Assembly (NCBI GenBank): GCA_028819845.1
Contig: JAPPKS010000012.1
Span: 1-64,000, forward strand
Length of the DNA stretch: 64,000 nucleotides
Origin: Candidatus Poribacteria bacterium
Lineage (GTDB): Bacteria > Poribacteria > WGA-4E > PCPOR2b
Direction: 5' to 3'
Shown: in pieces, positions 1 to 64,000 of the stretch
Numbering within the stretch: the stretch's first letter is position 1
How the letters are laid out: every line of letters starts with the position of its first letter
Made by a program: the position numbers and the translations under genes
Notes under the pieces: generated by a model
The model's database searches: none
Told to the model about the DNA's origin: nothing
Seen by the model: the letters and a program-made list of their open reading frames with translations, nothing else

Positions 1-286
1 GTAGTGCCGGGAAACGTTCGGGTGCTTTCAAGGGGACGAATTCAACTTTGTCCGGATCGCCGAGGACAGCGGCAGCGATTGCCCTACCGTAGTCTGCATC
101 GAAACCGCTCCATTTTCCATCTTCACTTAAGAAACTGAAGCCGGATAATCCTCCGTGGACTCCGCATATCAGTTTGTTTCTCTTTTTAACTCTGTCAAGA
201 ATACTCTCCTCACCTTGAGCGAGTCCTGGAACTACCAGTGTAATCGCTAAAACCAGTGTAGAAACGTTAGACAAAAATTTACGCAC
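1..286 (-). CDS. aapJ: General L-amino-acid ABC transporter, periplasmic binding protein (N-terminal part; 3' end outside the window)
   Basis: The minus strand from GTG at 286 reads without a stop to the window edge (95 codons). A signal peptide (residues 1 to about 25: basic start MRKF, hydrophobic stretch LVLAITLVVPGLA) is followed by the mature start of an AapJ/BztA-type binding protein. Visible hallmarks are KLICGVHGGLSGF, then EDGKWSGFDADYGRAIAAAV and GDPDKVEFVPL, a pattern typical of polar amino-acid binding proteins of the SBP_bac_3 family. The start is supported by AGGAGGGG about 6 nt upstream (293-300). The protein should be periplasmic and deliver amino acids to an inner-membrane permease. 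Permease and ATPase genes would be expected beyond the left edge. The family call is sure; the precise AapJ subfamily is less so. Confidence 0.85.
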   Translation of the reverse strand, partial: MRKFLSNVSTLVLAITLVVPGLAQGEESILDRVKKRNKLICGVHGGLSGFSFLSEDGKWSGFDADYGRAIAAAVLGDPDKVEFVPLKAPERFPAL

Positions 287-300
287 AAAAATCCCCTCCT

Positions 301-634
301 TTTCGGTATGCCCCCTATTGTAGAGGTCGTTTAGCTGAAACACCTTGATTTAAGGTCTATTATCATTGCTAATAACTCAAAGTTTCTCCTTCTGCTCCTT
401 TTTAAGATTGTTTGTTACGCTCTAATGCAACACAACACCAAAGAATGCGCACACAAAGATAACTATGGCAACAAGGGGCTTTGCCCTTCTCAACAAGATT
501 GTTACAGTATTCCTTTCTCGTTTTCACCTAAATCGTTCTCGGATATGAAAACAATCTACTACTATAGCATATCGATTTTTATTGTGCCAGAAAAACTTCT
601 CCCGTGACATTCGATTGAAAATAGTAGATTAATT
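301..634. other. Intergenic region, no gene recognised
   Basis: This stretch upstream of the binding-protein gene is AT-rich. It has a short open frame at 425-607 (plus, 60 codons) with no family resemblance, no convincing ribosome binding site and biased composition, so it is not called. It should hold the promoter of the minus-strand transporter gene, but no clear -35/-10 pair was found. Its right part may include the decayed 5' half of the insertion sequence whose 3' part is recognisable from about 635. Confidence 0.5.
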
Positions 635-1044
635 CGATCAAGTTTCTACAACAGCCAATCCATTTTGACAACTGAACCGGCGGCGATTCAAGGAATTGAT
701 GGTCAAAGTCACTGACGCCAATGTCCGTGATAATCAGATAGGCATCGAGTTACTAACAGAAGTGTTTAACCCGTACTAACCATTCAGTTGGTGTGTGCCG
801 ATGCTGCCTATCGCGAAGAATTGGAAGACTGGTTATATTTTGCTCATCAATGTCAACTGAGATTACATGTAAGCTAGGACAGCAGAGGTTTGAAGTTATC
901 CCGTTACGATGAATTGTTGAACGCACATTTTCTTGGCTTGGTTGATTTCGGCGATTGACTTTGGATTATGAACGATACTCTAACACTGCTGAGACTATGG
1001 TATACATCGCTTCCATTTACTTGATGCAAAATCGAATCAAATGA
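635..1044 (+). pseudogene. Relic of an IS5-family (DDE) transposase, C-terminal half
   Basis: Pieces of an IS5/IS427-type transposase are readable in order on the plus strand but in shifting frames. NSQSILTTEPAAIQGIDG (from about 650) corresponds to the DSQSVKTT..G.RGYDG motif. MVKVTDANVRDNQIG starts at 699, and IQLVCADAAYREELEDW carries the second catalytic Asp region. The end reads FEVIPLR-stop-IVERTFSWLG-stop-FRRLTLDYER, then TAETMVYIASIYLMQNRIK and a terminal TGA at 1042-1044. Two in-frame stops (a tgg-to-tga and a cga-to-tga change) and an internal deletion between the first two motifs show it is dead. Intact relatives carry a VVERTF.WL.RFRRL.KDYE signature, which is what makes the identification firm. 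The 5' end and terminal inverted repeats were not found. Confidence 0.82.
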
Positions 1045-1112
1045 TTTTAAAACGGCTTTTAAAGATTCCATTTTCGATTTGTTGATGCGAGAGGGCATCC
1101 TACCAGTCGTTC

Positions 1113-3104
1113 CTATTCTGCATCGACCTTTATTGACAACTCCTCCAACTGTTCGTCAGAGACTCCGGAAGGCGCTCCGGTGAGTAAGCATAACCCTTTT
1201 TGCGTTTTTGGAAACGCGATGACTTCGCGAATATTCTCCTCGCCGGTCATTAGCATTATTATGCGGTCCAGCCCGGGTGCAATTCCAGCGTGCGGCGGTG
1301 TGCCGTGTTGCAGGGCTTTTATGAAATAACCGAATCGCCTTTCAACTTCTTCGGGACTAACGCTCAAAAGATCCAACACCTTCTGTTGAATGTCCCAACG
1401 ATGAATTCGGACACTGCCGCTGCAAATCTCAATGCCGTTGATGACGAGATCGTAGTGTTGGGACCGGGCAGCACTAGGATCGGTATCCAAAAGAGGAACA
1501 CTCTCGTCAGCGGGCGCTGTGAAGAGATGGTGGAAGGGTTCGTATCGCCGTTCGTCGTCGTTCCATTCGAACAGCGGATAATCGACAATCCAGAGGAAGT
1601 TGAAACGCCCCTCATCAATGAGGCCGAGCCGCTTGCCTAGAAGAAGACGAAGGTTTGATAGCGCGTCTGCAACTACCCTTGGTTGGTCAGCGACGAACAT
1701 CATTATGTCTCCCGGCTTCGCTCCCATCCGCTCCGCTACCGCCGTGAGGGTGTGTTCGCTGAAAAACTTTACGATGCTGGACTCGAATCCGTTCTCGGTT
1801 ACCTTTATCCACGCCAATCCTCTCGCTTTATAGATTGCGGCGAAATCGGTTAAGTCTTCAATCTCTTTCCTAGAAAACGCGGCTCCACCGGAAACGGCGA
1901 TGCCTTTTACCTGTCCATTTCGTTCCAAGGCGCCCTTAAACACCTTGAAGTCACAGTCGGCGACCAGGTCGGAAACGTCGGCGAGTTCCATCCCGAAGCG
2001 AGTATCCGGTTTATCGGTGCCGAACCGCGCCATTGCGTCGTCGTAAGCGAGGCGCGGAAACGGAATTTTCACGGATATGCCCGAAGCTTCCTCAAAAATC
2101 CGCTTCATCAAGCCTTCAGTGACTTCAAGGACATCGTCAACGGTCGCGAAGGACATCTCAAAATCGAGTTGCGTGAACTCAAGCTGGCGATCAGCGCGGG
2201 TGTCTTCATCCCGGAAGCAGCGGGGAATCTGGAAGTAGCGATCTACGCCGCTCATCATGAGAATCTGCTTGAACTGTTGCGGCGATTGTGGAAGTGCATA
2301 GAAGTTGCCCGCGTTAAGACGGCTTGGCACTAGCACATCCCGCGCACCTTCAGGTGTACTATTCATCAGGATTGGAGTTTCGATTTCAAGAAATCCCTGT
2401 TCGTCCATGTACTTCCGGGCAGCAAGCATAGCCTTGTGCCGGATGGCTAAAGATTTCTGCATCTTGGGGCGACGGAGATCGATGTACCGGTATGTCATGC
2501 GAATCTCTTCGTCGGTGTCGATGTCGTCCTCAACCAGAAACGGCGGCGTTTTGGCAACGTTTAAAATATCCAATTTTTGTGTTGCGACCTCAATCTCGCC
2601 CGTTGGGAGGTTGAGGTTTATTGTGCCCAAGTAAACGCTGACTTCGGTTGCAGTCATCTTTATAACGTAGGTTCGTTTACTTGTCCTGTCAGTCATCAGC
2701 CACTTGTCTACTTCGCCTCGGTTCAACATCTCAACATTCTGGGCAAGCGGGTGCCCGTTTGCCTTGAACGCACCTCGTAATTCCTCTGAAAAATGCAGCG
2801 CCGCCAAATCGGTTTCATGTTCAAATCCGAGGTTGAATAATAGGTCGCCCTCTATCCGCTCTCGAACTGTGCCGCTCACGACCAACACAAACTCACCGCG
2901 AATTTGGTTTGCAACTTTATGGGCTTCAGCATCAATCTTGGGATCGAATACGACTTGCGTAATTCCCGTCCGATCCCGTAAGTCTGCGAAAATCACGCCG
3001 CCATGGTCTCGACGGCGAGCAACCCATCCAGTTAACTGCGCCGATTTACCGGCATCGGCGAGCCGCAACTCTCCACAATAGTGCGTCCTCTTCATGTCAG
3101 GCAT
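1113..3104 (-). CDS. aspS: Aspartyl-tRNA synthetase with an enlarged N-terminal domain
   Basis: Cytoplasmic class II synthetase that charges tRNA-Asp (possibly also tRNA-Asn in the non-discriminating type). The OB-fold anticodon domain starts the protein (LTGWVARRRDHGGVIFADLRDR, split here as residues 25-45). Class II motifs follow: YIDLRRP, the motif 2 region RCFRDEDTRADRQLEFTQLD around residue 295, the bacterial GAD insertion in the middle, and motif 3 GLDRIIMLMTGEENIREVIAFPK near the C-terminus. At 663 residues it exceeds the usual bacterial length of about 590. The extra material, roughly residues 86-162, sits between GTVRERIEG and NLNLPTGEIEV, which are nearly adjacent in ordinary AspRS. 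It is the last gene of the minus-strand run, 110 bp after hisS. ATG 3104 or 3095 (MKRTHYCGELR) could be the start. Confidence 0.97.
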   Translation of the reverse strand: MPDMKRTHYCGELRLADAGKSAQLTGWVARRRDHGGVIFADLRDRTGITQVVFDPKIDAEAHKVANQIRGEFVLVVSGTVRERIEGDLLFNLGFEHETDLAALHFSEELRGAFKANGHPLAQNVEMLNRGEVDKWLMTDRTSKRTYVIKMTATEVSVYLGTINLNLPTGEIEVATQKLDILNVAKTPPFLVEDDIDTDEEIRMTYRYIDLRRPKMQKSLAIRHKAMLAARKYMDEQGFLEIETPILMNSTPEGARDVLVPSRLNAGNFYALPQSPQQFKQILMMSGVDRYFQIPRCFRDEDTRADRQLEFTQLDFEMSFATVDDVLEVTEGLMKRIFEEASGISVKIPFPRLAYDDAMARFGTDKPDTRFGMELADVSDLVADCDFKVFKGALERNGQVKGIAVSGGAAFSRKEIEDLTDFAAIYKARGLAWIKVTENGFESSIVKFFSEHTLTAVAERMGAKPGDIMMFVADQPRVVADALSNLRLLLGKRLGLIDEGRFNFLWIVDYPLFEWNDDERRYEPFHHLFTAPADESVPLLDTDPSAARSQHYDLVINGIEICSGSVRIHRWDIQQKVLDLLSVSPEEVERRFGYFIKALQHGTPPHAGIAPGLDRIIMLMTGEENIREVIAFPKTQKGLCLLTGAPSGVSDEQLEELSIKVDAE

Positions 3105-3122
3105 TGTGTATATGTCTTCTTC

Positions 3123-3153
3123 CTTATATTTGTGATATATTTATCCTTGACAA
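3123..3153 (-). promoter_or_regulatory. Possible promoter upstream of aspS
   Basis: Read on the minus strand, TTGTCA (3148-3153) is followed after 19 bp by TATAAG (3123-3128), in the 110-bp gap between hisS and aspS. The spacing is longer than optimal and the fit is imperfect, so this is a weak candidate for a separate aspS promoter inside the run. Confidence 0.3.
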
Positions 3154-3214
3154 ACTTTGAACATCGTGAAAATTCTGTTACTTTGACCTGTTCCATATTT
3201 CAGTTAAGACTACC

Positions 3215-4474
3215 TCACTGCGATGATATTTTCAGTGCCTTCCCCAACCCATCAAATTCAACCGCCCGCTGATTTCCACTTTCCATATCTCGAACCGTGG
3301 CCGCCCCATTCTTAATCTCATCTTCCCCAATAATCACGACATATTTCACTCCGAACTTGTGCGCTGTTTTCATCTGTGCCTTCAAACTGCGTCCGTTGTA
3401 TTCAAGGTCAGTTCTGATTTGGCTATCGCGGAATTTTTCCGCCAATTGGAAGGCGATTGGCATTGCTTCATCGCCGAGTACGGCGATGTAAACGTCAATT
3501 GGCGGCTGCGGCGAAATCTCGAATTTTTGCGCTTCCAAGGCAAGTATTATGCGATCTACGCCAAGCCCAAAGCCAATCCCGGGAGTCGGTTTGTTGCCCA
3601 GTTCTTCGACCAGGTAATCGTACCGTCCACCCCCTCCGATAGCGTCTTGTGCACCGAGTCCGCCTGCCGTAAATTCAAACGTCGTGCGAGAGTAGTAATC
3701 CATTCCCCTAACGAGATTCGGATTCTCGGTAAACTCAATTCCCAATAACTTGAGGTAACGTTTTACAGCGTCGAAATGTTCGCGGCACGAATCGCACAGA
3801 TATTCCAGCAGTTTAGGTCCCTCAGATAGAATTTCGCGGCACCCGATTTTGCAATCAAAAAGACGCAATGGGTTGCGTTCATAGCGGCCTTGGCATTCTT
3901 GGCAAAACTGATTAAGACGCGCTTTTGTAAAAGCCTTGAGATCCGACACAAATTTTGGCCGGCAAGCTCGATCACCAATGGTATTGAGGTGCAACGTCAA
4001 ATCTTTGAAACCAAGACGCGAATAAAATTTATGGGCTAACGCGATGACTTCCGCATCAACCGCAGCTTCAGCCGCGCCGAACACTTCCACTCCAACCTGC
4101 CAATGCTCACGATAACGTCCTGCCTGCGGTCGTTCGTACCGGTACATTCGCCCATTGTAATAAAGTTTCAAGACGCTCGCACCTTCGAGCAGCCGATTTT
4201 GAATGACAGCGCGAACAACGGGTGCTGTCCCTTCTGGCCGCAGCGTGACGCTTCGGTTGGCTTTATCGTTGAAAGTGTACATCTCCTTTTCAACGATGTC
4301 AGTAGTATCCCCTACGCCTCGGACAAATAGATCGGTGTTTTCAAAAATTGGGGTGCGGATTTCCTGATACCCGTATGTCGAAAACACAGATCTCGCGACA
4401 CTCTCCACCCACTGCCATGTTTGAGTCTGTGAAGGAAGGATATCTCTGGTGCCCTTTGGTGCTTGCAATTGCAT
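3215..4474 (-). CDS. hisS: Histidyl-tRNA synthetase
   Basis: Class II synthetase that charges tRNA-His in the cytoplasm. Recognisable parts: GTRDILP at residue 8; motif 2 region MYRYERPQAGRYREHWQVG near residue 110; the HisA-type signatures LVRGMDYYSRTTFEF and GGGGRYDYLVEELG; motif 3 GFGLGVDRIILAL; and a C-terminal HGTP anticodon-binding domain (VYIAVLGDEAMPIAFQLAEK...). The length of 419 residues is normal. A cysteine set (CQECQGRYERNP, FDCKIGC, CDSC) in the insertion domain matches HisRS forms with a structural metal site. ATG 4474 lies 3 bp after the stop of the nucleotidyltransferase gene, so translation is probably coupled; aspS follows. Nothing suggests loss of function. Confidence 0.97.
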   Translation of the reverse strand: MQLQAPKGTRDILPSQTQTWQWVESVARSVFSTYGYQEIRTPIFENTDLFVRGVGDTTDIVEKEMYTFNDKANRSVTLRPEGTAPVVRAVIQNRLLEGASVLKLYYNGRMYRYERPQAGRYREHWQVGVEVFGAAEAAVDAEVIALAHKFYSRLGFKDLTLHLNTIGDRACRPKFVSDLKAFTKARLNQFCQECQGRYERNPLRLFDCKIGCREILSEGPKLLEYLCDSCREHFDAVKRYLKLLGIEFTENPNLVRGMDYYSRTTFEFTAGGLGAQDAIGGGGRYDYLVEELGNKPTPGIGFGLGVDRIILALEAQKFEISPQPPIDVYIAVLGDEAMPIAFQLAEKFRDSQIRTDLEYNGRSLKAQMKTAHKFGVKYVVIIGEDEIKNGAATVRDMESGNQRAVEFDGLGKALKISSQ

Positions 4475-4477
4475 GTC

Positions 4478-5632
4478 TTACTGATTACTCCTCGTAACCC
4501 GCTGAATCTTCCTTAACGATTCCGTTGCCGCATGCCGCAATTCCTCATTTTCGTCATTTTCAAGCGCTTGTAAGGCGGCAACGACTTCACTGTCGCAATA
4601 GATGACCTTTCCTAATGCTTTTGCTGCCCAAATCCTATCAGCCTTCTCAAGTAAGACTAGCTGCTCGCCGTGCGCAATGGCGGATTGGATTTCTCCATTT
4701 TCAATTTTCTGGCGCAACCGTTGTTCGCAAAACCCAATGTGCCCTACTGCTTCCGTCACCGAAAGCCACAAGCTGTTAACCTTCACATTTTCCAATTCGC
4801 CGAGCAAAAATTCTTTGTAGAGACTTAAGAAATAGTTTTCAAATGCTAAAGTCCGCTCACAGATGTTTTTGAGTTGTTTCCTGTCATCTGTATCTTCAGG
4901 GACGCAATACTCCCATGTTCTACGGCATTTGGCATAAACGTCTTGGATAAGGTCTGTCCATTCATCGTTGATGCGTGTTCGATATTGTTTCAGACAATCG
5001 TTTTTATCATTGACATATATATTGGCTTTGAACGCTATAATCGCCAATGCGGATTTGCCTACACAGTTGATTATCTCCTTGGTGCCTGGGCGTAACGTTC
5101 CAACCGCGTCGCGCGCTTTTCGTTTGTCGTAACCATAAAACTGCCCTTCAGGGTCAGGATAATTCAGTGGGAACACGAGACATTCTGGTTTCCCGCGGAT
5201 TCGTGAATAGAAACGATACGGGACATGCATCGCGGCGCGTCTATACCAATCAAGAGGTATTAACCTTATTTCATCGCGTACATCTTCCCCATATAGCAAG
5301 ATACTGGCAAACTTAAGCGTTGGAAATCCGAGGCGTAACGCCTGTCCTTCACTATAAAGATTGAGTTCCAATGGAATTGGACTCATCAACGAACAATTTT
5401 GGCTCGTCTGCTGTGCTTTTTCATTTTCTTCTAAACTGATGAAATTGTCAATGAACAGGATGTCAACGTCAATGTCGCTTGCCGGAACCGCAGTGCCATC
5501 CGTATAACTTCCTGTCAAGTAGTAACCTCGAATTCGATTGGGAAAAACCGATTCAAATATTCCAATTACGCCGCGTAAAATATCGTCAACCCTTCGGTTG
5601 CCGACAGAAATGAGTAGGGAGACGGTGTTCAT
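4478..5632 (-). CDS. Pol-beta superfamily nucleotidyltransferase with C-terminal HEAT-like repeats, target unknown
   Basis: The N-terminal part (residues about 30-75 from ATG 5632) carries the nucleotidyltransferase signature GSYTDGTAVPASDIDVDILF: a Gly-Ser helix start followed by the D-x-D metal-binding pair. A helical middle follows. The end (VLLEKADRIWAAKALGKV ... NEELRHAATESLRKIQR) looks like one or two HEAT/armadillo repeats. The open frame extends upstream to 5728, but that would overlap the previous gene by 89 bp. ATG 5632 (MNTVSLLISVG) is 7 bp after the upstream stop and is the likely start, giving 384 residues. The gene lies between the SpeE-like gene and hisS (3 bp from the latter), so it is probably co-transcribed with two tRNA synthetase genes. 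Possible roles include modifying RNA, a protein or a small molecule; the sequence alone does not decide. Confidence 0.75.
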   Translation of the reverse strand: MNTVSLLISVGNRRVDDILRGVIGIFESVFPNRIRGYYLTGSYTDGTAVPASDIDVDILFIDNFISLEENEKAQQTSQNCSLMSPIPLELNLYSEGQALRLGFPTLKFASILLYGEDVRDEIRLIPLDWYRRAAMHVPYRFYSRIRGKPECLVFPLNYPDPEGQFYGYDKRKARDAVGTLRPGTKEIINCVGKSALAIIAFKANIYVNDKNDCLKQYRTRINDEWTDLIQDVYAKCRRTWEYCVPEDTDDRKQLKNICERTLAFENYFLSLYKEFLLGELENVKVNSLWLSVTEAVGHIGFCEQRLRQKIENGEIQSAIAHGEQLVLLEKADRIWAAKALGKVIYCDSEVVAALQALENDENEELRHAATESLRKIQRVTRSNQ

Positions 5633-5639
5633 CTGAAAT

Positions 5640-8600
5640 TTACGATTTCGGTTGCATCGCTGCCTGAATCTTGCGCCGTTGCTCTTGAAGTTCCGCAACA
5701 CTGGGGGCAAGGCGAAGCGCTTCGGCATTAGCTTTCAATGCATCGCCATATCGCTTCTGTGACAAGTAAAAATCCGCCAAATCTTTGTGTAACAGCGGCT
5801 CGTCCGGTGCAATGCGAATTGCACGCTTGTACGAATCAATTGCTTCGCTAATTGCCTTCTCGCCCGCATATATATTGCCTAAAATATAATGCCCACGCCA
5901 CAAATTTGGGTTAACTTCCAAAGTCTTCTCTGCATACTGGCGCGCTTCCGGCATCATGTTTTTAAGACGGTAGATAGATGCCATAGCCGCGAATATTTCA
6001 GCGGGAAGATTTGAATCTAACGCCTCAAGGCGTTGGTAAGTCCGCAGCGCTTCATCATTGCGTTCTTGGCGTTCATAAATAGGTCCGAGTAGGAGGTAAA
6101 AGTCTAGACGATTTGGTTCAAGTTCAATCGCAGTCTCAATGGCTTTAGCGGCCTCGTTTAATTTCCCTTGGCCTTCGTTGATGACCGCGAGTTGAACGTA
6201 GCCTTCCGTATCGCGAGGATTAGTTCGCAAGGCCTGTTTCACGACCTGTTCAAGTCGCTTGAGCTCGTTTTGCTCCTCCTTACGAACCAATCCGGCTGCA
6301 ACACCAAGATGGTATCGAATCACCTCGTCGCCGGGATTAATTGCCAATCCACGGTTAAAATGGCCAAATGCGTCCTCATATTCTCCCGCGACATGGGCAA
6401 GTTGGCCTTGAATGAGATTCTGAGTGGCGTCGAAGTAAAGGGCCGCCCGTTTTCTCACTTCGGTTTTCTCCGCCATCGATTTACCATAATTCTTCAGGTA
6501 CGGGTTGACGCGTTCGCGGTGTTTCGCCAGTGCTGAAATAATTCTCCTACTGGCTCCTACAGACTGGTTTGTACGGATTAACCCCAAATTCGGACGGCTA
6601 TCCGAATAAACAGCGCCGTATCCGGCATAGTTTCGGAGAGCATCCTCACTCATCATAAACGAATCCAGCAACGACATACCGTCAAGGTCATCCCCTGCGA
6701 GCGCATCGCTGATGTTTGCAATTTGTGTTCTGCCCATAAAGTCTACATAATCAATCTTGAGTCGTTCAGATGTGCCAATCAAGACGGCGAAGTCAGGCGA
6801 GTATTTGTACCATAGTGTTGTGTGAGGAAAAACTTCAAGCATTGTCCTCAAAGCCATTTTGAAATGCACGTCGGAGTTTAACCGGAGCGGTAGCCACTGG
6901 CATAAAATACCATCTTCGTTCAAAGCCCGTTTGCAGAGTCGGTAGAATTCTGTCGTGTTGGTTTGCGAATACCATGCCGCGGGAGAGGATGTGAAGGACC
7001 TCACTGAGATGATGTCGTACTTTTCGCCCGTAACTAGCAGATGGTTCCGCTCGCCATCAATCGTCAACTTGAATTGGGGATTGCTGAGAATATGGTGATT
7101 TACATTAGCGAAATGTGCGCGCGTTTCTTCGACGACATCTTTTGAAGATTCGACCGTATCCACATAAACGCCATGTTTCGTCATTGAGTAGGCTGTTAAG
7201 CCCATGCCGAACCCAACTACAAGTGCACGTTTCGGCTCAGGATGTAAGAGTACCGGGAGGTGGGCGATTAGACGATGTGAAGGAGAGTCCCAGCGGGAAG
7301 TATCAGCAATCTTACGCGCACCTATATACAGCTGATGGGCTCCCTTATCATCCTTTAGCACCGACACATCAGCATCAACGCCATGTTTTTGGGAAATGAT
7401 TGTGCTGCCCACGCCTCGTGTGAGGTAGCCCGAATTGCTGATGAACAGAGGGTTATCTCCTGTGTATAACACAATCAGTCCGAACCCAACGGTAAGGATT
7501 ACTCCACCGGCCGCTGTGCCATTAAGGATTTGCCTGGTGCGTACGGCGTTAGCTTGTGCTGAGAAAACCGTGGCGCAACCTATAATCGCGCTCAGGGCCG
7601 ATGTCAGGACAATGCCCGGACGAACGCCAATAAACGGCACAATGATGAACCCCGCGCAGAAAATTCCCGCGATTGCACCAACGATGTGAATCGCGCTGAC
7701 GATGCCAATACTGCGCCCTAGTCCCGCGCCGTCGTGTGAGAAAATCCGCACTGCCATCGGAAAACACCCGCCAATCAACACTGCTGGAACAACTATCACG
7801 ACCGTACACCCAAAAAGCGACGCAATCCCGCCGCCGATTGGAAGTAGTCCGCTCAGAATCGGTATCGACGCTACGCCAAAAATCCCGATGGCAATCTGCA
7901 TCAATCCGAACAAACTAAAAAGAGACTTAACGCGGTCAGTTACTCGTGCGAATAACATACTCCCGATAGCGATGCCAAACAGTAAGACTGCCAAGAAAAA
8001 TGTTGTCGCCGCAAAATCGAGCGAGTGCACCAAGGCACGCCTCCAGAGCATTGCATAAATCATCGTGCAAAAGCCGGAGACAGCAAATACCCAGAAAGCA
8101 AGCCGAATCTGCGCAGGCGCCTCGGTTGAATCTGGGCGAGACTCCGCGTGCGTTGCGGTTATATGCCCCTCGTCCTTAACACTCGAAATACCACTTACCG
8201 ACTGCCGATGCAGCCCAAAGGCTACGGCTGCGGCAACCAAATTAATGCCCGCGCATATATAAAGAGACGGCTGAACCCCTAAAGTTTGTAATAGGAAATA
8301 TCCCACCGCGAGGCATCCGATGGCGCCGCCAAGCATCTTGATACCGTTGAGAACGCCGACGTGGAATCCAAGACCGTCCGCACTCCGCACGAAAACCCTG
8401 CACAACACAGGTAATGTGCCTCCCATCAGAATCGACGGGACAAGCAGAAAGAGCATGGATAAAGCAAACCGGATGAACAAAAGCGAATAGAACTCCCCAT
8501 TAAGCGCGCGAAAGGCTAGAACGTGCGCGGCGTTTAGCACATTCAATAGCAATGGGGAGACAAGGGCAAATACACCGATACCTAATTCAAGAATAGCATA

Positions 8601-8816
8601 TAACCGTAATGGACGGTCTTCACGATCCGCGGCCCGGCCAAAGTACAATGCCCCTACTGCTAATCCCGACATCAGTGCTATCAGCACCGTGCTCACCGGC
8701 AGTGTCGTGCTGCCAAAGATCAGAGTGAGTTGGCGTATCCAGATTACTTCGTATATCAAGCCAATGGCACCCGCAAAGAGGAAAATTAGCCGCACAACCG
8801 GTTTAATGTTTCGCAC
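5640..8816 (-). CDS. Polytopic membrane protein with spermidine-synthase-like domain and C-terminal TPR repeats
   Basis: Large inner-membrane protein of 1058 residues in three parts. Residues 1 to about 430 hold many hydrophobic helices in two blocks, resembling the MFS-like half of fused MFS/spermidine-synthase proteins. Residues about 450-690 form a SpeE-like Rossmann domain with the SAM-binding loop ALVVGFGMGLTAYSMTKHG and the following acidic VDTVE. Residues about 770-1050 are TPR units (ALRTNPRDTEGYVQLAVINE, AIETAIELEPNRLDFYLLLG, YKRAIRIAPDEPLLHKDLAD). The usual catalytic acid after YD[V/I]I is absent: the sequence reads YDIISVRSFTSSP, so true aminopropyl transfer is doubtful. The start is GTG 8816 with a weak AGGGA-type site. 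It is the first gene of the run leading to hisS and aspS. Similar fusions are common in Planctomycetes and deep lineages, with unproven function. Confidence 0.85.
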   Translation of the reverse strand: MRNIKPVVRLIFLFAGAIGLIYEVIWIRQLTLIFGSTTLPVSTVLIALMSGLAVGALYFGRAADREDRPLRLYAILELGIGVFALVSPLLLNVLNAAHVLAFRALNGEFYSLLFIRFALSMLFLLVPSILMGGTLPVLCRVFVRSADGLGFHVGVLNGIKMLGGAIGCLAVGYFLLQTLGVQPSLYICAGINLVAAAVAFGLHRQSVSGISSVKDEGHITATHAESRPDSTEAPAQIRLAFWVFAVSGFCTMIYAMLWRRALVHSLDFAATTFFLAVLLFGIAIGSMLFARVTDRVKSLFSLFGLMQIAIGIFGVASIPILSGLLPIGGGIASLFGCTVVIVVPAVLIGGCFPMAVRIFSHDGAGLGRSIGIVSAIHIVGAIAGIFCAGFIIVPFIGVRPGIVLTSALSAIIGCATVFSAQANAVRTRQILNGTAAGGVILTVGFGLIVLYTGDNPLFISNSGYLTRGVGSTIISQKHGVDADVSVLKDDKGAHQLYIGARKIADTSRWDSPSHRLIAHLPVLLHPEPKRALVVGFGMGLTAYSMTKHGVYVDTVESSKDVVEETRAHFANVNHHILSNPQFKLTIDGERNHLLVTGEKYDIISVRSFTSSPAAWYSQTNTTEFYRLCKRALNEDGILCQWLPLRLNSDVHFKMALRTMLEVFPHTTLWYKYSPDFAVLIGTSERLKIDYVDFMGRTQIANISDALAGDDLDGMSLLDSFMMSEDALRNYAGYGAVYSDSRPNLGLIRTNQSVGASRRIISALAKHRERVNPYLKNYGKSMAEKTEVRKRAALYFDATQNLIQGQLAHVAGEYEDAFGHFNRGLAINPGDEVIRYHLGVAAGLVRKEEQNELKRLEQVVKQALRTNPRDTEGYVQLAVINEGQGKLNEAAKAIETAIELEPNRLDFYLLLGPIYERQERNDEALRTYQRLEALDSNLPAEIFAAMASIYRLKNMMPEARQYAEKTLEVNPNLWRGHYILGNIYAGEKAISEAIDSYKRAIRIAPDEPLLHKDLADFYLSQKRYGDALKANAEALRLAPSVAELQEQRRKIQAAMQPKS

Positions 8817-8892
8817 AATTCTTTTCCCTATACACCATCTCCAATTATTCAGGAGTTTACATTCGTTATCGGATTCCGCCGCTCAAAAACTC

Positions 8893-8901
8893 ATTATATC
8901 A
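8893..8901 (-). promoter_or_regulatory. Extended -10 promoter element for the SpeE-like/hisS/aspS run
   Basis: On the minus strand, TG-A-TATAAT (8901 to 8893) is a perfect extended -10 box about 75 bp before GTG 8816. No good -35 hexamer lies at 17 bp, which is tolerated by extended -10 promoters. Confidence 0.5.
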
Positions 8902-9747
8902 CATACATCCCCGCATTGTGTACATCAAAATGGGAAGGTGTGGTGCGCACTAACAACGCAACCACTCAATTGCTAATTCTCCAATCAAAATTCCACTGAA
9001 GCAAAAAGTTTTCCTGGTACAAGGAGCTTTTTTTATGCGCGGCGGGCTGGTCGTCAGGTTACGCGTTAATTATTGACCTTGACGTGATATGACCAAGAAC
9101 TGCAATTTCATGAGTGAAGCGTGCGCAAGATCTGCCCCATACTATCATCTTGATTTGGAGTATTCGCAGGAATAAATTGTGGCTGTGGAAAATGGAGACA
9201 GGTATGGGGCATGACAACAAAGTTACTAGATCCGCAGTCCTTTGTCACAATCTCGCTTTGAGGTAGGAAGAAATCGCTATTAACGATTTCTGGCATTAAG
9301 AATTAATGGATAATCCCGAACGACGAGATCTGGGACGACAAGGTTTCCATCAACGCTAAGCGTTCGCAGCGATTGTTCAATACAGTTCAACGTGTCAATG
9401 CCAACTATGTTTTTTTGCCAAGAAGCCTTGAAGGGTCTCGTTAGCTTCGACACCAAGCGCAAGGTCTTGAACCACAACGTCGCCCCACAGGGAAATTAGG
9501 TTAATTCCTTCAGGCAGGGTGAAGCCAAAACACTCAATCTAATCGGCATGCGCTTTGACTTGTAAGGGTAGGTCGGATTACCATGCACCCGTAGGTTTTC
9601 ATGTCGTGTTTTCTGCGACACTGCAAATTTTCGCCATTCGCTCTTTTGAATTCGCTTTTTCAAATAAACCTCGTCTCTATGTGTTCCTGCATCATTGCAC
9701 ACTTCAAACCGTTTTAGTAGGTTGACAATGAATTTCCAAATCCGCAA
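8902..9747. other. About 0.85 kb without a recognisable gene, probably decayed sequence
   Basis: Only short minus-strand frames occur here (9108-9296, 9280-9477, 9496-9747). They start at weak codons, lack ribosome binding sites, overlap in different frames and show no recognisable family. Their arrangement head to tail on the same strand as the neighbouring LamG pseudogene suggests one or more decayed genes, but no motif was found that links them to LamG or to a transposase. A purine-rich AAGGAG with ATG at 9035 (plus) opens only a 13-codon frame. Confidence 0.45.
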
Positions 9748-10509
9748 TCAACGGCTGGTTTTGGCGTTTGCCCAGGTGGTAGCCAATGAATCGCGGAGAG
9801 AAACAGAAAACGCGCCGGGATTGAATTCAAACAAGCCAGCAATCTCATTTTCATTTAGCGATCGGCTATAAATCCGCACCTCATCAAGAATACCCACAAA
9901 ACCGGCAAGTCCACAGCAGAATCCCAAGGGAAGCGGCGATACGCTTTGATCGAGAGTGGCATTATTGGTTGCCACTTGACCGATGAGCTAGCCATTGGCA
10001 TAGTAGGCGCCGCTCAGATTTTTCGACTCAAAAGTTCCTGCGATATGATGCCAAGTTTCCAATTCCAACTCTGGCCCCGCTCGCGTCCCCTGCCATCCGC
10101 CGCCCGAAAACAGGTCAAGCCGACCGCCGCCGCGCAGTAAGTCCAGATTGTATTGATCCGTGAAGATGACTCGATTTTCCCCACCAAAATCTAGATTAGT
10201 AGGAAAAACCCATGCAGCAGCAGTTAAATCCTTTTGCACGGTTAAAGCTAGATTTGCCGGGATACGGGCTTGGGCGTTCTTATTTGGAAAACGCAATCCT
10301 CTTCCAAATTTTCCTCTATTCTCTCGAATGGATGTCTGTAAATTTCCGTCAATTTCGCCGCCGCCGGCGTCCCTGATTGTATCATCTCTTCCCTCAAAAG
10401 GATAATAAACAACAAGACCTTCATCGAATTCGACAGACATCACTGGACCAGACCATCCTAAAAGTACAAAAAGCCAAAAGGCAAATCCATATGACCATTG
10501 AGTTTTCAC
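9748..10509 (-). pseudogene. Secreted LamG-domain protein interrupted by an in-frame TAG
   Basis: From GTG 10509 (AAGGA site 8 nt upstream) the frame encodes a signal peptide (WSYGFAFWLFVLLGWSGPVMS), then a LamG/concanavalin-A-like jelly roll. Typical strands are EGLVVYYPFEG, DLTAAAWVFPTN and ETWHHIAGTFE. It stops at TAG 9988-9990 after residue 173 (AYYANG). The same frame continues without shift (LIGQVATNNATLDQ) through FVGILDEVRIYSRSLNENEIAGLFEF to TGA 9748. It ends in the shared tail motif SVSLRDSLATTWANAKTSR. In intact paralogs the interrupted position corresponds to the Y-x-N/D-G-x-x-x turn, so one nonsense change explains the break. It could be a young pseudogene, an assembly error, or suppressed TAG; reassigned TAG is unlikely because other genes here do not use it internally. 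Confidence 0.8.
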
Positions 10510-10917
10510 CAAATCTTCCTTTCCAATTCGTAATGAATGCTTAACGTGAATCTATAATGTGTATTGAGTTGGATTTTGAGGATGGTGTGGACAAATCGTG
10601 GATAGCATCCCGTGTCGCGGAAAACTATGGCTTCTATGTTCAAATCTGCAGACTAAGTTATGGGGAGTGACAGATAGTAAACACGGGTTTGTTTAGCTAA
10701 GTCTAATATTGCTTTGAGGGAAGGACACAAGCGGAAGTTGGATAGAAACCTGAGTAATTGCGGACTTACTAACACTTTATCAGGCGGCAAGGTTTTGAAT
10801 CATTGTGTTGAGACCAAGCGTAGCCGTATCCGCTTGGTCTCAATACAATCTTTTGCTCAATCAGCACTCGTCCTTAACGAGCTACTGATTTGACGCTCTT
10901 GGTTGAGACGAAATCGC
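10510..10917. other. Intergenic region between LamG relics, containing one long hairpin
   Basis: No gene was found in these 400 bp. The only strong structure is the 19-bp stem hairpin at 10802-10849, listed separately. The region upstream of GTG 10509 should hold the promoter of the interrupted LamG gene; no convincing hexamer pair was identified. Confidence 0.5.
10802..10849. terminator. Long near-perfect hairpin (19-bp stem, 10-nt loop)
   Basis: Arm 10802-10820 (core TTGAGACCAAGCG) pairs with 10831-10849 (core CGCTTGGTCTCAA), with a single G-T pair near the base. On the plus strand a short CTTTTG follows; on the minus strand the flank is not T-rich. It sits 3' (minus direction) of the LamG tail relic and 5' of the next LamG gene. 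It may stop transcription or be a small palindromic repeat; a protein-binding role is also possible. Confidence 0.5.
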
Positions 10918-11078
10918 TCATTCGCGGGCGTCCTTCAGACTAGCCCACGTAACCACCAGAGAACCTTCCGGCGAAACCGATGAGGGTATTCAAACAACAT
11001 CAGGACATCATCGGCACTAAAAGCACGGCCGCAATACTGTACATCATCAAGCTTGCCAACCATGTCCTGAATACTCTA
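10918..11078 (-). pseudogene. Frameshifted C-terminal fragment of a LamG protein
   Basis: Directly 3' of the intact LamG gene, the minus strand encodes MVGKLDDVQYCGRAFSADD and VLMLFEYP. After a one-base shift it continues SSVSPEGSLVVTWASLKDAR and a TGA at 10918-10920. These pieces match the last 50 residues of LamG proteins in this window (FVGCMDNLRIYNRALSADE plus tail). No upstream LamG portion, start codon or signal peptide is present. It is a truncated, frameshifted leftover, most simply of a tandem LamG duplication that lost its 5' part. Confidence 0.8.
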
Positions 11079-11831
11079 CTAGCGGCCCTGTTTAATTGTT
11101 GCCCATGTGGTCACAAGTGACCCTTCAGGCGAAACAGCCTCGCCGTCGCTGCCTAAAAGCAACGTCGATACTTCGTCTGCGCTTAGCGCACGATTGTAGA
11201 TACGCAAATTGTCCATGCAACCCACAAACGATTTTGGTCCGATGTTCCCCAGCAAAATAGAGGATTCGGTCTGCTGGATTGGTCCAGGAATTCCGCTGTT
11301 TCCGCCGACGACTTCGCCATCAATGTAGTGGGTCGACACTTGTCCGTCTAGCGTAGCTACGACGAGATGCCACTCGTCTAAACTTAACGGCGGTGCGGGA
11401 GCGGTACCATGCCACCCGCCTTCCGCTCGAATTTCAAGGCGGCCGCCTCCATTTAGAAGATCGAAATTGTATTGACCGTCTTTGTATATGAGTCGATTTT
11501 CACCATTGGCGTCAAAGGTTTCCAGATTGACCCAAACGGCAACCGTGAATGCATTTGTAACCAAAAGGCCGCCACCAGCGATTGACGCTCTTCTGTCTGG
11601 ATCCGCAAATCGCAAACATTTTCCGCCTTGATAGCCGTCGTCAGAACGCTCGGCGCTGCCAATCTCGCCGTCATTTCCATTTCCAGTGACATCCATCAGA
11701 ACATCCCCATCGCCCTCAAAGCCGAAGTGCGCGAGGAGCCCCGCCTCAAGGTCAGCGGATACCGGCGAAACAAATCCCCACGTCAAGACAACAAGGGCTG
11801 ACAAAAAACTCAAAACCAACACACGTTGCAT
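11079..11831 (-). CDS. Secreted LamG-domain protein with conserved C-terminal tail
   Basis: 250 residues. A signal peptide (VLVLSFLSALVVLTWGFVSPVSA, cleaved near residue 27) precedes one LamG/concanavalin-A-like domain. Markers are LLAHFGFEGDGDVLMDVTGN, FTVAVWVNLETFDANGENR, DEWHLVVATLDG, YIDGEVVGG and the closing strand DNLRIYNRALSADEV. The protein ends in the tail AVSPEGSLVTTWATIKQGR. LamG folds bind carbohydrates or other proteins, often with calcium; no catalytic domain is attached, so a recognition or matrix role is likely. The start at ATG 11831 has GGAGG 7 nt upstream. It belongs to a cluster of similar genes on the same strand, and a frameshifted copy of its 3' end lies just downstream. 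Confidence 0.9.
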   Translation of the reverse strand: MQRVLVLSFLSALVVLTWGFVSPVSADLEAGLLAHFGFEGDGDVLMDVTGNGNDGEIGSAERSDDGYQGGKCLRFADPDRRASIAGGGLLVTNAFTVAVWVNLETFDANGENRLIYKDGQYNFDLLNGGGRLEIRAEGGWHGTAPAPPLSLDEWHLVVATLDGQVSTHYIDGEVVGGNSGIPGPIQQTESSILLGNIGPKSFVGCMDNLRIYNRALSADEVSTLLLGSDGEAVSPEGSLVTTWATIKQGR

Positions 11832-11924
11832 AAAATTTCCTCCAATTGTCTAGTTGTTCAGTTTCAAATTGAATATCGGGTCAAGAAAATCAGCGCACCA
11901 GCGAATCTTTTCCCCTGCCCGTTT

Positions 11925-12719
11925 TCACCATTTTCCTTTCAGGTTTGCCCACGTGGTTGCGAGCCTACCCGAAGGTGACACAGCCACAAAAAGCCTGCCG
12001 TCCATATCGCTTCTAATCTCGTCCTGCGTAAGCACGTGGTTGTAAAGTGCGACCTCATTCACAGCGCCGCCGAAGAACTCACCCGGTGCGTGGACTGAGT
12101 GGCTGCCGACCACAAAATGAGGCGATCCCTCGAACGTGGTGTTTCCTATAATCGAATTGTCGTTGTATATTAATTCACCGTTTAAATATGACTTTCGCGC
12201 CATGCCGTCGAACGTCATGGCGATATGATACCAGTTATCAGGTTGGATTTCGTTTTCGGCTTTGAACTCGCTGAAAGGCGGGAATTGTCGATTCGTGCCT
12301 TCAATATTCAGCCAACTCAGGAACTGTTTCTTTTCGATGCCGATCTGGTGCCCAACCCACGGGTTGTTCCAGACTCTTGTGTCTCGGTAGGGTATTCCGG
12401 CCGCAAACTGAATGGGCGATGGATTACGGACAGTCACCCACGCTTCCAGCGTTATGTCCTTCGGTAATCGCAAATTGGGATGATCATCAAATGTAATCAT
12501 ACCGGTTTCACCATCGAAGTCTATAGCCGAACCGAGTTGACCTTTGACCCAAACCGCACCGTCATTCAGTGTCCCTACGTACCCGCTCCCACTCTTGTCT
12601 TGGGTGGAATTTCCGCTGCCTTCCTCAAAAGGAAGATAGAGGAGTAGCTCGGCTACTCCAGTCCCAACAAACCCTGCTAGCAACAAGACAAGTCCACAAA
12701 CTACAGTATTTAACTTCAT
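11925..12719 (-). CDS. Secreted LamG-domain protein with conserved C-terminal tail
   Basis: 264 residues from ATG 12719; the frame is open to 12755, but MKLNTVVCGLVLLLAGFVG is the natural signal-peptide start. A LamG jelly roll follows: LLLYLPFEEGSGN, ITLEAWVTVRNPS, the insert DTRVWNNPWVGHQIGIEKKQ, NWYHIAMTFDGMARKSYLNG and GAVNEVALYNHVLTQDEI. The W-D/N-x-P-W-V-G-x-Q-I-G segment recurs in the LamG proteins at 23259 and 24176, which makes these three one subfamily. It ends with AVSPSGRLATTWANLKGKW. The predicted location is outside the cytoplasm. The spacing of 16 bp to the upstream mini-ORF suggests a shared transcript. A binding rather than enzymatic role is expected. Confidence 0.88.
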   Translation of the reverse strand: MKLNTVVCGLVLLLAGFVGTGVAELLLYLPFEEGSGNSTQDKSGSGYVGTLNDGAVWVKGQLGSAIDFDGETGMITFDDHPNLRLPKDITLEAWVTVRNPSPIQFAAGIPYRDTRVWNNPWVGHQIGIEKKQFLSWLNIEGTNRQFPPFSEFKAENEIQPDNWYHIAMTFDGMARKSYLNGELIYNDNSIIGNTTFEGSPHFVVGSHSVHAPGEFFGGAVNEVALYNHVLTQDEIRSDMDGRLFVAVSPSGRLATTWANLKGKW

Positions 12720-12735
12720 TGTTAACGTCCTATAT

Positions 12736-12891
12736 TCAAATCTCGTTGTATCCAAATTTCCTCGTTTTAATCAATTTACACGTCGTGGCTGCCTTGCCCG
12801 ATGCCGAAACGATGAGCGACCCATTCACCGTGTCCGCAAAGCCAAAACCAAATACCGTCGCTACATATGTTGCCGCAACTAAGGTCTTCAT
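12736..12891 (-). CDS. Mini secreted protein: signal peptide joined to a degenerate tail motif
   Basis: 51 codons from ATG 12891. The N-terminus MKTLVAATYVATVFGFGFA looks like a signal peptide. After a few residues comes SLIVSASGKAATTCKLIKTR, which resembles the tail of the neighbouring LamG and PD40 proteins (V-S-x-x-G-K-x-A-T-T-W-x-x-I-K), with the Trp replaced by Cys. No LamG body lies between. The start codon sits in the loop of a small hairpin (GGTCTT-ATG-AAGACC). It may be an internally deleted LamG gene that keeps only both ends, or a genuine small secreted peptide. It lies 16 bp upstream of the LamG gene in the same direction. Expression is unknown. Confidence 0.5.
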   Translation of the reverse strand: MKTLVAATYVATVFGFGFADTVNGSLIVSASGKAATTCKLIKTRKFGYNEI

Positions 12892-13036
12892 AAGACCGCC
12901 TTTGTCAACAAATGGGTCATGGTCCAAACAAATCCATTATAAAGGATTATCAAAATAAAAACAAGTACAAATCGGCTATGTAAAGACGACTAACCACGCC
13001 TATACTATTGTCTTGCTGTGTATTCGGCTAATTGTC

Positions 13037-14014
13037 CTATCCTTCCACCCCTCCGCCGTATGATGTATCACCTGCTGTCCTATCTTCCACCAATCCACCG
13101 GCATCTACCCAGTCTTTGATGCTCCGAATGCTATCCGCTACCGAGTAAATCGGCTCGAAACCCATGCGCGCTTTGGCTCTCGACATATCGAAGGAGATTT
13201 CACCTCCCTGCGCCATACTCCACGGGAACCCAACATCTACCTCTATGTTTGGCGAAAGACGTTTGATAATCTCAACAAATTCTGAACCCCGCGTTGGGTT
13301 GGGACCGCAACAGTTAAAGACTTGGCCAGCGGCGGCTGAATGCTCCGCAGCGGCGATATGCATGCGCGCCACATCCCGGTAATCCACATAGTGGCAAAGT
13401 TCTTCGGCGGAAAAGTGCGGGATTTCAACTCGCACCCCTTCTTCCAATTGCTCTGCAAATTTCCGCCAACCGCGGCCGCCCCCCCGCCCAAACGGACCGA
13501 TAACGGCGGTCAACCGCAACACGGTCGCCGGAAGATTGAATTGATGGTAGTAGGTCAGCGCTAACTCTTCCTGCATTCGCTTTGTCGTCGAATACATGTC
13601 CTGTGGACGGCAGGGATGGTTCTCATCGACAGGCATGTAATCGGGAGGGTTAAACTTTGTTGCAGGATACCATTCATACGCGGATATGCTACTAGCCAGT
13701 ACGAAGCGATTTACTTCCATCATGCGTGCATTTTCAAGGAGGTTTTGCAAGCCGTTGACATTGACATCCACCATCTGAAGCGGATCGCCAGTGTCACCCG
13801 GCAGTGAAGCGAGATGCATGATACAATCGAACGATTTATCTTTCAACGCCAGGTTCAGTTCGTCAGCTTTGGTCAAGTCCGCTTGGATAAAGGAAATATT
13901 TTCGCTCGGCTGTGAACGCCCGAGGGCGGTGACTGACTTCCCATTTGCCAACAACTGATGAACGACTTCACGGCCGACGTATCCGGTCACACCCGTTACC
14001 AGTACATTTTGCAT
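13037..14014 (-). CDS. NAD-dependent epimerase/dehydratase (extended SDR family)
   Basis: 325 residues from ATG 14014, chosen because AGGAGG stands about 10 nt upstream and the N-terminus MQNVLVTGVTGYVGREV gives the Rossmann G-x-x-G-x-x-G loop immediately; the longer frame to 14122 overlaps the upstream gene. The S...Y-x-x-x-K catalytic set is visible as SSISAYEWYP and DMYSTTKRMQEE, and LRLTAVIGPFGRGGGRGW follows the usual substrate-loop position. Such enzymes epimerise, dehydrate or reduce nucleotide-linked or free sugars using bound NAD(P). It is the last gene of the sugar operon, 5 bp after the Gfo/Idh/MocA gene. The substrate cannot be read from the sequence. Confidence 0.88.
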   Translation of the reverse strand: MQNVLVTGVTGYVGREVVHQLLANGKSVTALGRSQPSENISFIQADLTKADELNLALKDKSFDCIMHLASLPGDTGDPLQMVDVNVNGLQNLLENARMMEVNRFVLASSISAYEWYPATKFNPPDYMPVDENHPCRPQDMYSTTKRMQEELALTYYHQFNLPATVLRLTAVIGPFGRGGGRGWRKFAEQLEEGVRVEIPHFSAEELCHYVDYRDVARMHIAAAEHSAAAGQVFNCCGPNPTRGSEFVEIIKRLSPNIEVDVGFPWSMAQGGEISFDMSRAKARMGFEPIYSVADSIRSIKDWVDAGGLVEDRTAGDTSYGGGVEG

Positions 14015-14019
14015 TATCT

Positions 14020-15195
14020 TCAAGCCTCCTTTGGCGGCGGGATGTAATACGGAGGAATTACCTCTTCCGTTAACGGCAGATCGACCCACCCACCGGTCTC
14101 CATACTCTTCCAAATTGCGCACATCACCTCGACAGCGCGGGCACCATCCTCGCCGCTTACTAGCGGCGGTTTATCGTTGATTATGCAGTCCAAGAAATGT
14201 TCGGTCATGCGCTCATAGTTATTCGGCCGCCGGGGAGGGCAGATGGGTACCCATCGCTTGCGGACATGTTCATCAATAATGTCCTCAACCCAGAAGAGCT
14301 CTGGCCAACGGTAATCCTTCAAAATCTGGGGCAGCGTATCGACTGTAAAGTCCTTGTTTGTAAAAACTGCCATAGGCCAACTCTGAAAAGGGTTTGTGGC
14401 ATCTGTCGCGGTAAAAATTGTTCCCTCCGTACCGCATAATTCCGTCGCTTGGTTCACTGCCGGTGAAAATCGATTGCAGCTTATCGTGCCAAACGCACCA
14501 TTCTCGAACTCAACTATGACTAGAGCGGTGTCATCGCACAGGGTGTAACTTTCCGGCATTGCTAACCGTTTGGCTACGCCGACCGTCCTCTTGACTTTGC
14601 TGTCGTTCAGCCATGTCAATAGATCGATGGCGTGCGCCCCCGTATCGTTCAGTGCCGCGCCTCCCGCAACCTCGCAGTCCAGGCGAAACCCAGTTTTAGC
14701 TACGTGGTTTTGGTAGTTGTGCCAATGTTCGTGCAGCGAAGCCCGGCTCATTAACAAATTGCCAATCGCACCGCCTTCAACCAATTCTTTTGCCCATTGA
14801 TTGTGCGTCCAAAAACGCCGGTCGCAACCAACCATGAGTTTCACGCCAGCATCATTGCATGCGTCAACGATTTCCCACGCTTCCGAATTAGTTACGGCGA
14901 GCGGTTTTTCCACCACGACATTCACGCCGGCGTTCGCAGCGGCAACAGCGATGTTTCGGTGAACATTGTTCGGAGCAGCAATCACCACCGCGTCAAGGTT
15001 AACCTTGTCAAACATAATCCGGTAGTCCGTGAACCACGCTTCTGCCCCCCATTTGGCGGCAGATGACTGCGCCTGTTCTTCGTCTACATCACAGACTGAA
15101 AGTAGTCTCGCTTCCTTCCGCTGGTCGATTGACGGAAAGTGGGCAATCTCTGCAATGCTTCCGCACCCGATAATCCCCATTTTAATGTCAGCCAT
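14020..15195 (-). CDS. Gfo/Idh/MocA-family sugar dehydrogenase
   Basis: 391 residues. The N-terminal Rossmann domain starts KMGIIGCGSIAEIAHFPSI. The family signature EKPLAVTNSEAWEIVDAC is near residue 95, giving the catalytic Lys. The C-terminal alpha/beta domain includes AGGAALNDTGAHAIDLLTWL, with the conserved D-x-G-x-H. These enzymes oxidise or reduce sugars, inositols or their derivatives with NAD(P) in the cytoplasm. The start ATG 15195 has an AGGGA site. It is flanked by PfkB kinase (45 bp upstream) and epimerase (5 bp downstream) in one operon, which argues for stepwise conversion of a sugar released by the GH116 enzyme. Length and motifs are normal. Confidence 0.92.
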   Translation of the reverse strand: MADIKMGIIGCGSIAEIAHFPSIDQRKEARLLSVCDVDEEQAQSSAAKWGAEAWFTDYRIMFDKVNLDAVVIAAPNNVHRNIAVAAANAGVNVVVEKPLAVTNSEAWEIVDACNDAGVKLMVGCDRRFWTHNQWAKELVEGGAIGNLLMSRASLHEHWHNYQNHVAKTGFRLDCEVAGGAALNDTGAHAIDLLTWLNDSKVKRTVGVAKRLAMPESYTLCDDTALVIVEFENGAFGTISCNRFSPAVNQATELCGTEGTIFTATDATNPFQSWPMAVFTNKDFTVDTLPQILKDYRWPELFWVEDIIDEHVRKRWVPICPPRRPNNYERMTEHFLDCIINDKPPLVSGEDGARAVEVMCAIWKSMETGGWVDLPLTEEVIPPYYIPPPKEA

Positions 15196-15240
15196 TTAAC
15201 ATTCCCTTACTCAAAAATTTTCCATTCCAAACTCGTAGAA

Positions 15241-16152
15241 TTAATATCCCTCATCTGCTCGTGCTTGAACCCGCGAGCGGGTTGGCATGCGGTCTAACCG
15301 TACGCCTCCGGTTTGCTCAATCACAGAGATTGCCGTAGCGCAGCCCCATTGCGCAGCCTTCAAAGGATCGGCACTTCGGAGATATTCGGAAAGAAATCCC
15401 GCCATAAACGTATCGCCGCCGCCGGTTGTATCCATCACTTTACCGCGCAGTGGTGGAACATGCCATTGTTTACCAGCGCTATGTACTAAAGCACCCTTTG
15501 CGCCCATAGTAATTACGACGACGCTCGGTCCGGAATCCAACAACCGCATCGCCGCTTCAACCGGGTTGTCCCATCCGAATATCGTCGCCGCGTCTTCATC
15601 CGAGGCTTTGACAATGTCAAAGTGTTCAGAAACCCCGCATGCCAAATCCGAAAGCGAAGCGACCGCATCCCTATTGACCTTGCTCATATGCACGCCGCCA
15701 TATCCGCCAAGGTCCACCGCGCTGGTTTCTCCTAGCTTAACGACATCGGCGATATCTTCTAGAGGTACATCGTTATCCATCGGACAAAGATAGATTAGAC
15801 GGCATCCGTGGTAGGACTCAGGTAAATCCGCTGCGTCAATGGGCGACGCTTTGCTCGGATAGCGGATTTCTTTGTTTCCATTTTCGTCATAATTTAACTC
15901 GGTTGTCGTCGTTCGATCGCGGTTTTGCACCCCGGCGGTATCGACCCCTGCGTCAATTATGAGTTGCAGCAAATCTTGCGGCATGTCAGGACCGATTTTG
16001 GTCGATATTCCTGTTGCCGTGCCCTGGCGGCTTGCTGCGACGGAGCAATAGGCTGGCGGACTCCCCAGAAAAGGTCCTTTGACGCCATCGGGGAAGTATA
16101 TCATCTCCGAAATCACATGACCGACGCAAACTAGATCAGGAGTTGAATCCAT
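15241..16152 (-). CDS. PfkB-family carbohydrate kinase
   Basis: 303 residues. The N-terminal PfkB pattern is PDLVCVGHVISEMIYFPDG with GPFLGSPPAYCSVAASRQG. The C-terminal signature DTTGGGDTFMAGFLSEYL supplies the anion hole and catalytic Asp; the usual G-A-G-D reads G-G-G-D here. VVVITMGAKGALVHS is the ATP-site strand. The family phosphorylates sugars, nucleosides or sugar phosphates using ATP; the target here is unknown. It stands between the GH116 gene (136 bp upstream) and the Gfo/Idh/MocA gene (45 bp downstream), fitting a pathway that traps an imported monosaccharide. The start ATG 16152 has only a weak ribosome site. Confidence 0.9.
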   Translation of the reverse strand: MDSTPDLVCVGHVISEMIYFPDGVKGPFLGSPPAYCSVAASRQGTATGISTKIGPDMPQDLLQLIIDAGVDTAGVQNRDRTTTTELNYDENGNKEIRYPSKASPIDAADLPESYHGCRLIYLCPMDNDVPLEDIADVVKLGETSAVDLGGYGGVHMSKVNRDAVASLSDLACGVSEHFDIVKASDEDAATIFGWDNPVEAAMRLLDSGPSVVVITMGAKGALVHSAGKQWHVPPLRGKVMDTTGGGDTFMAGFLSEYLRSADPLKAAQWGCATAISVIEQTGGVRLDRMPTRSRVQARADEGY

Positions 16153-16288
16153 TTGTCACCGCGTTATTTGAATGCGCTGCCGATAGAAAATAAGAAGTCT
16201 CACTAAAATATTATCAGTATTGTCAAACGTTTCCGCCGGATTCTGAGGCATAATATTTGGCTATGTTTTTGAGCGTGGTCAACGGTTT

Positions 16289-18595
16289 TCACGCCTTTGC
16301 TGCACGTGCCACCCGGTCAACTAACTCACCGGGGGCGCAGAACGATTCAAGGGTGTGCCCAAGTACTGCAACCGGGAAACTGCACAACATAGTGTTATGG
16401 TAATATTCAAGACCCCACCGGTGAAAGCCGCTTGGAGTCAACCCGCCAGGCATATCCCAAGCCATCTGCAAATCAATTACGAGTCGATGCCAGACGCGGT
16501 GCATTAGTTCCAAGCCTTGCGCGCGATTGCCTTCATAGATTGCTACCATTGACGGTACATGTGTGGAATAGGAAGGGTGAAGCCCGGTTGAATAGAAGCC
16601 TTCCGTATCCTCACCGCCGTCAGGCCGAATCGCGATTCTCACACCATGCGGCGTAATATTATGGCGCCATACTGTTTCGAGGACCGACTTTACTCGGTTT
16701 ACCGGAAAAACGCCATCTAACCCATGAAGGTGCGTAAACCACTGTCCAATCAGTTGATCGGACAACACGGATTCCGAGCGTTTTCCGGTTTCCGGTTGGT
16801 GAAATAGCAAATAGGACTCGGATGCTTGGTTCCAGAGTTTCTCCTCCATAGAGCGGCTTCCCTTTGAGATCCACGCGCGGCAATCCTCGGCAAATGCGTT
16901 ATCGCCCCGATGTGTTGCCATTCGCTCAACAATTCGCAAAGTAGCCAGCCAATATCCGGAAACATGAACGGCTGCACCCGCCATTGTAGGCCAGTTGTCG
17001 TAATACTGATTGCTCCCTGCCACGTCAATTAGGCCGTCGTCGTCCTGATCCACTGTCTTCATGAAGTTCAACTGCGCCTTGACCGAATCATAATACTCTT
17101 CTAGGAAATCGTCCTCACCGGTAACCTGCCAATATCGATCGACCATATGAATATAAATCATCCCGTCCATCGGCAGCTGCTGGTCATACCAAGGCTGATC
17201 CGGCTCTGTACCCGAACCAAGGGTGGAAGGTACTTGCCCGTTCCGGCGTTGGTAGTGTTTAAATTGCCGCAGCTTATTGCGTGCCAAATCGGGAAAGAAT
17301 ATGTTCAGCGGCCATTCCCCAAACTCGTCGTTGGCGATACAAGACTGCTGAGGACAGGAGAGAAGGCTCTCATTCACGCAGAAAAGTCCGTCCTCACCCC
17401 ACCAGTGATTCGGATCGAGGCTCTTAAGCCAGAAACTCTCCTGAGGTAGCACGGCAAACACGTTAATCAACGCATCTCTCAACCAGATTGGCAGCCTTTC
17501 GTCTGCGTAAATTATTTCTTGCCAAGCCAATATGCGTCCCAATATAGCGTCGTGTTGCGCCGCTAAATGTTCCGCAACGTCCTGCGCACCTTGAAATCTG
17601 GCAGCGTACATGTGCTGGTATTCGTTGAGGGTTACTTCTTCCTTTCTGCCCATTGCACGCCAATAAGGGGCATACCAACTCAGCACAAAGTTTACAGTCC
17701 GGTATTGCCCCGGTTGCAGCGCAAAATCGATCGCGACGCTAGCGCCCGCATCAGTTGATTCGGGCGTTGGAAGGATTCCGCCGAGAGCGTCCCAGCCGCT
17801 CCCCTCCAGTTCACCGCCAAGTCGTACGTCATTTTCCCCCGCCGCGCCAAGCGCATAACTGTACGGCATGTCTTCCCAGTTGGTGTCCACTGTGACACCT
17901 GTGAACACTCCCTCGACGTCTTGGCGATCGTATTCGACTTGACGGACAACGGGCTGTCTGAGGCCGTGCGCGTTAAACGCCATCTCTTCTCGGCGGGGAC
18001 CATGAAAACTGAAACCAAGACTGCCCTCTTGTAAATCGCCGCTGGTATTATGCAGGCAGACTTGAAATACCGCTCCGGGAACGTTACAACTCACTCCATC
18101 TCTTGGAAAAAACGGCGCCCATGCCCGCAGATTGACGCCGATAGGTGCATCAATCTCATACTCCAAGTCCGCGACAGGATAATGCCCCCAATAATGGATT
18201 TGGCTAGCCGACTCAATCCCCTTTATCTGCTTCAATGAAAGAACGTAAGTTTTGTTTCTTACCGACAAACCTAGGAACGGCAATTTTAAACTGGGGATAT
18301 CAGATCTGTGGCGAGTAAAAATAACGAGTCCGTCGGTTCCGCCTCGGGCAGACGCAAGACGGTCACGCTCAAGGAATGCGTTAAAAATCGTACTGTAGTA
18401 GTTGAGCGTTCCATCTGTACCGAGAGCAATTGCCCCAGTCCCTAAGCCGCCAAGCGGAACGCCCGGATCAACCTTACCGTCGCGGACGATTACACCGGTG
18501 ACCGGCCGGGAGTACCCGTTTGCCTCGAATTCCACCCATTCCGGCCCGGGCAAATCTGTAGGAAATAGTGACATCTGTTTGACGCTGTTCGTCAT
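16289..18595 (-). CDS. GH116 family glycoside hydrolase (beta-glucosidase / bile-acid-type glucosylceramidase)
   Basis: 768 residues. The N-terminal GBA2-type beta-sandwich starts with DPGVPLGGLGTGAIALGTDG, where the G-G-x-G-T-G is characteristic. The C-terminal (alpha/alpha)6 barrel contains FCVNESLLSCP (candidate nucleophile Glu near residue 407), PWYDQQLPMDGMIYIHMVDR, DDDGLIDVAGSNQYYDNWP and SDQLIGQWF (candidate acid/base Asp near residue 613). No signal peptide is visible, so a cytoplasmic enzyme acting on imported glucosides or glucosylated lipids is likely. ATG 18595 is preceded by AAGGA. It heads the kinase/dehydrogenase/epimerase genes on the same strand, suggesting cleavage of a beta-glycoside followed by processing of the sugar. 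The family call is strong; the substrate is inferred only. Confidence 0.88.
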   Translation of the reverse strand: MTNSVKQMSLFPTDLPGPEWVEFEANGYSRPVTGVIVRDGKVDPGVPLGGLGTGAIALGTDGTLNYYSTIFNAFLERDRLASARGGTDGLVIFTRHRSDIPSLKLPFLGLSVRNKTYVLSLKQIKGIESASQIHYWGHYPVADLEYEIDAPIGVNLRAWAPFFPRDGVSCNVPGAVFQVCLHNTSGDLQEGSLGFSFHGPRREEMAFNAHGLRQPVVRQVEYDRQDVEGVFTGVTVDTNWEDMPYSYALGAAGENDVRLGGELEGSGWDALGGILPTPESTDAGASVAIDFALQPGQYRTVNFVLSWYAPYWRAMGRKEEVTLNEYQHMYAARFQGAQDVAEHLAAQHDAILGRILAWQEIIYADERLPIWLRDALINVFAVLPQESFWLKSLDPNHWWGEDGLFCVNESLLSCPQQSCIANDEFGEWPLNIFFPDLARNKLRQFKHYQRRNGQVPSTLGSGTEPDQPWYDQQLPMDGMIYIHMVDRYWQVTGEDDFLEEYYDSVKAQLNFMKTVDQDDDGLIDVAGSNQYYDNWPTMAGAAVHVSGYWLATLRIVERMATHRGDNAFAEDCRAWISKGSRSMEEKLWNQASESYLLFHQPETGKRSESVLSDQLIGQWFTHLHGLDGVFPVNRVKSVLETVWRHNITPHGVRIAIRPDGGEDTEGFYSTGLHPSYSTHVPSMVAIYEGNRAQGLELMHRVWHRLVIDLQMAWDMPGGLTPSGFHRWGLEYYHNTMLCSFPVAVLGHTLESFCAPGELVDRVARAAKA

Positions 18596-18631
18596 ATTTT
18601 TATGTCCTTCAAAATCTATTGGCTTTGGTCG

Positions 18632-19408
18632 TTAAAGATTGTGAGCCGCTGCAGCCGTGCTATAGATGCTGTTTTGGGCGGGTACCCGGCGAATGTCGGA
18701 ATAGGTGACAACCTTGCAGAGTTCTCGGCCGTCATCCATAACCGGCGTCGGTTTGCGCAGTATAAATTCCGCTATATCGAAGGCATTGTAGCACACAAAA
18801 GCCACAGAAAACCGTTCGATTGAACGCTCGGAGGAACAAGTTAAGTCCGGGAAGGGAAGCGGACCTGAATCTACCTGGAACAGTTCATGCTCCTGGTTAA
18901 TATTCATCGTCTTAATTGGGTATTCAATTATCGCCCGAATGCTCTTCACATCGTTCAAAATCGTGGTCCGTCCTATCAGCGCTTCATTCGCTTGGGTCGA
19001 TTGGATTATCTGCTCTGAATTCACGAGAGCTTGGATTACCGGGTGCGTCCGTATTGTAAGGTTAAAGTCCGTAAACCAATCCTGGATGAGGAATGCGGTG
19101 TGCTTTACTCTATTATCGGTAATGCCATACCCGACATTGAGGAATTCAGATTCTGACCAAATGGCGCAGTATTCGCCGCTTGGAAACTGAAAGAGTGTGT
19201 CTGAGCGGTACATCCATTCGGTACGGCAGGGGGTAATTAGAAAGAACTCCTCCGAAGTCCCGTCCTCTTCATTTATAATTTCGCAGCGGGCATCCAGTTG
19301 AATTCGCGCACTGTTGCGAATGTGCATGTGTCCCGGTGTTCGCTGGTCATTGGTATTGGGTTCAACAACCCAAGTCATGTAAGAATTGTTAAAATCGCAA
19401 ATGTCCAT
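18632..19408 (-). CDS. Unknown protein upstream of the GH116 gene
   Basis: 258 residues, not recognised. No signal peptide or membrane helix is evident. The sequence is rich in alternating beta-type stretches (TWVVEPNTN, EEFFLITPCRTEWMYRSD, EYCAIWSESEFLNVGYG, SIRAIIEYPIKTM). The Y-x-A-x-W-S-E-S-E-F-L segment and the lack of nucleotide-binding loops would fit a beta-sandwich protein. It is 36 bp upstream of the GH116 gene in the same direction and is probably co-transcribed, so a role in the same glycan pathway is a fair guess. The start ATG 19408 lacks a clear ribosome site, so the true start could be slightly downstream. Confidence 0.65.
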   Translation of the reverse strand: MDICDFNNSYMTWVVEPNTNDQRTPGHMHIRNSARIQLDARCEIINEEDGTSEEFFLITPCRTEWMYRSDTLFQFPSGEYCAIWSESEFLNVGYGITDNRVKHTAFLIQDWFTDFNLTIRTHPVIQALVNSEQIIQSTQANEALIGRTTILNDVKSIRAIIEYPIKTMNINQEHELFQVDSGPLPFPDLTCSSERSIERFSVAFVCYNAFDIAEFILRKPTPVMDDGRELCKVVTYSDIRRVPAQNSIYSTAAAAHNL

Positions 19409-19510
19409 GGCGAATTGCGATTCCAGAGGTGAAAGGCGGGAATTTTAAACTTGGTTGAATGGTAATTGAAACCGAGTCCAGAATTGAATGCAACGGACAG
19501 TAAGTGAGAA

Positions 19511-19554
19511 GAAAAAGGTCGGCACACGCACAGCCCTACCATGCGGGCCGACCT
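19511..19554 (-). terminator. Rho-independent terminator after the LamG gene at 19677
   Basis: On the minus strand AGGTCGGC (19554-19547) and GCCGACCT (19523-19516) form an 8-bp stem with a 23-nt loop, followed by TTTTTCTTCT. It lies about 120 bp beyond the stop of the LamG gene and before the unknown gene at 19408. It separates the LamG cluster from the sugar operon. Confidence 0.7.
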
Positions 19555-19676
19555 ATTTGATTTGGTCCTAACTAAGACTTAACTCATGGAAACGCGGCAA
19601 TTTAGATGTTTCCGGATTCACTGCCGCCGCCAAAATGGTAACCTTGAAAGATTCCGCGTGTTTTGAGTCGGAAGGA

Positions 19677-20537
19677 TTACTGGTTTTTGAGTCGAGCCCA
19701 GGTGGTGACGAGTTTAGACTTCGCCTCTACAGAAGTGAGTGATGCCAAGTTTGTGTTAGCAAGTTCGGCAATTTCATCAGCAGAAAGTGCGCGGTCAAAA
19801 AGCGCCACATCATCAATCATGCCGTCAATAAATTTGTAATTGTCGACATCGCCACCGTGTCCTCGTGATGTCCCCAAATAAATTGGGGAATCAGGGAAAA
19901 CGGCGTAAGGTGCAGTCAATGTAACGGGCTCCGTGCCAGTTCGATGGTAAAACCCCCAAGTAACGTTAGCCGGAGCTCCGTTAAGGAATGCTTGCAGCGT
20001 CTGTCCGTTGGCAACTTGTGCCATGTGAATCCATGTCCCCAGCTCGTATGATTCATCAACATTTAACCATCCTTCTGGACTCTTTGCATCAGGCTCAGCC
20101 TCTTCATTTACAGCACCTTTGATATTGTTGGAACCGTACGACAGACCAGTGGCGCTAGAGGTAATCAATCGGATGTGAAAATGCGGCCCCCAGCCGACTT
20201 TTTCACCCTTAAACATGATGCCACCGTGATCGCCGAAGGCTCTAATGAACGCCCGCACAGAGTGCGTGAATGCGTTTTCCATCGCATCCATAGAAGGATG
20301 GTGCGGTATTTCAGCGTAGGCATCGACGCCGTTGACATCAAGGGCGCGTCCGTGTATACCGTCGGAATAACCGGCGCCGCCCACTAGTTTGCCGTTAGCG
20401 TTTCCCATCAGATCATTTACGTTGTCGCCCTCAAATGTCCACGCAGAAATTAAGCCGTCCGTCAAGGCAGCCGAAGCGACGCTAGTCACAACGCAAAATA
20501 GCAAAATCACAAAGATTCGAGTATACAAACGTAACAT
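19677..20537 (-). CDS. Secreted LamG-domain protein with conserved C-terminal tail
   Basis: 286 residues. The signal peptide is IFVILLFCVVTSVASA (to about residue 23). The LamG domain carries GLISAWTFEGDNVNDLMGNA, the Ca-type loop GRALDVNGVDAYAEIPHHPS, a central segment GWGPHFHIRLITSSATG, GTWIHMAQVANGQTLQAFLN and the closing MIDDVALFDRALSADEIAEL. The end is SVEAKSKLVTTWARLKNQ, the shared tail. Compared with the other copies it has a longer middle, so it is a separate branch. ATG 20537 is preceded by AAGGAG at optimal distance. A terminator follows at 19511-19554. Predicted to act outside the cytoplasm in binding; no catalytic residues are visible. Confidence 0.9.
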   Translation of the reverse strand: MLRLYTRIFVILLFCVVTSVASAALTDGLISAWTFEGDNVNDLMGNANGKLVGGAGYSDGIHGRALDVNGVDAYAEIPHHPSMDAMENAFTHSVRAFIRAFGDHGGIMFKGEKVGWGPHFHIRLITSSATGLSYGSNNIKGAVNEEAEPDAKSPEGWLNVDESYELGTWIHMAQVANGQTLQAFLNGAPANVTWGFYHRTGTEPVTLTAPYAVFPDSPIYLGTSRGHGGDVDNYKFIDGMIDDVALFDRALSADEIAELANTNLASLTSVEAKSKLVTTWARLKNQ

Positions 20538-20567
20538 TATTAATCTCCTTATTTGGAAGTGTACATA

Positions 20568-20771
20568 CTAAACTATAGTGAATTCTCTCAAATTCACGTG
20601 TCGAAAATCATTAATTGCGCTCGACTTTGGATTCAACACAATTTCGTGCAAACCGTTAATGATTGCACCAGTATTAAAATCAACTTGGATGTTGCTTCCC
20701 TGCAGTCTCCGGTTTCGCGTTAACCGTACAAGCTTTTTCCCAGAATCCGCAAGCTGTTGAGGCGGAATGCC
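20568..20771 (-). other. Open stretch without start codon, possible gene remnant
   Basis: On the minus strand a 67-codon open stretch (beginning GIPPQQLADSGKKLVRLT, containing IQVDFNTGAIINGLHEIVLN and ending before TAG 20568-20570) has protein-like composition. It has no ATG or GTG start, and stop codons stand directly upstream in frame. It may be the 3' remnant of a lost gene between the PD40 and LamG genes, or chance. The remaining bases up to 20892 show nothing recognisable. Confidence 0.3.
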
Positions 20772-20892
20772 ATTTTATCACGCAAGTGACCTATGATTCA
20801 CCTCCTTATTCCGATTTGTTCAGTACACCACTCAAATTGAATTGTGGCAATTTGCCGCTAAGCCACGGTCTACCATGCAATTTTTCGTTCCC

Positions 20893-21927
20893 CTAACGCT
20901 CATGTTTTCCGGCCAGTTTCATCTTTCCCCATATTGCGGTTAGCTTGGCAGCCGGTGAAACTGAAAACGCAATCCGTGGATCGAACCATGCGGGATACAG
21001 GTCATTTGATGCATTATTCGTTAGGTTGGTTGGGTTGCCCCCATCAGCGTCCATCACGTAAATTTCTACGTCTCCATCACGCAGAGAGGAAAATGCTATT
21101 CGCCTGCCGTCCGGTGACCATGCAGGATAATCGTCCCAACTGAATTCATTGGTCAGGTTCGTGGGATTCCCGCCGTCAGCGGCGTCGATTATGTATATTT
21201 CATTGTTAAAGTCCCGGGTCGCCGAAAAAGCAATCTTCAGGCCGGTTCGCGTCTGCCAGGCAGGATTTCTGTCATCGTTGGGATCGTCCGTCAGACGCTT
21301 TTGATTTTCACCATTCGCATCCATGGAATAGATTTCAAAATTTCCATCCCTACTGCTAGCCCAAGCAATCTTTTTCCCGTCGGGCGACCAAGTAGGTTCC
21401 ATATCCTGATCTTTATGTTTAGTAACTCGAAAAGTGTTTTCCTGATCACCAAAGTCAGCAATTTCCCAAGGAGCGAAATCACCGTCCAGCGCTCTGACAA
21501 CCCAGAGGTCGAAATTCCAGCCTTCATTAACATTTGCGTGGACGAATGCTATCCACTCACCGTCAGGCGACCAGGACGGTGTCAGGTCTCGCACGCCAGC
21601 AGTCAGTTTGCGGCTCTCCTTCCCACCAGAATCCATAATGTGAATATGCTCCCAGTGCCCCCCTCGATTTGAGGCGAACACGATTCGCGTTCCATCGGGC
21701 GACCACGAAGGCGATAGGTCCCGAGCGCTGTCCTTCGTTAATTTTTTCGGATTCTGCCCGTCGACGTCCATTATCCAAATCTCTTCGTTCTTGCTTCTGT
21801 CGGATTCGAAAACGATTACGGCTCTATCGGGCGGATCTTGCGCAGCGCCGCGCGTCGGCGAAAGAAACACCGCCATCGCAATTGTAATATAAAGCCCGAT
21901 GTACAGTAGCATGTTACGGTGGTGCAT
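20893..21927 (-). CDS. Secreted TolB-like PD40 beta-propeller with the LamG-type tail
   Basis: 344 residues. After a signal peptide (MLLYIGLYITIAMAVFLSPTRGAA) come about six PD40/WD40-like blades with the repeating signature D-x-x-P-x-W-S-P-D-G-x-x-I-A-F-x-S-x-R-D-G-x-x-E-I-Y-x-M-D. The most regular are ARDLSPSWSPDGTRIVFAS, DMEPTWSPDGKKIAWAS and DDYPAWSPDGRRIAFSS. The C-terminus SVSPAAKLTAIWGKMK matches the tail of the LamG proteins although the fold is unrelated. Propellers of this type are binding platforms in the periplasm or outside the cell (TolB being the best known), but no Tol-Pal genes are nearby. The start ATG 21927 has AGGGGG. It is a tandem paralog of the next gene upstream. Confidence 0.9.
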   Translation of the reverse strand: MHHRNMLLYIGLYITIAMAVFLSPTRGAAQDPPDRAVIVFESDRSKNEEIWIMDVDGQNPKKLTKDSARDLSPSWSPDGTRIVFASNRGGHWEHIHIMDSGGKESRKLTAGVRDLTPSWSPDGEWIAFVHANVNEGWNFDLWVVRALDGDFAPWEIADFGDQENTFRVTKHKDQDMEPTWSPDGKKIAWASSRDGNFEIYSMDANGENQKRLTDDPNDDRNPAWQTRTGLKIAFSATRDFNNEIYIIDAADGGNPTNLTNEFSWDDYPAWSPDGRRIAFSSLRDGDVEIYVMDADGGNPTNLTNNASNDLYPAWFDPRIAFSVSPAAKLTAIWGKMKLAGKHER

Positions 21928-21997
21928 GTGATCCCCCTTTGCATCTGCTCAATGTATTCAAATGACCACTCCCGCCGCTACATGGGTTCTTTACCGC

Positions 21998-23002
21998 CTA
22001 TAGCTTGCTTGTTACCCACTTGACTTTGCCCCAAGTAGTCGTAGCCTTGTCGGCTGGAGACACCGAGAATGCAACAACTGGGTCAAACCAAGCTGGATTG
22101 GCGTTGAACGCTTCTTCAGTGTTAGTCAAGTTGGTCGGATTTCCGCCATCCGCATCCATCACATAGATTTCGCCGTTGCCATCCCTCAGCGTCGCAAAGG
22201 CAATCTTACTGCCGTTCGGTGACCACTCTGGAAAATCGTCCCAATTAAAGTCATTCGTCAAATTTGTTTGGTTGCCTCCATCGACATCCATAACGTAGAC
22301 TTCATTGTTGAAGTCGCGAGTCGACGAAAAGGCAATCTTCCGCCCGATTTTCGGCTGCCATGCCGGCGATTTATCGTCTCCAGGGTCGTTTGTAAGCCTT
22401 TTTTCATTCGCGCCGCCGGCATCCATCACATAAATCTCAAAGTTGCCATTCCGATTTGTTGACCAAACAATCTTCTTGCCGTCTGGCGACCAATCAGGCT
22501 CAATGTCCGTGTCCCCGTGCTGTGTCAACTGCAACGGATCGACGCCTATATCTCCGTGCTCAACATCTACGAGATAGATTTCGTAGTTCCATTCCGCGGC
22601 CCTAGGAGATCCGATAAGAATGGAAGCGCCGTCCGGCGACCACCTCGGCCCCTTGTCCTGTGCGCCATTTTCGGTCAACCTACGCATGTCTTTACCTGCG
22701 TTGGACATTATAAACACATCTTCAAAGTGCGCCGCACGATTGGACATGAAAGCAATCCATTCCCCATCTGGAGACCAAGCCGGTTCTGTGTCTTCCTTTT
22801 TGTCCTTTGTCAACCGAACCGGATTTCCTCCATTCGCATCCATAATGTAAATTTCGCTGTTGCCATCTCGATTTGATTCAAAGGCTATTTTAGCTACATT
22901 GGGTGGATCCGCAAATACACCACCCCCGAAAATGAGCATAACAATTAAGAACATGCTGCAAGGCCATCGGTATCCGACTTTTCCATGCGGTAACATCCTC
23001 AA
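21998..23002 (-). CDS. Secreted TolB-like PD40 beta-propeller with the LamG-type tail
   Basis: 334 residues with signal peptide (WPCSMFLIVMLIFGGGVFA, to about residue 32) and about six PD40 blades, for example DTEPAWSPDGEWIAFMS, DIEPDWSPDGKKIVWST, DKSPAWQPKIGRKIAFSS and DDFPEWSPNGSKIAFAT. It ends in SVSPADKATTTWGKVK plus a short tail. Blade order and the atypical blade containing Q-P/T-x-x-G-x-K-I-A-F-S-x-T-R-D-F-N-N-E are shared with the downstream gene, so the two arose by tandem duplication; they are 70 bp apart and likely co-transcribed. A periplasmic or surface binding role is expected. ATG 23002 is adopted; the ribosome site is moderate. Confidence 0.9.
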   Translation of the reverse strand: MRMLPHGKVGYRWPCSMFLIVMLIFGGGVFADPPNVAKIAFESNRDGNSEIYIMDANGGNPVRLTKDKKEDTEPAWSPDGEWIAFMSNRAAHFEDVFIMSNAGKDMRRLTENGAQDKGPRWSPDGASILIGSPRAAEWNYEIYLVDVEHGDIGVDPLQLTQHGDTDIEPDWSPDGKKIVWSTNRNGNFEIYVMDAGGANEKRLTNDPGDDKSPAWQPKIGRKIAFSSTRDFNNEVYVMDVDGGNQTNLTNDFNWDDFPEWSPNGSKIAFATLRDGNGEIYVMDADGGNPTNLTNTEEAFNANPAWFDPVVAFSVSPADKATTTWGKVKWVTSKL

Positions 23003-23258
23003 CAGCCCTTTCGTGATATGCTATTACAATTCTCAAATGCCATTCCGGTGTACCGACTTGCAAAGTGTTCGCGCCAGATAAAATCCATGATAATTGGTGA
23101 GTAGCCGAAGCTGCCAGAATTTGGAGGAACTGAATGCCGCAAAATTCTGACAGTTTCGACGCTATTGATTTTTCGATAGGTTAACTGTTACGCCGTCCCC
23201 TTACAGGTCTGATACCTGAATACGGCGAGCCATCGTTGCAATTACATACTCACATGTC

Positions 23259-24062
23259 CTAATCTCGCCGCGACTTGACATAGCCCCAACTCGTGGGTAA
23301 CTTGCCACCGGGTTGAACACTCAATGGGATGCCACTCATGAATTCATTGATGTCGTCTTCTGATAGTGCCACCTTAAAGAGAGCGACTTCATCAATCAAT
23401 CCGCCAAACGGCTCCCCGATAGCAATATGTGACCGTTCGCCAATCATAAATAGCGGGTCTCCAACGAATTGTATTTCTCCTTTGCGATCTTTGTGATTTG
23501 CAACTTCTTCACCGTTCACGTACGAGATTGCCTCGTCGCCGGTAAACACAAATGCGAGATGAGTCCATTCTTTCGAGGCAACCTGTCCGGAGTCGTACTC
23601 ACGGTCCTTCGCCACACCGCCTTCCACCAGATTGAGCCACGTCGCCATAGCACCGCCTCGAACTCCGATTTGATGCCCGACCCAAGGGTCGTCCCATTGT
23701 GCTTGATCGTCGTGCGGAACACCTGCGACATATTGAGTCGGTCCCGAGTCATCCGGATTTGCCCATGCCATCAGTGTCAAGTTCTGAGAAATGCGTAAAT
23801 CGGCCGAGTTTGCAATCTGTACGGCATTCCCATCTTTTTTCAAAAACTTGACGGCGCCCTTGGGGCCCTCAATCGGCGCGCCGTCATTTTTTACGAGTGC
23901 GGCGACGCCTTTCATCTGGCCGTCATGCCCGTTTCCGGTTGCGTCTTTCGGATCGCCGTCAAATTTCCAGTACGCTACGAGATCGTCAACCTGCGAAATC
24001 CCCACGACTGGCATTGCCATCGATAGACTCAAGATGGCTAATGTAACTACAAAAAATTTCAT
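23259..24062 (-). CDS. Secreted LamG-domain protein with conserved C-terminal tail
   Basis: 267 residues. Signal peptide FFVVTLAILSLSMAMPVVG (to about residue 23). The LamG domain shows DDLVAYWKFDGDPKDATGNG, LTLMAWANPDDSGPTQYVAG, the subfamily motif WDDPWVGHQIGVRGGAMATW, KEWTHLAFVFTGDEAISYVN and LIDEVALFKVALSEDDINEF. The tail is SVQPGGKLPTSWGYVKSRRD. Closest in this window is the gene at 24176, which shares long identical stretches, so they are tandem copies. ATG 24062 follows AGGAGG by 10 nt. Predicted extracytoplasmic; probably ligand binding, with no enzymatic signature. Confidence 0.9.
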   Translation of the reverse strand: MKFFVVTLAILSLSMAMPVVGISQVDDLVAYWKFDGDPKDATGNGHDGQMKGVAALVKNDGAPIEGPKGAVKFLKKDGNAVQIANSADLRISQNLTLMAWANPDDSGPTQYVAGVPHDDQAQWDDPWVGHQIGVRGGAMATWLNLVEGGVAKDREYDSGQVASKEWTHLAFVFTGDEAISYVNGEEVANHKDRKGEIQFVGDPLFMIGERSHIAIGEPFGGLIDEVALFKVALSEDDINEFMSGIPLSVQPGGKLPTSWGYVKSRRD

Positions 24063-24104
24063 TTTTGCTGATTCCTCCTATCCTAAGATATGTGTGTTAC
24101 GCAC

Positions 24105-24144
24105 TCAACCTTCGGTGGTTTTATTTGCCCGTGTCGAAGGTTGA
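24105..24144. repeat. 10-bp inverted repeat between two LamG genes
   Basis: TCAACCTTCG (24105-24114) and CGAAGGTTGA (24135-24144) can form a stem with a 20-nt loop. In the minus direction, that of the flanking genes, no T-run follows, so it is not a standard terminator for them. It lies 31 bp after the upstream gene's stop and 42 bp before the next start, where it could act as an attenuator, RNA-stabilising hairpin or protein site. Confidence 0.45.
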
Positions 24145-24175
24145 ATTTATTTTACGAAATAGGAACACGGCAGGG

Positions 24176-24958
24176 TTAACGGTCCCGCTTCAGGTTACCC
24201 CAGGTAGTGGCTAATTTACTTTCCGGTTCAACAGCGCCGCCAGGCTCTATTCCGCCCATGTCTGCTTGAATTTGTTCTGGGGTTCTTACGCCATTCCACA
24301 GTGCAACTTCGTCAATAGCACCCTTGAAAAATTCGCCCATAGCTTCTTTCGATCGAACGCCGACCACGAAACTCGGTGAACCCCCGTAAGTGGTCTCTCC
24401 ATCGCGGTCACCATTGTTGGCAACCTCCACACCATTGACGTAAGAAATGGCTGTGTCCCCATCAAATGTAAAGGCTATGTGCGTCCACACACCGGATTCA
24501 ATTGATCCCGAGTCGTATTCGCGATCTACGCCAGCGATGCTCACCCATGTTGCCATTGCGCCGCCACGAACGCCAATTTGCTGACCGACCCAGGGATCGT
24601 CCCATTCAGCGCCATCATCAAAAGGCGTTCCACAAGCGAATTGAGTAGGACCCGCATCTTCGGAATTGACCCATGCTTCAAGTGTGACGTTATTTGCAAT
24701 TTGGAACATGTCGGAATTCCCGGCGTCAATGAAGTCGTCTGCACCATCAAACTGAACAGCGCCGCCCATCGGGCCCGATGTCCTAGCAACGCCGTTCATC
24801 AGAGTACCATGATTCCCGTTGCCGCTACCATCCATAGCCGTATCACCGGAACCCTCTTCAAAGTTGAAATACAGCACTAAATCTTGGGCGACTCCAATAG
24901 AGGTAAAACCCGCCGCCAACAACGCTGCAAGTGCAAGCGTTAAACTCAAATTTCTCAT
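24176..24958 (-). CDS. Secreted LamG-domain protein with conserved C-terminal tail
   Basis: 260 residues. Signal peptide LTLALAALLAAGFTSIGVAQ (to about residue 24). LamG markers: LVLYFNFEEGSGDTAMDGSG, VTLEAWVNSEDAGPTQFACG, WDDPWVGQQIGVRGGAMATW, GVWTHIAFTFDGDTAISYVN and AIDEVALWNGVRTPEQIQAD. It ends AVEPESKLATTWGNLKRDR, the best match to the tail consensus. It is the first gene of the minus-strand series, with a good promoter (25021-25049) and an AGGAG site 7 nt before ATG 24958. The tandem copy at 23259 follows after 113 bp with a hairpin between. The role is inferred as carbohydrate or surface binding. Confidence 0.92.
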   Translation of the reverse strand: MRNLSLTLALAALLAAGFTSIGVAQDLVLYFNFEEGSGDTAMDGSGNGNHGTLMNGVARTSGPMGGAVQFDGADDFIDAGNSDMFQIANNVTLEAWVNSEDAGPTQFACGTPFDDGAEWDDPWVGQQIGVRGGAMATWVSIAGVDREYDSGSIESGVWTHIAFTFDGDTAISYVNGVEVANNGDRDGETTYGGSPSFVVGVRSKEAMGEFFKGAIDEVALWNGVRTPEQIQADMGGIEPGGAVEPESKLATTWGNLKRDR

Positions 24959-25020
24959 TCAAATTCTCCTAGTCTAATTTTAATGTTTTCAGAATTTTCA
25001 GTGTCATCTGTGAATCTACT

Positions 25021-25049
25021 ATTATACTAATTTTCAAAAAAAAATCCAA
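25021..25049 (-). promoter_or_regulatory. Promoter of the LamG series
   Basis: On the minus strand TTGGAT (25049-25044), a 17-bp spacer made largely of a T-run, and TATAAT (25026-25021) form a sigma-70-type promoter about 65 bp upstream of ATG 24958. Confidence 0.65.
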
Positions 25050-25253
25050 GAAAAATATTGAGCGTTGGACATACGCAGATTGACATCCAAATTTTGGAAC
25101 GCGGGTTACGGCATACGGCACATGCCAACCGCCTTTTCGATGAGAAGTGTCTGATGCCTAATGGCTTGAACAGATCCAATAATGACGGACGCACGTAGAA
25201 TTTTAAAGCCTTGTGAGAGAAGTTTTTGGACGGTTACATGTCACAAATTTTCG

Positions 25254-25282
25254 TTGCAGGCGCCATTCAGGTATGCTATAAT
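25254..25282 (+). promoter_or_regulatory. Promoter of the pyrophosphatase-like/mtnA genes
   Basis: TTGCAG (25254-25259), 17 bp, then TATAAT (25277-25282) preceded by TG-C, giving an extended -10. The ATG of the first gene is at 25518, leaving an untranslated leader of roughly 230 nt. Confidence 0.7.
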
Positions 25283-25517
25283 GTGATAAAATGAAAATTA
25301 ATTTACAGTCTTAATCCCGATACGCTATTTCATAATAGGAGGTGTGGCAAAAAGGCAATTATTTTTAGTCCAATTAACGTGTAGGAACCGGAATTCTCGT
25401 TAAGAAATGCTGCTATATTTCAACTGAAGAACGGTTGATATTTTTTCTTGAATTTTTCAGATCTCATAGGCCGAGAATACCAAAACTAACTGTTAGCTAC
25501 AATAGAAGGTAATAAAG

Positions 25518-26153
25518 ATGAATCTGCAGGAAATCTCCCTTGGACGTCATGCACCTTCGATAGTCAATGTCGTCATTGAAGCATCGAAGAACAGTCAGGA
25601 GAAATATCACTTCCACGCCAAGAGCGGCAGATTTAAACTGGCGTATAAGTTCAGCGTGCCGGTTCCAACAGAATACGGTTGGATACCAGAAACCATAGCG
25701 GAGGATGGACACTTCCTCAATGCCATGGTGATTGGTCGTGAGCCGACTCACCCGGGTTATATCTGTGAGGCGCGCCCGATTGGCATGCTGAAACGGAAAG
25801 ACAACGATCATCACATAATTTGTGTTTTGCTGGGCGACGAAGAGTACGCTTCTATTCAGGATATTGCCGACCTGAATATCAATTGGATACGGAAGATTGT
25901 CGCCTTTTTTGAACCTTACTTTGAGTTGTCCGGGTGGTTGACCAGAATTGAAGCAATAGAGGCGATTAAATCCGCACACGGGAAATACCGGACTAGGCGC
26001 AGACGGCCGCACACAGCAAGAGGGCGCAGAAACAAACCGGCTCTAAGTAGTTCAATCAATAGCCGCACGCCGCAAGCCGACTTTGGCGATGACCGTGAGC
26101 GAGTTGATGCACCTTATCCGGCGGAGGAAGAGGATGCCCACCCCAACAATTGA
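25518..26153 (+). CDS. Family I inorganic pyrophosphatase-like protein lacking key catalytic residues
   Basis: 211 residues. Residues 10-145 follow the family I pyrophosphatase order: ASKNSQEKYHFHAKSGRFKL, VPTEYGWIPETIAEDG, VIGREPTHPGYICEARPIGM, DLNINWIRKIVAFFEPYFEL. The active-site segment D-G-D-P-L-D-A of real enzymes is here D-G-H-F-L-N-A (residues 63-69), so two metal-binding Asp residues are replaced. The later D-E-x-G-x-D-x-K region is shortened to KDNDHHIICV, losing Asp and Lys. The C-terminal 60 residues are a basic, disordered-looking extension (KYRTRRRRPHTARGRRNK). The fold is probably kept but hydrolysis lost, so binding of a phosphate compound or regulation is more likely. ATG 25518 has AGAAGG upstream. 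The end overlaps mtnA by 20 bp. Confidence 0.78.
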   Translation: MNLQEISLGRHAPSIVNVVIEASKNSQEKYHFHAKSGRFKLAYKFSVPVPTEYGWIPETIAEDGHFLNAMVIGREPTHPGYICEARPIGMLKRKDNDHHIICVLLGDEEYASIQDIADLNINWIRKIVAFFEPYFELSGWLTRIEAIEAIKSAHGKYRTRRRRPHTARGRRNKPALSSSINSRTPQADFGDDRERVDAPYPAEEEDAHPNN

Positions 26154-27204
26154 GTGGGTTGATGGCGGCGTACGTTTGATTGATCAAACGTTGCTGCCGA
26201 ATGAACTCAAACAGATAGATTGTGATGATGTAGAATGCGTTTGGGAAGCGATAAAGTCGCTTAGGGTTCGCGGTGCACCCGCGATTGGAATAGCGGGTGC
26301 CTTGGGCACAGTGTTAGGCATCTGGAACTCAAAAGAAACAAGATTCGCTGAATTTGTCGATGAACTTCATGGGGTGACAGACTATCTTGCGTCCTCTCGT
26401 CCAACGGCCGTGAACCTGTTTTGGGCGCTTGACCGCATGAAGATGACAGCAGCAAAGCACAAACATCTAGAGATTGCCGAGATCAAGCAGGTGTTGCTGG
26501 ATGAAGCACTGAAAATCATCGATGAAGACCGCGCGATGTGCCGCGCGATCGGAGAACACGGTCTGAGTCTCATCAAAAACAACGATACAATTTTGACACA
26601 TTGTAATGCCGGAGGATTAGCGACTGCTGACTATGGGACGGCTCTAGCAGTGATGTTCAAAGCTCATGAGTCCGGTAAGAATATTCGAGTCTACGCCGAT
26701 GAGACGCGGCCGCTGCTCCAGGGATCCCGCTTGACGACTTGGGAGCTGATGCAAGCGGGTATAGATGTGACGCTTATCTGCGACAACATGGCAGCACAAG
26801 TGATGAAAGAGGGTAAAATTCAGTGCGTTATTGTGGGCGCGGACCGTATCGCAGCAAATGGAGACGCAGCAAATAAAATTGGAACCTACGGCGTCGCTGT
26901 ACTAGCTGAAGCACATGAAATCCCATTCTATGTCGCTGCCCCAACATCAACACTTGATTTCTCCATAGACACCGGAGCGCAAATCCCCATTGAACAGCGC
27001 CGCGCTGAAGAAATAACAGAGGGGTTTGGGAGACAGACTGCTCCGGAAGGCGTCAAAGTTTACAGTCCTGCCTTCGATGTTACACCAGCCCGCCTAATTG
27101 ATGCAATTATCACGGACAAGGGAATCGCCCGCCCGCCCTATGAAATCAACCTGAAGGCGCTTGCCGAAAATCGAGAAATGCCCAACTACGCTCAGAGTAG
27201 CTAA
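26134..27204 (+). CDS. mtnA: Methylthioribose-1-phosphate isomerase
   Basis: 356 residues from ATG 26134 (GGAGG 8-10 nt upstream). An upstream in-frame ATG at 26083 lies deeper in the preceding gene and would add residues not seen in the family. It converts 5-methylthioribose 1-phosphate to methylthioribulose 1-phosphate in the methionine salvage pathway, in the cytoplasm. Signatures: VRGAPAIGIAGALG, ILTHCNAGGLATADYGTALA (catalytic Cys), YADETRPLLQGSRLTTWEL and VIVGADRIAANGDAANKIGT (catalytic Asp), and a C-terminal RAEEIT pattern typical of MtnA rather than eIF-2B alpha. An exported MTA/SAH nucleosidase is encoded at 39083. No mtnK or mtnB was seen in the window, so the rest of the pathway must be elsewhere or absent. 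Confidence 0.93.
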   Translation: MPTPTIEWVDGGVRLIDQTLLPNELKQIDCDDVECVWEAIKSLRVRGAPAIGIAGALGTVLGIWNSKETRFAEFVDELHGVTDYLASSRPTAVNLFWALDRMKMTAAKHKHLEIAEIKQVLLDEALKIIDEDRAMCRAIGEHGLSLIKNNDTILTHCNAGGLATADYGTALAVMFKAHESGKNIRVYADETRPLLQGSRLTTWELMQAGIDVTLICDNMAAQVMKEGKIQCVIVGADRIAANGDAANKIGTYGVAVLAEAHEIPFYVAAPTSTLDFSIDTGAQIPIEQRRAEEITEGFGRQTAPEGVKVYSPAFDVTPARLIDAIITDKGIARPPYEINLKALAENREMPNYAQSS

Positions 27205-27280
27205 AATAGCTCGAAGTTGGTTCAGTGAGTTTGGCTTTAACCGAAACACCGCTAACCGGCACACCATTTTAAGGATGAAA

Positions 27281-28639
27281 ATGGCAACCCCTGTTGTGAT
27301 GCCCAAGCTAGGGCAGTCTGTAGAAAGTTGCATTATCGTCAGTTGGAAAAAAGAAAAAGGGGATTCTATCGCTGAAGGCGATTTGCTCTGCGAAATAGAA
27401 ACCGATAAGGCAACGCTGGAACTGGAAAGCACCGCTACTGGGACGATATTGGAACTATTTTTCAGCGAAGGCGATGAGGTCCAGGTTCAGTCCAATATCG
27501 CCGTCATTGGGGAACCTGGAGAAGATGTGAATAGCTGGCGGACCGACTCGGTGGCAGAGACCCCCGCGGGCGAAGGCACTTATCGTAATACCGGTGCCGC
27601 AGTTGAGCCGGCTCCAAACGAACAGAATACCACGTCGCAGACTCCTATCATCCAAGCGACTCCGACACGAACAAGTTTAAATTCTACTAGGATATCGCCT
27701 CGTGCCGCGCATTTGGCAGCAAAGCACAGCGTAAATATTGCACATATACGTGGAACAGGCCCTAGCGGCCGCATAATCGAACGAGATATACAAACGTCCC
27801 TCGCCGACAGACAGCCGTTGACACCTCGTGCGAAGACTGCGGCGGCACAGGACCACCTCATTGCACCAACCCATGGTTCAGGAATTGGCGGGCGAGTGAC
27901 CGCTGGAGATTTGCGTGCTATTGCGATTACACCTTCACCGGAGAGTGAAATTCACGAGATTCCGCTTAAAGGCATAAGAAAGATTGTCGCCGAGCGCATG
28001 TTAAGTTCCATGCAATCCACCGCTCAACTCACACTCAATGCATCGGCGAATGCAAGCGCGTTACTCGCGTACCGTGAGTGTTTGAAGCAAAGCGAGGAAT
28101 CGCTCGACTTACGAGGCATCACCGTCAACGATTTAATGCTATTCGCCGTGTCAAGGACATTGGCCGAATACCCTGATTTAAATGCACATTTTACGGAAGA
28201 CACAATTTTCCAATATCGGGATGTACACTTAGGGTTTGCGGTGGATACGCCTCGCGGTTTAATAGTGCCGGTAATTCAGAATGCCAACACGTTGAATTTG
28301 AAAGGCATTTCCCAAGAATCGAAAAGGCTCGCTGACGCATGTATAAAAGGAAATGTATCGCCCGACGTATTGACCGGCGGAACCTTTACAGTGACGAACC
28401 TCGGGGGATTAGGGATCGAGAACTTTACACCCATTCTCAATCCGCCTCAGGCAGGAATTCTTGGAATAGGAAACGTAAACCTAAAACCCATGGAAATTCA
28501 AGGCGACGTGCAGTTTGTTCCGCACATTGCATTATCTTTGACAATAAACCACCAAGTGGTTGATGGCGCGCCTGCCGCGCGGTTTCTGCAGACGTTATCG
28601 AAACGATTAGCAAATTTCAATTTTTTGTTGGCTATGTAA
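27281..28639 (+). CDS. Dihydrolipoamide acyltransferase (E2) of a 2-oxoacid dehydrogenase complex
   Basis: 452 residues from ATG 27281 (AAGGA 5 nt upstream; ATG 27275 is also possible). The N-terminal lipoyl domain is TPVVMPKLGQSVESCIIVSW with the lipoylated Lys in CEIETDKATLELE (about residue 43). After a Pro/Thr linker there are two E3/E1-binding segments, ISPRAAHLAAKHSVNIAHIR...GPSGRIIERDI and TPRAKTAAAQDH...GSGIGGRVTAGDL. The catalytic acyltransferase domain ends with INHQVVDGAPAARF, whose His (about residue 423) and Asp form the H-x-x-x-D-G active site. It transfers acyl groups from lipoamide to CoA in pyruvate- or 2-oxoglutarate-type complexes. No E1 or E3 gene lies nearby, so complex type is not assigned. 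It follows mtnA after 76 bp. Confidence 0.9.
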   Translation: MATPVVMPKLGQSVESCIIVSWKKEKGDSIAEGDLLCEIETDKATLELESTATGTILELFFSEGDEVQVQSNIAVIGEPGEDVNSWRTDSVAETPAGEGTYRNTGAAVEPAPNEQNTTSQTPIIQATPTRTSLNSTRISPRAAHLAAKHSVNIAHIRGTGPSGRIIERDIQTSLADRQPLTPRAKTAAAQDHLIAPTHGSGIGGRVTAGDLRAIAITPSPESEIHEIPLKGIRKIVAERMLSSMQSTAQLTLNASANASALLAYRECLKQSEESLDLRGITVNDLMLFAVSRTLAEYPDLNAHFTEDTIFQYRDVHLGFAVDTPRGLIVPVIQNANTLNLKGISQESKRLADACIKGNVSPDVLTGGTFTVTNLGGLGIENFTPILNPPQAGILGIGNVNLKPMEIQGDVQFVPHIALSLTINHQVVDGAPAARFLQTLSKRLANFNFLLAM

Positions 28640-28739
28640 CCGAACTAAATCATCGCAGAAATAGCGGTCGACATGGATTTGGCGAGTCGATGTGTGCCTG
28701 AGATGTCGAAAATGGGTAACCACATAACGGGAGATTGGA

Positions 28740-29528
28740 ATGCCGAAATATGGCATTATCGCTTTATTACTGATCGCACCTATGACTGCGGGCTGCGCCA
28801 CACCGTATGTGCGGCAGTGGGAGTCACAACTTTGGCAAGTGCCAAACGAAACCGATGGCGCAACACCTGAATTCGGCCAGTTCAAAGCGGAAGATTTAGA
28901 TTTTGGAATAATATGTACAGAATTCCGGCAGGTCGGTAATCTAAATAACCGTATCATCGGCATTGGTGTCTCATGCCGCAATGACGCTAGGGAGCCAATG
29001 TCTTTGCCGTTAAATCCAATTCAGGTTGTTGATGCGTCAAAAATACTGATACAGCCGCTCTCGCTGAACCAAGTGATGTATAAGTTTTACGGGGGCGGGT
29101 TGCGTGAAGATGCACAGATTGAACGCCTCGCTGAGTCCAGTAAGCCGTTAGCCGCTTACGGGAATTCAATCTTGGAAAACGTCCTTCTTGGGGTAATAAA
29201 TGCGTATCGGGAATATGAACGCGGGGCAATTATTACTGAATTCCACCGCAAGGAAGCCTTGCCCTACGATTTGTATTACAAGCGATTCACACCTACTGTA
29301 CTACCGGCGGAGGTATCAACAGTCTGGGTAACATATTACCCTTTTGCAACCGACACAATTACAATCATGTTTCACGGAGGAAACGTCGAAGATGGTGTAC
29401 TATTCCAGCAACCCCCGCCACCACCACCGACAGCCGCTTCCGATCCACCACCGTCTAATGCGAGACGCCTATTTATGTCATTTTTGGCAGGTGTCACCAT
29501 TTGGATTTTTGTAGTTAGTATCACGTAA
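28740..29528 (+). CDS. Putative lipoprotein with C-terminal membrane helix, function unknown
   Basis: 262 residues. The lipobox LLLIAPMTAGC places the lipidated Cys at residue 19. A long soluble part of beta-rich character follows (DFGIICTEFRQVGN, RIIGIGVSCRNDAREPMSLP, TVWVTYYPFATDTITIMFHG). Then a proline-rich linker (QQPPPPPPTAASDPPPS) and a hydrophobic end LFMSFLAGVTIWIFVVSIT. A lipid anchor plus a C-terminal helix is unusual and may span the periplasm between outer and inner membrane. ATG 28740 has GGGAG 7 nt upstream. Domain family not recognised. It is 100 bp downstream of the E2 gene, probably a separate function. Confidence 0.7.
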   Translation: MPKYGIIALLLIAPMTAGCATPYVRQWESQLWQVPNETDGATPEFGQFKAEDLDFGIICTEFRQVGNLNNRIIGIGVSCRNDAREPMSLPLNPIQVVDASKILIQPLSLNQVMYKFYGGGLREDAQIERLAESSKPLAAYGNSILENVLLGVINAYREYERGAIITEFHRKEALPYDLYYKRFTPTVLPAEVSTVWVTYYPFATDTITIMFHGGNVEDGVLFQQPPPPPPTAASDPPPSNARRLFMSFLAGVTIWIFVVSIT

Positions 29529-29639
29529 CCAACCGCGCAATTTCATTCGGGACGACGCTGAGAAGTTTCTATTACGGTATGTAAAATTCCGAGGATAGAT
29601 TCGCATCGTGTTTTGTTCATACACTACTACATTGAGTTT

Positions 29640-30596
29640 TTAACCAATCCGATATTTTCCCAACCCGAACATGGCATTTTTGCCGACGTGCAGAAGTTCG
29701 CCTAGCACAACAAACGGCATAAACATCGCTAATTCACCTTCATACGTCACATTACCAACCAGTCCGTCGAACTGCGCCTTCTTATCCTGCCGCGAGGTAT
29801 GTTGTGTCACATCTTTCCACTCAAGTGAGGTTTCGGTCGTCTCAACTGTCTTCGCCTTTTCAATTAGTTCTTTAAAGTCGATTTCTAGCGATTCGCCGCA
29901 ATGGAAATACGCCAGCGCCGAGATGCGTTCAATCAAATGCTTCCAGAAGATGTGGAACGGCAGCTTATCCGCTAACTTTCCGTCATGCGCAATCCGTGTT
30001 GGTGCCAGTAGATGGAGCGTCAAGGTATTCAATGAGTCAAAACGCGCAGCGAGCAATGATAAGGCTTCCCTCTGAATCTCGGCGAATCTGAGCGCGTTAT
30101 CAAAATTGTGCACCATCTGCGTGTCGCTATCATAGACCGATTCTCTGCTGTCAGTCAGGACTTGGGTTAACTGAAAGCGTCCACGCTTCTTGCCAATGCC
30201 GCTCTCGCCCAAGTCGCGGAAACTGACTAAAAAATAAGGGAGGTGATCAATAGCGCGGCCAATGAGTGTTAGTTGAAATGCGAAGGATTCGCCGCGGCGG
30301 TATTCGCCTTGCGTCCCCAACGGATCAATTACGAACGGTCTGGGCACATCGTCGTAAGCTGGGAACTGATCCGCGCCCTCGAAGGGGGCGGTTTCGAAGT
30401 TGTAAGGGTAGGAACAGACGGTATTGAGGGTGCAATCTCGGCAGTCAATGGATCCTTGCGTGCAGACCAACTTTCGGAATGCCGGTCCGAATCCGGCCTG
30501 GAGGGTAGAGCCGGTGTAAGTCGGCATCATAATTGTCGATCGCGCCGTTAGAATCACATGGTAACGCGCAAGTCGGAAGTTTTGGAGTAAGCTCAT
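29640..30596 (-). CDS. cas6: CRISPR-associated endoribonuclease Cas6 (PF10040 type), orphan
   Basis: 318 residues. The N-terminal part has STLQAGFGPAFRKLVC and a four-cysteine cluster (C45, C52, C55, C61: CTQGSIDCRDCTLNTVC followed by YPYNFET), as found in many Cas6 of this group. The C-terminus carries the glycine-rich RAMP loop LGELLHVGKNAMFGLGKYRI. Cas6 cuts pre-crRNA within repeats. A candidate catalytic His is not assigned. No other cas gene and no repeat-spacer array is visible on either side within the window, so it either serves an array elsewhere or is a remnant of a lost locus. ATG 30596 has no strong ribosome site. It is divergent from the gene at 30998. Confidence 0.85.
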   Translation of the reverse strand: MSLLQNFRLARYHVILTARSTIMMPTYTGSTLQAGFGPAFRKLVCTQGSIDCRDCTLNTVCSYPYNFETAPFEGADQFPAYDDVPRPFVIDPLGTQGEYRRGESFAFQLTLIGRAIDHLPYFLVSFRDLGESGIGKKRGRFQLTQVLTDSRESVYDSDTQMVHNFDNALRFAEIQREALSLLAARFDSLNTLTLHLLAPTRIAHDGKLADKLPFHIFWKHLIERISALAYFHCGESLEIDFKELIEKAKTVETTETSLEWKDVTQHTSRQDKKAQFDGLVGNVTYEGELAMFMPFVVLGELLHVGKNAMFGLGKYRIG

Positions 30597-30782
30597 CGGT
30601 TTAATCTTTTTACCATCTTGTGTTGATAATTGTCAATCAAAAAATGCACCATCCAATCGCGCCGCAAACAAAACAATCGAGTCGATTCATGCTAATTTAA
30701 CAATGATTTGAAATTCTCAACCCAGGCAACGCAGGCTTGGTTGTATCCCTTAGTACGGCGGAGTACATCAAGCAGATTAGAC

Positions 30783-30811
30783 TTGTTAATTTATTAACAA
30801 CGCGCTATAAT
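30783..30811 (+). promoter_or_regulatory. Promoter with palindromic operator over the -35 box
   Basis: TTGTTA (30783-30788), 17-bp spacer, TATAAT (30806-30811). The -35 box is the left half of the perfect palindrome TTGTTAA-TTTA-TTAACAA (30783-30800), which would be a natural repressor site. It points to the gene at 30998 with a leader of about 180 nt. The rest of the 30597-30997 gap shows no gene and no CRISPR repeats; TTGACA on the minus strand (30631-30636) could serve cas6. Confidence 0.65.
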
Positions 30812-30997
30812 ATACATCATATCTCGTATCGGGTAGGACTGAAAATTAGTGCATGAATCAACCGATTCTAACGTTGATTTAACCGCTGTCCGCTAAGCGG
30901 AGTCCACCGAACCGTCGCAGTATTTTTGAATTAGCGTTGACCGAGCCCGTCTCAACTCATCCTGGACGTTTTTGTACATTTAAACAGGAGGAATTTT

Positions 30998-32374
30998 ATG
31001 AACAGCGGCGAAAAAGCAATTCGTTGGTTCAGAATTAAATTGGCGATGTTAATGGTGCTAAAAAAGATGCTCGCGGCCGCAACGATTTGGGGGTTGCTTT
31101 GGGGCACCGCGATTATCGTGCTCCGCGCAACTATCGGGATGCCGCGTTTCACGCTGCTGGTCGGCGTTATCGGTCTATCAATTGCCGTAATCGTCGCTAT
31201 TATACTCGCGTTGCGTAAAATTCCGAATCGGATTGCCGTAAGAGCTAGCCTAGACAAATACAGCGGGTCTGGTGGGCTTGTGATGGCGGCAGAAACTGAA
31301 GCACTTGGAAAATGGTCTGAACAAATGCCGCGGATCCACCAGCCGCGTTTCCGTTGGCGCGGCGGGATTTCTTTAATCCGCTTTGCAGGGGCTGCCGTAT
31401 TCGTATTTATTAGCTTCTTGATTCCGCAACGGTTTGTCGAAATCTCTAAAGCACACCCTCTTGATATCAGCGAAGAGGTCAACCAATTGGCGGATGGACT
31501 TGATGTGCTCAAAGAAGAAGAGATTATGCAATTAACGCAGGCGGAAGCGCTCGAAAAAAAACTGGATCAGCTGCAAACGGAGGCTGCAGGTGAAGATCCA
31601 GCCAAGACATGGGAAGCGTTGGATCATCTCACGGACGTCATCTCGCAAGAATCCACGGCCGCTGCGGAGGACGCCCTGAACGAAACCGAAAGCTTGACGG
31701 AGGCAGAAACTCTGGCTGATGCGTTAATGAGCGATGCATCAGAGATGGAATCCCGTCTGTTAGCGGAGGCAATGACGGCGTTGTCCGGTTTGCTTCAGAA
31801 GGCGGGTGAAGAGAATGAGCTGCTCGCCGAACAGCTTTCAAATTTGGATGCCGATGCGGCTGAGTTTACGTCCGAGCAGCTTAAAGAAATCTCCGCGGCG
31901 TTGCGTCTTTCTAAACGAGAAATCATGGATCGCCTAGCGAAGCTTTATGAAGTAAACCTAATTGATTTGGAAACGCTGAATGCATGTGAGAAGCTTGGGG
32001 AGTGCAACAGCGATGGCCTTGCCGCTTTCCTCGCCGAAAACTCCGGACTCATGTCGGTATCCGATTGCGTTGGCGGTTGGTGTCGAGGCGGTATCGGACG
32101 CGGACCTGGCCATGCCCCCATGACCTGGACCGACGGCTCCACGGAGGAAGGTGCGGAGTTCAAGGAAGAAACTCTTCCACTATCGAACATAGCGTCTCTA
32201 GAGGATAGTGAAATCTTTGGGGTTAGCGCGGCTGCACCGTCAATAGAGGCATCCAATCCGATAAAGCAATCGGCAGCACTCAATGGTGCGGCGGTTGGCG
32301 GCGGTTCATCCGTTACGCAAACCGTCCTGCCCCGCCACAAAGCGTCGGTTAAACGATATTTTGACAGACCGTAA
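30998..32374 (+). CDS. Membrane protein with acidic coiled-coil domain, MoxR-locus associated
   Basis: 458 residues. There are two close N-terminal helices (MLAAATIWGLLWGTAIIVL and FTLLVGVIGLSIAVIVAIIL), a third near residue 135 (IRFAGAAVFVFISFLI), then a long Glu/Leu/Ala-rich helical region (residues about 155-340) predicted to form coiled coil. After two cysteine pairs (CEKLGEC, SDCVGGWC) comes a glycine-rich motif GGIGRGPGHAPMTWTDGS, recalling proteins encoded next to MoxR/DUF58 genes in Planctomycetes. Start ATG 30998 with AGGAGG 6 nt upstream is firm, and the promoter at 30783 is good. Function unknown; the neighbourhood suggests work with the MoxR chaperone in the envelope. Confidence 0.75.
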   Translation: MNSGEKAIRWFRIKLAMLMVLKKMLAAATIWGLLWGTAIIVLRATIGMPRFTLLVGVIGLSIAVIVAIILALRKIPNRIAVRASLDKYSGSGGLVMAAETEALGKWSEQMPRIHQPRFRWRGGISLIRFAGAAVFVFISFLIPQRFVEISKAHPLDISEEVNQLADGLDVLKEEEIMQLTQAEALEKKLDQLQTEAAGEDPAKTWEALDHLTDVISQESTAAAEDALNETESLTEAETLADALMSDASEMESRLLAEAMTALSGLLQKAGEENELLAEQLSNLDADAAEFTSEQLKEISAALRLSKREIMDRLAKLYEVNLIDLETLNACEKLGECNSDGLAAFLAENSGLMSVSDCVGGWCRGGIGRGPGHAPMTWTDGSTEEGAEFKEETLPLSNIASLEDSEIFGVSAAAPSIEASNPIKQSAALNGAAVGGGSSVTQTVLPRHKASVKRYFDRP

Positions 32375-32861
32375 TGCGTCGTTGACGTAAGCATAGTTTT
32401 ATTGACTCGCAATTAAATTTACACGGTAATTTTTGAACCTACCGAAACGCGATGATGCCAGCCATCATATCTCCTACTAATGTCACTAACAAAACACGGG
32501 GCGCTAGGTGTTGTATTGCCGGTGGTATGCCGCGTAAAGAAGCCAAATTGTTTCAAAAGGCTATTTCAATTTCGATGATGATAGATACTCATGGTTAGCT
32601 TTCTTGATATAGATACTCTAATTCACATCAGCCGTCGGAATTGGCACTATCCGGCAATCCAGTGGCGAGTGCGATAGGCTTTACTGTAGGTTAAAACTAT
32701 CACCCTCCTTTATTAGCCAGTTGATCCGCTTTTGACTAAGGGCGGAATCCTCGATTGAAGCGCAACGCGCAAGTAATATCTCTTGACCGGTAAAGTTCTT
32801 CGCAAAAATTTTGGATTTTCCGGACAGCTTATTCACCCTCTCACTCCGCACCGAAGATATA
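32375..32861. other. Intergenic region before the MoxR gene
   Basis: About 490 bp with no recognised gene. A 48-codon frame at 32452 lacks a ribosome site and any family signature and is not called. No terminator or promoter with two good hexamers was identified, though the length suggests that the MoxR gene has its own promoter. Confidence 0.45.
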
Positions 32862-33917
32862 ATGCCAGATAACGAGAAATCCGAAAGCCTTCTTCAACCT
32901 GAAGAACTGAGGCCCGCTGTCGATCTTGCGGCGAGAGCACTTGCGGAACTCGACCGAATCCTGCTCGGTCGTTCCGATTTGCATCGCATGGTACTCATCG
33001 GAATTCTGAGTCATGGACACATTCTGCTTGAGGGTGTGCCCGGTGTTGGTAAAACTGCGCTTGTCAAGGCGTTGGGTCAGCTACTTAACCTCGAATTCAA
33101 CCGCGTACAGTTCACGCCAGACTTGATGCCGGGCGACATTGTCGGTACACATATCCTGCAGCAATCCCCGGAGGGGAGTCGGGAAATGACGTTCCAAGCG
33201 GGACCAGTTTTCACGAACATCCTGCTCGCCGATGAGATTAATCGCGCTTCTCCGAAAACCCAATCCGCATTGCTTGAGGCAATGCAGGAGCGTTGCGTCA
33301 CGCTGCTTGGGAATACTCGCCCGTTGCCGAATCCTTTTTTCGTCCTCGCCTCCCAAAACCCAATCGAATTGGAGGGAACGTACCCGCTCCCCGAAGCACA
33401 GTTGGATCGATTCCTGTTCAAACTAATCGTCCCAAGCGCCGACGTGGCGGTGCTCGACGACATTATCTCAACCCGCCGGCGCGGCGAACCGCCTGTACCC
33501 GTATGGTCAATGGACGCCGAGGAACTGCATCAGCTATTCGATGTGATGGATAAAATATTTTTGCCCAAGCCCGTTTCGCGGTACATTTCACGTTTGACCG
33601 CATCTACCCATCCAAATTTTCCTGAGTCTACCGATGATGTTCGAAGATACGTTACCTACGCCGCATCGCCGCGAGCCGCGATAGCGATGGCGGAGGCGGC
33701 GCGAGCCTCTGCTTTGATTTCGGGCCGCCCAACGGTTGGATTTGAAGATGTGAAATCGGTCGCTTCGTCCGTGCTGAATCATCGCGTAATTTTGAACTAT
33801 CAGGCCCGCTTCGATAGTGTGGATACCTTCGCAGTAGTAAGTAGTCTTCTTGACTCCCTTGACGAAACTAACTTGAATCTGCCCGATGACGTTGAGATTC
33901 GATTCGAGTCAGAGTGA
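32862..33917 (+). CDS. MoxR-family AAA+ ATPase
   Basis: 351 residues from ATG 32862; the frame is open to 32811 but the shorter form fits the family. Walker A is LLEGVPGVGKTALVKAL (about residue 54), Walker B NILLADEINRASPKTQSALLEAMQE, followed by sensor 1 VLASQNPIELEGTYPLPEAQLDRF and the C-terminal lid. MoxR ATPases act as chaperones that insert cofactors or mature partner proteins, usually together with VWA-domain proteins; a DUF58 protein (45247) and a VWA protein (41673) are encoded further down on the same strand. All motifs are intact. Confidence 0.93.
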   Translation: MPDNEKSESLLQPEELRPAVDLAARALAELDRILLGRSDLHRMVLIGILSHGHILLEGVPGVGKTALVKALGQLLNLEFNRVQFTPDLMPGDIVGTHILQQSPEGSREMTFQAGPVFTNILLADEINRASPKTQSALLEAMQERCVTLLGNTRPLPNPFFVLASQNPIELEGTYPLPEAQLDRFLFKLIVPSADVAVLDDIISTRRRGEPPVPVWSMDAEELHQLFDVMDKIFLPKPVSRYISRLTASTHPNFPESTDDVRRYVTYAASPRAAIAMAEAARASALISGRPTVGFEDVKSVASSVLNHRVILNYQARFDSVDTFAVVSSLLDSLDETNLNLPDDVEIRFESE

Positions 33918-34043
33918 GTTTGGATCGTGAACCATCCTAACTAGAATTTGGCAATGGCTGAAAATCAACCCTCATTTCATACCAATTGATACAAGACAGC
34001 GAATCACTTTTGCCAAAACTGACATAATCTGAGGAATCTACCA

Positions 34044-36158
34044 GTGAAGTATTCTACGCCTTATTCCATCCTCATTCTTACCGCCGTATGGCTGTGTCTT
34101 ACCAATTCTAGCACGTACGCACTGAAAGAGTTTGGCGATATTATAATTACACCGGAACTCACCCCTAGCGGCAGTAGTTTCCACGGATATGCGGAATACA
34201 GAATTAATGTATCCAATCGCTCGCCTGACAAAGCGCATCTCGTAACATTGGCGTTGCCGAAGACCAATTACGGAATGTTTGGCAATCAAATCCGAAAAAT
34301 CACCCGTTCAGTAATTGTCGGCCCCTCCGCTACTGCCCGGGTCGCCTTGTTTCAGCCTTCAGTAAGGCTAGATGGACACGGTCTAGAAGTCACCATAGAC
34401 GGTAAAGTGCAAGATGACGCGGTTCCACTGTCTATCGGCAATCACGGCCGCCACGACAGCGTTTTCATGCCTCACCACCCGGCGGGAATGCCGCACACGA
34501 TACGTAGCAGCAATCCTGAGATTCGAATTTTGATAAGCCGCAATGTGGACACGGCTGATTTGCATTCCCACGTTGGAAACCAACTCAACACTTCGAGGTC
34601 AACAGGCGGTTTCTCACCATCTGGAGGTGTACCTCACCCATTTGCGCCGCCAAGATCGGGAACCGGCTATGAAACCATCGACCTCGGATTCCCGGTTTCA
34701 GCGTGGAGCAGCAATTGGCTCGGTTATTCTCGATACGACAGCGTCATTGTCACAGGCGATGACGTGAAAATGATGCCGGCGGATGTTCAATCCGCGTTGT
34801 GGCGCTACGTGGAATGCGGCGGCGCTCTACTTGTATTGGGAGGACGGGAACTTCCAAATATTTGGGGGTTGAAGGCCGCCGCCGATACCTCCGAATTTGT
34901 TAACTATTATGCCGGTTTCGGTCAGTGTATCGTGACGGCTGACGTGAATACAGTTCACTTAACGCCGGAGCAGTGGTCTGAGATTGTGTCTTCGTGGTTG
35001 AAGACTGAAAATCCGCGGAGAACCAGCCGGACGGTTGAGGGTGCTAACGCGATGTTTCCGGTGGTGGAAGGTTTAGGGGTTCCTGTGCGCAGTATGTACC
35101 TATTGATGCTTCTTTTCGCCGTATTGATTGGACCGGTGAACCTCATAGTACTGTCGCGAAAAAAACGGGGCATCTGGATGCTTTGGACAGTGCCGGCAAT
35201 CTCGCTTATTACATGTCTCGCTGTCTTCGTGTACGCGACGTTCGCCGAAGGGTGGGAACGACACGCCCGAATCGAAGCACTGACACTACTCAACGAAAAG
35301 ACTCACCGCGCCACAACGATTGGTTGGACCGCGTTCTATTCAGCGCTCACGCCATCGGACGGTTTGCACTTCGGCTATGATACTGAGTTGACGCCCCAAA
35401 TTGTCTCTACTCAGATGGCAGGAACGCCTCGCTCGGTCGACTGGACGCACGGCCAACACCTAGAAAGTGGTTGGATGACCGCGCGAGTACCGGCGCATTT
35501 CATGCTGCGCAAGAGCGAAGTGAGGCGTGAGCGTGTCACGGTTAGACGGGGAACTGATAAACGCCTAAGCATTGTTAACGGTCTAGGCGCTGTCATAAAA
35601 CAGTTCTGGTTGGCGGATTACGATGGTGCAATCTATTTTGGAAAGGACATTCCCGCGGGCGCGGAAGCGCAATTGAGTGCGCGTACGCAATTGCGTCTAG
35701 GCAACCCGGGTGGAGTTGATGGGACATTTCAATTTGAACTATGGGATTCATCCGTCAATATTGACCTGGATTCCGGGGAAATTTCCCCATTGCTAAGGGA
35801 CGAGATGAAATGGCGAGGCGAGCCGCTCTCCGATGATGTTTCCATTGCCGTTTCAAAGCACGGTTATGAGTGGGTAATAACGGATCGCCTCTTGAATCGG
35901 ACTTACACCATTAAGGCGGACATTATCGACGGCCCACTCCGAATTCATAGTAACGCTGCGCCTATTTTGCGGGGTATATTTGCCTCCGATGATTGGATTC
36001 ACAACATCAATTATCTCAAGGAAGCTCCGGTAAACTATCTCCGCCCCAACTGTTATATCGCAGAATTATCGTCTGCTCCATTTATTGAGGATGGTCTTCG
36101 AAACACGACAGAAAAAAGATATAGCTCGGTCGTTTATGGCATTTTGGATGTGGAATGA
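34044..36158 (+). CDS. Exported membrane protein with a GATase-like domain, MoxR-locus type
   Basis: 704 residues from GTG 34044 (GAGGA 8 nt upstream). Signal peptide ILILTAVWLCLTNSSTYA. A beta-rich periplasmic part follows, then a segment SVIVTGDDVKMMPADVQSAL and YVECGGALLVLGG that resembles class I glutamine-amidotransferase-like folds without the catalytic Cys. Two membrane helices lie near residues 352-395 (YLLMLLFAVLIGPVNLIVL and TVPAISLITCLAVFVYATF), and the C-terminal half is beta-rich. Proteins with this layout occur in MoxR/DUF58/VWA loci of Planctomycetes and relatives. Precise function unknown. It may form an envelope complex with the VWA protein at 41673, which carries a similar middle domain. 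Confidence 0.72.
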   Translation: MKYSTPYSILILTAVWLCLTNSSTYALKEFGDIIITPELTPSGSSFHGYAEYRINVSNRSPDKAHLVTLALPKTNYGMFGNQIRKITRSVIVGPSATARVALFQPSVRLDGHGLEVTIDGKVQDDAVPLSIGNHGRHDSVFMPHHPAGMPHTIRSSNPEIRILISRNVDTADLHSHVGNQLNTSRSTGGFSPSGGVPHPFAPPRSGTGYETIDLGFPVSAWSSNWLGYSRYDSVIVTGDDVKMMPADVQSALWRYVECGGALLVLGGRELPNIWGLKAAADTSEFVNYYAGFGQCIVTADVNTVHLTPEQWSEIVSSWLKTENPRRTSRTVEGANAMFPVVEGLGVPVRSMYLLMLLFAVLIGPVNLIVLSRKKRGIWMLWTVPAISLITCLAVFVYATFAEGWERHARIEALTLLNEKTHRATTIGWTAFYSALTPSDGLHFGYDTELTPQIVSTQMAGTPRSVDWTHGQHLESGWMTARVPAHFMLRKSEVRRERVTVRRGTDKRLSIVNGLGAVIKQFWLADYDGAIYFGKDIPAGAEAQLSARTQLRLGNPGGVDGTFQFELWDSSVNIDLDSGEISPLLRDEMKWRGEPLSDDVSIAVSKHGYEWVITDRLLNRTYTIKADIIDGPLRIHSNAAPILRGIFASDDWIHNINYLKEAPVNYLRPNCYIAELSSAPFIEDGLRNTTEKRYSSVVYGILDVE

Positions 36159-36385
36159 GTATCGAATTACATTACAATTTGGGTGGGAATAAACTTAACT
36201 TTTGTTGGAGATTGTACGCAGCGCAACAAGACACTTGTCTCAATTTATCACTTTGGGAAGAAAACTTAATAACGAAGATTTAGACCTACAAATCAAGACC
36301 GATTGGTTTTTGTGTGCTGCGTCCATGCCGCGTATAGTGCCATGAATAGCGGTGCAAACCGTTTTAACCCCAAGGGAATTTTCCG

Positions 36386-37315
36386 ATGCAAATCAATGTC
36401 GATCACGTCAAGAAATATTTCGGCCGAACTCGCGCCGTTGACAATATTTCATTCTCGTTTTCATCGGGAGACGTTGTCGGATTTGTCGGTCCCAATGGCG
36501 CCGGCAAAACTACGATGATGAGAATCTTGGCGACACTTGATGAGCCGACAAGCGGTGACGCCACGATTGACGGTGTCTCAATTGTCGAAGCCCCGGAAAA
36601 TGCCCGTCGGCTGATTGGGTATGTGCCGGACGCCCTTCCGGCGCACCGGGATATCTCGGTACATGACTATTTAGACTTTTTCGCCCGCGCTTACGGACTA
36701 GACGGCGTCAAGCGTAAACAAGTGGTCGAAAGTATAGAAGGTTTTACTAACCTTACCGGTATTCGAGAAAAAACTCTTTATGCACTATCAAAGGGTATGA
36801 AACAGCGGGTTAGTCTTGCACGCGCGCTCGTACACGACCCGCCGGTATTGGTGATGGATGAACCAGCCGCCGGGCTCGATCCGCGGGCACGGGTTGAACT
36901 GAGAGAACTCTTGAGGATTCTTTCCGGTGATGGAAAAGCCATCCTAATTAGCTCACACATCCTAACTGAACTCTCGGAAATCTGCGGCGGCGCCGTCATA
37001 ATTGAACAGGGCAAGATTGTCGCATCTGGAAACCTACAAGAAATCGCTGGCCAGGGTACAGAGCAGTGCACGGTTGTGATTCGGTCTCTGAACCGGCAAG
37101 ACGAAATGTATAAGGCGATGCTTATAATGCCGAACGTGGCGGCGGTAAATCAGTTGGGCGGCGAGATAGAGGTGAAAGTCTCCGGATCGGAAGACACCTG
37201 CAGCGAACTGCTCGAAATCCTGATAAAGAGTGGATATCGAATCATTGAGTTCAAACAACGTGGCAGCGATTTGGAATCGGTGTTCATGAGCGTAACAACA
37301 GGGGTAGTGCAATGA
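36386..37315 (+). CDS. ABC transporter ATP-binding protein (ABC-2 type)
   Basis: 309 residues. Walker A VGPNGAGKTTMMRI near residue 38, signature LSKGMKQRVSLARALVHDP, Walker B VLVMDEPAAGLDPRAR, D-loop, and a His switch ISSHILTELSEI. The C-terminal extension (residues about 220-309) is typical of ATPases working with ABC-2 permeases, including GldA-like exporters. ATG 36386 has AAGGGA upstream. The stop overlaps the permease start by 4 bp (ATGA), so the two are translated together. The substrate is unknown. It lies inside the MoxR/VWA region, where ABC-2 exporters of this type are often found. Confidence 0.93.
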   Translation: MQINVDHVKKYFGRTRAVDNISFSFSSGDVVGFVGPNGAGKTTMMRILATLDEPTSGDATIDGVSIVEAPENARRLIGYVPDALPAHRDISVHDYLDFFARAYGLDGVKRKQVVESIEGFTNLTGIREKTLYALSKGMKQRVSLARALVHDPPVLVMDEPAAGLDPRARVELRELLRILSGDGKAILISSHILTELSEICGGAVIIEQGKIVASGNLQEIAGQGTEQCTVVIRSLNRQDEMYKAMLIMPNVAAVNQLGGEIEVKVSGSEDTCSELLEILIKSGYRIIEFKQRGSDLESVFMSVTTGVVQ

Positions 37316-38829
37316 ACTACGTTTCGGTTCTTCTTGAAAAATTTACCGACTCGCTTAATCCCATCGTAGTCAAAGAATTGCGGCAAGCGGTGCAAGGCAG
37401 ACTCTTTAGCGTGATATTGATGGTTTTTCTCGGATTGCTGCTGCTTACTATGGGATTATTCTTATCAAGTGAAACCATGGAATCGTCTTTCAATGCGGGG
37501 CGTAACCTTTTTGGAGTATTGATCAGTATTTTACTAGGCACATGCTTACTGTTCGTACCGGCATATACGGGCATCCGGTTGGGAGCCGAACGGTCAGACG
37601 CTAATGTCGACTTGCTGTTCATAACGACGCTGCTGCCGCGTTCCATAATATGGGGCAAATTCCTCGCCGCCCTTGTGCTTACCGTCTTGCTTTACAGCGC
37701 GTGCCTGCCGTTTATGACCTTTACTTATCTGTTGCGGGGCGTTGACCTGCCGTCCATATTTGTCCTCATGGCGTTCACTTTTATTATAGCGGGGGTTGCC
37801 ATCCAGTGCGGCATCTTTCTCGGTTGCATTCCTGCCAATCGGTTCTTCAGAGTAATACTCGGCGTTGGGTGGCTTGTCGCTGTAGCTTCCAGCATTCCGA
37901 CATTGAGTATCATGATGTATGCTCCTGGTGGACTCCTTAACTCCGGCATAGGCGGCCTCATAGGAACATGGCGATTCTGGCGTATCGCACTGAGCGTGTT
38001 GGCTGGCGGGATGGCACTGATAAGTCTACTTGGTCTATTGTCAATCGCACTAATTAGCCCGCTGTCGAGTAATCGAGCACTGCCGGTGCGGCTTTTTGTC
38101 ACCGGAGTTTGGTTCTTAACCGGCATAGGCACCGTGATTTGGAGCATTGCATCACATAACCTCACTCCAGTCGGAGTGTGCGCAGCCGCGCACGTTCTTC
38201 TACATTCCATCGGTCTATTAATTGCAGTGAGCGAGAGAGAGCATTTAGGGCTGCGCATTCGCCACAGCATTCCGCGTAGACGTTGGCGCCGTCCGCTCGC
38301 ATTTCTCTTATTCAGCGGTGCAGCCGGTGGCGTATTGTGGTCATCGCTAATGATTGTTCTCACTCTAATAACTATTGTCGTATTAGTAGAGCGTTACCCG
38401 CTTATGTGGACCGGACAGTTTTATAACGATTTTCTGACAATAAATATCGTCATGCCACTTCACGCGCTCGCCTATGCTCTAGGTGCCTCAATCATACGAA
38501 GACGCTTCTTCGGGAATCGCATCGCTGGAGGTTACACGTGCGTGATAGCCATCATATTGTTGGGCGTTACGACCATGATTGTACCGCTCATTCTGTTTTT
38601 CATAACCGGAACTTGGCAAAAAGACTGGTTGATTGGCAGTCCTATTGGTCCCATCCTCGCCGTCCCGGACGGTGAATATCACCTTGCCTACAGCAGTTTG
38701 GGAATAGCGGCCGTTGGTGCATTGCTAGTCTGTGCCTTAAGTATTCCGTGGTTTTTCAGGCAAATTCGTGATTTTCATCCGCCAAATAAAAACACCGCGC
38801 CTCAATTCCGGACGAATGAGTCTAGTTAA
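37312..38829 (+). CDS. ABC-2 type permease
   Basis: 505 residues with about 12 hydrophobic helices, e.g. VILMVFLGLLLLTMGLFLS, LFGVLISILLGTCLLFVPAY, FVLMAFTFIIAGVAIQCGIF and VIAIILLGVTTMIVPLILFF. The N-terminal amphipathic part NPIVVKELRQAVQGRLFS is a hallmark of ABC-2 permeases (N-P-[IV]-x-x-[KR]-E-x-R). It forms the membrane part of the exporter with the ATPase encoded just upstream, overlapping by 4 bp. Substrate unknown. No signs of truncation. Confidence 0.88.
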   Translation: MNYVSVLLEKFTDSLNPIVVKELRQAVQGRLFSVILMVFLGLLLLTMGLFLSSETMESSFNAGRNLFGVLISILLGTCLLFVPAYTGIRLGAERSDANVDLLFITTLLPRSIIWGKFLAALVLTVLLYSACLPFMTFTYLLRGVDLPSIFVLMAFTFIIAGVAIQCGIFLGCIPANRFFRVILGVGWLVAVASSIPTLSIMMYAPGGLLNSGIGGLIGTWRFWRIALSVLAGGMALISLLGLLSIALISPLSSNRALPVRLFVTGVWFLTGIGTVIWSIASHNLTPVGVCAAAHVLLHSIGLLIAVSEREHLGLRIRHSIPRRRWRRPLAFLLFSGAAGGVLWSSLMIVLTLITIVVLVERYPLMWTGQFYNDFLTINIVMPLHALAYALGASIIRRRFFGNRIAGGYTCVIAIILLGVTTMIVPLILFFITGTWQKDWLIGSPIGPILAVPDGEYHLAYSSLGIAAVGALLVCALSIPWFFRQIRDFHPPNKNTAPQFRTNESS

Positions 38830-39082
38830 CTCTATATCTCAATTCTCGCTTGGCGGCGCAATAATCGCGGCGTAATTTCCCCGCCGGTAATTTGCGTAGA
38901 TTCAACCTAGTTCAGTTTACACCAGCACTGTACATTACACGCCCAATAATCATCTACGCGCTTGTAAACCGCCTGAGATACTATTTTGCGCAAAAAGCGG
39001 AATTGAGACTGAATCTTGGCGGAAGTAGCCGATGGCCTTAATTATCTCTGCACTAACTCTCTAAAACTCTGGAGGAAACACT

Positions 39083-40330
39083 GTGAAACATGTCATCAAC
39101 ATCTCACTCATTTTGAGTTTGCTTTTCGTTTTCCTGGTGCTCGAAATTGAGGCAGAATCTTCATCAACCGTCGCAATACTCGGTGCATTCGATGAAGAAA
39201 TCAGACTCCTTGAAGGTCAGCTTGCAAATTCAACGATTCACATAATCGAGAAACTGCAATTCATGACAGGTTTACTCAACGAACAAAATGTGGTAATCGC
39301 GACCACTGGCATCGGCAAGGTCAATGCAGCAATGACTGCGACTCTTGCCATTGAGCATTTTCGCCCAAAACAAGTTATCTTTACAGGGGTAGCTGGCGGA
39401 CTCAACCCAGATTTGAATTTAGGAGATATTGTTATTGCGGAGCGGACAGCCCAACACGATTTGGGTAAATTGGCGTCCGTAGAAATCGAAAATTTTGGCG
39501 TGCGGAACCCGATTACCGGGAAACGAAATCCTGTTTTCTTTCCAGCCGATCCGCGGCTTTTGCAAGCCGCTCAGACCGCTCAAGAACGGGTTGAACTGAG
39601 TCCATTAGACACGCCCGACGGCAAGCGTCACCCGCGAATCGTCACGGGCACCGTCGTGACCGGCGATATTTTTGTCGCATTTGATGCCAAAAGGACAACC
39701 TTGCATGAAAATCTCGGAGGGGACGCTGTAGAGATGGAGGGCGCATCGGTCGCACAGATCTGCTGGCAGCACAATATACCTTGCTTGGTCATACGCAGCC
39801 TCAGCGATTACGCGGGTTCGGACGCTACTGACGACTTCAAGAAATACTACAAAATCGCTGCTCGCAACTCGGCGGCGTTAGTGACCCAGATTGTCAACGA
39901 ACTCCATTCCTCCGAATCACTTCCGTGGGAATCCGAACAAGATGGATTACTTTCCGCCAATGAAAAGAAATTTCAAGAGATGCTTTCGAACGTAACTTTG
40001 GTTGGCAACTTCACAGTCGCCGGAGGTGAAGATCAGCGTGCACTACATGAAGAAAAATACACTATCGAAAGAGTCTCAAAATTGGGTGGCGACCGCTGGT
40101 TATTCGTTGCAAGAGTCCAATACGCCGGGAGAGACGTAACCGTACCGCTCCCGCTCGAAGTCAAATGGGCGGATGATACACCCATAATTACACTCACCGA
40201 TATGGAACTGCCTCAGCTAGGAACCTACACGGCAAGAGTCTTAATGTATCGCGGCAAATACGCCGGCACCTGGAGCAGCGAAAAGCACGGCGGGCACCTG
40301 TTCGGGAAAATTATCAGAAATATTGAATAA
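39083..40330 (+). CDS. mtnN: Exported 5'-methylthioadenosine/S-adenosylhomocysteine nucleosidase with C-terminal beta domain
   Basis: 415 residues from GTG 39083 (GGAGGA 7 nt upstream). Unlike the cytoplasmic enzyme it begins with a signal peptide (ISLILSLLFVFLVLEIEA). Residues 28-280 are the nucleosidase: VAILGAFDEEIRLLEGQL, VIATTGIGKVNAAMTATLAI, VIFTGVAGGLNPDLNLGDIV, DAVEMEGASVAQICW (purine/ribose-binding Glu) and VIRSLSDYAG with the catalytic Asp. It splits MTA or SAH into adenine and the thiosugar. Residues 290-415 form an extra beta-rich domain (YTARVLMYRGKYAGTWSSEK) of unknown role. mtnA at 26134 would use the downstream product, but a periplasmic nucleosidase implies scavenging of external nucleosides. 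Confidence 0.85.
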   Translation: MKHVINISLILSLLFVFLVLEIEAESSSTVAILGAFDEEIRLLEGQLANSTIHIIEKLQFMTGLLNEQNVVIATTGIGKVNAAMTATLAIEHFRPKQVIFTGVAGGLNPDLNLGDIVIAERTAQHDLGKLASVEIENFGVRNPITGKRNPVFFPADPRLLQAAQTAQERVELSPLDTPDGKRHPRIVTGTVVTGDIFVAFDAKRTTLHENLGGDAVEMEGASVAQICWQHNIPCLVIRSLSDYAGSDATDDFKKYYKIAARNSAALVTQIVNELHSSESLPWESEQDGLLSANEKKFQEMLSNVTLVGNFTVAGGEDQRALHEEKYTIERVSKLGGDRWLFVARVQYAGRDVTVPLPLEVKWADDTPIITLTDMELPQLGTYTARVLMYRGKYAGTWSSEKHGGHLFGKIIRNIE

Positions 40331-40479
40331 CGAAAATTGATGGTCCTGTACGTTTCCACACTACTCAACCACAAATGGAAATTGAATCACGTCACCTTAT
40401 CAAATCCGTCCGTTTACGTTGAATTTGATGAAATTTGTTGTCACTAATCAATCAGACATACTATAGGAAGGAACTATGC

Positions 40480-41521
40480 ATGACGCTAGAACTGAAAAAA
40501 AAACGTAAAGTGGCATGGTAGACCAGTATTAGAAGGGACGGGTCACATCGGCGACCTTAAACAAAATATACCAGACTTCTCGATAGTTCCGTTTAACGTT
40601 GAGGGTAGAGGCGTTAATGAATATCTGAATCTAGTTGTACGTGAGGCACTCACGGAAGATTCTGGATTTCTCCTAGCCAGTGACACACAGGACGAATTAC
40701 GGATACCTGTTGCAAAGGTGTCAAAACGGTATGAACTCGTACAACATAACCATATAGTTGAGGAATTAGAATATGCTATCGCCCAGGTTGGCCTAGACGC
40801 AGAAACCCTCGATGCGACATTGACGATGACAGTGTACGGGGAACGTATGTGGGCAAGTTTTATCTTGCCTAGGGATTCTCTCATCGATTTCAATTTGGAC
40901 AACAGTTCGTATGTCCTACGAATCAATGCCTTGAACTCGGTAGACAAGTCCACGCCGCTCGAAATTAATGTAACATGGTATAGTCTTGACTCTAAAACCA
41001 GCTTGTTGGTCCGCCGAAACGCTAGATTGAAAAAAATTCACCTTAAATCGCGGAAATCAAAGGGCATAAAAGAATTTTTGGAGAACCAGATTCGACAGGC
41101 TTCCGGGGACCTACGTCAAATCAGAGCGTGGAATCAACAGTTGTTGATGAATAGCCCACGTCGCGGTCAAATTGAATTATGGATAGATGAGATTGTCGCG
41201 AACAGATGGGGAGTTCATGCAGCCGCACGAGTGTATCACATTGCCAGAACAGGATATGATGGGGAGATTGACAATCGATTTGAAGGAAATGTAAAGCCTC
41301 ATGAACGTCAAGTTCAGTCTAGCGTGAAGGTTTCAGGAAAATTCACACCGGTGCGAAATGCTTGCGATATATGGCAAGTGTTATGTTGGTTTGCTAACCA
41401 GCGTACAACAATACAAAATCGATTTGACTTCATATTGGATATTCCTGTTCTGATGAGAGCATTGATGAAGTTGGATAAACCTCTGACGATACTTATTGAC
41501 GAGGAATTGACGGACGGGTAG
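40480..41521 (+). pseudogene. DUF932-like protein gene with a frameshift in an A9 tract
   Basis: AGGAAGGA (40464-40471) precedes ATG 40480, which opens MTLELKKK and stops at 40519. Dropping one base in the nine-A run (40495-40503) joins the start to WHGRPVLEGTGHIGDLKQN, SGFLLASDTQDELRIPVAKV, then SKRYELVQHNHIVEELEYAI and on to TAG 41521, about 346 residues in all. W-H-G near the N-terminus, V-S-x-R-Y-x-L-V-Q-H in the middle and a helical C-terminal NACDIWQVLCWFANQ resemble DUF932 proteins found in phages, plasmids and genomic islands. No ATG exists in the downstream frame; GTG 40718 falls inside the homologous region. Assembly error, true mutation, or slippage at the A-tract are all possible. 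It appears inserted in the MoxR/VWA locus and may be horizontally acquired. Confidence 0.6.
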
Positions 41522-41672
41522 TATCTGGTCGCGAATATTAGCCGAAACTAGTATGCCATCACAGTATCTTTCTAACCAACGCAGAACGACGATGCATCCC
41601 TATTGACGACAGCCCCAAATTCAACATCGTTACCTTGTGAATTTGCTTAATCAGTTGACGTCCTGGTCCATC

Positions 41673-44456
41673 ATGACACTCCTCCAACCAATCTGGTTAT
41701 TACTATGTATACCGCTTGGCGTATCGCTGTGGGTCTGGAAACCGAGTTCGAGGTTACTCTGGATTTTCCGAGTCGTAATATTAAGTCTTGTCCTGTTAGC
41801 GATGTGCGGGCTTGCCGTGGAATTGCCGAGACGTGCCGGCACCATTGTCGTTATCGCGGACCGTAGCTTGTCGATGCCGCCCGGCAGCGAAGCTAGGCAG
41901 AAAGAGGCTATTGATTTAATACAGAGCGAGATGCCGAGCGATTCCCGCCTTGGCGTCGTCTCCTTTGGACGAGTGTCCGCGGTCGAACAGTCACCACAAA
42001 GTGGAAAGTTCGCGGGTTTTGTCAACGAAGTGAACGGCGATGCGTCGGATCTAAACGCCGCAGTTGCGCAAGCAATAGCACTCATACCGCGAGATTCGCC
42101 CGGCAGAGTGATTCTTCTGTCGGACGGCAGATGGACTGGTAACGACCCGATGGGCACAGCTGCCCACGCCGCAGCGCGAGGTATCCCCATTGATTACCGC
42201 GCCATGCGCCGGGACTCCGTAAACGATGTTGCCATCTCCCATGTAGATGCCCCCGATGTTGCAACACCCGGTGAATCGTTTATGATTGCCGCATGGATAC
42301 ACGCGCCGATTTCAGGAGAAATTTCATACGAGTTGTTGCGTAATAATCAACGCCTAACGGCTGGCAAGCGGAGCGTTCCGTCCGGGCTGAGCCGTCTGAT
42401 TTTCCGGGACAAAGCCGCGCAGCCGGGTACTCATCAATACGCTGTGCGAATTGGGGGAAGCGAATCCGACCCGGTGCCAGAGAACAATACGGCAAAGGTC
42501 TTGGTCGGCATTCAAGGGTCTCGCCCCATTCTTCATATCACATCCACTTCCAATTCTGGGCTGTCGAATCTGCTGAAAGCGGGCGGTTTGGACGTAGAAA
42601 CCGCTCCGCCGTCCGCATACATTTGGTCGATTGATGAACTATCAGGATTTTCGGCAGTGTTGATAGAGAATGTGTTGGCAGGTGAAATTGGCTTCCACGG
42701 CATGGATAATCTAGCCGCTTGGGTCAGAGAGACTGGGTCGGGGTTCATGATGACCGGCGGTAAACACGCCTATGGACCGGGCGGCTATTTCAAATCTCCG
42801 CTCGAGCCAATTATGCCGCTCTCCATGGAGTTGAGACGCGAACATCGGAAGCTGTCGCTCGCGATAGTGGTGGCGATGGACCGGTCGGGCAGCATGTCAA
42901 TGCCGGTAGGCGGCGGTAGGACGAAAATAGATCTCGCAAATCTCGCGACAGCGGAAGTTTTTGACATGTTGTCACCGACGGATGAGTTTGGCGTAATTGC
43001 GGTTGACAGCGCCCCGCACATTATTGCCAACCTTGCTCCTGTTGACAAACTCGGCGGAACCCGGAGCAGAATCCTTCGGATTGCCTCGCAGGGCGGCGGA
43101 ATCTTCGTCTACGAAGCGCTTAGCGCCGCCTCTTCAATGTTACTCCGCGCTCAAGCCGGCACGCGGCACATCATTCTGTTTGCGGACGCCGCCGATTCCG
43201 AGCAACCCGGACGCTATATAGAGTTGCTGGATGAATGTCGAAAGGCTAACATTACTGTCAGCGTCGTAGGACTCGGAACACCGTCCGATGTCGACGCTAA
43301 ACTGCTGCGTGACATCGCCCGGCGCGGCGAGGGGCGTTGTTTTTTCACCGAAGATGCCCAAGAGTTGCCGCGTCTGTTCGCTCAGGACACGTTTGTAGTG
43401 GCGCGCAGCACGTTTGTTGACGAACCTACGCCGATTAAAACCACAGGCGGGATGGCCGCGTTGACCGGCACTCAATATCAGATTCCGTCTTCAATCGGCG
43501 GGTACAACTTATGTTACATTCGTCCCGATGCAAACCTCGCTGCCGTGACCTTGGACGAATACAACGCGCCTGTGGTAGCGGCGTGGCAGGCAGGTACTGG
43601 ACGCGTGCTCTGCTATACAGGAGAAGCGGACGGGGCACACACCGGCGCAATTGCCAATTGGAATGGTATTGGAAACCTGTTCACGAGCTTAGCACGCTGG
43701 ACTGCTGGAGATTCTGCCAACCTCCCCGATGGGATGTTGCTCACACAAAAGGTCAGGAACGGCGTCGGCAAAATACAACTTCATCTCGACCCGGAACGAG
43801 AGGGTGAAATGTTCAGGGCTCTACCCAGCGTGACGATACTGCGCGGCGTAGTTGGGGAAGCGCCGACCGTGAGCAAAACCAAGTTGTCATGGACATCCGC
43901 CGACTCGCTCACTGCTGATGTGCCCATACACGGCGGTGAAACAGCGCTAGCATCCGTGGAGGTACCGGGGGCTGGAACTGTATCGCTGCCGCCGATCTGC
44001 CTGCCGTATTCACCGGAGTTTAAGCCCGCGCCGGACGAATCCGGGCTAGCGACAATGGAACGGCTTTCCAAAACGTCCGGGGGAAAATCGAGAGTTAGCC
44101 TCGGTGGCATTTGGGACGATTTGCCGCGCAATCCCCGTCTAATAGGTCTCGCACCGTGGTTACTAATCGCGGCGCTCATCCTTCTGCTGCTCGAAACACT
44201 CGAACGCCGTACAGGGTTGTTTTCCATGAAACGGGCGTACAGAGTTGCAGCAGCAGTTACGCAACGAATACCCCGGAAGGCGCGCCGCACATCTCGGACG
44301 CTTTCATCGTCCGTAAAAACATCGCCGCCCACGGAGCCCGAGCACGCTGAATCGCCGCACACTACTCCAGAACCGGAGGCTAGCGTGGAGCGGGGTGGAA
44401 TGCTAGACGCCTTAACCCAAGCTCGAAGGCGTGCCAGCGGACGGACAGGGCGTTGA
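41673..44456 (+). CDS. Membrane-anchored VWA / GATase-like / VWA protein
   Basis: 927 residues from ATG 41673 (a GTG at 41637 is open too). Two N-terminal helices (IWLLLCIPLGVSLWVWKP and IFRVVILSLVLLAMCGLAV) precede a first VWA-like domain with MIDAS VIADRSLSMPPGS (about residue 65). A GATase-like domain follows around 290-390 (GFMMTGGKHAYGPGGYFKSP). A second VWA with MIDAS VVAMDRSGSMSMPVGGG starts near residue 400, and a C-terminal helix APWLLIAALILLLLET near residue 830 leads to a basic/proline-rich tail. Such proteins are partners of MoxR ATPases and DUF58 proteins in the envelope. Both D-x-S-x-S metal sites are intact in sequence. Confidence 0.85.
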   Translation: MTLLQPIWLLLCIPLGVSLWVWKPSSRLLWIFRVVILSLVLLAMCGLAVELPRRAGTIVVIADRSLSMPPGSEARQKEAIDLIQSEMPSDSRLGVVSFGRVSAVEQSPQSGKFAGFVNEVNGDASDLNAAVAQAIALIPRDSPGRVILLSDGRWTGNDPMGTAAHAAARGIPIDYRAMRRDSVNDVAISHVDAPDVATPGESFMIAAWIHAPISGEISYELLRNNQRLTAGKRSVPSGLSRLIFRDKAAQPGTHQYAVRIGGSESDPVPENNTAKVLVGIQGSRPILHITSTSNSGLSNLLKAGGLDVETAPPSAYIWSIDELSGFSAVLIENVLAGEIGFHGMDNLAAWVRETGSGFMMTGGKHAYGPGGYFKSPLEPIMPLSMELRREHRKLSLAIVVAMDRSGSMSMPVGGGRTKIDLANLATAEVFDMLSPTDEFGVIAVDSAPHIIANLAPVDKLGGTRSRILRIASQGGGIFVYEALSAASSMLLRAQAGTRHIILFADAADSEQPGRYIELLDECRKANITVSVVGLGTPSDVDAKLLRDIARRGEGRCFFTEDAQELPRLFAQDTFVVARSTFVDEPTPIKTTGGMAALTGTQYQIPSSIGGYNLCYIRPDANLAAVTLDEYNAPVVAAWQAGTGRVLCYTGEADGAHTGAIANWNGIGNLFTSLARWTAGDSANLPDGMLLTQKVRNGVGKIQLHLDPEREGEMFRALPSVTILRGVVGEAPTVSKTKLSWTSADSLTADVPIHGGETALASVEVPGAGTVSLPPICLPYSPEFKPAPDESGLATMERLSKTSGGKSRVSLGGIWDDLPRNPRLIGLAPWLLIAALILLLLETLERRTGLFSMKRAYRVAAAVTQRIPRKARRTSRTLSSSVKTSPPTEPEHAESPHTTPEPEASVERGGMLDALTQARRRASGRTGR

Positions 44457-44537
44457 CGCTGAACTTAGAACAGTTCCAATTCCTTGAATTTCTGATGTAG
44501 ATGTGCTAGAATTAACATCCATAACGGAGAAGCCATT

Positions 44538-45215
44538 ATGTTAATTCGATATCTATTTTACTTACCGCTACTGGTAGCAGCTATGTACGGATGGGCGGAT
44601 GTGGATGAATCAATATCCACACAGCAGCAAGCCAACCGTCCGACCTCCATAACGCCCGCCTGAAGTGCCTGACCGGGCGAAGGTGCACCGCTTCGGGGAA
44701 GCGGGATTCAAAAAAATTGGGCAATTTCGTGGCGTTATATCCGTACAGAGTTGGACCGGCCTCGCTGGCGGACAACACTGAATTACGCGGTGGCAAATAG
44801 ACTTCAACTCGGCGTCGAATTCAATCCCGCTGCACGTGAGTTCGCACCGCTCGCCAACTTGTTTCTCTTCACTGAAACCAACGTCCGACCCGCGGCTGTT
44901 ATAGGAACAAGTTCAGACCGTGTCGGGTCGCCGCCAAAAGAACAGGCATACTTTTTGACAATCGCCAAGCGTCTGCCCAGCGTGCCAATCTCGGCCTATG
45001 CAACCATCAACTACTCCGAATGGGACAACGGGTTCAATTTCCCTTTCGGTGCTAGCATTGATCTCGGTAATGGCTTCACTGTGCGCGGCATGTACGACGG
45101 AGTTCTACCTCACCTGATGTTGAACTACTACTTTAAAGAGTTCAGCTTAAGTCTAATGTACATAAGTATCGATCAATCGCAAAGGCCGGGCATCGCGCTT
45201 TCCTCATCATTCTAA
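44538..45215 (+). pseudogene. Small outer-membrane-like protein interrupted by two compensating frameshifts
   Basis: GGAG precedes ATG 44538, which opens a signal peptide (MLIRYLFYLPLLVAAMYGWA) and stops at TGA 44661. If the G at 44658 is skipped, the next frame reads PPEVPDRAKVHRFGEAGFKK. If one base is then added in the seven-A run 44710-44716, the original frame resumes with NWAISWRYIRTELDRPRWRT and runs to TAA 45215, ending in YYFKEFSLSLMYISIDQSQ, a beta-barrel-like C-terminus. All three segments look protein-coding, so about 225 residues were once continuous. It sits between the VWA and DUF58 genes. The family was not recognised; the alternating hydrophobic pattern suggests an outer-membrane barrel. 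Sequence error is as likely as true decay. Confidence 0.6.
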
Positions 45216-45246
45216 ACATTTTAATTTCCTGTTCACAACGTGTCTG

Positions 45247-46119
45247 ATGGACGAGAATTTCCGCCAATTTCTCATTGACGGCGAACGCGCAGGAATGCAG
45301 TACGCACTGACTGCACCGCGCAATGTGCCCTTTGGGTTAGCCGGAAATCTAACAGGGAAGCGTCCGGGGAGTTCACTGGAGTTTATTGACCACCGGGAAT
45401 ACCAACCGGGCGACGACCTGCGAAGAATTGATTGGGGCGGCTTCGCTCGAAGCGACAAATTGACGGTAAAGTTGTACCGTGACGAAGTCAACCCGCATCT
45501 AGACCTTGTCATTGATGGATCGCGCTCCATGGCACTTGAAAACTGCCCCAAAGCGCAAGCTACGCTTGGGTTAGCGGCAGTTTTTGCAACGGCGGCTGCG
45601 AATGCCGGTTACTCCCACTCCACCTGGATGGCGGGGGATGGATATCGCAGGGTGGGAAACGGCGCAGACCGACCCTCAATTTGGCAGGGGATTGACTTTG
45701 AATATCGGGGCGACCCTTCCACGTCTTTCGCCAAACTCCCGCCCTCGTGGCGTCCCTATGGGATGCGCGTGTTACTTAGCGACCTGCTCTGGCCGAGCGA
45801 CCCGACCGCGGCGCTGTCTCGATTCGCTGAACGCGCAGCCGCCGTAATTCTGGTCCAAGTCTTATCGGAGGTAGACGTTAATCCCATTGAACGCGGCAAC
45901 ATTCGACTTGTTGATTCAGAGACCGGTGATGTGCAAGAAATATTCTTGGACGCGGTTGCTGAAAAGCGGTACCGCGCCGCATTCGCACACCATCAGGAGA
46001 ACTGGAATCTCGCCGCGAAACGCGCTGGAATTGTAATGGCAACGGTTATCGCAGAGCACATCCTCAGCGATTGGAGATTAGAAACGCTGGTTGCCGCTGA
46101 GGTGCTAAACACGGCATAG
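45247..46119 (+). CDS. DUF58-family protein
   Basis: 290 residues. The DUF58 signature is complete: LEFIDHREYQPGDDLRRIDW and the following FARSDKLTVKLYRDE, then a VWA-like fold with LVIDGSRSMAL (about residue 88) and a later MRVLLSDLLWPSDPTAAL. DUF58 proteins are regular partners of MoxR ATPases. Soluble, cytoplasmic or membrane-associated. ATG 45247 follows the frameshifted gene after 31 bp and has no clear ribosome site, so translation may depend on the upstream reading. Confidence 0.9.
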   Translation: MDENFRQFLIDGERAGMQYALTAPRNVPFGLAGNLTGKRPGSSLEFIDHREYQPGDDLRRIDWGGFARSDKLTVKLYRDEVNPHLDLVIDGSRSMALENCPKAQATLGLAAVFATAAANAGYSHSTWMAGDGYRRVGNGADRPSIWQGIDFEYRGDPSTSFAKLPPSWRPYGMRVLLSDLLWPSDPTAALSRFAERAAAVILVQVLSEVDVNPIERGNIRLVDSETGDVQEIFLDAVAEKRYRAAFAHHQENWNLAAKRAGIVMATVIAEHILSDWRLETLVAAEVLNTA

Positions 46120-46225
46120 CCACTGAACACTACCGAAAACTAGCACAATCAATATGCGGACTAGTCGAAACAACATCTTGACATAGACCAACCGAATAAA
46201 CTGCATAAATTGTATTGATTCACGC

Positions 46226-46255
46226 TTGACCTAACGTGCGGACTCATTATATAAT
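46226..46255 (+). promoter_or_regulatory. Promoter of the TonB-dependent receptor gene
   Basis: TTGACC (46226-46231), 18 bp, TATAAT (46250-46255), about 165 bp before ATG 46420. The leader of roughly 155 nt shows no cobalamin- or other riboswitch consensus that could be recognised by eye. Confidence 0.68.
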
Positions 46256-46419
46256 ATCCGTTGATCCCTCCGGATTTGAGCGGTGAAACACGATCCATGA
46301 CGCCGATTCCTCGCAAAGCAATTTTTCGATTGATAAATCTTCCGTAAAGTCTGATTCCGAGTTGCTGCTTACGAGCGCAGCCATCAACAACCTTTCTTAG
46401 TGCATAAGGAGATTGCAAA

Positions 46420-49311
46420 ATGCAACAATCCAAGTCAATAAATATTGTGTTATTAGTCGTGATTTTGACGGTAGCTGGGCTGATGGCGCCGGTACAATCC
46501 GCCTCCCAGACCATGACCGATTCAGATACTCAATCCAGTGGCGAATTCGACGATTCGGACATGGATGCCGCGTCCGATACGGGCGATGCCATGGAGGACA
46601 TGACCGATCAGTCCTCTGAAATCATTGAACTGGAACAGGTATCCGTCACAGCGTCCCGGCGCAGGGAAAAGGTGCTTGAAGCGCCGGCGTCAGTTGCCGT
46701 GGTGGGGTCTACCCAAATCAAAGACCGAGTCACGTCAACCCTGTCCGAGCACGTAAAGTCCGTGCGCGGCGTAGACCTTGCTAAGACAGGATTGGGAGCG
46801 TCGCATGTCGTTGTGCGCGGCTTCAATAACGTCTTCTCAGGGACGCTGCTGTCGCTCGTTGACAACCGGATTGCCCGCGTTCCTTCGCTGCGTTTGAACG
46901 CTTACACGCTCATCCCGACATCGAACGAGGATATTGAACAGATTGAAGTCGTATCGGGTCCTGGCGCTGCGCTCTACGGCCCTAACAGCGCCAACGGCGT
47001 CATGCACATCCTCACGAAATCTCCTTTCACCTCGCAAGGAACCACCGTCAGCATCGGCGGCGGCGAGCGGAGCGTGCTCCTGGGATCGCTTCGGCACGCC
47101 GGCGTAATCAATGAAAATATCGGGTACAAGTTTTCTGCCAACACATTCCGCGGTGATGACTGGGAAGAGGGACGCGCAGAAGCTGATTTAAACGGCGTAA
47201 AACCGCCCGAGTTTGATACTTACAGAGCTGGCGGTGACTTTCGCGTTGACTACCGCCCGACTAGCGACCTAACGACGATAGTTGCAAGTGGATTCACACA
47301 AACAACGGGATTGGAAATGACCGGCATCGGCGCCGGGCAAGCCAAGAACTGGACTTACGGCTATGTCCAGGGCCGCCTAATCTACAAAGACCTTTTCGCG
47401 CAGGCCTTTTGGAACCGCAGCGACGCCGGGGATACCTACACGCTGCGGGCAGGTGACCCAATTATCGACAATTCCGATTTGTATGTTGGGCAGATACAAC
47501 ACGGATACAGCTTGAGTGAGAATCAACGGTTCACGTATGGCTTGGATTTATTGCTGACCCGCCCAGATACTGAAGGCTCAATCAACGGACGCAACGAGGA
47601 CAATGACAACGTCAACGAGGTTGGCGCTTACTTGCAGTCGGAAACAAAAATTCTTCCCGAGTTAAAGTTCATCGCCGCCGCGAGGGTTGATGACCACAAC
47701 CACCTCAATGACCTAGTGCTTTCGCCGCGTGCAGCACTCGCCCTTCAGCCAAACGATAACCACAACATCAGACTCACTTACAACCGCGCCTTCAGCACAC
47801 CGTCTTCCTCGAACCTGTTCCTTGATGTCGTTTCGATTCCTGACGCGTTCGGTATTGGCGCGGCGTTCCAGCCCGCATTGGGATTCAATCCAGCAATCGA
47901 TATTCGTGCACAGGGGGTGAGCAGCGAAACCGGATTTACCTTCAAGAGAAGCGCGGATGGTCGGCCAGAATTCCGTTCACCGTTCTCAGCGGTTGCAAAT
48001 CTTCCTGCCGACCAATACATTCCGCTTGACGACCCAGTCTTTACCAACGTTATGTGGAATGTCGGCAGATCCGCTATCTTGAGTGAAGCGCAGCCGCAGT
48101 TTGAAGCCGGCTTAAAGCAAGCGTTTACTCCTGAAGCACTGCCGCAATTACTGCAAAGCCAGTCGCCGGCGCAGATTGAGGGCATCGTGTCAACGCTGCC
48201 GGCAGAAGTGACGCAGCTTTTACCGCCAGCATTTCAACAGCCGGGCGCCATTGCGGCGCTGCCGCCCGAAATACTTCAACCGCTAATTCCACAAATTCTC
48301 GGATCTCTACCCGCCCCAGTGGTTGAAGGACTCACTGCTTCTCTCATCGCCGACCTGTCAGCCGGTTTTGCGAACGCCGTACCGGCACAGGTTTCAGGCG
48401 TGAAAAACTCCCTGCTTGCGCTAAATCCGGAAACAGAGGAATTTGAGCCGATTGCGGACGTAAACGACGTTGACCCCATTACTCCAACGATTACACAAAC
48501 ATATGAAATGGGTTACAAAGGGATTCTCATGGATAAAATCGCGTTCTCCGCGGACGTGTATCACACAAGAATTAACGATTTCATCGGTCCCTTGGTGGTT
48601 GAAACGCCCAACGTCTTCTTGGACGCAAATACTTTAGGCGCTTCCATTGCCCAACAACTCACCGAAACATTGAGCGATCCGAAGAACGCATTGCTCAACC
48701 AGGCGCTGCTCGCATTCGACTCGCCGGCGCAAGGTGGAAATGGGGATGGTTCAGCCGTCGATGAGTTGACGAAGTTGTTCGTCGCCGGCACCGATAACAA
48801 CGGCGCCGCGTTCATTCCCTTTGGCACCGTGTCCCCCGATCAGGCGGGTGATCCGAACGCAGTGATGCTTACCTATCGTAACTACGGCGACATCTCGCTT
48901 AACGGAGCCGACCTAAGCCTGACTTACTATCTCAACCATAGTCTGAGCGTGACCGGGAATTACTCGTTCGTCAGCAAGGACCTTTTTGAGACCGATATTC
49001 GCAACATCGCCCTAAACGCGCCAAAGAATAAGTTCGGCGCGAACGTCCAATACCTCAACCCCAATTTAGGTCTTGGCGCTGGCGTCGCGATGCGCTATGT
49101 CGCTGGATTCCCGATGAACTCCGGTGTCTATATCGGTGACGTTGAGTCGTATTACACCATTGATGTTAGTGCGGGTTACGATTTACCGTTCGGCCCCAAA
49201 CCGCGCCTGTCGCTAACCGTACAAAACCTTCTGGACAAAATGCACCAGCAATTTGTCGGTGCCCCGTACATTGGCCGTCTGTCAATGTTGCGCTTGACAC
49301 AGACATTTTAA
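46420..49311 (+). CDS. TonB-dependent outer-membrane receptor
   Basis: 963 residues; AAGGAG 8 nt before ATG 46420. Signal peptide IVLLVVILTVAGLMAPVQSA is followed by an acidic low-complexity linker (residues about 30-65). Then comes a TonB box/plug start ELEQVSVTASRRREKVLEAP and the plug domain with IEVVSGPGAALYGPNSANGV. The 22-strand barrel includes NLDN-type features and ends LTVQNLLDKMHQQFVG and RLSMLRLTQTF with the terminal Phe. Between strands, residues about 565-660 form an unusual Pro/Gln/Leu-rich helical insertion (LPQLLQSQSPAQIEGIVSTL, LPPEILQPLIPQILGSLP). Such receptors import siderophores, vitamin B12, glycans or metals with TonB energy. The ligand is not deducible. It has its own promoter. 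Confidence 0.93.
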   Translation: MQQSKSINIVLLVVILTVAGLMAPVQSASQTMTDSDTQSSGEFDDSDMDAASDTGDAMEDMTDQSSEIIELEQVSVTASRRREKVLEAPASVAVVGSTQIKDRVTSTLSEHVKSVRGVDLAKTGLGASHVVVRGFNNVFSGTLLSLVDNRIARVPSLRLNAYTLIPTSNEDIEQIEVVSGPGAALYGPNSANGVMHILTKSPFTSQGTTVSIGGGERSVLLGSLRHAGVINENIGYKFSANTFRGDDWEEGRAEADLNGVKPPEFDTYRAGGDFRVDYRPTSDLTTIVASGFTQTTGLEMTGIGAGQAKNWTYGYVQGRLIYKDLFAQAFWNRSDAGDTYTLRAGDPIIDNSDLYVGQIQHGYSLSENQRFTYGLDLLLTRPDTEGSINGRNEDNDNVNEVGAYLQSETKILPELKFIAAARVDDHNHLNDLVLSPRAALALQPNDNHNIRLTYNRAFSTPSSSNLFLDVVSIPDAFGIGAAFQPALGFNPAIDIRAQGVSSETGFTFKRSADGRPEFRSPFSAVANLPADQYIPLDDPVFTNVMWNVGRSAILSEAQPQFEAGLKQAFTPEALPQLLQSQSPAQIEGIVSTLPAEVTQLLPPAFQQPGAIAALPPEILQPLIPQILGSLPAPVVEGLTASLIADLSAGFANAVPAQVSGVKNSLLALNPETEEFEPIADVNDVDPITPTITQTYEMGYKGILMDKIAFSADVYHTRINDFIGPLVVETPNVFLDANTLGASIAQQLTETLSDPKNALLNQALLAFDSPAQGGNGDGSAVDELTKLFVAGTDNNGAAFIPFGTVSPDQAGDPNAVMLTYRNYGDISLNGADLSLTYYLNHSLSVTGNYSFVSKDLFETDIRNIALNAPKNKFGANVQYLNPNLGLGAGVAMRYVAGFPMNSGVYIGDVESYYTIDVSAGYDLPFGPKPRLSLTVQNLLDKMHQQFVGAPYIGRLSMLRLTQTF

Positions 49312-49730
49312 CAATAGGCATAACTGAGTCGAGATTTTGGATTGACTGGGTTAGTATTGGCAAATTCGTTATTACATTTTCCTTCAGTTTGCCAAGAATT
49401 TGCTCCAATTTTCCTGTTGTTAGATTAGCATGGGGATTTCCCAAAATCTTGTCGCAGCCGAATTTTACCTTCAATCCAAGCACAGAAACCGAGTTTATTT
49501 CAATCCTTAAGCTACGAGAACTTTATCGTGAATAAACTCGGTTTCTCATAAATTTTTTGTAGGACGCTGCTCCTCCCAAAAATGGCGTTGCCTTCAACTG
49601 ACGCCAGTCGGATTCCGTCTCATCTTATTGGTGACTTGCACGCCTAGCGCCCGCCCGCCTCGCGCCATGGCACTGTCAACGCGGAAGTGTCAAAGCCCCG
49701 TGAAAATTCAATTGCAAAAGGAAACAGCCC
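49312..49730. other. Intergenic region with a 16-bp inverted repeat
   Basis: About 420 bp without a gene. The only clear structure is the inverted repeat at 49484-49546, listed separately. No two-hexamer promoter was found for the large gene that follows. Confidence 0.5.
49484..49546. repeat. Perfect 16-bp inverted repeat with 31-nt spacer
   Basis: AGAAACCGAGTTTATT (49484-49499) and its exact complement AATAAACTCGGTTTCT (49531-49546) flank 31 nt. A T-rich stretch (ATTTTTTG) follows on the plus strand within 10 nt. It could terminate transcription of the TonB receptor gene, or be a small palindromic repeat or MITE-like unit. Confidence 0.55.
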
Positions 49731-52700
49731 TTGAAAAAATTTGTCCTGATTGCACTCGCCACCCTCATCCTTTCACAAGTCAACACTACGCGAAGTACCA
49801 CTGACCACGCCTCGCACGAGCCCATACAATCTGCGCTACAGTCAAAGCGTTTCAATGATGCGGTACACCTCATTGATACCGCATTGACGGCATCAGAGAA
49901 TCAACCTGACTATCTGCTCTATCTTAAGGGGCTTGCGCTGTTCCATAATGGGGATTACCGGAACGCAATTGGGACGTGCGGCCAGGTCATACAGGATTAC
50001 CCTGATTCCACTTGGTTGAGGAAAGCGGCGTTTCTTCAAGCCAAGAGTCATCTCAAACTGAAGGAATTTAAGCAGGCTGAAGCAATCTACAGCAAAGAGG
50101 TTAGTCGGCTTCTCTCGTCCAGACGCAAATCGGAAATAGCCCAAATTTACATTCAGCTTGCCGAAACCTTCGCGCAAAAACCCAATGACGCAGATCTCGA
50201 TGCCCCCCAGCCGAACTACCAGAAAGCGTACGAACTGTATCAAAAGGTATTGACGCTAGAGATTGACGCTAACCTACGCGAAACGGCCGCCTTCCAACTC
50301 GGACGCATGATGCAGTTGCAGGAGAATTACGCACAAGCCGTTGTTGACTACGAAGCCTACCTTACACAATTTGATCCCAATTTTCAGCGCCCGGCCGCTT
50401 TGCCAATGCTTTCAAAAAAGAGCAAAACGCTCGAAGGCCGACGCTTTCATGCCCGTTACCATCTTGCGGAATGCCAGATAGCGTTGAATCAGCACCTACA
50501 GGCGCGATTGACGCTTGAGGACATGTTAATATTGGCTGATGTTGGAAGCAAGGCACTATTACCTCTCGCCAAAGACGCTCGCTTCCTGTTGACCCGGACC
50601 TACCGTTTCCCGGCGCCCAACTCCAACGAGGAGTTGGAATTAGGCGTACAATCCGCCAGAAGGTTTCAGGAGCAGTTTCCTCGTGACTTGCGCTCAATGA
50701 CGCTAGCGCACGAAATCGCTGAAGCATATCGGGCGCGGCATCGAAGCGAGGAAGCGCTCGCCGCCTACCAAGATGTTATCGACAAAAAGAGCTTCAAAGT
50801 AACCCAAAAGAAGCGGCAAATTTCAAATCTCAACAACCAAGATTACCATTACCTCCGTACTTCCGCCGCATTTCAAATCGGGAACATTCTGTTCGAACAG
50901 CGAAAATATAACAATGCAATTGAAGCGTGGAATAGATACATTCGAGAATTTCCCAACGGACCTCAATGGACCGACGCCCAACAGGGAATTGTTAACGCCG
51001 AATTCCAAATTGGTGTAACGCTCCTCGCCGCGGAAAAACACGAAGAAGCCGTGAATGCGTTCGATGCCTTCCAAGCAAAACACCCGCTGGATGAACGAGT
51101 GCGGCAGATAATGTTTATTTATGGCCAAATTCACGCTCACAAATCCGAGCATCAGCTTGCAATTGCCGAGTGGGAAAAGCTCGTGAGAAAATTCCCGAAC
51201 ACTGAAGAATCATCGCTAGCGCTCTTTCGCATCGGGCAGACCTACGAAATTAAATTGGGAGATCTGGAAAATGCGCTAGAATCTTACCGAAGGCTAACCT
51301 GGGGAAGCTGGCACCCTCATGCGCAAGAGGTAATTCGCCAGATGACGGAAAAGCATCTCCAACTTGTCACACCGCGCACCTTCCGCACGAATGAACCGCC
51401 TTATGTACACGTGTCGCTTCGCAATATTGAATCCCTCACGGTGAATCTTTACAAGCTCAATCTTGAAGCCTACTGGCGCAAGATGCACGAAGTGAAAGGC
51501 GTGGAGGATCTCGATCTTGGGTTGATTGAGCCGAACAAAACTTGGCAATACAATGTGCCTGAATACGAGAAGCACAAAAGCTTTGAGTGCGAAATCAACA
51601 TCCCGTTTGCCGGACCCGGCGTTTACGCGGTACAACTCGGCGATGAGTCGCTCGAATCAACCACGCTCCTCATTCGCAGCGATATCGAGACTATCACCAA
51701 GACATCCCGCCGCGAGGTACTTGTATTCGTGCAAAATATGCTGAACGGAGAAGTGGTCGCCGATGCTAAGGTGCTTGTAAGCGACGGCTCAAGCGTAATT
51801 TTCGAAGGACGCACTGGAGCGGACGGTGTACTCCATGCAACTGAACGCGGCATTTTGGATTACGCGTCAGTAGAGAACCAACTTAAGGATGCGAGTCGGG
51901 TGGCGGCATTCGTCGTCAAGGGTGGACACGCCGCCGCAGACGGGTTAGACATTTCAGGGCTTGGCTTCAGCAAAGGCTTGACGCCGCGCGGCTATATCTA
52001 CACCGACCGGCCCGCATACCGACCGGGAGAAAGCGTTTCATTGCGCGGCATAATCCGCGATGTTAGCGATGGCGCCTACGTGGTACCGGACGGCGCACCA
52101 TTTAACGTCTCGGTGATCGATGCTCGGGGACGCCAAATTCATAAAGAGGCGGTCAAACTTTCACAGTTTGGCGGGTTTGATACGCAGTTGCAGCTTGACA
52201 ATGCCGCCTCTGTCGGCGAATACCGCATCCGTGTGGTACAATTCGACCCAGATACAAAGCTAGATATCCCAAGCCACATATTCACAGGAAACTTCCAAGT
52301 TCAGCGATTCCAACTCGAAAAGGTACAGTTGCTGCTCGATTTTCCGCGCCGCGTCTACTTTCGCGGTGAACAGGTGGATGCTACCTTTACGGCACGATAC
52401 TATTACGGCCAGCCGGTGAAGAACGCAAAAATTCAATACAAACTTCCCGATGGCCGGAGCTATACTGAAACTGCTGATAATCGGGGAATACTGAAGGTCA
52501 ATTTCGATACGGCATCTATGCAACCTGGTAAACCGCTTCATTTCAGCGGGACGGTTCCGGGTGAGAATGTTAGCGTTAAAACCTCCGTGGCGCTTGCACA
52601 TCTCGGATATTCAATTTCGGTGCAACCTGACGCTAAACTTGTGCTCTCTGGTGAACCTTTCCACGTAACATTTCACACAAAAGGAGCTGATGGGCGTCCG

Positions 52701-55700
52701 GTCGGCGAGAAATTAACCGTCAAGGTAGTGAAAAAGCAGAGCAGCGGTCCCATTTCGCCGGTACTGTCGCAGGTTCCTTGGATTAATAAGGACGGCGTGT
52801 TCCGTTCCGCCGAGATTATCATCCAAGAACACAGCCTGCGTACAGATTCCCAGACTGGCGCCGGTACAATTCAGTTGACCTTAGACACAGGCGGTGTTTT
52901 TAAAGTCCGCGCCAGTGGTACCGATCGGTTCGGTCAGGCTGTTGTAGGCTCAAGTCGTGTCACCATCTCCGACGACGGCGATAAAATGAAACTCCGCATT
53001 TTCGCCGAACGCACAAAAACAAAGGTAGGTGACTCTGAAAAGCTGCGCATTCACTCCCGATTGAAACCCGTTCACACGCTTATCACGTACGAAGGTGAAG
53101 TCATTATTGGATATGAAGTACGCTTGCTGAAACCGGGAAATAACCGGCTTCAGTTCACAATCGGGCACCAACACTTCCCGGATTTTTACATAGGGGTTGC
53201 GGCAATTGAAGATCGAAGCCTACACACCGCAAGGAAACGCTTTACCGTCGAAAGGCAACTAAATTTATCCGTGACTTGGATGGATAGCAACCCGATTCAC
53301 GGCTCCAACCAGACGCTTCCCGGCTACATGCCCGGTGCGGCCGCGAAAATCCAAGTCAGCGCTAACAATCAACTTGGTCAGCCGGTCAAGGCTGAATTTT
53401 CACTAGCGCTCGTGGACGAAGCCCTGTTCGCCATATACAAGGATGGCGTGATGAATATTAACGATTTCTTCCAGAAAGGGCTGCGACGCCATGCAGCCAT
53501 GCGCACTGCTTCAAGCTGTGCCTTCAAATACATGCCAACTACACGGCCTGTAGTTCAGGAGGTATTGGCTGAGGAACGACGGCTCTTAATTGAAGCAGAG
53601 GCGCTTAGTCTTGAGGACATCGATTCTGGGAAAACGGCAAAAAGGGTATTTTCAAGGAAGCGGCGTGTGCAACCATCTGTCCGTAAGCCGGTAATTCGCG
53701 AAATGCGCCCCAGAGTGCCTACGTATGATGAACCGAAGATACGAGAAGAATCTACCTATGCCGGTTTTTGGATTGGAACCGTCATCACAGACGATGCGGG
53801 TTTGGCAACGGTAACCGTCCCGATGCCGGAAAAGACGACGAAATGGCGGCTGACTGCGCGTGGATCCACCGTTGATACACTCGTTGGACAAGTCAGTGTG
53901 AACGCCGTGACGCGGAAAGATTTATTCCTCGACGTGCGAACACCCTCATTTGTTACAGAACGCGATGAGCTACGATTAGGCGTCCGACTTCATAACACAA
54001 CCGATTTCAAAGGAGACGCCGACGTTCAAATCACGATGTCAGTTGACGAATCGCAGCCGGTGTACCGTGACCACAAAAGAACTACGATTACTGCCAAAGA
54101 CTCGGCAGAGATAATCTTCGACAGGTTCACTATCCCCTCGGGAAAACTGCACACCGGTGCACATCCAAGCCAACTCACCATTGAGGCAACGGCAACTGCG
54201 GGCGCATTGAGCGATGGAATTCGGCGCACAATCCCGGTTCGACCGTGGGGTCTGGAATACACCGATACGCAGAGCGGAACGGCAGCTGGCAACAGAACTG
54301 TTTACGTGCAACTCCCGTCCGATTTGCGCTACACGCGGAAGGGACTTAGGGTCAATATTAGTCCGAGTGTCTCGCGGCTAATTTATGAACTCGCACTCGA
54401 CCACTATCCCCGACCATACCAGATTGGGTCCGTAAGACGACCACTCATCATTCCCAGTGATTCTGGCAGCGACCTACTTGCGGTGGCGTCCGCACTCGAC
54501 TATCAAAAAAAGGTGGGCGGCAATCCTATTGACAGCCACAGGTTGCTGACTCGGTCGATGACGCTCGTCAACCGACTCGTAACGACACAAAACGAAGATG
54601 GCGGGTGGAGTCTGGTTCAAGGCGCGGCAGGGAGCAACGACCGTGTAACTGCCCGCAACCTTTGGGCGTTGACAACGACACGCGGCAGCGGCGTGGCAGT
54701 TGACGACCAAACGATTGCCAACGCTGTACATTTCCTCAAAACAGCTTTCGCCCAGACCGATAAAAACGGCGAAGACACAAAGGCGTCCATTCTCCATGCC
54801 CTCTCTACGCTAGGTGACGTGGATTTCGCACACGCATACCGCCTGTATCGGCGCCGGAATCAGTTGAGTAATGCTTCGTTGGCGTACGCTGCGCTGGTCT
54901 TTGTTAATCTCAGCCGTTTGGAGATTGCGGGCGAGATACTTGAAATATTGGAACGCCGCGGCCTGTTGCCCGATGAAGAGAGAAACTCGACGATTGTCAG
55001 CTCGCACACAGACCACGGTCAAGTGGAGACTGTCGCGTTGGCGTTGCTAGGGATGCAAGCAGTCCGCCCAAATTCGCTTTTGGTTAAGGCCGCTATCGAA
55101 TTCCTAGTTGGTCAGCGCCGTTACTACGGCTATTCGCCGTACGCCGCTAAAGGTGTTGTCGTCGCCGCACTAGCAACCTACTATCAGGCGGCGCAACATG
55201 CGGCAGATGACTACAGACTCATCTTGCTCGTGAACGGCGAACCGCTCGAAACAATTGCAGTTCAGAGGGATTCCGTTAACCGTCTAATTCACGTGCCAAC
55301 CGCGCAAATTCTCGACGGACAGAACCGCGTCGAGATGCAAATCGAAGGGCAGGGGACTTATACGTACCTTGTTACAATCAGCGGGTTTTCTCCAGACGTG
55401 CCGAACTGGGTCGGCGGTGAACCAGAGACTAACGGCAGTTTGAAAAACACACGAATTAACCGCCGCTACCTTCACCCACCGCTTGAATATCGGGGCAAAC
55501 CCATCGGCGCGCGGAGTACGACAGGGATTACTCAATTGGAAGCCGGCGCAAAGATGGAAGTCTCTGTCAACATCGTGTATGGCATTGGCGCACTCACGCC
55601 CGACCACCATTCTAAGGGCAGGTACGTTGTTGTAGATGAATTTTTCCCCGCTGGGACAACGGTCGTTGACGGTACAGTTAATGGCGATTTTCAACACTAC

Positions 55701-57590
55701 GATGTCGGAGACGGTGTAATCCGTTTCTACTATGGGCCCCGCGCTACCTTTAGGGACTACAGCTATCAGCTAGTCAGCTATGCGCCCGGCGATTACCGCG
55801 TCCCCCCAACTGTAATGCGCGGCGTTCAAAGCCGCGATAATATGCGGCTGGGACCGGCGGCTTCGCTTACCGTGCTAGGACCAGGCGAAAAATCCAAAGA
55901 CACTTATGAGATGAATAACGCAGAAAACTTTGCACTAGGGAAAGCCTATTTCGACGACGAGAAGTATGGCGATGCACGTCCATTGCTCGAAACACTATCC
56001 AAAGACAGTCCAAATTTCAACGCAAAAGAGACCGTGAGGATGCTTTTGTGGATTTACACGACAGAAGAACACTACGGTGCGAGGCATGTCGTCCAAGCAT
56101 TTGAGGGTTCTCGCGACCACTATCCAGATCTCGAAATTCTTTTTGACAGGATTCAGGTAGTCAGCTCGGCATACCGTGATATTGGAGAATTTGAACGCGC
56201 AACCATGGTTCATCGCTCCGCAATCGAATCCAGCTTTGCTCGGGACGCGAATGTTAGCGCGGCTCTTCAGGACCAAGGTGAATTCTTGCGTTCGATCGAA
56301 TTCATTGAAGATTTGTGGCGTGAATACCCCGATACTCCTACGACCATTCCCGCCTACTTCGCAATCGCACAGTCTCTCTATGCGAGTAAAGATGCCGCGG
56401 ATGGTAGAGCAAAACCAGCGCCCAAAATTCAAACCCTTAATCGAACGGTGGAGATTCTGTCTCAATTCTTGACGCTGTACCCGACGAATCCGCTAGCCGA
56501 CGACGCCGCGTTTTCGCTCGCGAACGCATATATGGACCTGGAGGATTTTCAGAATGTAGTGCAACATTGCCGCTTGAATCAGGCGTACCGCCCGGACAGC
56601 GTGCTGTTGAGCAGTTTTCAATATATGGAAGCGCTAGGGCTCTTTGCACTGAACGAATATGTAAAAGCCATTAAAGCAGCGACGCTTGTGGCATCAAGTG
56701 AAAGCGAAGACCGTGATTTTGCGCGGTACATCGTCGGGCAAATTTACCATGCGCAGGGCAAACCGGCACAAGCGATTGACTGGTACAGCCGTGTCAGGCA
56801 AATCTACCCCGATGCGGATGAATCCATCGCTCATTTTGAAGCGCAGCAGATTACCATCCCCGAAGTCACAATTAAGCGCCCGAATACTGATGTGATTGTA
56901 GCGATAAATCATCGAAACATCAAGTCGGCAGAAATTCAGGTGTACCGTATTGATCTGATGAATCTCTATCTGCGCGAGAAAAATCTCAGCCGTGTAACTC
57001 AAGTACATTTAGCGGGCATAGAACCGGAGGTCAGCCAAACCGTTGAGTTGAGTGACGGGAAAAATTACAAAGAGGCAACCCGCGACATCTCTCTACCAAT
57101 TGCAGAAGATGGGGCATACCTCGTCATCTGCCGCGGCGGCAATCTGTCCGCGAGCGGTTTGATTTTGATTACGCCGTTGGAGATTGAGGTACAGGAGGGC
57201 GCCGTGAGCGGCCGTGTACGCGTCGTTGTGCGGGACGCGCTTTCAGGCAAATATCAATCGAGCGTCCATGTCAAAGCGGTAGGTTCTGCAGGCGGGCGAT
57301 TTATCTCAGGCGAAACAGATTTCCGCGGCATTTTCATCGCCGACGGTTTACACGGCACGACTACTGTCATCGCCCGCCAAGGCACGAACCGTTATGCGTT
57401 CCATCGCGGCAATTTGTGGCTTGGTTCCCCACCGTCTGAATCAGAATCGCTCCCCAGCCCAAGGGCAGCAACGGACTATCGTCAGCATCTTGATCGCAAG
57501 AATCAGGAAATCCAAGCCGCAAACCTGGAAGGGTTTGACCGTCTGCGACGAGCACCCCGCAACGGAGTCCAGCTCCAGCACGCCTATTAA
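49731..57590 (+). CDS. Giant TPR / alpha-2-macroglobulin-like envelope protein with duplicated ends
   Basis: 2619 residues from TTG 49731 (AAGGA 10 nt upstream), with signal peptide FVLIALATLILSQVN. Residues about 30-545 are TPR/tetratricopeptide units. Residues 555-655 hold a macroglobulin-like beta domain (PYVHVSLRNIESLTVNLYKL), and near 660 lies an Ig-like piece (VLVFVQNMLNGEVVADAKVL). The alpha-2-macroglobulin core runs from YIYTDRPAYRPGESVSLRG (about 757) through FWIGTVITDDAGLATVTVPM (about 1341) to a toroid with NEDGGWSLV (about 1621). The thioester C-x-E-Q is missing: YPRPYQIGSVRRPL stands in its place. From about 2060 to the end TPR, macroglobulin-like (DVIVAINHRNIKSAEIQVYR) and Ig-like parts occur again. 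Probably periplasmic; protease trapping by thioester is excluded, structural or sensing roles are possible. Confidence 0.85.
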   Translation: MKKFVLIALATLILSQVNTTRSTTDHASHEPIQSALQSKRFNDAVHLIDTALTASENQPDYLLYLKGLALFHNGDYRNAIGTCGQVIQDYPDSTWLRKAAFLQAKSHLKLKEFKQAEAIYSKEVSRLLSSRRKSEIAQIYIQLAETFAQKPNDADLDAPQPNYQKAYELYQKVLTLEIDANLRETAAFQLGRMMQLQENYAQAVVDYEAYLTQFDPNFQRPAALPMLSKKSKTLEGRRFHARYHLAECQIALNQHLQARLTLEDMLILADVGSKALLPLAKDARFLLTRTYRFPAPNSNEELELGVQSARRFQEQFPRDLRSMTLAHEIAEAYRARHRSEEALAAYQDVIDKKSFKVTQKKRQISNLNNQDYHYLRTSAAFQIGNILFEQRKYNNAIEAWNRYIREFPNGPQWTDAQQGIVNAEFQIGVTLLAAEKHEEAVNAFDAFQAKHPLDERVRQIMFIYGQIHAHKSEHQLAIAEWEKLVRKFPNTEESSLALFRIGQTYEIKLGDLENALESYRRLTWGSWHPHAQEVIRQMTEKHLQLVTPRTFRTNEPPYVHVSLRNIESLTVNLYKLNLEAYWRKMHEVKGVEDLDLGLIEPNKTWQYNVPEYEKHKSFECEINIPFAGPGVYAVQLGDESLESTTLLIRSDIETITKTSRREVLVFVQNMLNGEVVADAKVLVSDGSSVIFEGRTGADGVLHATERGILDYASVENQLKDASRVAAFVVKGGHAAADGLDISGLGFSKGLTPRGYIYTDRPAYRPGESVSLRGIIRDVSDGAYVVPDGAPFNVSVIDARGRQIHKEAVKLSQFGGFDTQLQLDNAASVGEYRIRVVQFDPDTKLDIPSHIFTGNFQVQRFQLEKVQLLLDFPRRVYFRGEQVDATFTARYYYGQPVKNAKIQYKLPDGRSYTETADNRGILKVNFDTASMQPGKPLHFSGTVPGENVSVKTSVALAHLGYSISVQPDAKLVLSGEPFHVTFHTKGADGRPVGEKLTVKVVKKQSSGPISPVLSQVPWINKDGVFRSAEIIIQEHSLRTDSQTGAGTIQLTLDTGGVFKVRASGTDRFGQAVVGSSRVTISDDGDKMKLRIFAERTKTKVGDSEKLRIHSRLKPVHTLITYEGEVIIGYEVRLLKPGNNRLQFTIGHQHFPDFYIGVAAIEDRSLHTARKRFTVERQLNLSVTWMDSNPIHGSNQTLPGYMPGAAAKIQVSANNQLGQPVKAEFSLALVDEALFAIYKDGVMNINDFFQKGLRRHAAMRTASSCAFKYMPTTRPVVQEVLAEERRLLIEAEALSLEDIDSGKTAKRVFSRKRRVQPSVRKPVIREMRPRVPTYDEPKIREESTYAGFWIGTVITDDAGLATVTVPMPEKTTKWRLTARGSTVDTLVGQVSVNAVTRKDLFLDVRTPSFVTERDELRLGVRLHNTTDFKGDADVQITMSVDESQPVYRDHKRTTITAKDSAEIIFDRFTIPSGKLHTGAHPSQLTIEATATAGALSDGIRRTIPVRPWGLEYTDTQSGTAAGNRTVYVQLPSDLRYTRKGLRVNISPSVSRLIYELALDHYPRPYQIGSVRRPLIIPSDSGSDLLAVASALDYQKKVGGNPIDSHRLLTRSMTLVNRLVTTQNEDGGWSLVQGAAGSNDRVTARNLWALTTTRGSGVAVDDQTIANAVHFLKTAFAQTDKNGEDTKASILHALSTLGDVDFAHAYRLYRRRNQLSNASLAYAALVFVNLSRLEIAGEILEILERRGLLPDEERNSTIVSSHTDHGQVETVALALLGMQAVRPNSLLVKAAIEFLVGQRRYYGYSPYAAKGVVVAALATYYQAAQHAADDYRLILLVNGEPLETIAVQRDSVNRLIHVPTAQILDGQNRVEMQIEGQGTYTYLVTISGFSPDVPNWVGGEPETNGSLKNTRINRRYLHPPLEYRGKPIGARSTTGITQLEAGAKMEVSVNIVYGIGALTPDHHSKGRYVVVDEFFPAGTTVVDGTVNGDFQHYDVGDGVIRFYYGPRATFRDYSYQLVSYAPGDYRVPPTVMRGVQSRDNMRLGPAASLTVLGPGEKSKDTYEMNNAENFALGKAYFDDEKYGDARPLLETLSKDSPNFNAKETVRMLLWIYTTEEHYGARHVVQAFEGSRDHYPDLEILFDRIQVVSSAYRDIGEFERATMVHRSAIESSFARDANVSAALQDQGEFLRSIEFIEDLWREYPDTPTTIPAYFAIAQSLYASKDAADGRAKPAPKIQTLNRTVEILSQFLTLYPTNPLADDAAFSLANAYMDLEDFQNVVQHCRLNQAYRPDSVLLSSFQYMEALGLFALNEYVKAIKAATLVASSESEDRDFARYIVGQIYHAQGKPAQAIDWYSRVRQIYPDADESIAHFEAQQITIPEVTIKRPNTDVIVAINHRNIKSAEIQVYRIDLMNLYLREKNLSRVTQVHLAGIEPEVSQTVELSDGKNYKEATRDISLPIAEDGAYLVICRGGNLSASGLILITPLEIEVQEGAVSGRVRVVVRDALSGKYQSSVHVKAVGSAGGRFISGETDFRGIFIADGLHGTTTVIARQGTNRYAFHRGNLWLGSPPSESESLPSPRAATDYRQHLDRKNQEIQAANLEGFDRLRRAPRNGVQLQHAY

Positions 57591-57802
57591 GCGCGGCCAT
57601 GTGGTATACCCCAACCGTCCCACTTCGTTCACCACCGCTTGTTATTTACCCTTCTCTCGCTTACCAATTCTAAACCATTATGGTGTTCTTCCGGCAAAAA
57701 AAATAGTCTTAATGGGAACATCCGTTGAGAATTCGCGTCTTAATAATCAAATGTGTATTTCCAGACAACCGGCAATCTAACGCTTAACACCGGGAGATTT
57801 CA

Positions 57803-60652
57803 GTGGCGCAAAGTGATGCCGAACTTATAAGGCGTACGTTGGACGGCGATGATAACGCATTCGGCTTTTTGGTGGACAAATACAAGGGCGCCGTGCACGC
57901 CCTCGCTTACCGAAAAATCGGTGACTTTCACATTGCTGAAGACATTACGCAAGACACTTTCCTCAAGGCATTCCAGAAACTTTCTACGCTGAAGCGTCAC
58001 GAAAACTTTTCGGGATGGTTATATGTGATTGCGGCGCGGTGCTGCATCTCCTGGCTTCGAGAAAATCAGCACCCAATGCAATCTCTTGAGCAGGTAGGTG
58101 CGGCACAGGTCGAAGCATCCGCAGAACGGGAGTATTCGGCCGATCGGGTGCGTAAGCAACTGCAGGAAGCGCTGGAAAACCTACCTGAAAGCGACCGAAC
58201 CGTTCTGACGCTGCACTACCTTGGCGGGATGACCTACGAAGAGGTAAGCCGTTTCATCGGTGCTTCAACCGGCGCCGTCAAGAACCGTCTCTATCGGGCA
58301 CGACACCATCTGAAGGAGGAGCTAATTAAAATGATACATCAGACTTGGGGGACTCTCCAACTTCCACCAACTTTCACGCAGCAGTTGGCTGAAAAAATCT
58401 ACCGTCTCAATCCAGCTCCAGCACCGGTCAGCAAACCGCAGGCGCCATGGATCACTGCGGTAACGCTTGGCGTGGCGGCACTTTTTGTTGTGGCTGGCAA
58501 GTTATTCACATCTGAATTCCAGCAGCCCTATTCGCTCAATCCATCTACATCAGTAAAATTAATCGAATTGACAGAGGCACCAATAGTTGAGACACCTTTG
58601 CCGAAACCGTCATTTGCCAATCACTATGATGGAGATGGCAATCCTGTTATGGCTTTCGCAGCCGGCGGCGATACGAAACAGGTAGATAAACTGCGAGGTA
58701 GCATTTCTGGGCACGTCATTTACGCCGGTACTGGGAAACCTGCCGCTGACGTACCCATTCGTGCTGCAGGAATCCAGCCGGGTATCGGAGATGCGCACGC
58801 GCACACGGGTGCAGATGGAACGTATGTTTTGGAGAATGTTCCCGTTGGACCATACGTTGTCATGATCGGCGACACCTGGGAATGGCATGAAACCTTTGAT
58901 TGGCGGGCGCCGGCTAATGAAGGCATCCATGTCGAACCAGACAGCATCTCGACGGGTGTTGATTTTTCATTAACGCCGGGAGGATTCGTTGAAGGCAAGA
59001 TAACCGACGGCGACACAGGCGAACCTGTCGCGGGCGTACAGATCCAGGTTTATGATGCCGCACACCCAAACAGTCAAGGCGTGGGGCATCGGCTTAACAC
59101 CGACAACCAAGGGCGTTATCGTTTTCGTGTAACGCCCGGAAGAGTCCTTGTTGTAGCCAACACAACCAACAACGACGCACCGTATTACATACCATTCCCT
59201 GGCGGTGAATTTTACGGGGAAGTCGCAGAGAGTGAAACGCTTTCTGATATCGACTTTGAATGTCTACGTGGCTATAGCATACACGGCACGGTGGTTACAG
59301 CGGACGAGCAGCCGATCGCGGGCGCGTCCGTCCGGGCAAATATCATTCCAATCAAGGGTTTAGTCGAATTGCCGAATCACGCTGCGACAGATGCACAAGG
59401 AAGATTCACATTGAAAGGAATACCAGTAAACGAAGAAACTGAACAGTTAGTAATCATTGCAGAACATGATAATCTCCGCGGCAGAGCGAGCTGGTCCAAG
59501 GAACAAGTTAGTGCCGTCGAAATTACGCTCGTACCCCGACCTACCGCTACCATTGTCGGTCAAGTAATTGACGTGCAAGGAAGTCCAATTTCCCATGCCG
59601 GAATTGGGTTGAGTTGGGAGGAGGGCTTCGCAGGCACAGCCACTACTTCACCCAATTCACCAGTTGTAGTGACAAGCCCAGAGGGTAATTTCACTGTCGG
59701 TCCAACATTCTCGTTCGGTAAATCGTGGTTGGAAGTCGGTGGAAAATATCAGATTCATGCCACGGCGGCGGAGTATGGAAGAACTTCTTCAGAATGGTTT
59801 ACTCTGCAAGAAGGCGAACACACAATTCCGGCGCTTGTTTTGCATAGAGCAGAACACTTCATTGCCGGGCAAGTTGCGGACTGGAAGGGTCAGCCTGTCA
59901 GTGGCGCAACCGTTTTCGCAGAAGGCAGTCGCACAGCAGTAAACGGCGTCTCTGACCACGAAGGGAGATTTAGTCTGAGTAATATTGCTGATAGTCGAAT
60001 TAAAGTGTATGCATTTCATCAAGGTCCCGACTGTTCTGACACAGATGCCGAATTTGATGCAAATCGGGAGGATGTGCGCGTTATATTGGCACCGAATAAA
60101 CCCATGATTAGTGATGTTGCAGGCAATAGTATCCGATTCGACCCTTTTCCGTACCCACTTGAAGGTAAGCAGGCACCCGAACTGAAAATCTATAGCCGGC
60201 ACAGTTGGTTGAACTCCGAACCCATTGCGCTGAGTTCACTGCGCGGCAAAATTGCTGTCTTAAATTTTTGGTCGACCTATGTCAACCAAGAAAGTTGCGA
60301 CCCTTGGCTTCCAACGCTAAATCGCATCCATGAGAAATATAGCGATAAGGGAGTAATTGTAATCGGTGTACATACGTCCGTGCATCAATTGGAGGGACAC
60401 CCTGACATTCAAGAAATTGAGAAATCGGTTATCCAGTGGCGGATAAAATACCCGATTGCTATTGATTCGGCAGGAGCTAACGCTAATGTTGACGTGAATG
60501 ACTGGCCGAGTCAATTCGGCGCAACGTTTAACGACTACCTCGTACGGTCCCTTCCAACAATCCTATTCGTCGACAGGGCGGGCAAAGTCAGAACACTTTT
60601 TCTCATCGGAGGTACCCTCGACGAGAAAGTGAACGCGTTATTGAACGAGTAA
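57803..60652 (+). CDS. Membrane-anchored ECF sigma factor fused to carboxypeptidase-regulatory repeats and a thioredoxin-like domain
   Basis: 949 residues from GTG 57803 (GGGAG 7 nt upstream). Residues 1-95 are sigma region 2 (ITQDTFLKAFQKLSTLKRHE), about 130-190 region 4 (LPESDRTVLTLHYLGGMTYE...GAVKNRLYRARHHLKEEL). One membrane helix lies near residue 216 (WITAVTLGVAALFVVAGKLF). Outside the cell there are about five carboxypeptidase-regulatory-like beta domains (SISGHVIYAGTGKPAADVPI, GKITDGDTGEPVAGVQIQVY, SIHGTVVTADEQPIAGASVR and others, 295-740). The end (795-949) is a redoxin/TlpA fold with KIAVLNFWSTYVNQESCDPW, where the C-x-x-C is reduced to one Cys. No anti-sigma gene follows. Likely a single-protein signalling device that senses the envelope. 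Confidence 0.88.
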   Translation: MAQSDAELIRRTLDGDDNAFGFLVDKYKGAVHALAYRKIGDFHIAEDITQDTFLKAFQKLSTLKRHENFSGWLYVIAARCCISWLRENQHPMQSLEQVGAAQVEASAEREYSADRVRKQLQEALENLPESDRTVLTLHYLGGMTYEEVSRFIGASTGAVKNRLYRARHHLKEELIKMIHQTWGTLQLPPTFTQQLAEKIYRLNPAPAPVSKPQAPWITAVTLGVAALFVVAGKLFTSEFQQPYSLNPSTSVKLIELTEAPIVETPLPKPSFANHYDGDGNPVMAFAAGGDTKQVDKLRGSISGHVIYAGTGKPAADVPIRAAGIQPGIGDAHAHTGADGTYVLENVPVGPYVVMIGDTWEWHETFDWRAPANEGIHVEPDSISTGVDFSLTPGGFVEGKITDGDTGEPVAGVQIQVYDAAHPNSQGVGHRLNTDNQGRYRFRVTPGRVLVVANTTNNDAPYYIPFPGGEFYGEVAESETLSDIDFECLRGYSIHGTVVTADEQPIAGASVRANIIPIKGLVELPNHAATDAQGRFTLKGIPVNEETEQLVIIAEHDNLRGRASWSKEQVSAVEITLVPRPTATIVGQVIDVQGSPISHAGIGLSWEEGFAGTATTSPNSPVVVTSPEGNFTVGPTFSFGKSWLEVGGKYQIHATAAEYGRTSSEWFTLQEGEHTIPALVLHRAEHFIAGQVADWKGQPVSGATVFAEGSRTAVNGVSDHEGRFSLSNIADSRIKVYAFHQGPDCSDTDAEFDANREDVRVILAPNKPMISDVAGNSIRFDPFPYPLEGKQAPELKIYSRHSWLNSEPIALSSLRGKIAVLNFWSTYVNQESCDPWLPTLNRIHEKYSDKGVIVIGVHTSVHQLEGHPDIQEIEKSVIQWRIKYPIAIDSAGANANVDVNDWPSQFGATFNDYLVRSLPTILFVDRAGKVRTLFLIGGTLDEKVNALLNE

Positions 60653-60690
60653 CCGAAATCTCCCAGTTGACTTTGCACCAGACTGTTTAT

Positions 60691-61002
60691 TGTAGGTTGG
60701 GTGGAGTGCCACTATGTTCAGTCGAGCGTTCGGGTGAGACTGTAGGTTGGGTTGAGCGGTGTAAACGAACCAACGCATGTATGCCCGGTGCGTTACAAGT
60801 TCTGATTGCGTTCAAAATTTGACCTGATGAAGCGTAACCCAACGTTTTTTGTTAAATGCGAAGTGTATTGCTGACCAGTGGTTGCAGCATGTGAATAGCG
60901 TCGGGTTACGCTCCGCACGTTTCGCACGCCACGTCGTTCAATAATCGGGATGAAACTCGACGGAGTACTGCGTTTGGAATTTCCCGCTTAACCCAACCTA
61001 CA
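60691..61002. repeat. Non-coding repeat element with TGTAGGTTGGGT ends
   Basis: TGTAGGTTGGGT occurs at 60691-60702 and 60741-60752, and its exact complement ACCCAACCTACA at 60991-61002. Related pieces (GCGTAACCCAACG near 60832, CGGGTTACGCTCCG near 60902) lie inside. This is the arrangement of a miniature palindromic element of the widely scattered GTAGGTTGGGT type. No protein is encoded. It fills most of the gap between the sigma factor gene and the HTH gene. Confidence 0.6.
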
Positions 61003-61027
61003 AGAGCTAGGGCCGGTGAGCGGGGGT

Positions 61028-61399
61028 TCATAACTGAATCCCAAGTCTTCGACACCGCTTGCGAATCTTTTTGATTGCGCCTCCGACCTGTTTCCCGTTT
61101 CGTGTAACGCCGAAAAGATGTTGACTCACAACTCGCCGCCGAATCCCAAGGATATTGCCAATCTCCTCCTGCGTCTTACCCTCATAAAAGTAGAGTTGGA
61201 CACACCGCGCCTGTTGGGCGGTCAATTCGTTGCCGATAATCTGGCGAATCTGCTGTAAGACCTGCTGCTGTTTGGCGCGATATTCGTTTGTATGTGCATC
61301 GACGAATGGTTGATACCGAAGATAATCTTCTGTGCTGAACTGCTCAAAATACTCTGGTGGAACCGGAACTTCCCAAAAGTCCGGATTGAATTTTGGCAT
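61028..61399 (-). CDS. Small DNA-binding protein with sigma-70 region-4-like HTH
   Basis: 123 residues; AAGGAGA 8 nt before ATG 61399. The first 50 residues are acidic/aromatic (FNPDFWEVPVPPEYFEQF). The second half has LTAQQARCVQLYFYEGKTQE and EIGNILGIRRRVVSQHLFGV, a helix-turn-helix like sigma region 4, followed by a basic end (KKIRKRCRRLGIQL). No region 2 is present, so it is not a full sigma factor; a transcription regulator is likely. It stands alone on the minus strand. Its targets are unknown. Confidence 0.72.
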   Translation of the reverse strand: MPKFNPDFWEVPVPPEYFEQFSTEDYLRYQPFVDAHTNEYRAKQQQVLQQIRQIIGNELTAQQARCVQLYFYEGKTQEEIGNILGIRRRVVSQHLFGVTRNGKQVGGAIKKIRKRCRRLGIQL

Positions 61400-61830
61400 A
61401 GATCACTTCTCCTTTAGTAACCGCAAGTTACCCGCATTGCGGCAGGGTGCCTATGCCGTATTCAATACCAACTCAGAGATAAAATCCCTTAACGGTAAAC
61501 TCGGAGGACAAGGCACCACCGCGTTAGATTAGTAAAGTCAGTGTGAATTACCGCCCCTTTCAAGGTGGTCATTCTGTTCCTCCTTTCCTACCCATAGTGT
61601 TTCAATTGGTTGAGTTACGCGAACAGCGTTCGATCGAGTGAATAAATTAAGCGTACGAATATCGAGCGCGATAGTTCTTAATGGAACGACTACCCAGCTG
61701 CATTCACATGCTGCTTGCAACCATGACTCATTTCAAATGCCAAAACGCTTCGGCCTTCTCCGCCGGCCAACCTCGTCAAAATCGCGCCCTACTCGTTACC
61801 CATTACGCATTACTCTTTACGCATTACTCT
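61400..61830. other. Intergenic region with short direct repeats
   Basis: No gene recognised. From about 61794 to 61838 there are overlapping copies of CATTACTCTTTACG-like units (TTACCCATTACGCATTACTC, TTTACGCATTACTCTTTACTC), a short tandem repeat that extends into the 3' end of the next minus-strand gene. The promoter of the HTH gene should lie at the left end. Confidence 0.45.
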
Positions 61831-62121
61831 TTACTCTGCATCTTCCGAGTTATTCGAGTCTTCCGGCGAGTTTGCACCAATCCACTGTGGCAGACGCGAG
61901 TGGTGAATGACCCAATAGAAAAACACTACTAACACGCCGCCTGCGAGTATCGCAAAAGACCAAATAATGGGCCAAACGAGAACCGGTTTTTCAGGCAGTC
62001 GCTTTGCGTCGCAAAACACCGCTACGGCAAAGCAAACATGCACAATGATCGAAAGTACCGCAAAACAGATTCCGTACGCCTCAAGAAAATCTGTCCCCAA
62101 AATCTGAAATAGATACGCCAT
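61831..62121 (-). CDS. Small inner-membrane protein with two helices, unknown
   Basis: 96 residues from ATG 62121, chosen because GGAGGAGG lies about 10 nt upstream; the longer frame would start at GTG 62148 within that site. Helices: FAVLSIIVHVCFAVAVFCDA and IIWSFAILAGGVLVVFFYWV, with DAKRLPEKPVLVWP between them and an acidic end (NSPEDSNNSEDAE). The layout resembles small PLDc_N-like membrane proteins, but the match is not firm. Its 3' end runs into direct repeats shared with the intergenic region. Function unknown. Confidence 0.6.
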   Translation of the reverse strand: MAYLFQILGTDFLEAYGICFAVLSIIVHVCFAVAVFCDAKRLPEKPVLVWPIIWSFAILAGGVLVVFFYWVIHHSRLPQWIGANSPEDSNNSEDAE

Positions 62122-62423
62122 CTCCGTTTTCCTCCTCCGGATGAACACTACCCTCTTTTACACAAGTTCGGATGCACTTTTGAAGGCGTTGCGTGAAAAT
62201 TAACGACACTCATGCGTTCCTAGTCAGCGAACCTTGATGCCCAACTGAAACATTATAGTTGTGCGTTACTCTGAATTCAAGCAAAAACTCTCCGCACGCA
62301 TACGAGCGGCTGCATAATATTGCTTTCATGTGATACAATAAATCCCCAATCGCACACCGTGTTCTGATACTGTGTAAAACCTCTCGGTTCCATTCGATTC
62401 AAAGCCATAGGAGATTAAGTGAC

Positions 62424-64000
62424 ATGTGTTCAAAAATGCCGCCGCCAAAATCCGGCACTGACAATCGCACACCGAAGGAAAAAATTGACGCCATCCACCG
62501 CCCGAAGTGGTGCATTGACACAGACGACGGCAGGCTTTACTGGGACCTAATCTGTGCGGCAATTCGCAACGATGAAAAGACGCTCGCTGAACATCTGGAG
62601 AGAAACCCAGACTGCGCACGCCTTGAGTTCTGGTATACGCCGCCGATTCATTTTGCAGTACGCGAGGGGAATTTGGAGGCAACGCGGCTGTTATGGAATA
62701 CCTATGCCTACGAAGACGTGACCAAGCTCATCGCCATGGCGGACGACCGCGGCCATGCCGTGGTAGCGGAGTTTTTGCGCGGTTCAATCCGAAATGGATT
62801 TGCCGACGCGGATTTCCGCCTTCACAAGGTCGTTCAGACCCGAAATTACGGCGCCGTGGGACGGCTGTTAAGAACTCATCGGGAAACCGCCGAACACCGC
62901 GATTCAAAAGGCAGAACCGCGCTCCACCTGGCGGTCATCTCCGACAACCTGCACGCTGCGCGTTCTCTATTAGCCGCCGGTGTGGAGATTGACTCCGTCG
63001 ATCACTTCGGCTTTCGGCCAGTTCACTACACCTGCTGGAAAAACCAATACTGGGCATGCGTTAAAGGCGGCGCCGCCCTCCTAAATGCCCTGCTCGACAC
63101 TGGCACCGCCGACAGTGTTACGCTCGCGGCAGCCCGCGGAGACCTAAACTCTGTCCGTGCATTCGTCGAGGCGAATGCGGCGGCTGTAAATGACGGTGAG
63201 TCGCTCCAGAAACGGCCCCTATCTGCAGCGGTGGAGCGCGGCCACCGCGAAATCGTGCGTTACCTGCTTGACCGCGGCGCCGATCCGACACTGTCGGAGA
63301 GCCGGCTCTGCCCGCACGGTTCCGCACTCATGACGGCATCGGTAAACGATTATGTAGAGATTGCCCGATGGCTGTTGGACGCTGGCGCCAACCCCAACCA
63401 CGGAATCGACTCGTCGGGAACGCCTGCGACTCGCGCATCGTCAGATGAAATGCGTGGGCTAATGTACGAATACGGCGGGCGCCCCGAAGCCGCCTGGGGC
63501 GTCGCTCAACGCGGTGACCTTGAAACCTTAGCTGTGATTTTGAGTTACTGCGACGATCCTTTCAGGATTACGGAGAGTGAATTTCTTTCGACGCCTTACA
63601 CTGCCATAGTGAGCGGCTGCGGACGCCGCCTCGATAGGGGAGAGTCTACTGCTGGCTGCGAAGCCATGCTGCGCATTTTCTTGCAACGCCAGTTTCCCAT
63701 GCCCAAGGTGCTAACCGAGTGCAAGAGTTACCTGTACCATGTGCCGCACATGACGCGGCAGCTGCTGGAGAACGGACTCGACCCCAACTTGCACGACTGG
63801 CAGCGGCGCACGCCGCTGCACGACCTGTGCGCCGGATTGCGGCACGTCGCGGATTCAGCGCAGTTGGTGCAGATGTTTATCCAACACGGCGCCGATGTCA
63901 ACGCGATTGACGAAGAAGATTTGTCAACCCCGCTTGGCATCGCGGTGCGTGAAGGGAATGCGGCGCTCGTCAAACTGCTACTGGAGAACGGAGCAGACCC
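62424..64000 (+). CDS. Ankyrin-repeat protein (3' end outside the window)
   Basis: Open from ATG 62424 (AGGAG about 10 nt upstream) to the window edge, 525 codons. No signal peptide. Several ankyrin repeats are clear: GRTALHLAVISDNLHAARSL followed by LAAGVEIDSVD, PLSAAVERGHREIVRYLLDR with GADPTLSE, ASVNDYVEIARWLLDAGANP, RTPLHDLCAGLRH, and STPLGIAVREGNAALVKLLL with ENGADP at the edge. Ankyrin repeats bind other proteins; in host-associated bacteria they may act as effectors. No secretion signal is visible and the end is missing, so the role is open. Note the absence of stops over 1.5 kb, which confirms the frame. Confidence 0.88.
   Translation, partial: MCSKMPPPKSGTDNRTPKEKIDAIHRPKWCIDTDDGRLYWDLICAAIRNDEKTLAEHLERNPDCARLEFWYTPPIHFAVREGNLEATRLLWNTYAYEDVTKLIAMADDRGHAVVAEFLRGSIRNGFADADFRLHKVVQTRNYGAVGRLLRTHRETAEHRDSKGRTALHLAVISDNLHAARSLLAAGVEIDSVDHFGFRPVHYTCWKNQYWACVKGGAALLNALLDTGTADSVTLAAARGDLNSVRAFVEANAAAVNDGESLQKRPLSAAVERGHREIVRYLLDRGADPTLSESRLCPHGSALMTASVNDYVEIARWLLDAGANPNHGIDSSGTPATRASSDEMRGLMYEYGGRPEAAWGVAQRGDLETLAVILSYCDDPFRITESEFLSTPYTAIVSGCGRRLDRGESTAGCEAMLRIFLQRQFPMPKVLTECKSYLYHVPHMTRQLLENGLDPNLHDWQRRTPLHDLCAGLRHVADSAQLVQMFIQHGADVNAIDEEDLSTPLGIAVREGNAALVKLLLENGAD

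Follow-up and report, generated by a model that had tools for sequence, protein, structure and literature searches.

A single-chain ECF sigma factor with a predicted membrane anchor and ectodomain, one of a large family of putative receptors in Candidatus Poribacteria

Transmembrane signalling to an ECF sigma factor in bacteria normally needs two proteins. Sigma factors of this type that are themselves tethered to the membrane, or that carry WD40 extensions, are nevertheless already known. IutY of Pseudomonas putida (ECF243), which responds to aerobactin as part of a cell-surface signalling system for iron starvation, is an ECF factor fused to a membrane anti-sigma factor and is freed by Prc and RseP (PMC8999054). 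ECF52 (SCO4117), ECF48 and ECF53 are actinobacterial groups for which proteolytic release has been proposed (PMC5826349, PMC8999054). ECF57 is described as acting through protein interaction and contains WD40-like repeats in its C-terminal extension (PMC8999054), and ECF factors have been found in detergent-soluble fractions of Tuwongella (PMC8567305). In the Poribacteria, 'eukaryote-like repeat proteins' with WD40, LRR and other repeats are abundant, many of them with membrane helices (Kamke et al. 2014, PMC3909097); the text of that paper makes no mention of sigma factors.

The gene described here lies in a window of 64,000 nucleotides (the whole stretch of DNA that was analyzed) from the genome of a sponge-associated member of Candidatus Poribacteria (4.6 Mb, 35 contigs). 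Its features, all on the forward strand, are as follows:

57715–57739, +, putative ECF-type promoter: -35 element GGAAC at 57715–57719 (GGGAAC form), 16 nucleotides after AAC, -10 element CGTC at 57736–57739
57792–57797, +, likely ribosome binding site GGGAGA 5' of the GTG start, read from the sequence
57803–60652, +, transmembrane ECF sigma factor gene: GTG start, 949 amino acids, one uninterrupted open frame
57869–58069, +, sigma region 2, residues 23–89 (Pfam PF04542 Sigma70_r2, 1.6e-14)
58154–58312, +, sigma region 4, residues 118–170 (Pfam PF08281 Sigma70_r4_2, 7.7e-16)
58355–58441, +, conserved, predicted cytoplasmic linker, residues 185–213: motif QLPPxxTxxxxxxIxRLxP...SKPxxPW, 3.20 bits per column in 105 relatives
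58442–58498, +, single membrane helix, residues 214–232, from hydropathy; low-confidence AF2 helix at 217–239
58505–58588, +, conserved juxtamembrane stretch, residues 235–262, predicted to lie directly outside the membrane: FQxPYSL...VELIEAPIV, 3.16 bits per column
58688–60112, +, predicted ectodomain of about five CarboxypepD_reg-like beta-sandwich domains, residues 296–770 (PF13620, five stretches, 1.2e-35)
60164–60649, +, putative C-terminal pseudo-thioredoxin (redoxin/TlpA/DipZ-like), residues 788–949 (PF00578; DipZ 2hyx), with its sole cysteine, Cys832, at 60296–60298

Pfam and hydropathy analyses thus confirmed the composition proposed in the first-pass annotation, in which sigma regions 2 and 4, one membrane helix, about five carboxypeptidase-regulatory-like domains and a redoxin domain share one chain of 949 residues. 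Consistent with an ECF factor, the protein contains sigma regions 2 and 4 but lacks region 3 (Pfam, NCBIfam), and it matches the NCBIfam sigma70-ECF model TIGR02937 (4.6e-26); having the ECF head, the membrane helix and the ectodomain in a single chain, it has the layout of the membrane-tethered ECF class. In an AF2 model the ectodomain is beta-rich, the low confidence of that model (53.5) restricting its use to this beta-rich character.

A frameshift or an assembly join between a sigma gene and the gene of an exported protein, for which the first-pass annotation recommended looking near residue 200, would also produce such a chain, but we consider the chance of this negligible. The ortholog in genome G001, from the same family, is full-length and 59% identical over 964 columns, sigma/membrane junction included, and about ten paralogs in the window's own genome share the layout of sigma domains, helix and long extension. 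The wider search for this architecture, suggested at the same time, returned matches to the head in 85 of the 85 genomes of the phylum searched. Given the end-to-end ortholog and the similarly organized paralogs, an artefact was ruled out. Among the matches listed from a contig scan for the head, the best 79 loci were all from Candidatus Poribacteria; the organism itself is a Poribacterium, and the earlier pointer to the Planctomycetes therefore concerned the wrong phylum.

Like IutY, the Poribacterial protein unites an ECF sigma factor, a membrane segment and a predicted periplasmic part in one chain, with no separate anti-sigma protein (PMC8999054). Its ectodomain, however, consists of CarboxypepD_reg and redoxin domains, and cleavage has been shown for IutY alone; moreover, Pfam gave no match to the FecR-like periplasmic domain expected of ECF243, and the TonB receptor two genes upstream is absent beside the ortholog. 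With ECF52, ECF48 and ECF53 it shares the order of ECF head, membrane segment and extracytoplasmic extension, but while those groups carry a zinc-finger anti-sigma domain, with extensions that reach about 400 residues, the Poribacterial protein has a short, different linker and an extension of about 700 residues. No zinc finger lies between the sigma domains and the membrane helix, Pfam giving neither zf-HC2 nor any other match between residues 175 and 213, and in place of the carbohydrate-binding ectodomain of ECF52 we found CarboxypepD_reg and redoxin domains. What the Poribacterial family has in common with ECF57-type and other Planctomycetes ECF factors is C-terminal beta-propeller repeats and expansion by paralogy, ECF57 having been compared by description only.

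Hydropathy analysis of the 949-residue protein predicted exactly one helix (residues 214–232) and no signal-peptide-like hydrophobic segment at the N-terminus; hence, the helix is most simply read as a type II anchor, which would place the sigma head inside and the ectodomain outside. Mean information per column among 105 heads was 3.52 bits in sigma region 2, 3.54 in sigma region 4, 3.20 in the linker (185–213), 2.89 in the helix, 3.16 in residues 235–262 and 1.71 beyond them, which indicates that the linker and the juxtamembrane stretch are constrained almost as strongly as the sigma domains. Within the linker, AF2 predicts a helix at residues 189–201 with moderate confidence (about 74). The nearest structures to the head model in Foldseek were compact, anti-sigma-bound ECF factors, SigW-RsiW and CnrH-CnrY (rmsd 5.5–7), whereas RNA-polymerase-bound ones lay at an rmsd above 20; the compact model agrees with autoinhibition, although AF2 may favor the compact sigma form, such structures being common in the PDB.

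The gene is, as judged from these comparisons, a member of a large phylum-wide family in which the same predicted switch and anchor are joined to many different putative sensors. Constant in the family is a head comprising sigma regions 2 and 4, the conserved linker, the helix and the conserved juxtamembrane stretch, while the ectodomains beyond that stretch are mostly unrelated among the 105 relatives. These include propellers of the BNR/sortilin, WD40, PD40 or Kelch type, LRR, transglutaminase and C-type lectin domains, and the CarboxypepD_reg and redoxin combination. Among 48 diverse members, 21 had sortilin/BNR-type propeller matches, 13 PD40 and 11 WD40 (these classes overlap); Kelch, LRR with a GHL15-type glycosyl hydrolase, transglutaminase and C-type lectin domains, the last in one paralog, were also found. 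All 1128 pairs of heads from these 48 members were similar, as compared with 318 of the 1128 pairs of ectodomains. A sigma tree built from 100 heads shows about 24 switches of ectodomain class, with at least 11 changes of the BNR class forced by supported branches alone, and the CarboxypepD-redoxin type occurs on two separate head lineages. Therefore, the statement in the first-pass annotation that this composition was not recognised holds for the exact composition but not for the plan of sigma domains, helix and ectodomain, which is that of the whole family.

In two finished chromosomes we counted, by hand, 56 and 30 heads that continue into the helix, many of them in tandem; in one array, about a dozen genes for membrane sigma receptors occupy some 48 kb (G050:C1:1524876-1573133). 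Enzyme-like ectodomains on membrane sigma factors were seen at L098:954-3287 (transglutaminase core) and L105:300-2972 (LRR and GHL15 glycosyl hydrolase-like). Two relatives are headless: L052:6201-8450 (minus strand; C5, in the window's own genome) has linker, helix and ectodomain but no sigma domains, and L133, from about position 3105 (plus strand), has the same three parts, likewise without sigma domains, and retains the family promoter about 85 nucleotides upstream. These may be decoys or decaying genes.

At the C-terminus, residues 788–930 match AhpC-TSA (PF00578) above the gathering score (2.8e-9), and the nearest solved relative is DipZ (2hyx, 2.2e-11). The domain resembles DipZ, TlpA and ResA in sequence and inferred fold but lacks their redox-active CxxC, and so cannot serve as a dithiol oxidoreductase. 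As had been noted from the first reading, it contains a single cysteine instead: the local sequence is STYVNQESC, and Cys832 aligns with the second cysteine of the DipZ motif CINC. CxxC was absent from all ten sigma-fused redoxins, from five genomes, but was retained in nine of nine free-standing redoxins from the same search; it was also missing in three relatives with no sigma head or with the head outside the frame. Only the G001 ortholog shares Cys832, the other aligned fused copies having no cysteine there. Of the two roles that had been suggested for the domain, sensing redox state or binding, the second fits better, since CxxC is always missing in the fused copies and Cys832 is confined to the ortholog; the most fitting reading of the domain is a pseudo-thioredoxin with a ligand or a protein as its binding partner. 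That sigma-fused redoxins consistently lack CxxC clearly illustrates how an enzyme fold can be put to new use as a putative sensor.

GGGAAC and CGTC separated by 16 nucleotides is the textbook form of an ECF promoter. The predicted promoter, with AAC in its -35 and CGT in its -10 element, precedes the sigma factor's own gene, and AAC-16-CGTC is found at the same place 5' of the G001 ortholog. The pattern GGAACATCN{12,14}CGTC has one match in the whole 4.6 Mb window genome, upstream of the sigma gene itself, and in G001 it occurs at the ortholog and at three other places. An ECF-type promoter at this position suggests autoregulation. A related motif, TGYAMCC ... GCGTCAC, is prominent in the largest Poribacterial family, even in upstream regions with divergent flanks. 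In 1.15 Mb of relatives' loci, 61 of 67 promoter-motif sites precede sigma-receptor genes, compared with four sites for the reversed pattern, and the finished genome G050 has 21 motif sites versus four in the control; as the loci were selected for containing sigma-receptor genes, the motifs derive from the very upstream regions in which they are then found, and near-copies raise the counts, these numbers show specificity rather than an unbiased regulon. STAS-domain genes (anti-sigma-antagonist-like) lie 3' of the family promoter motif at two loci, L197 and L136, and are candidate regulon members.

Directly upstream of the sigma gene is a gene for a 2619-residue TPR and alpha-2-macroglobulin-like protein (49731–57590, plus strand), and a TonB-dependent receptor is encoded two genes upstream (46420–49311 of the window). 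Control of these neighbours by the sigma factor, as first proposed, is unsupported: neither gene is found beside the G001 ortholog, the promoter pattern of the sigma gene has a single match in the genome, at the sigma gene, and a relaxed pattern gave 8 matches in the window versus 5.7 expected, which is chance level in what, with a spacer one base short, is a loose test of the neighbours. We therefore rejected this proposal. On the other side, a 123-residue protein having only a sigma region 4-like HTH (PF04545, 6.4e-10), without region 2, is encoded convergently to the sigma receptor gene (61028–61399, minus strand), and an ankyrin-repeat protein adjoins the region (62424–63998, plus strand).

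We consider it reasonably probable that the protein is a single-chain membrane receptor with a sigma output, held inactive, freed by regulated proteolysis and activating its own gene. The ECF head would be kept at the membrane on the cytoplasmic side by the type II signal-anchor helix, while the CarboxypepD_reg and pseudo-thioredoxin ectodomain would sense a ligand or the state of the envelope in the periplasm, through binding rather than redox catalysis. At rest, tethering and the linker that joins region 4 to the helix would jointly block the head from engaging RNA polymerase. A signal would lead to cleavage at the juxtamembrane stretch and then to site-2 (RseP-type) intramembrane cleavage, and the released head would transcribe its own gene from the AAC-16-CGTC promoter, as well as a small regulon. 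The earlier idea that a membrane sigma factor replaces the anti-sigma pair is supported, as no anti-sigma gene adjoins the sigma gene and the chain itself would have to do the pair's job. An RseP-like site-2 protease is encoded in the window genome (604-aa frame), a gene that lends slight support because site-2 proteases are near universal in bacteria. Along with this gene, proteolytic release, also raised in the first-pass annotation, has a precedent in IutY (ECF243) (PMC8999054).

Conformational control would also be compatible with a single helix and a conserved linker, and a dedicated protease gene was not seen beside the sigma gene. An activator of the ToxR or CadC kind, in which the head works while membrane-bound, by conformational change or helix-mediated dimerisation and without proteolysis, is nevertheless unlikely: a sigma factor has to join core RNA polymerase and remain with it until promoter escape, the studied membrane ECF fusions are cleaved (IutY, PMC8999054), and the conserved juxtamembrane stretch outside the membrane suits site-1 cleavage. 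Even less probable is a sensor in which Cys832 reads the periplasmic redox state and signals inward. Although the redoxin fold is clear from Pfam and the DipZ match, and the cysteine is shared with the ortholog, its conservation there alone makes redox sensing doubtful, the distribution of CxxC between fused and free-standing redoxins speaks against it, and other family members bear quite different ectodomains; we thus regard it as unsupported.

We give similarly little credence, or slightly less, to the head being an inactive sigma factor, a decoy at the membrane that ties up RNA polymerase or promoter DNA. The L133 relative, with its family promoter and a membrane part devoid of sigma domains, shows that the membrane part can exist without an output, but the strong conservation of both sigma regions (3.5 bits per column) and the ECF-type promoters ahead of genes of the family argue against a decoy.

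In the literature searched, outside which the main ECF classification papers fall, we found no earlier description of this zinc-free, modular and highly expanded family; its linker without a zinc finger, its modularity and its copy number are apparently new, at least to us. We see about an even chance that the family represents a transmembrane signalling mode of its own, used throughout the phylum Poribacteria, in which each genome has dozens of one-protein receptors that regulate themselves and combine a constant sigma-linker-helix-juxtamembrane cassette with interchangeable ectodomains, and the short zinc-free linker acts as a built-in anti-sigma element. While such signalling normally needs two proteins, here one chain would signal to an ECF output, in dozens of copies per genome and with a constant head bearing different sensors, and the family provides naturally occurring variants with which to study the retention of a sigma factor at the membrane, its release, and the linker residues responsible. 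Part of the Poribacterial repeat-protein inventory (PMC3909097) probably represents the sensor portions of membrane sigma factors, which would recast some of these sponge symbionts' 'eukaryote-like repeat proteins' as sensors in gene control.
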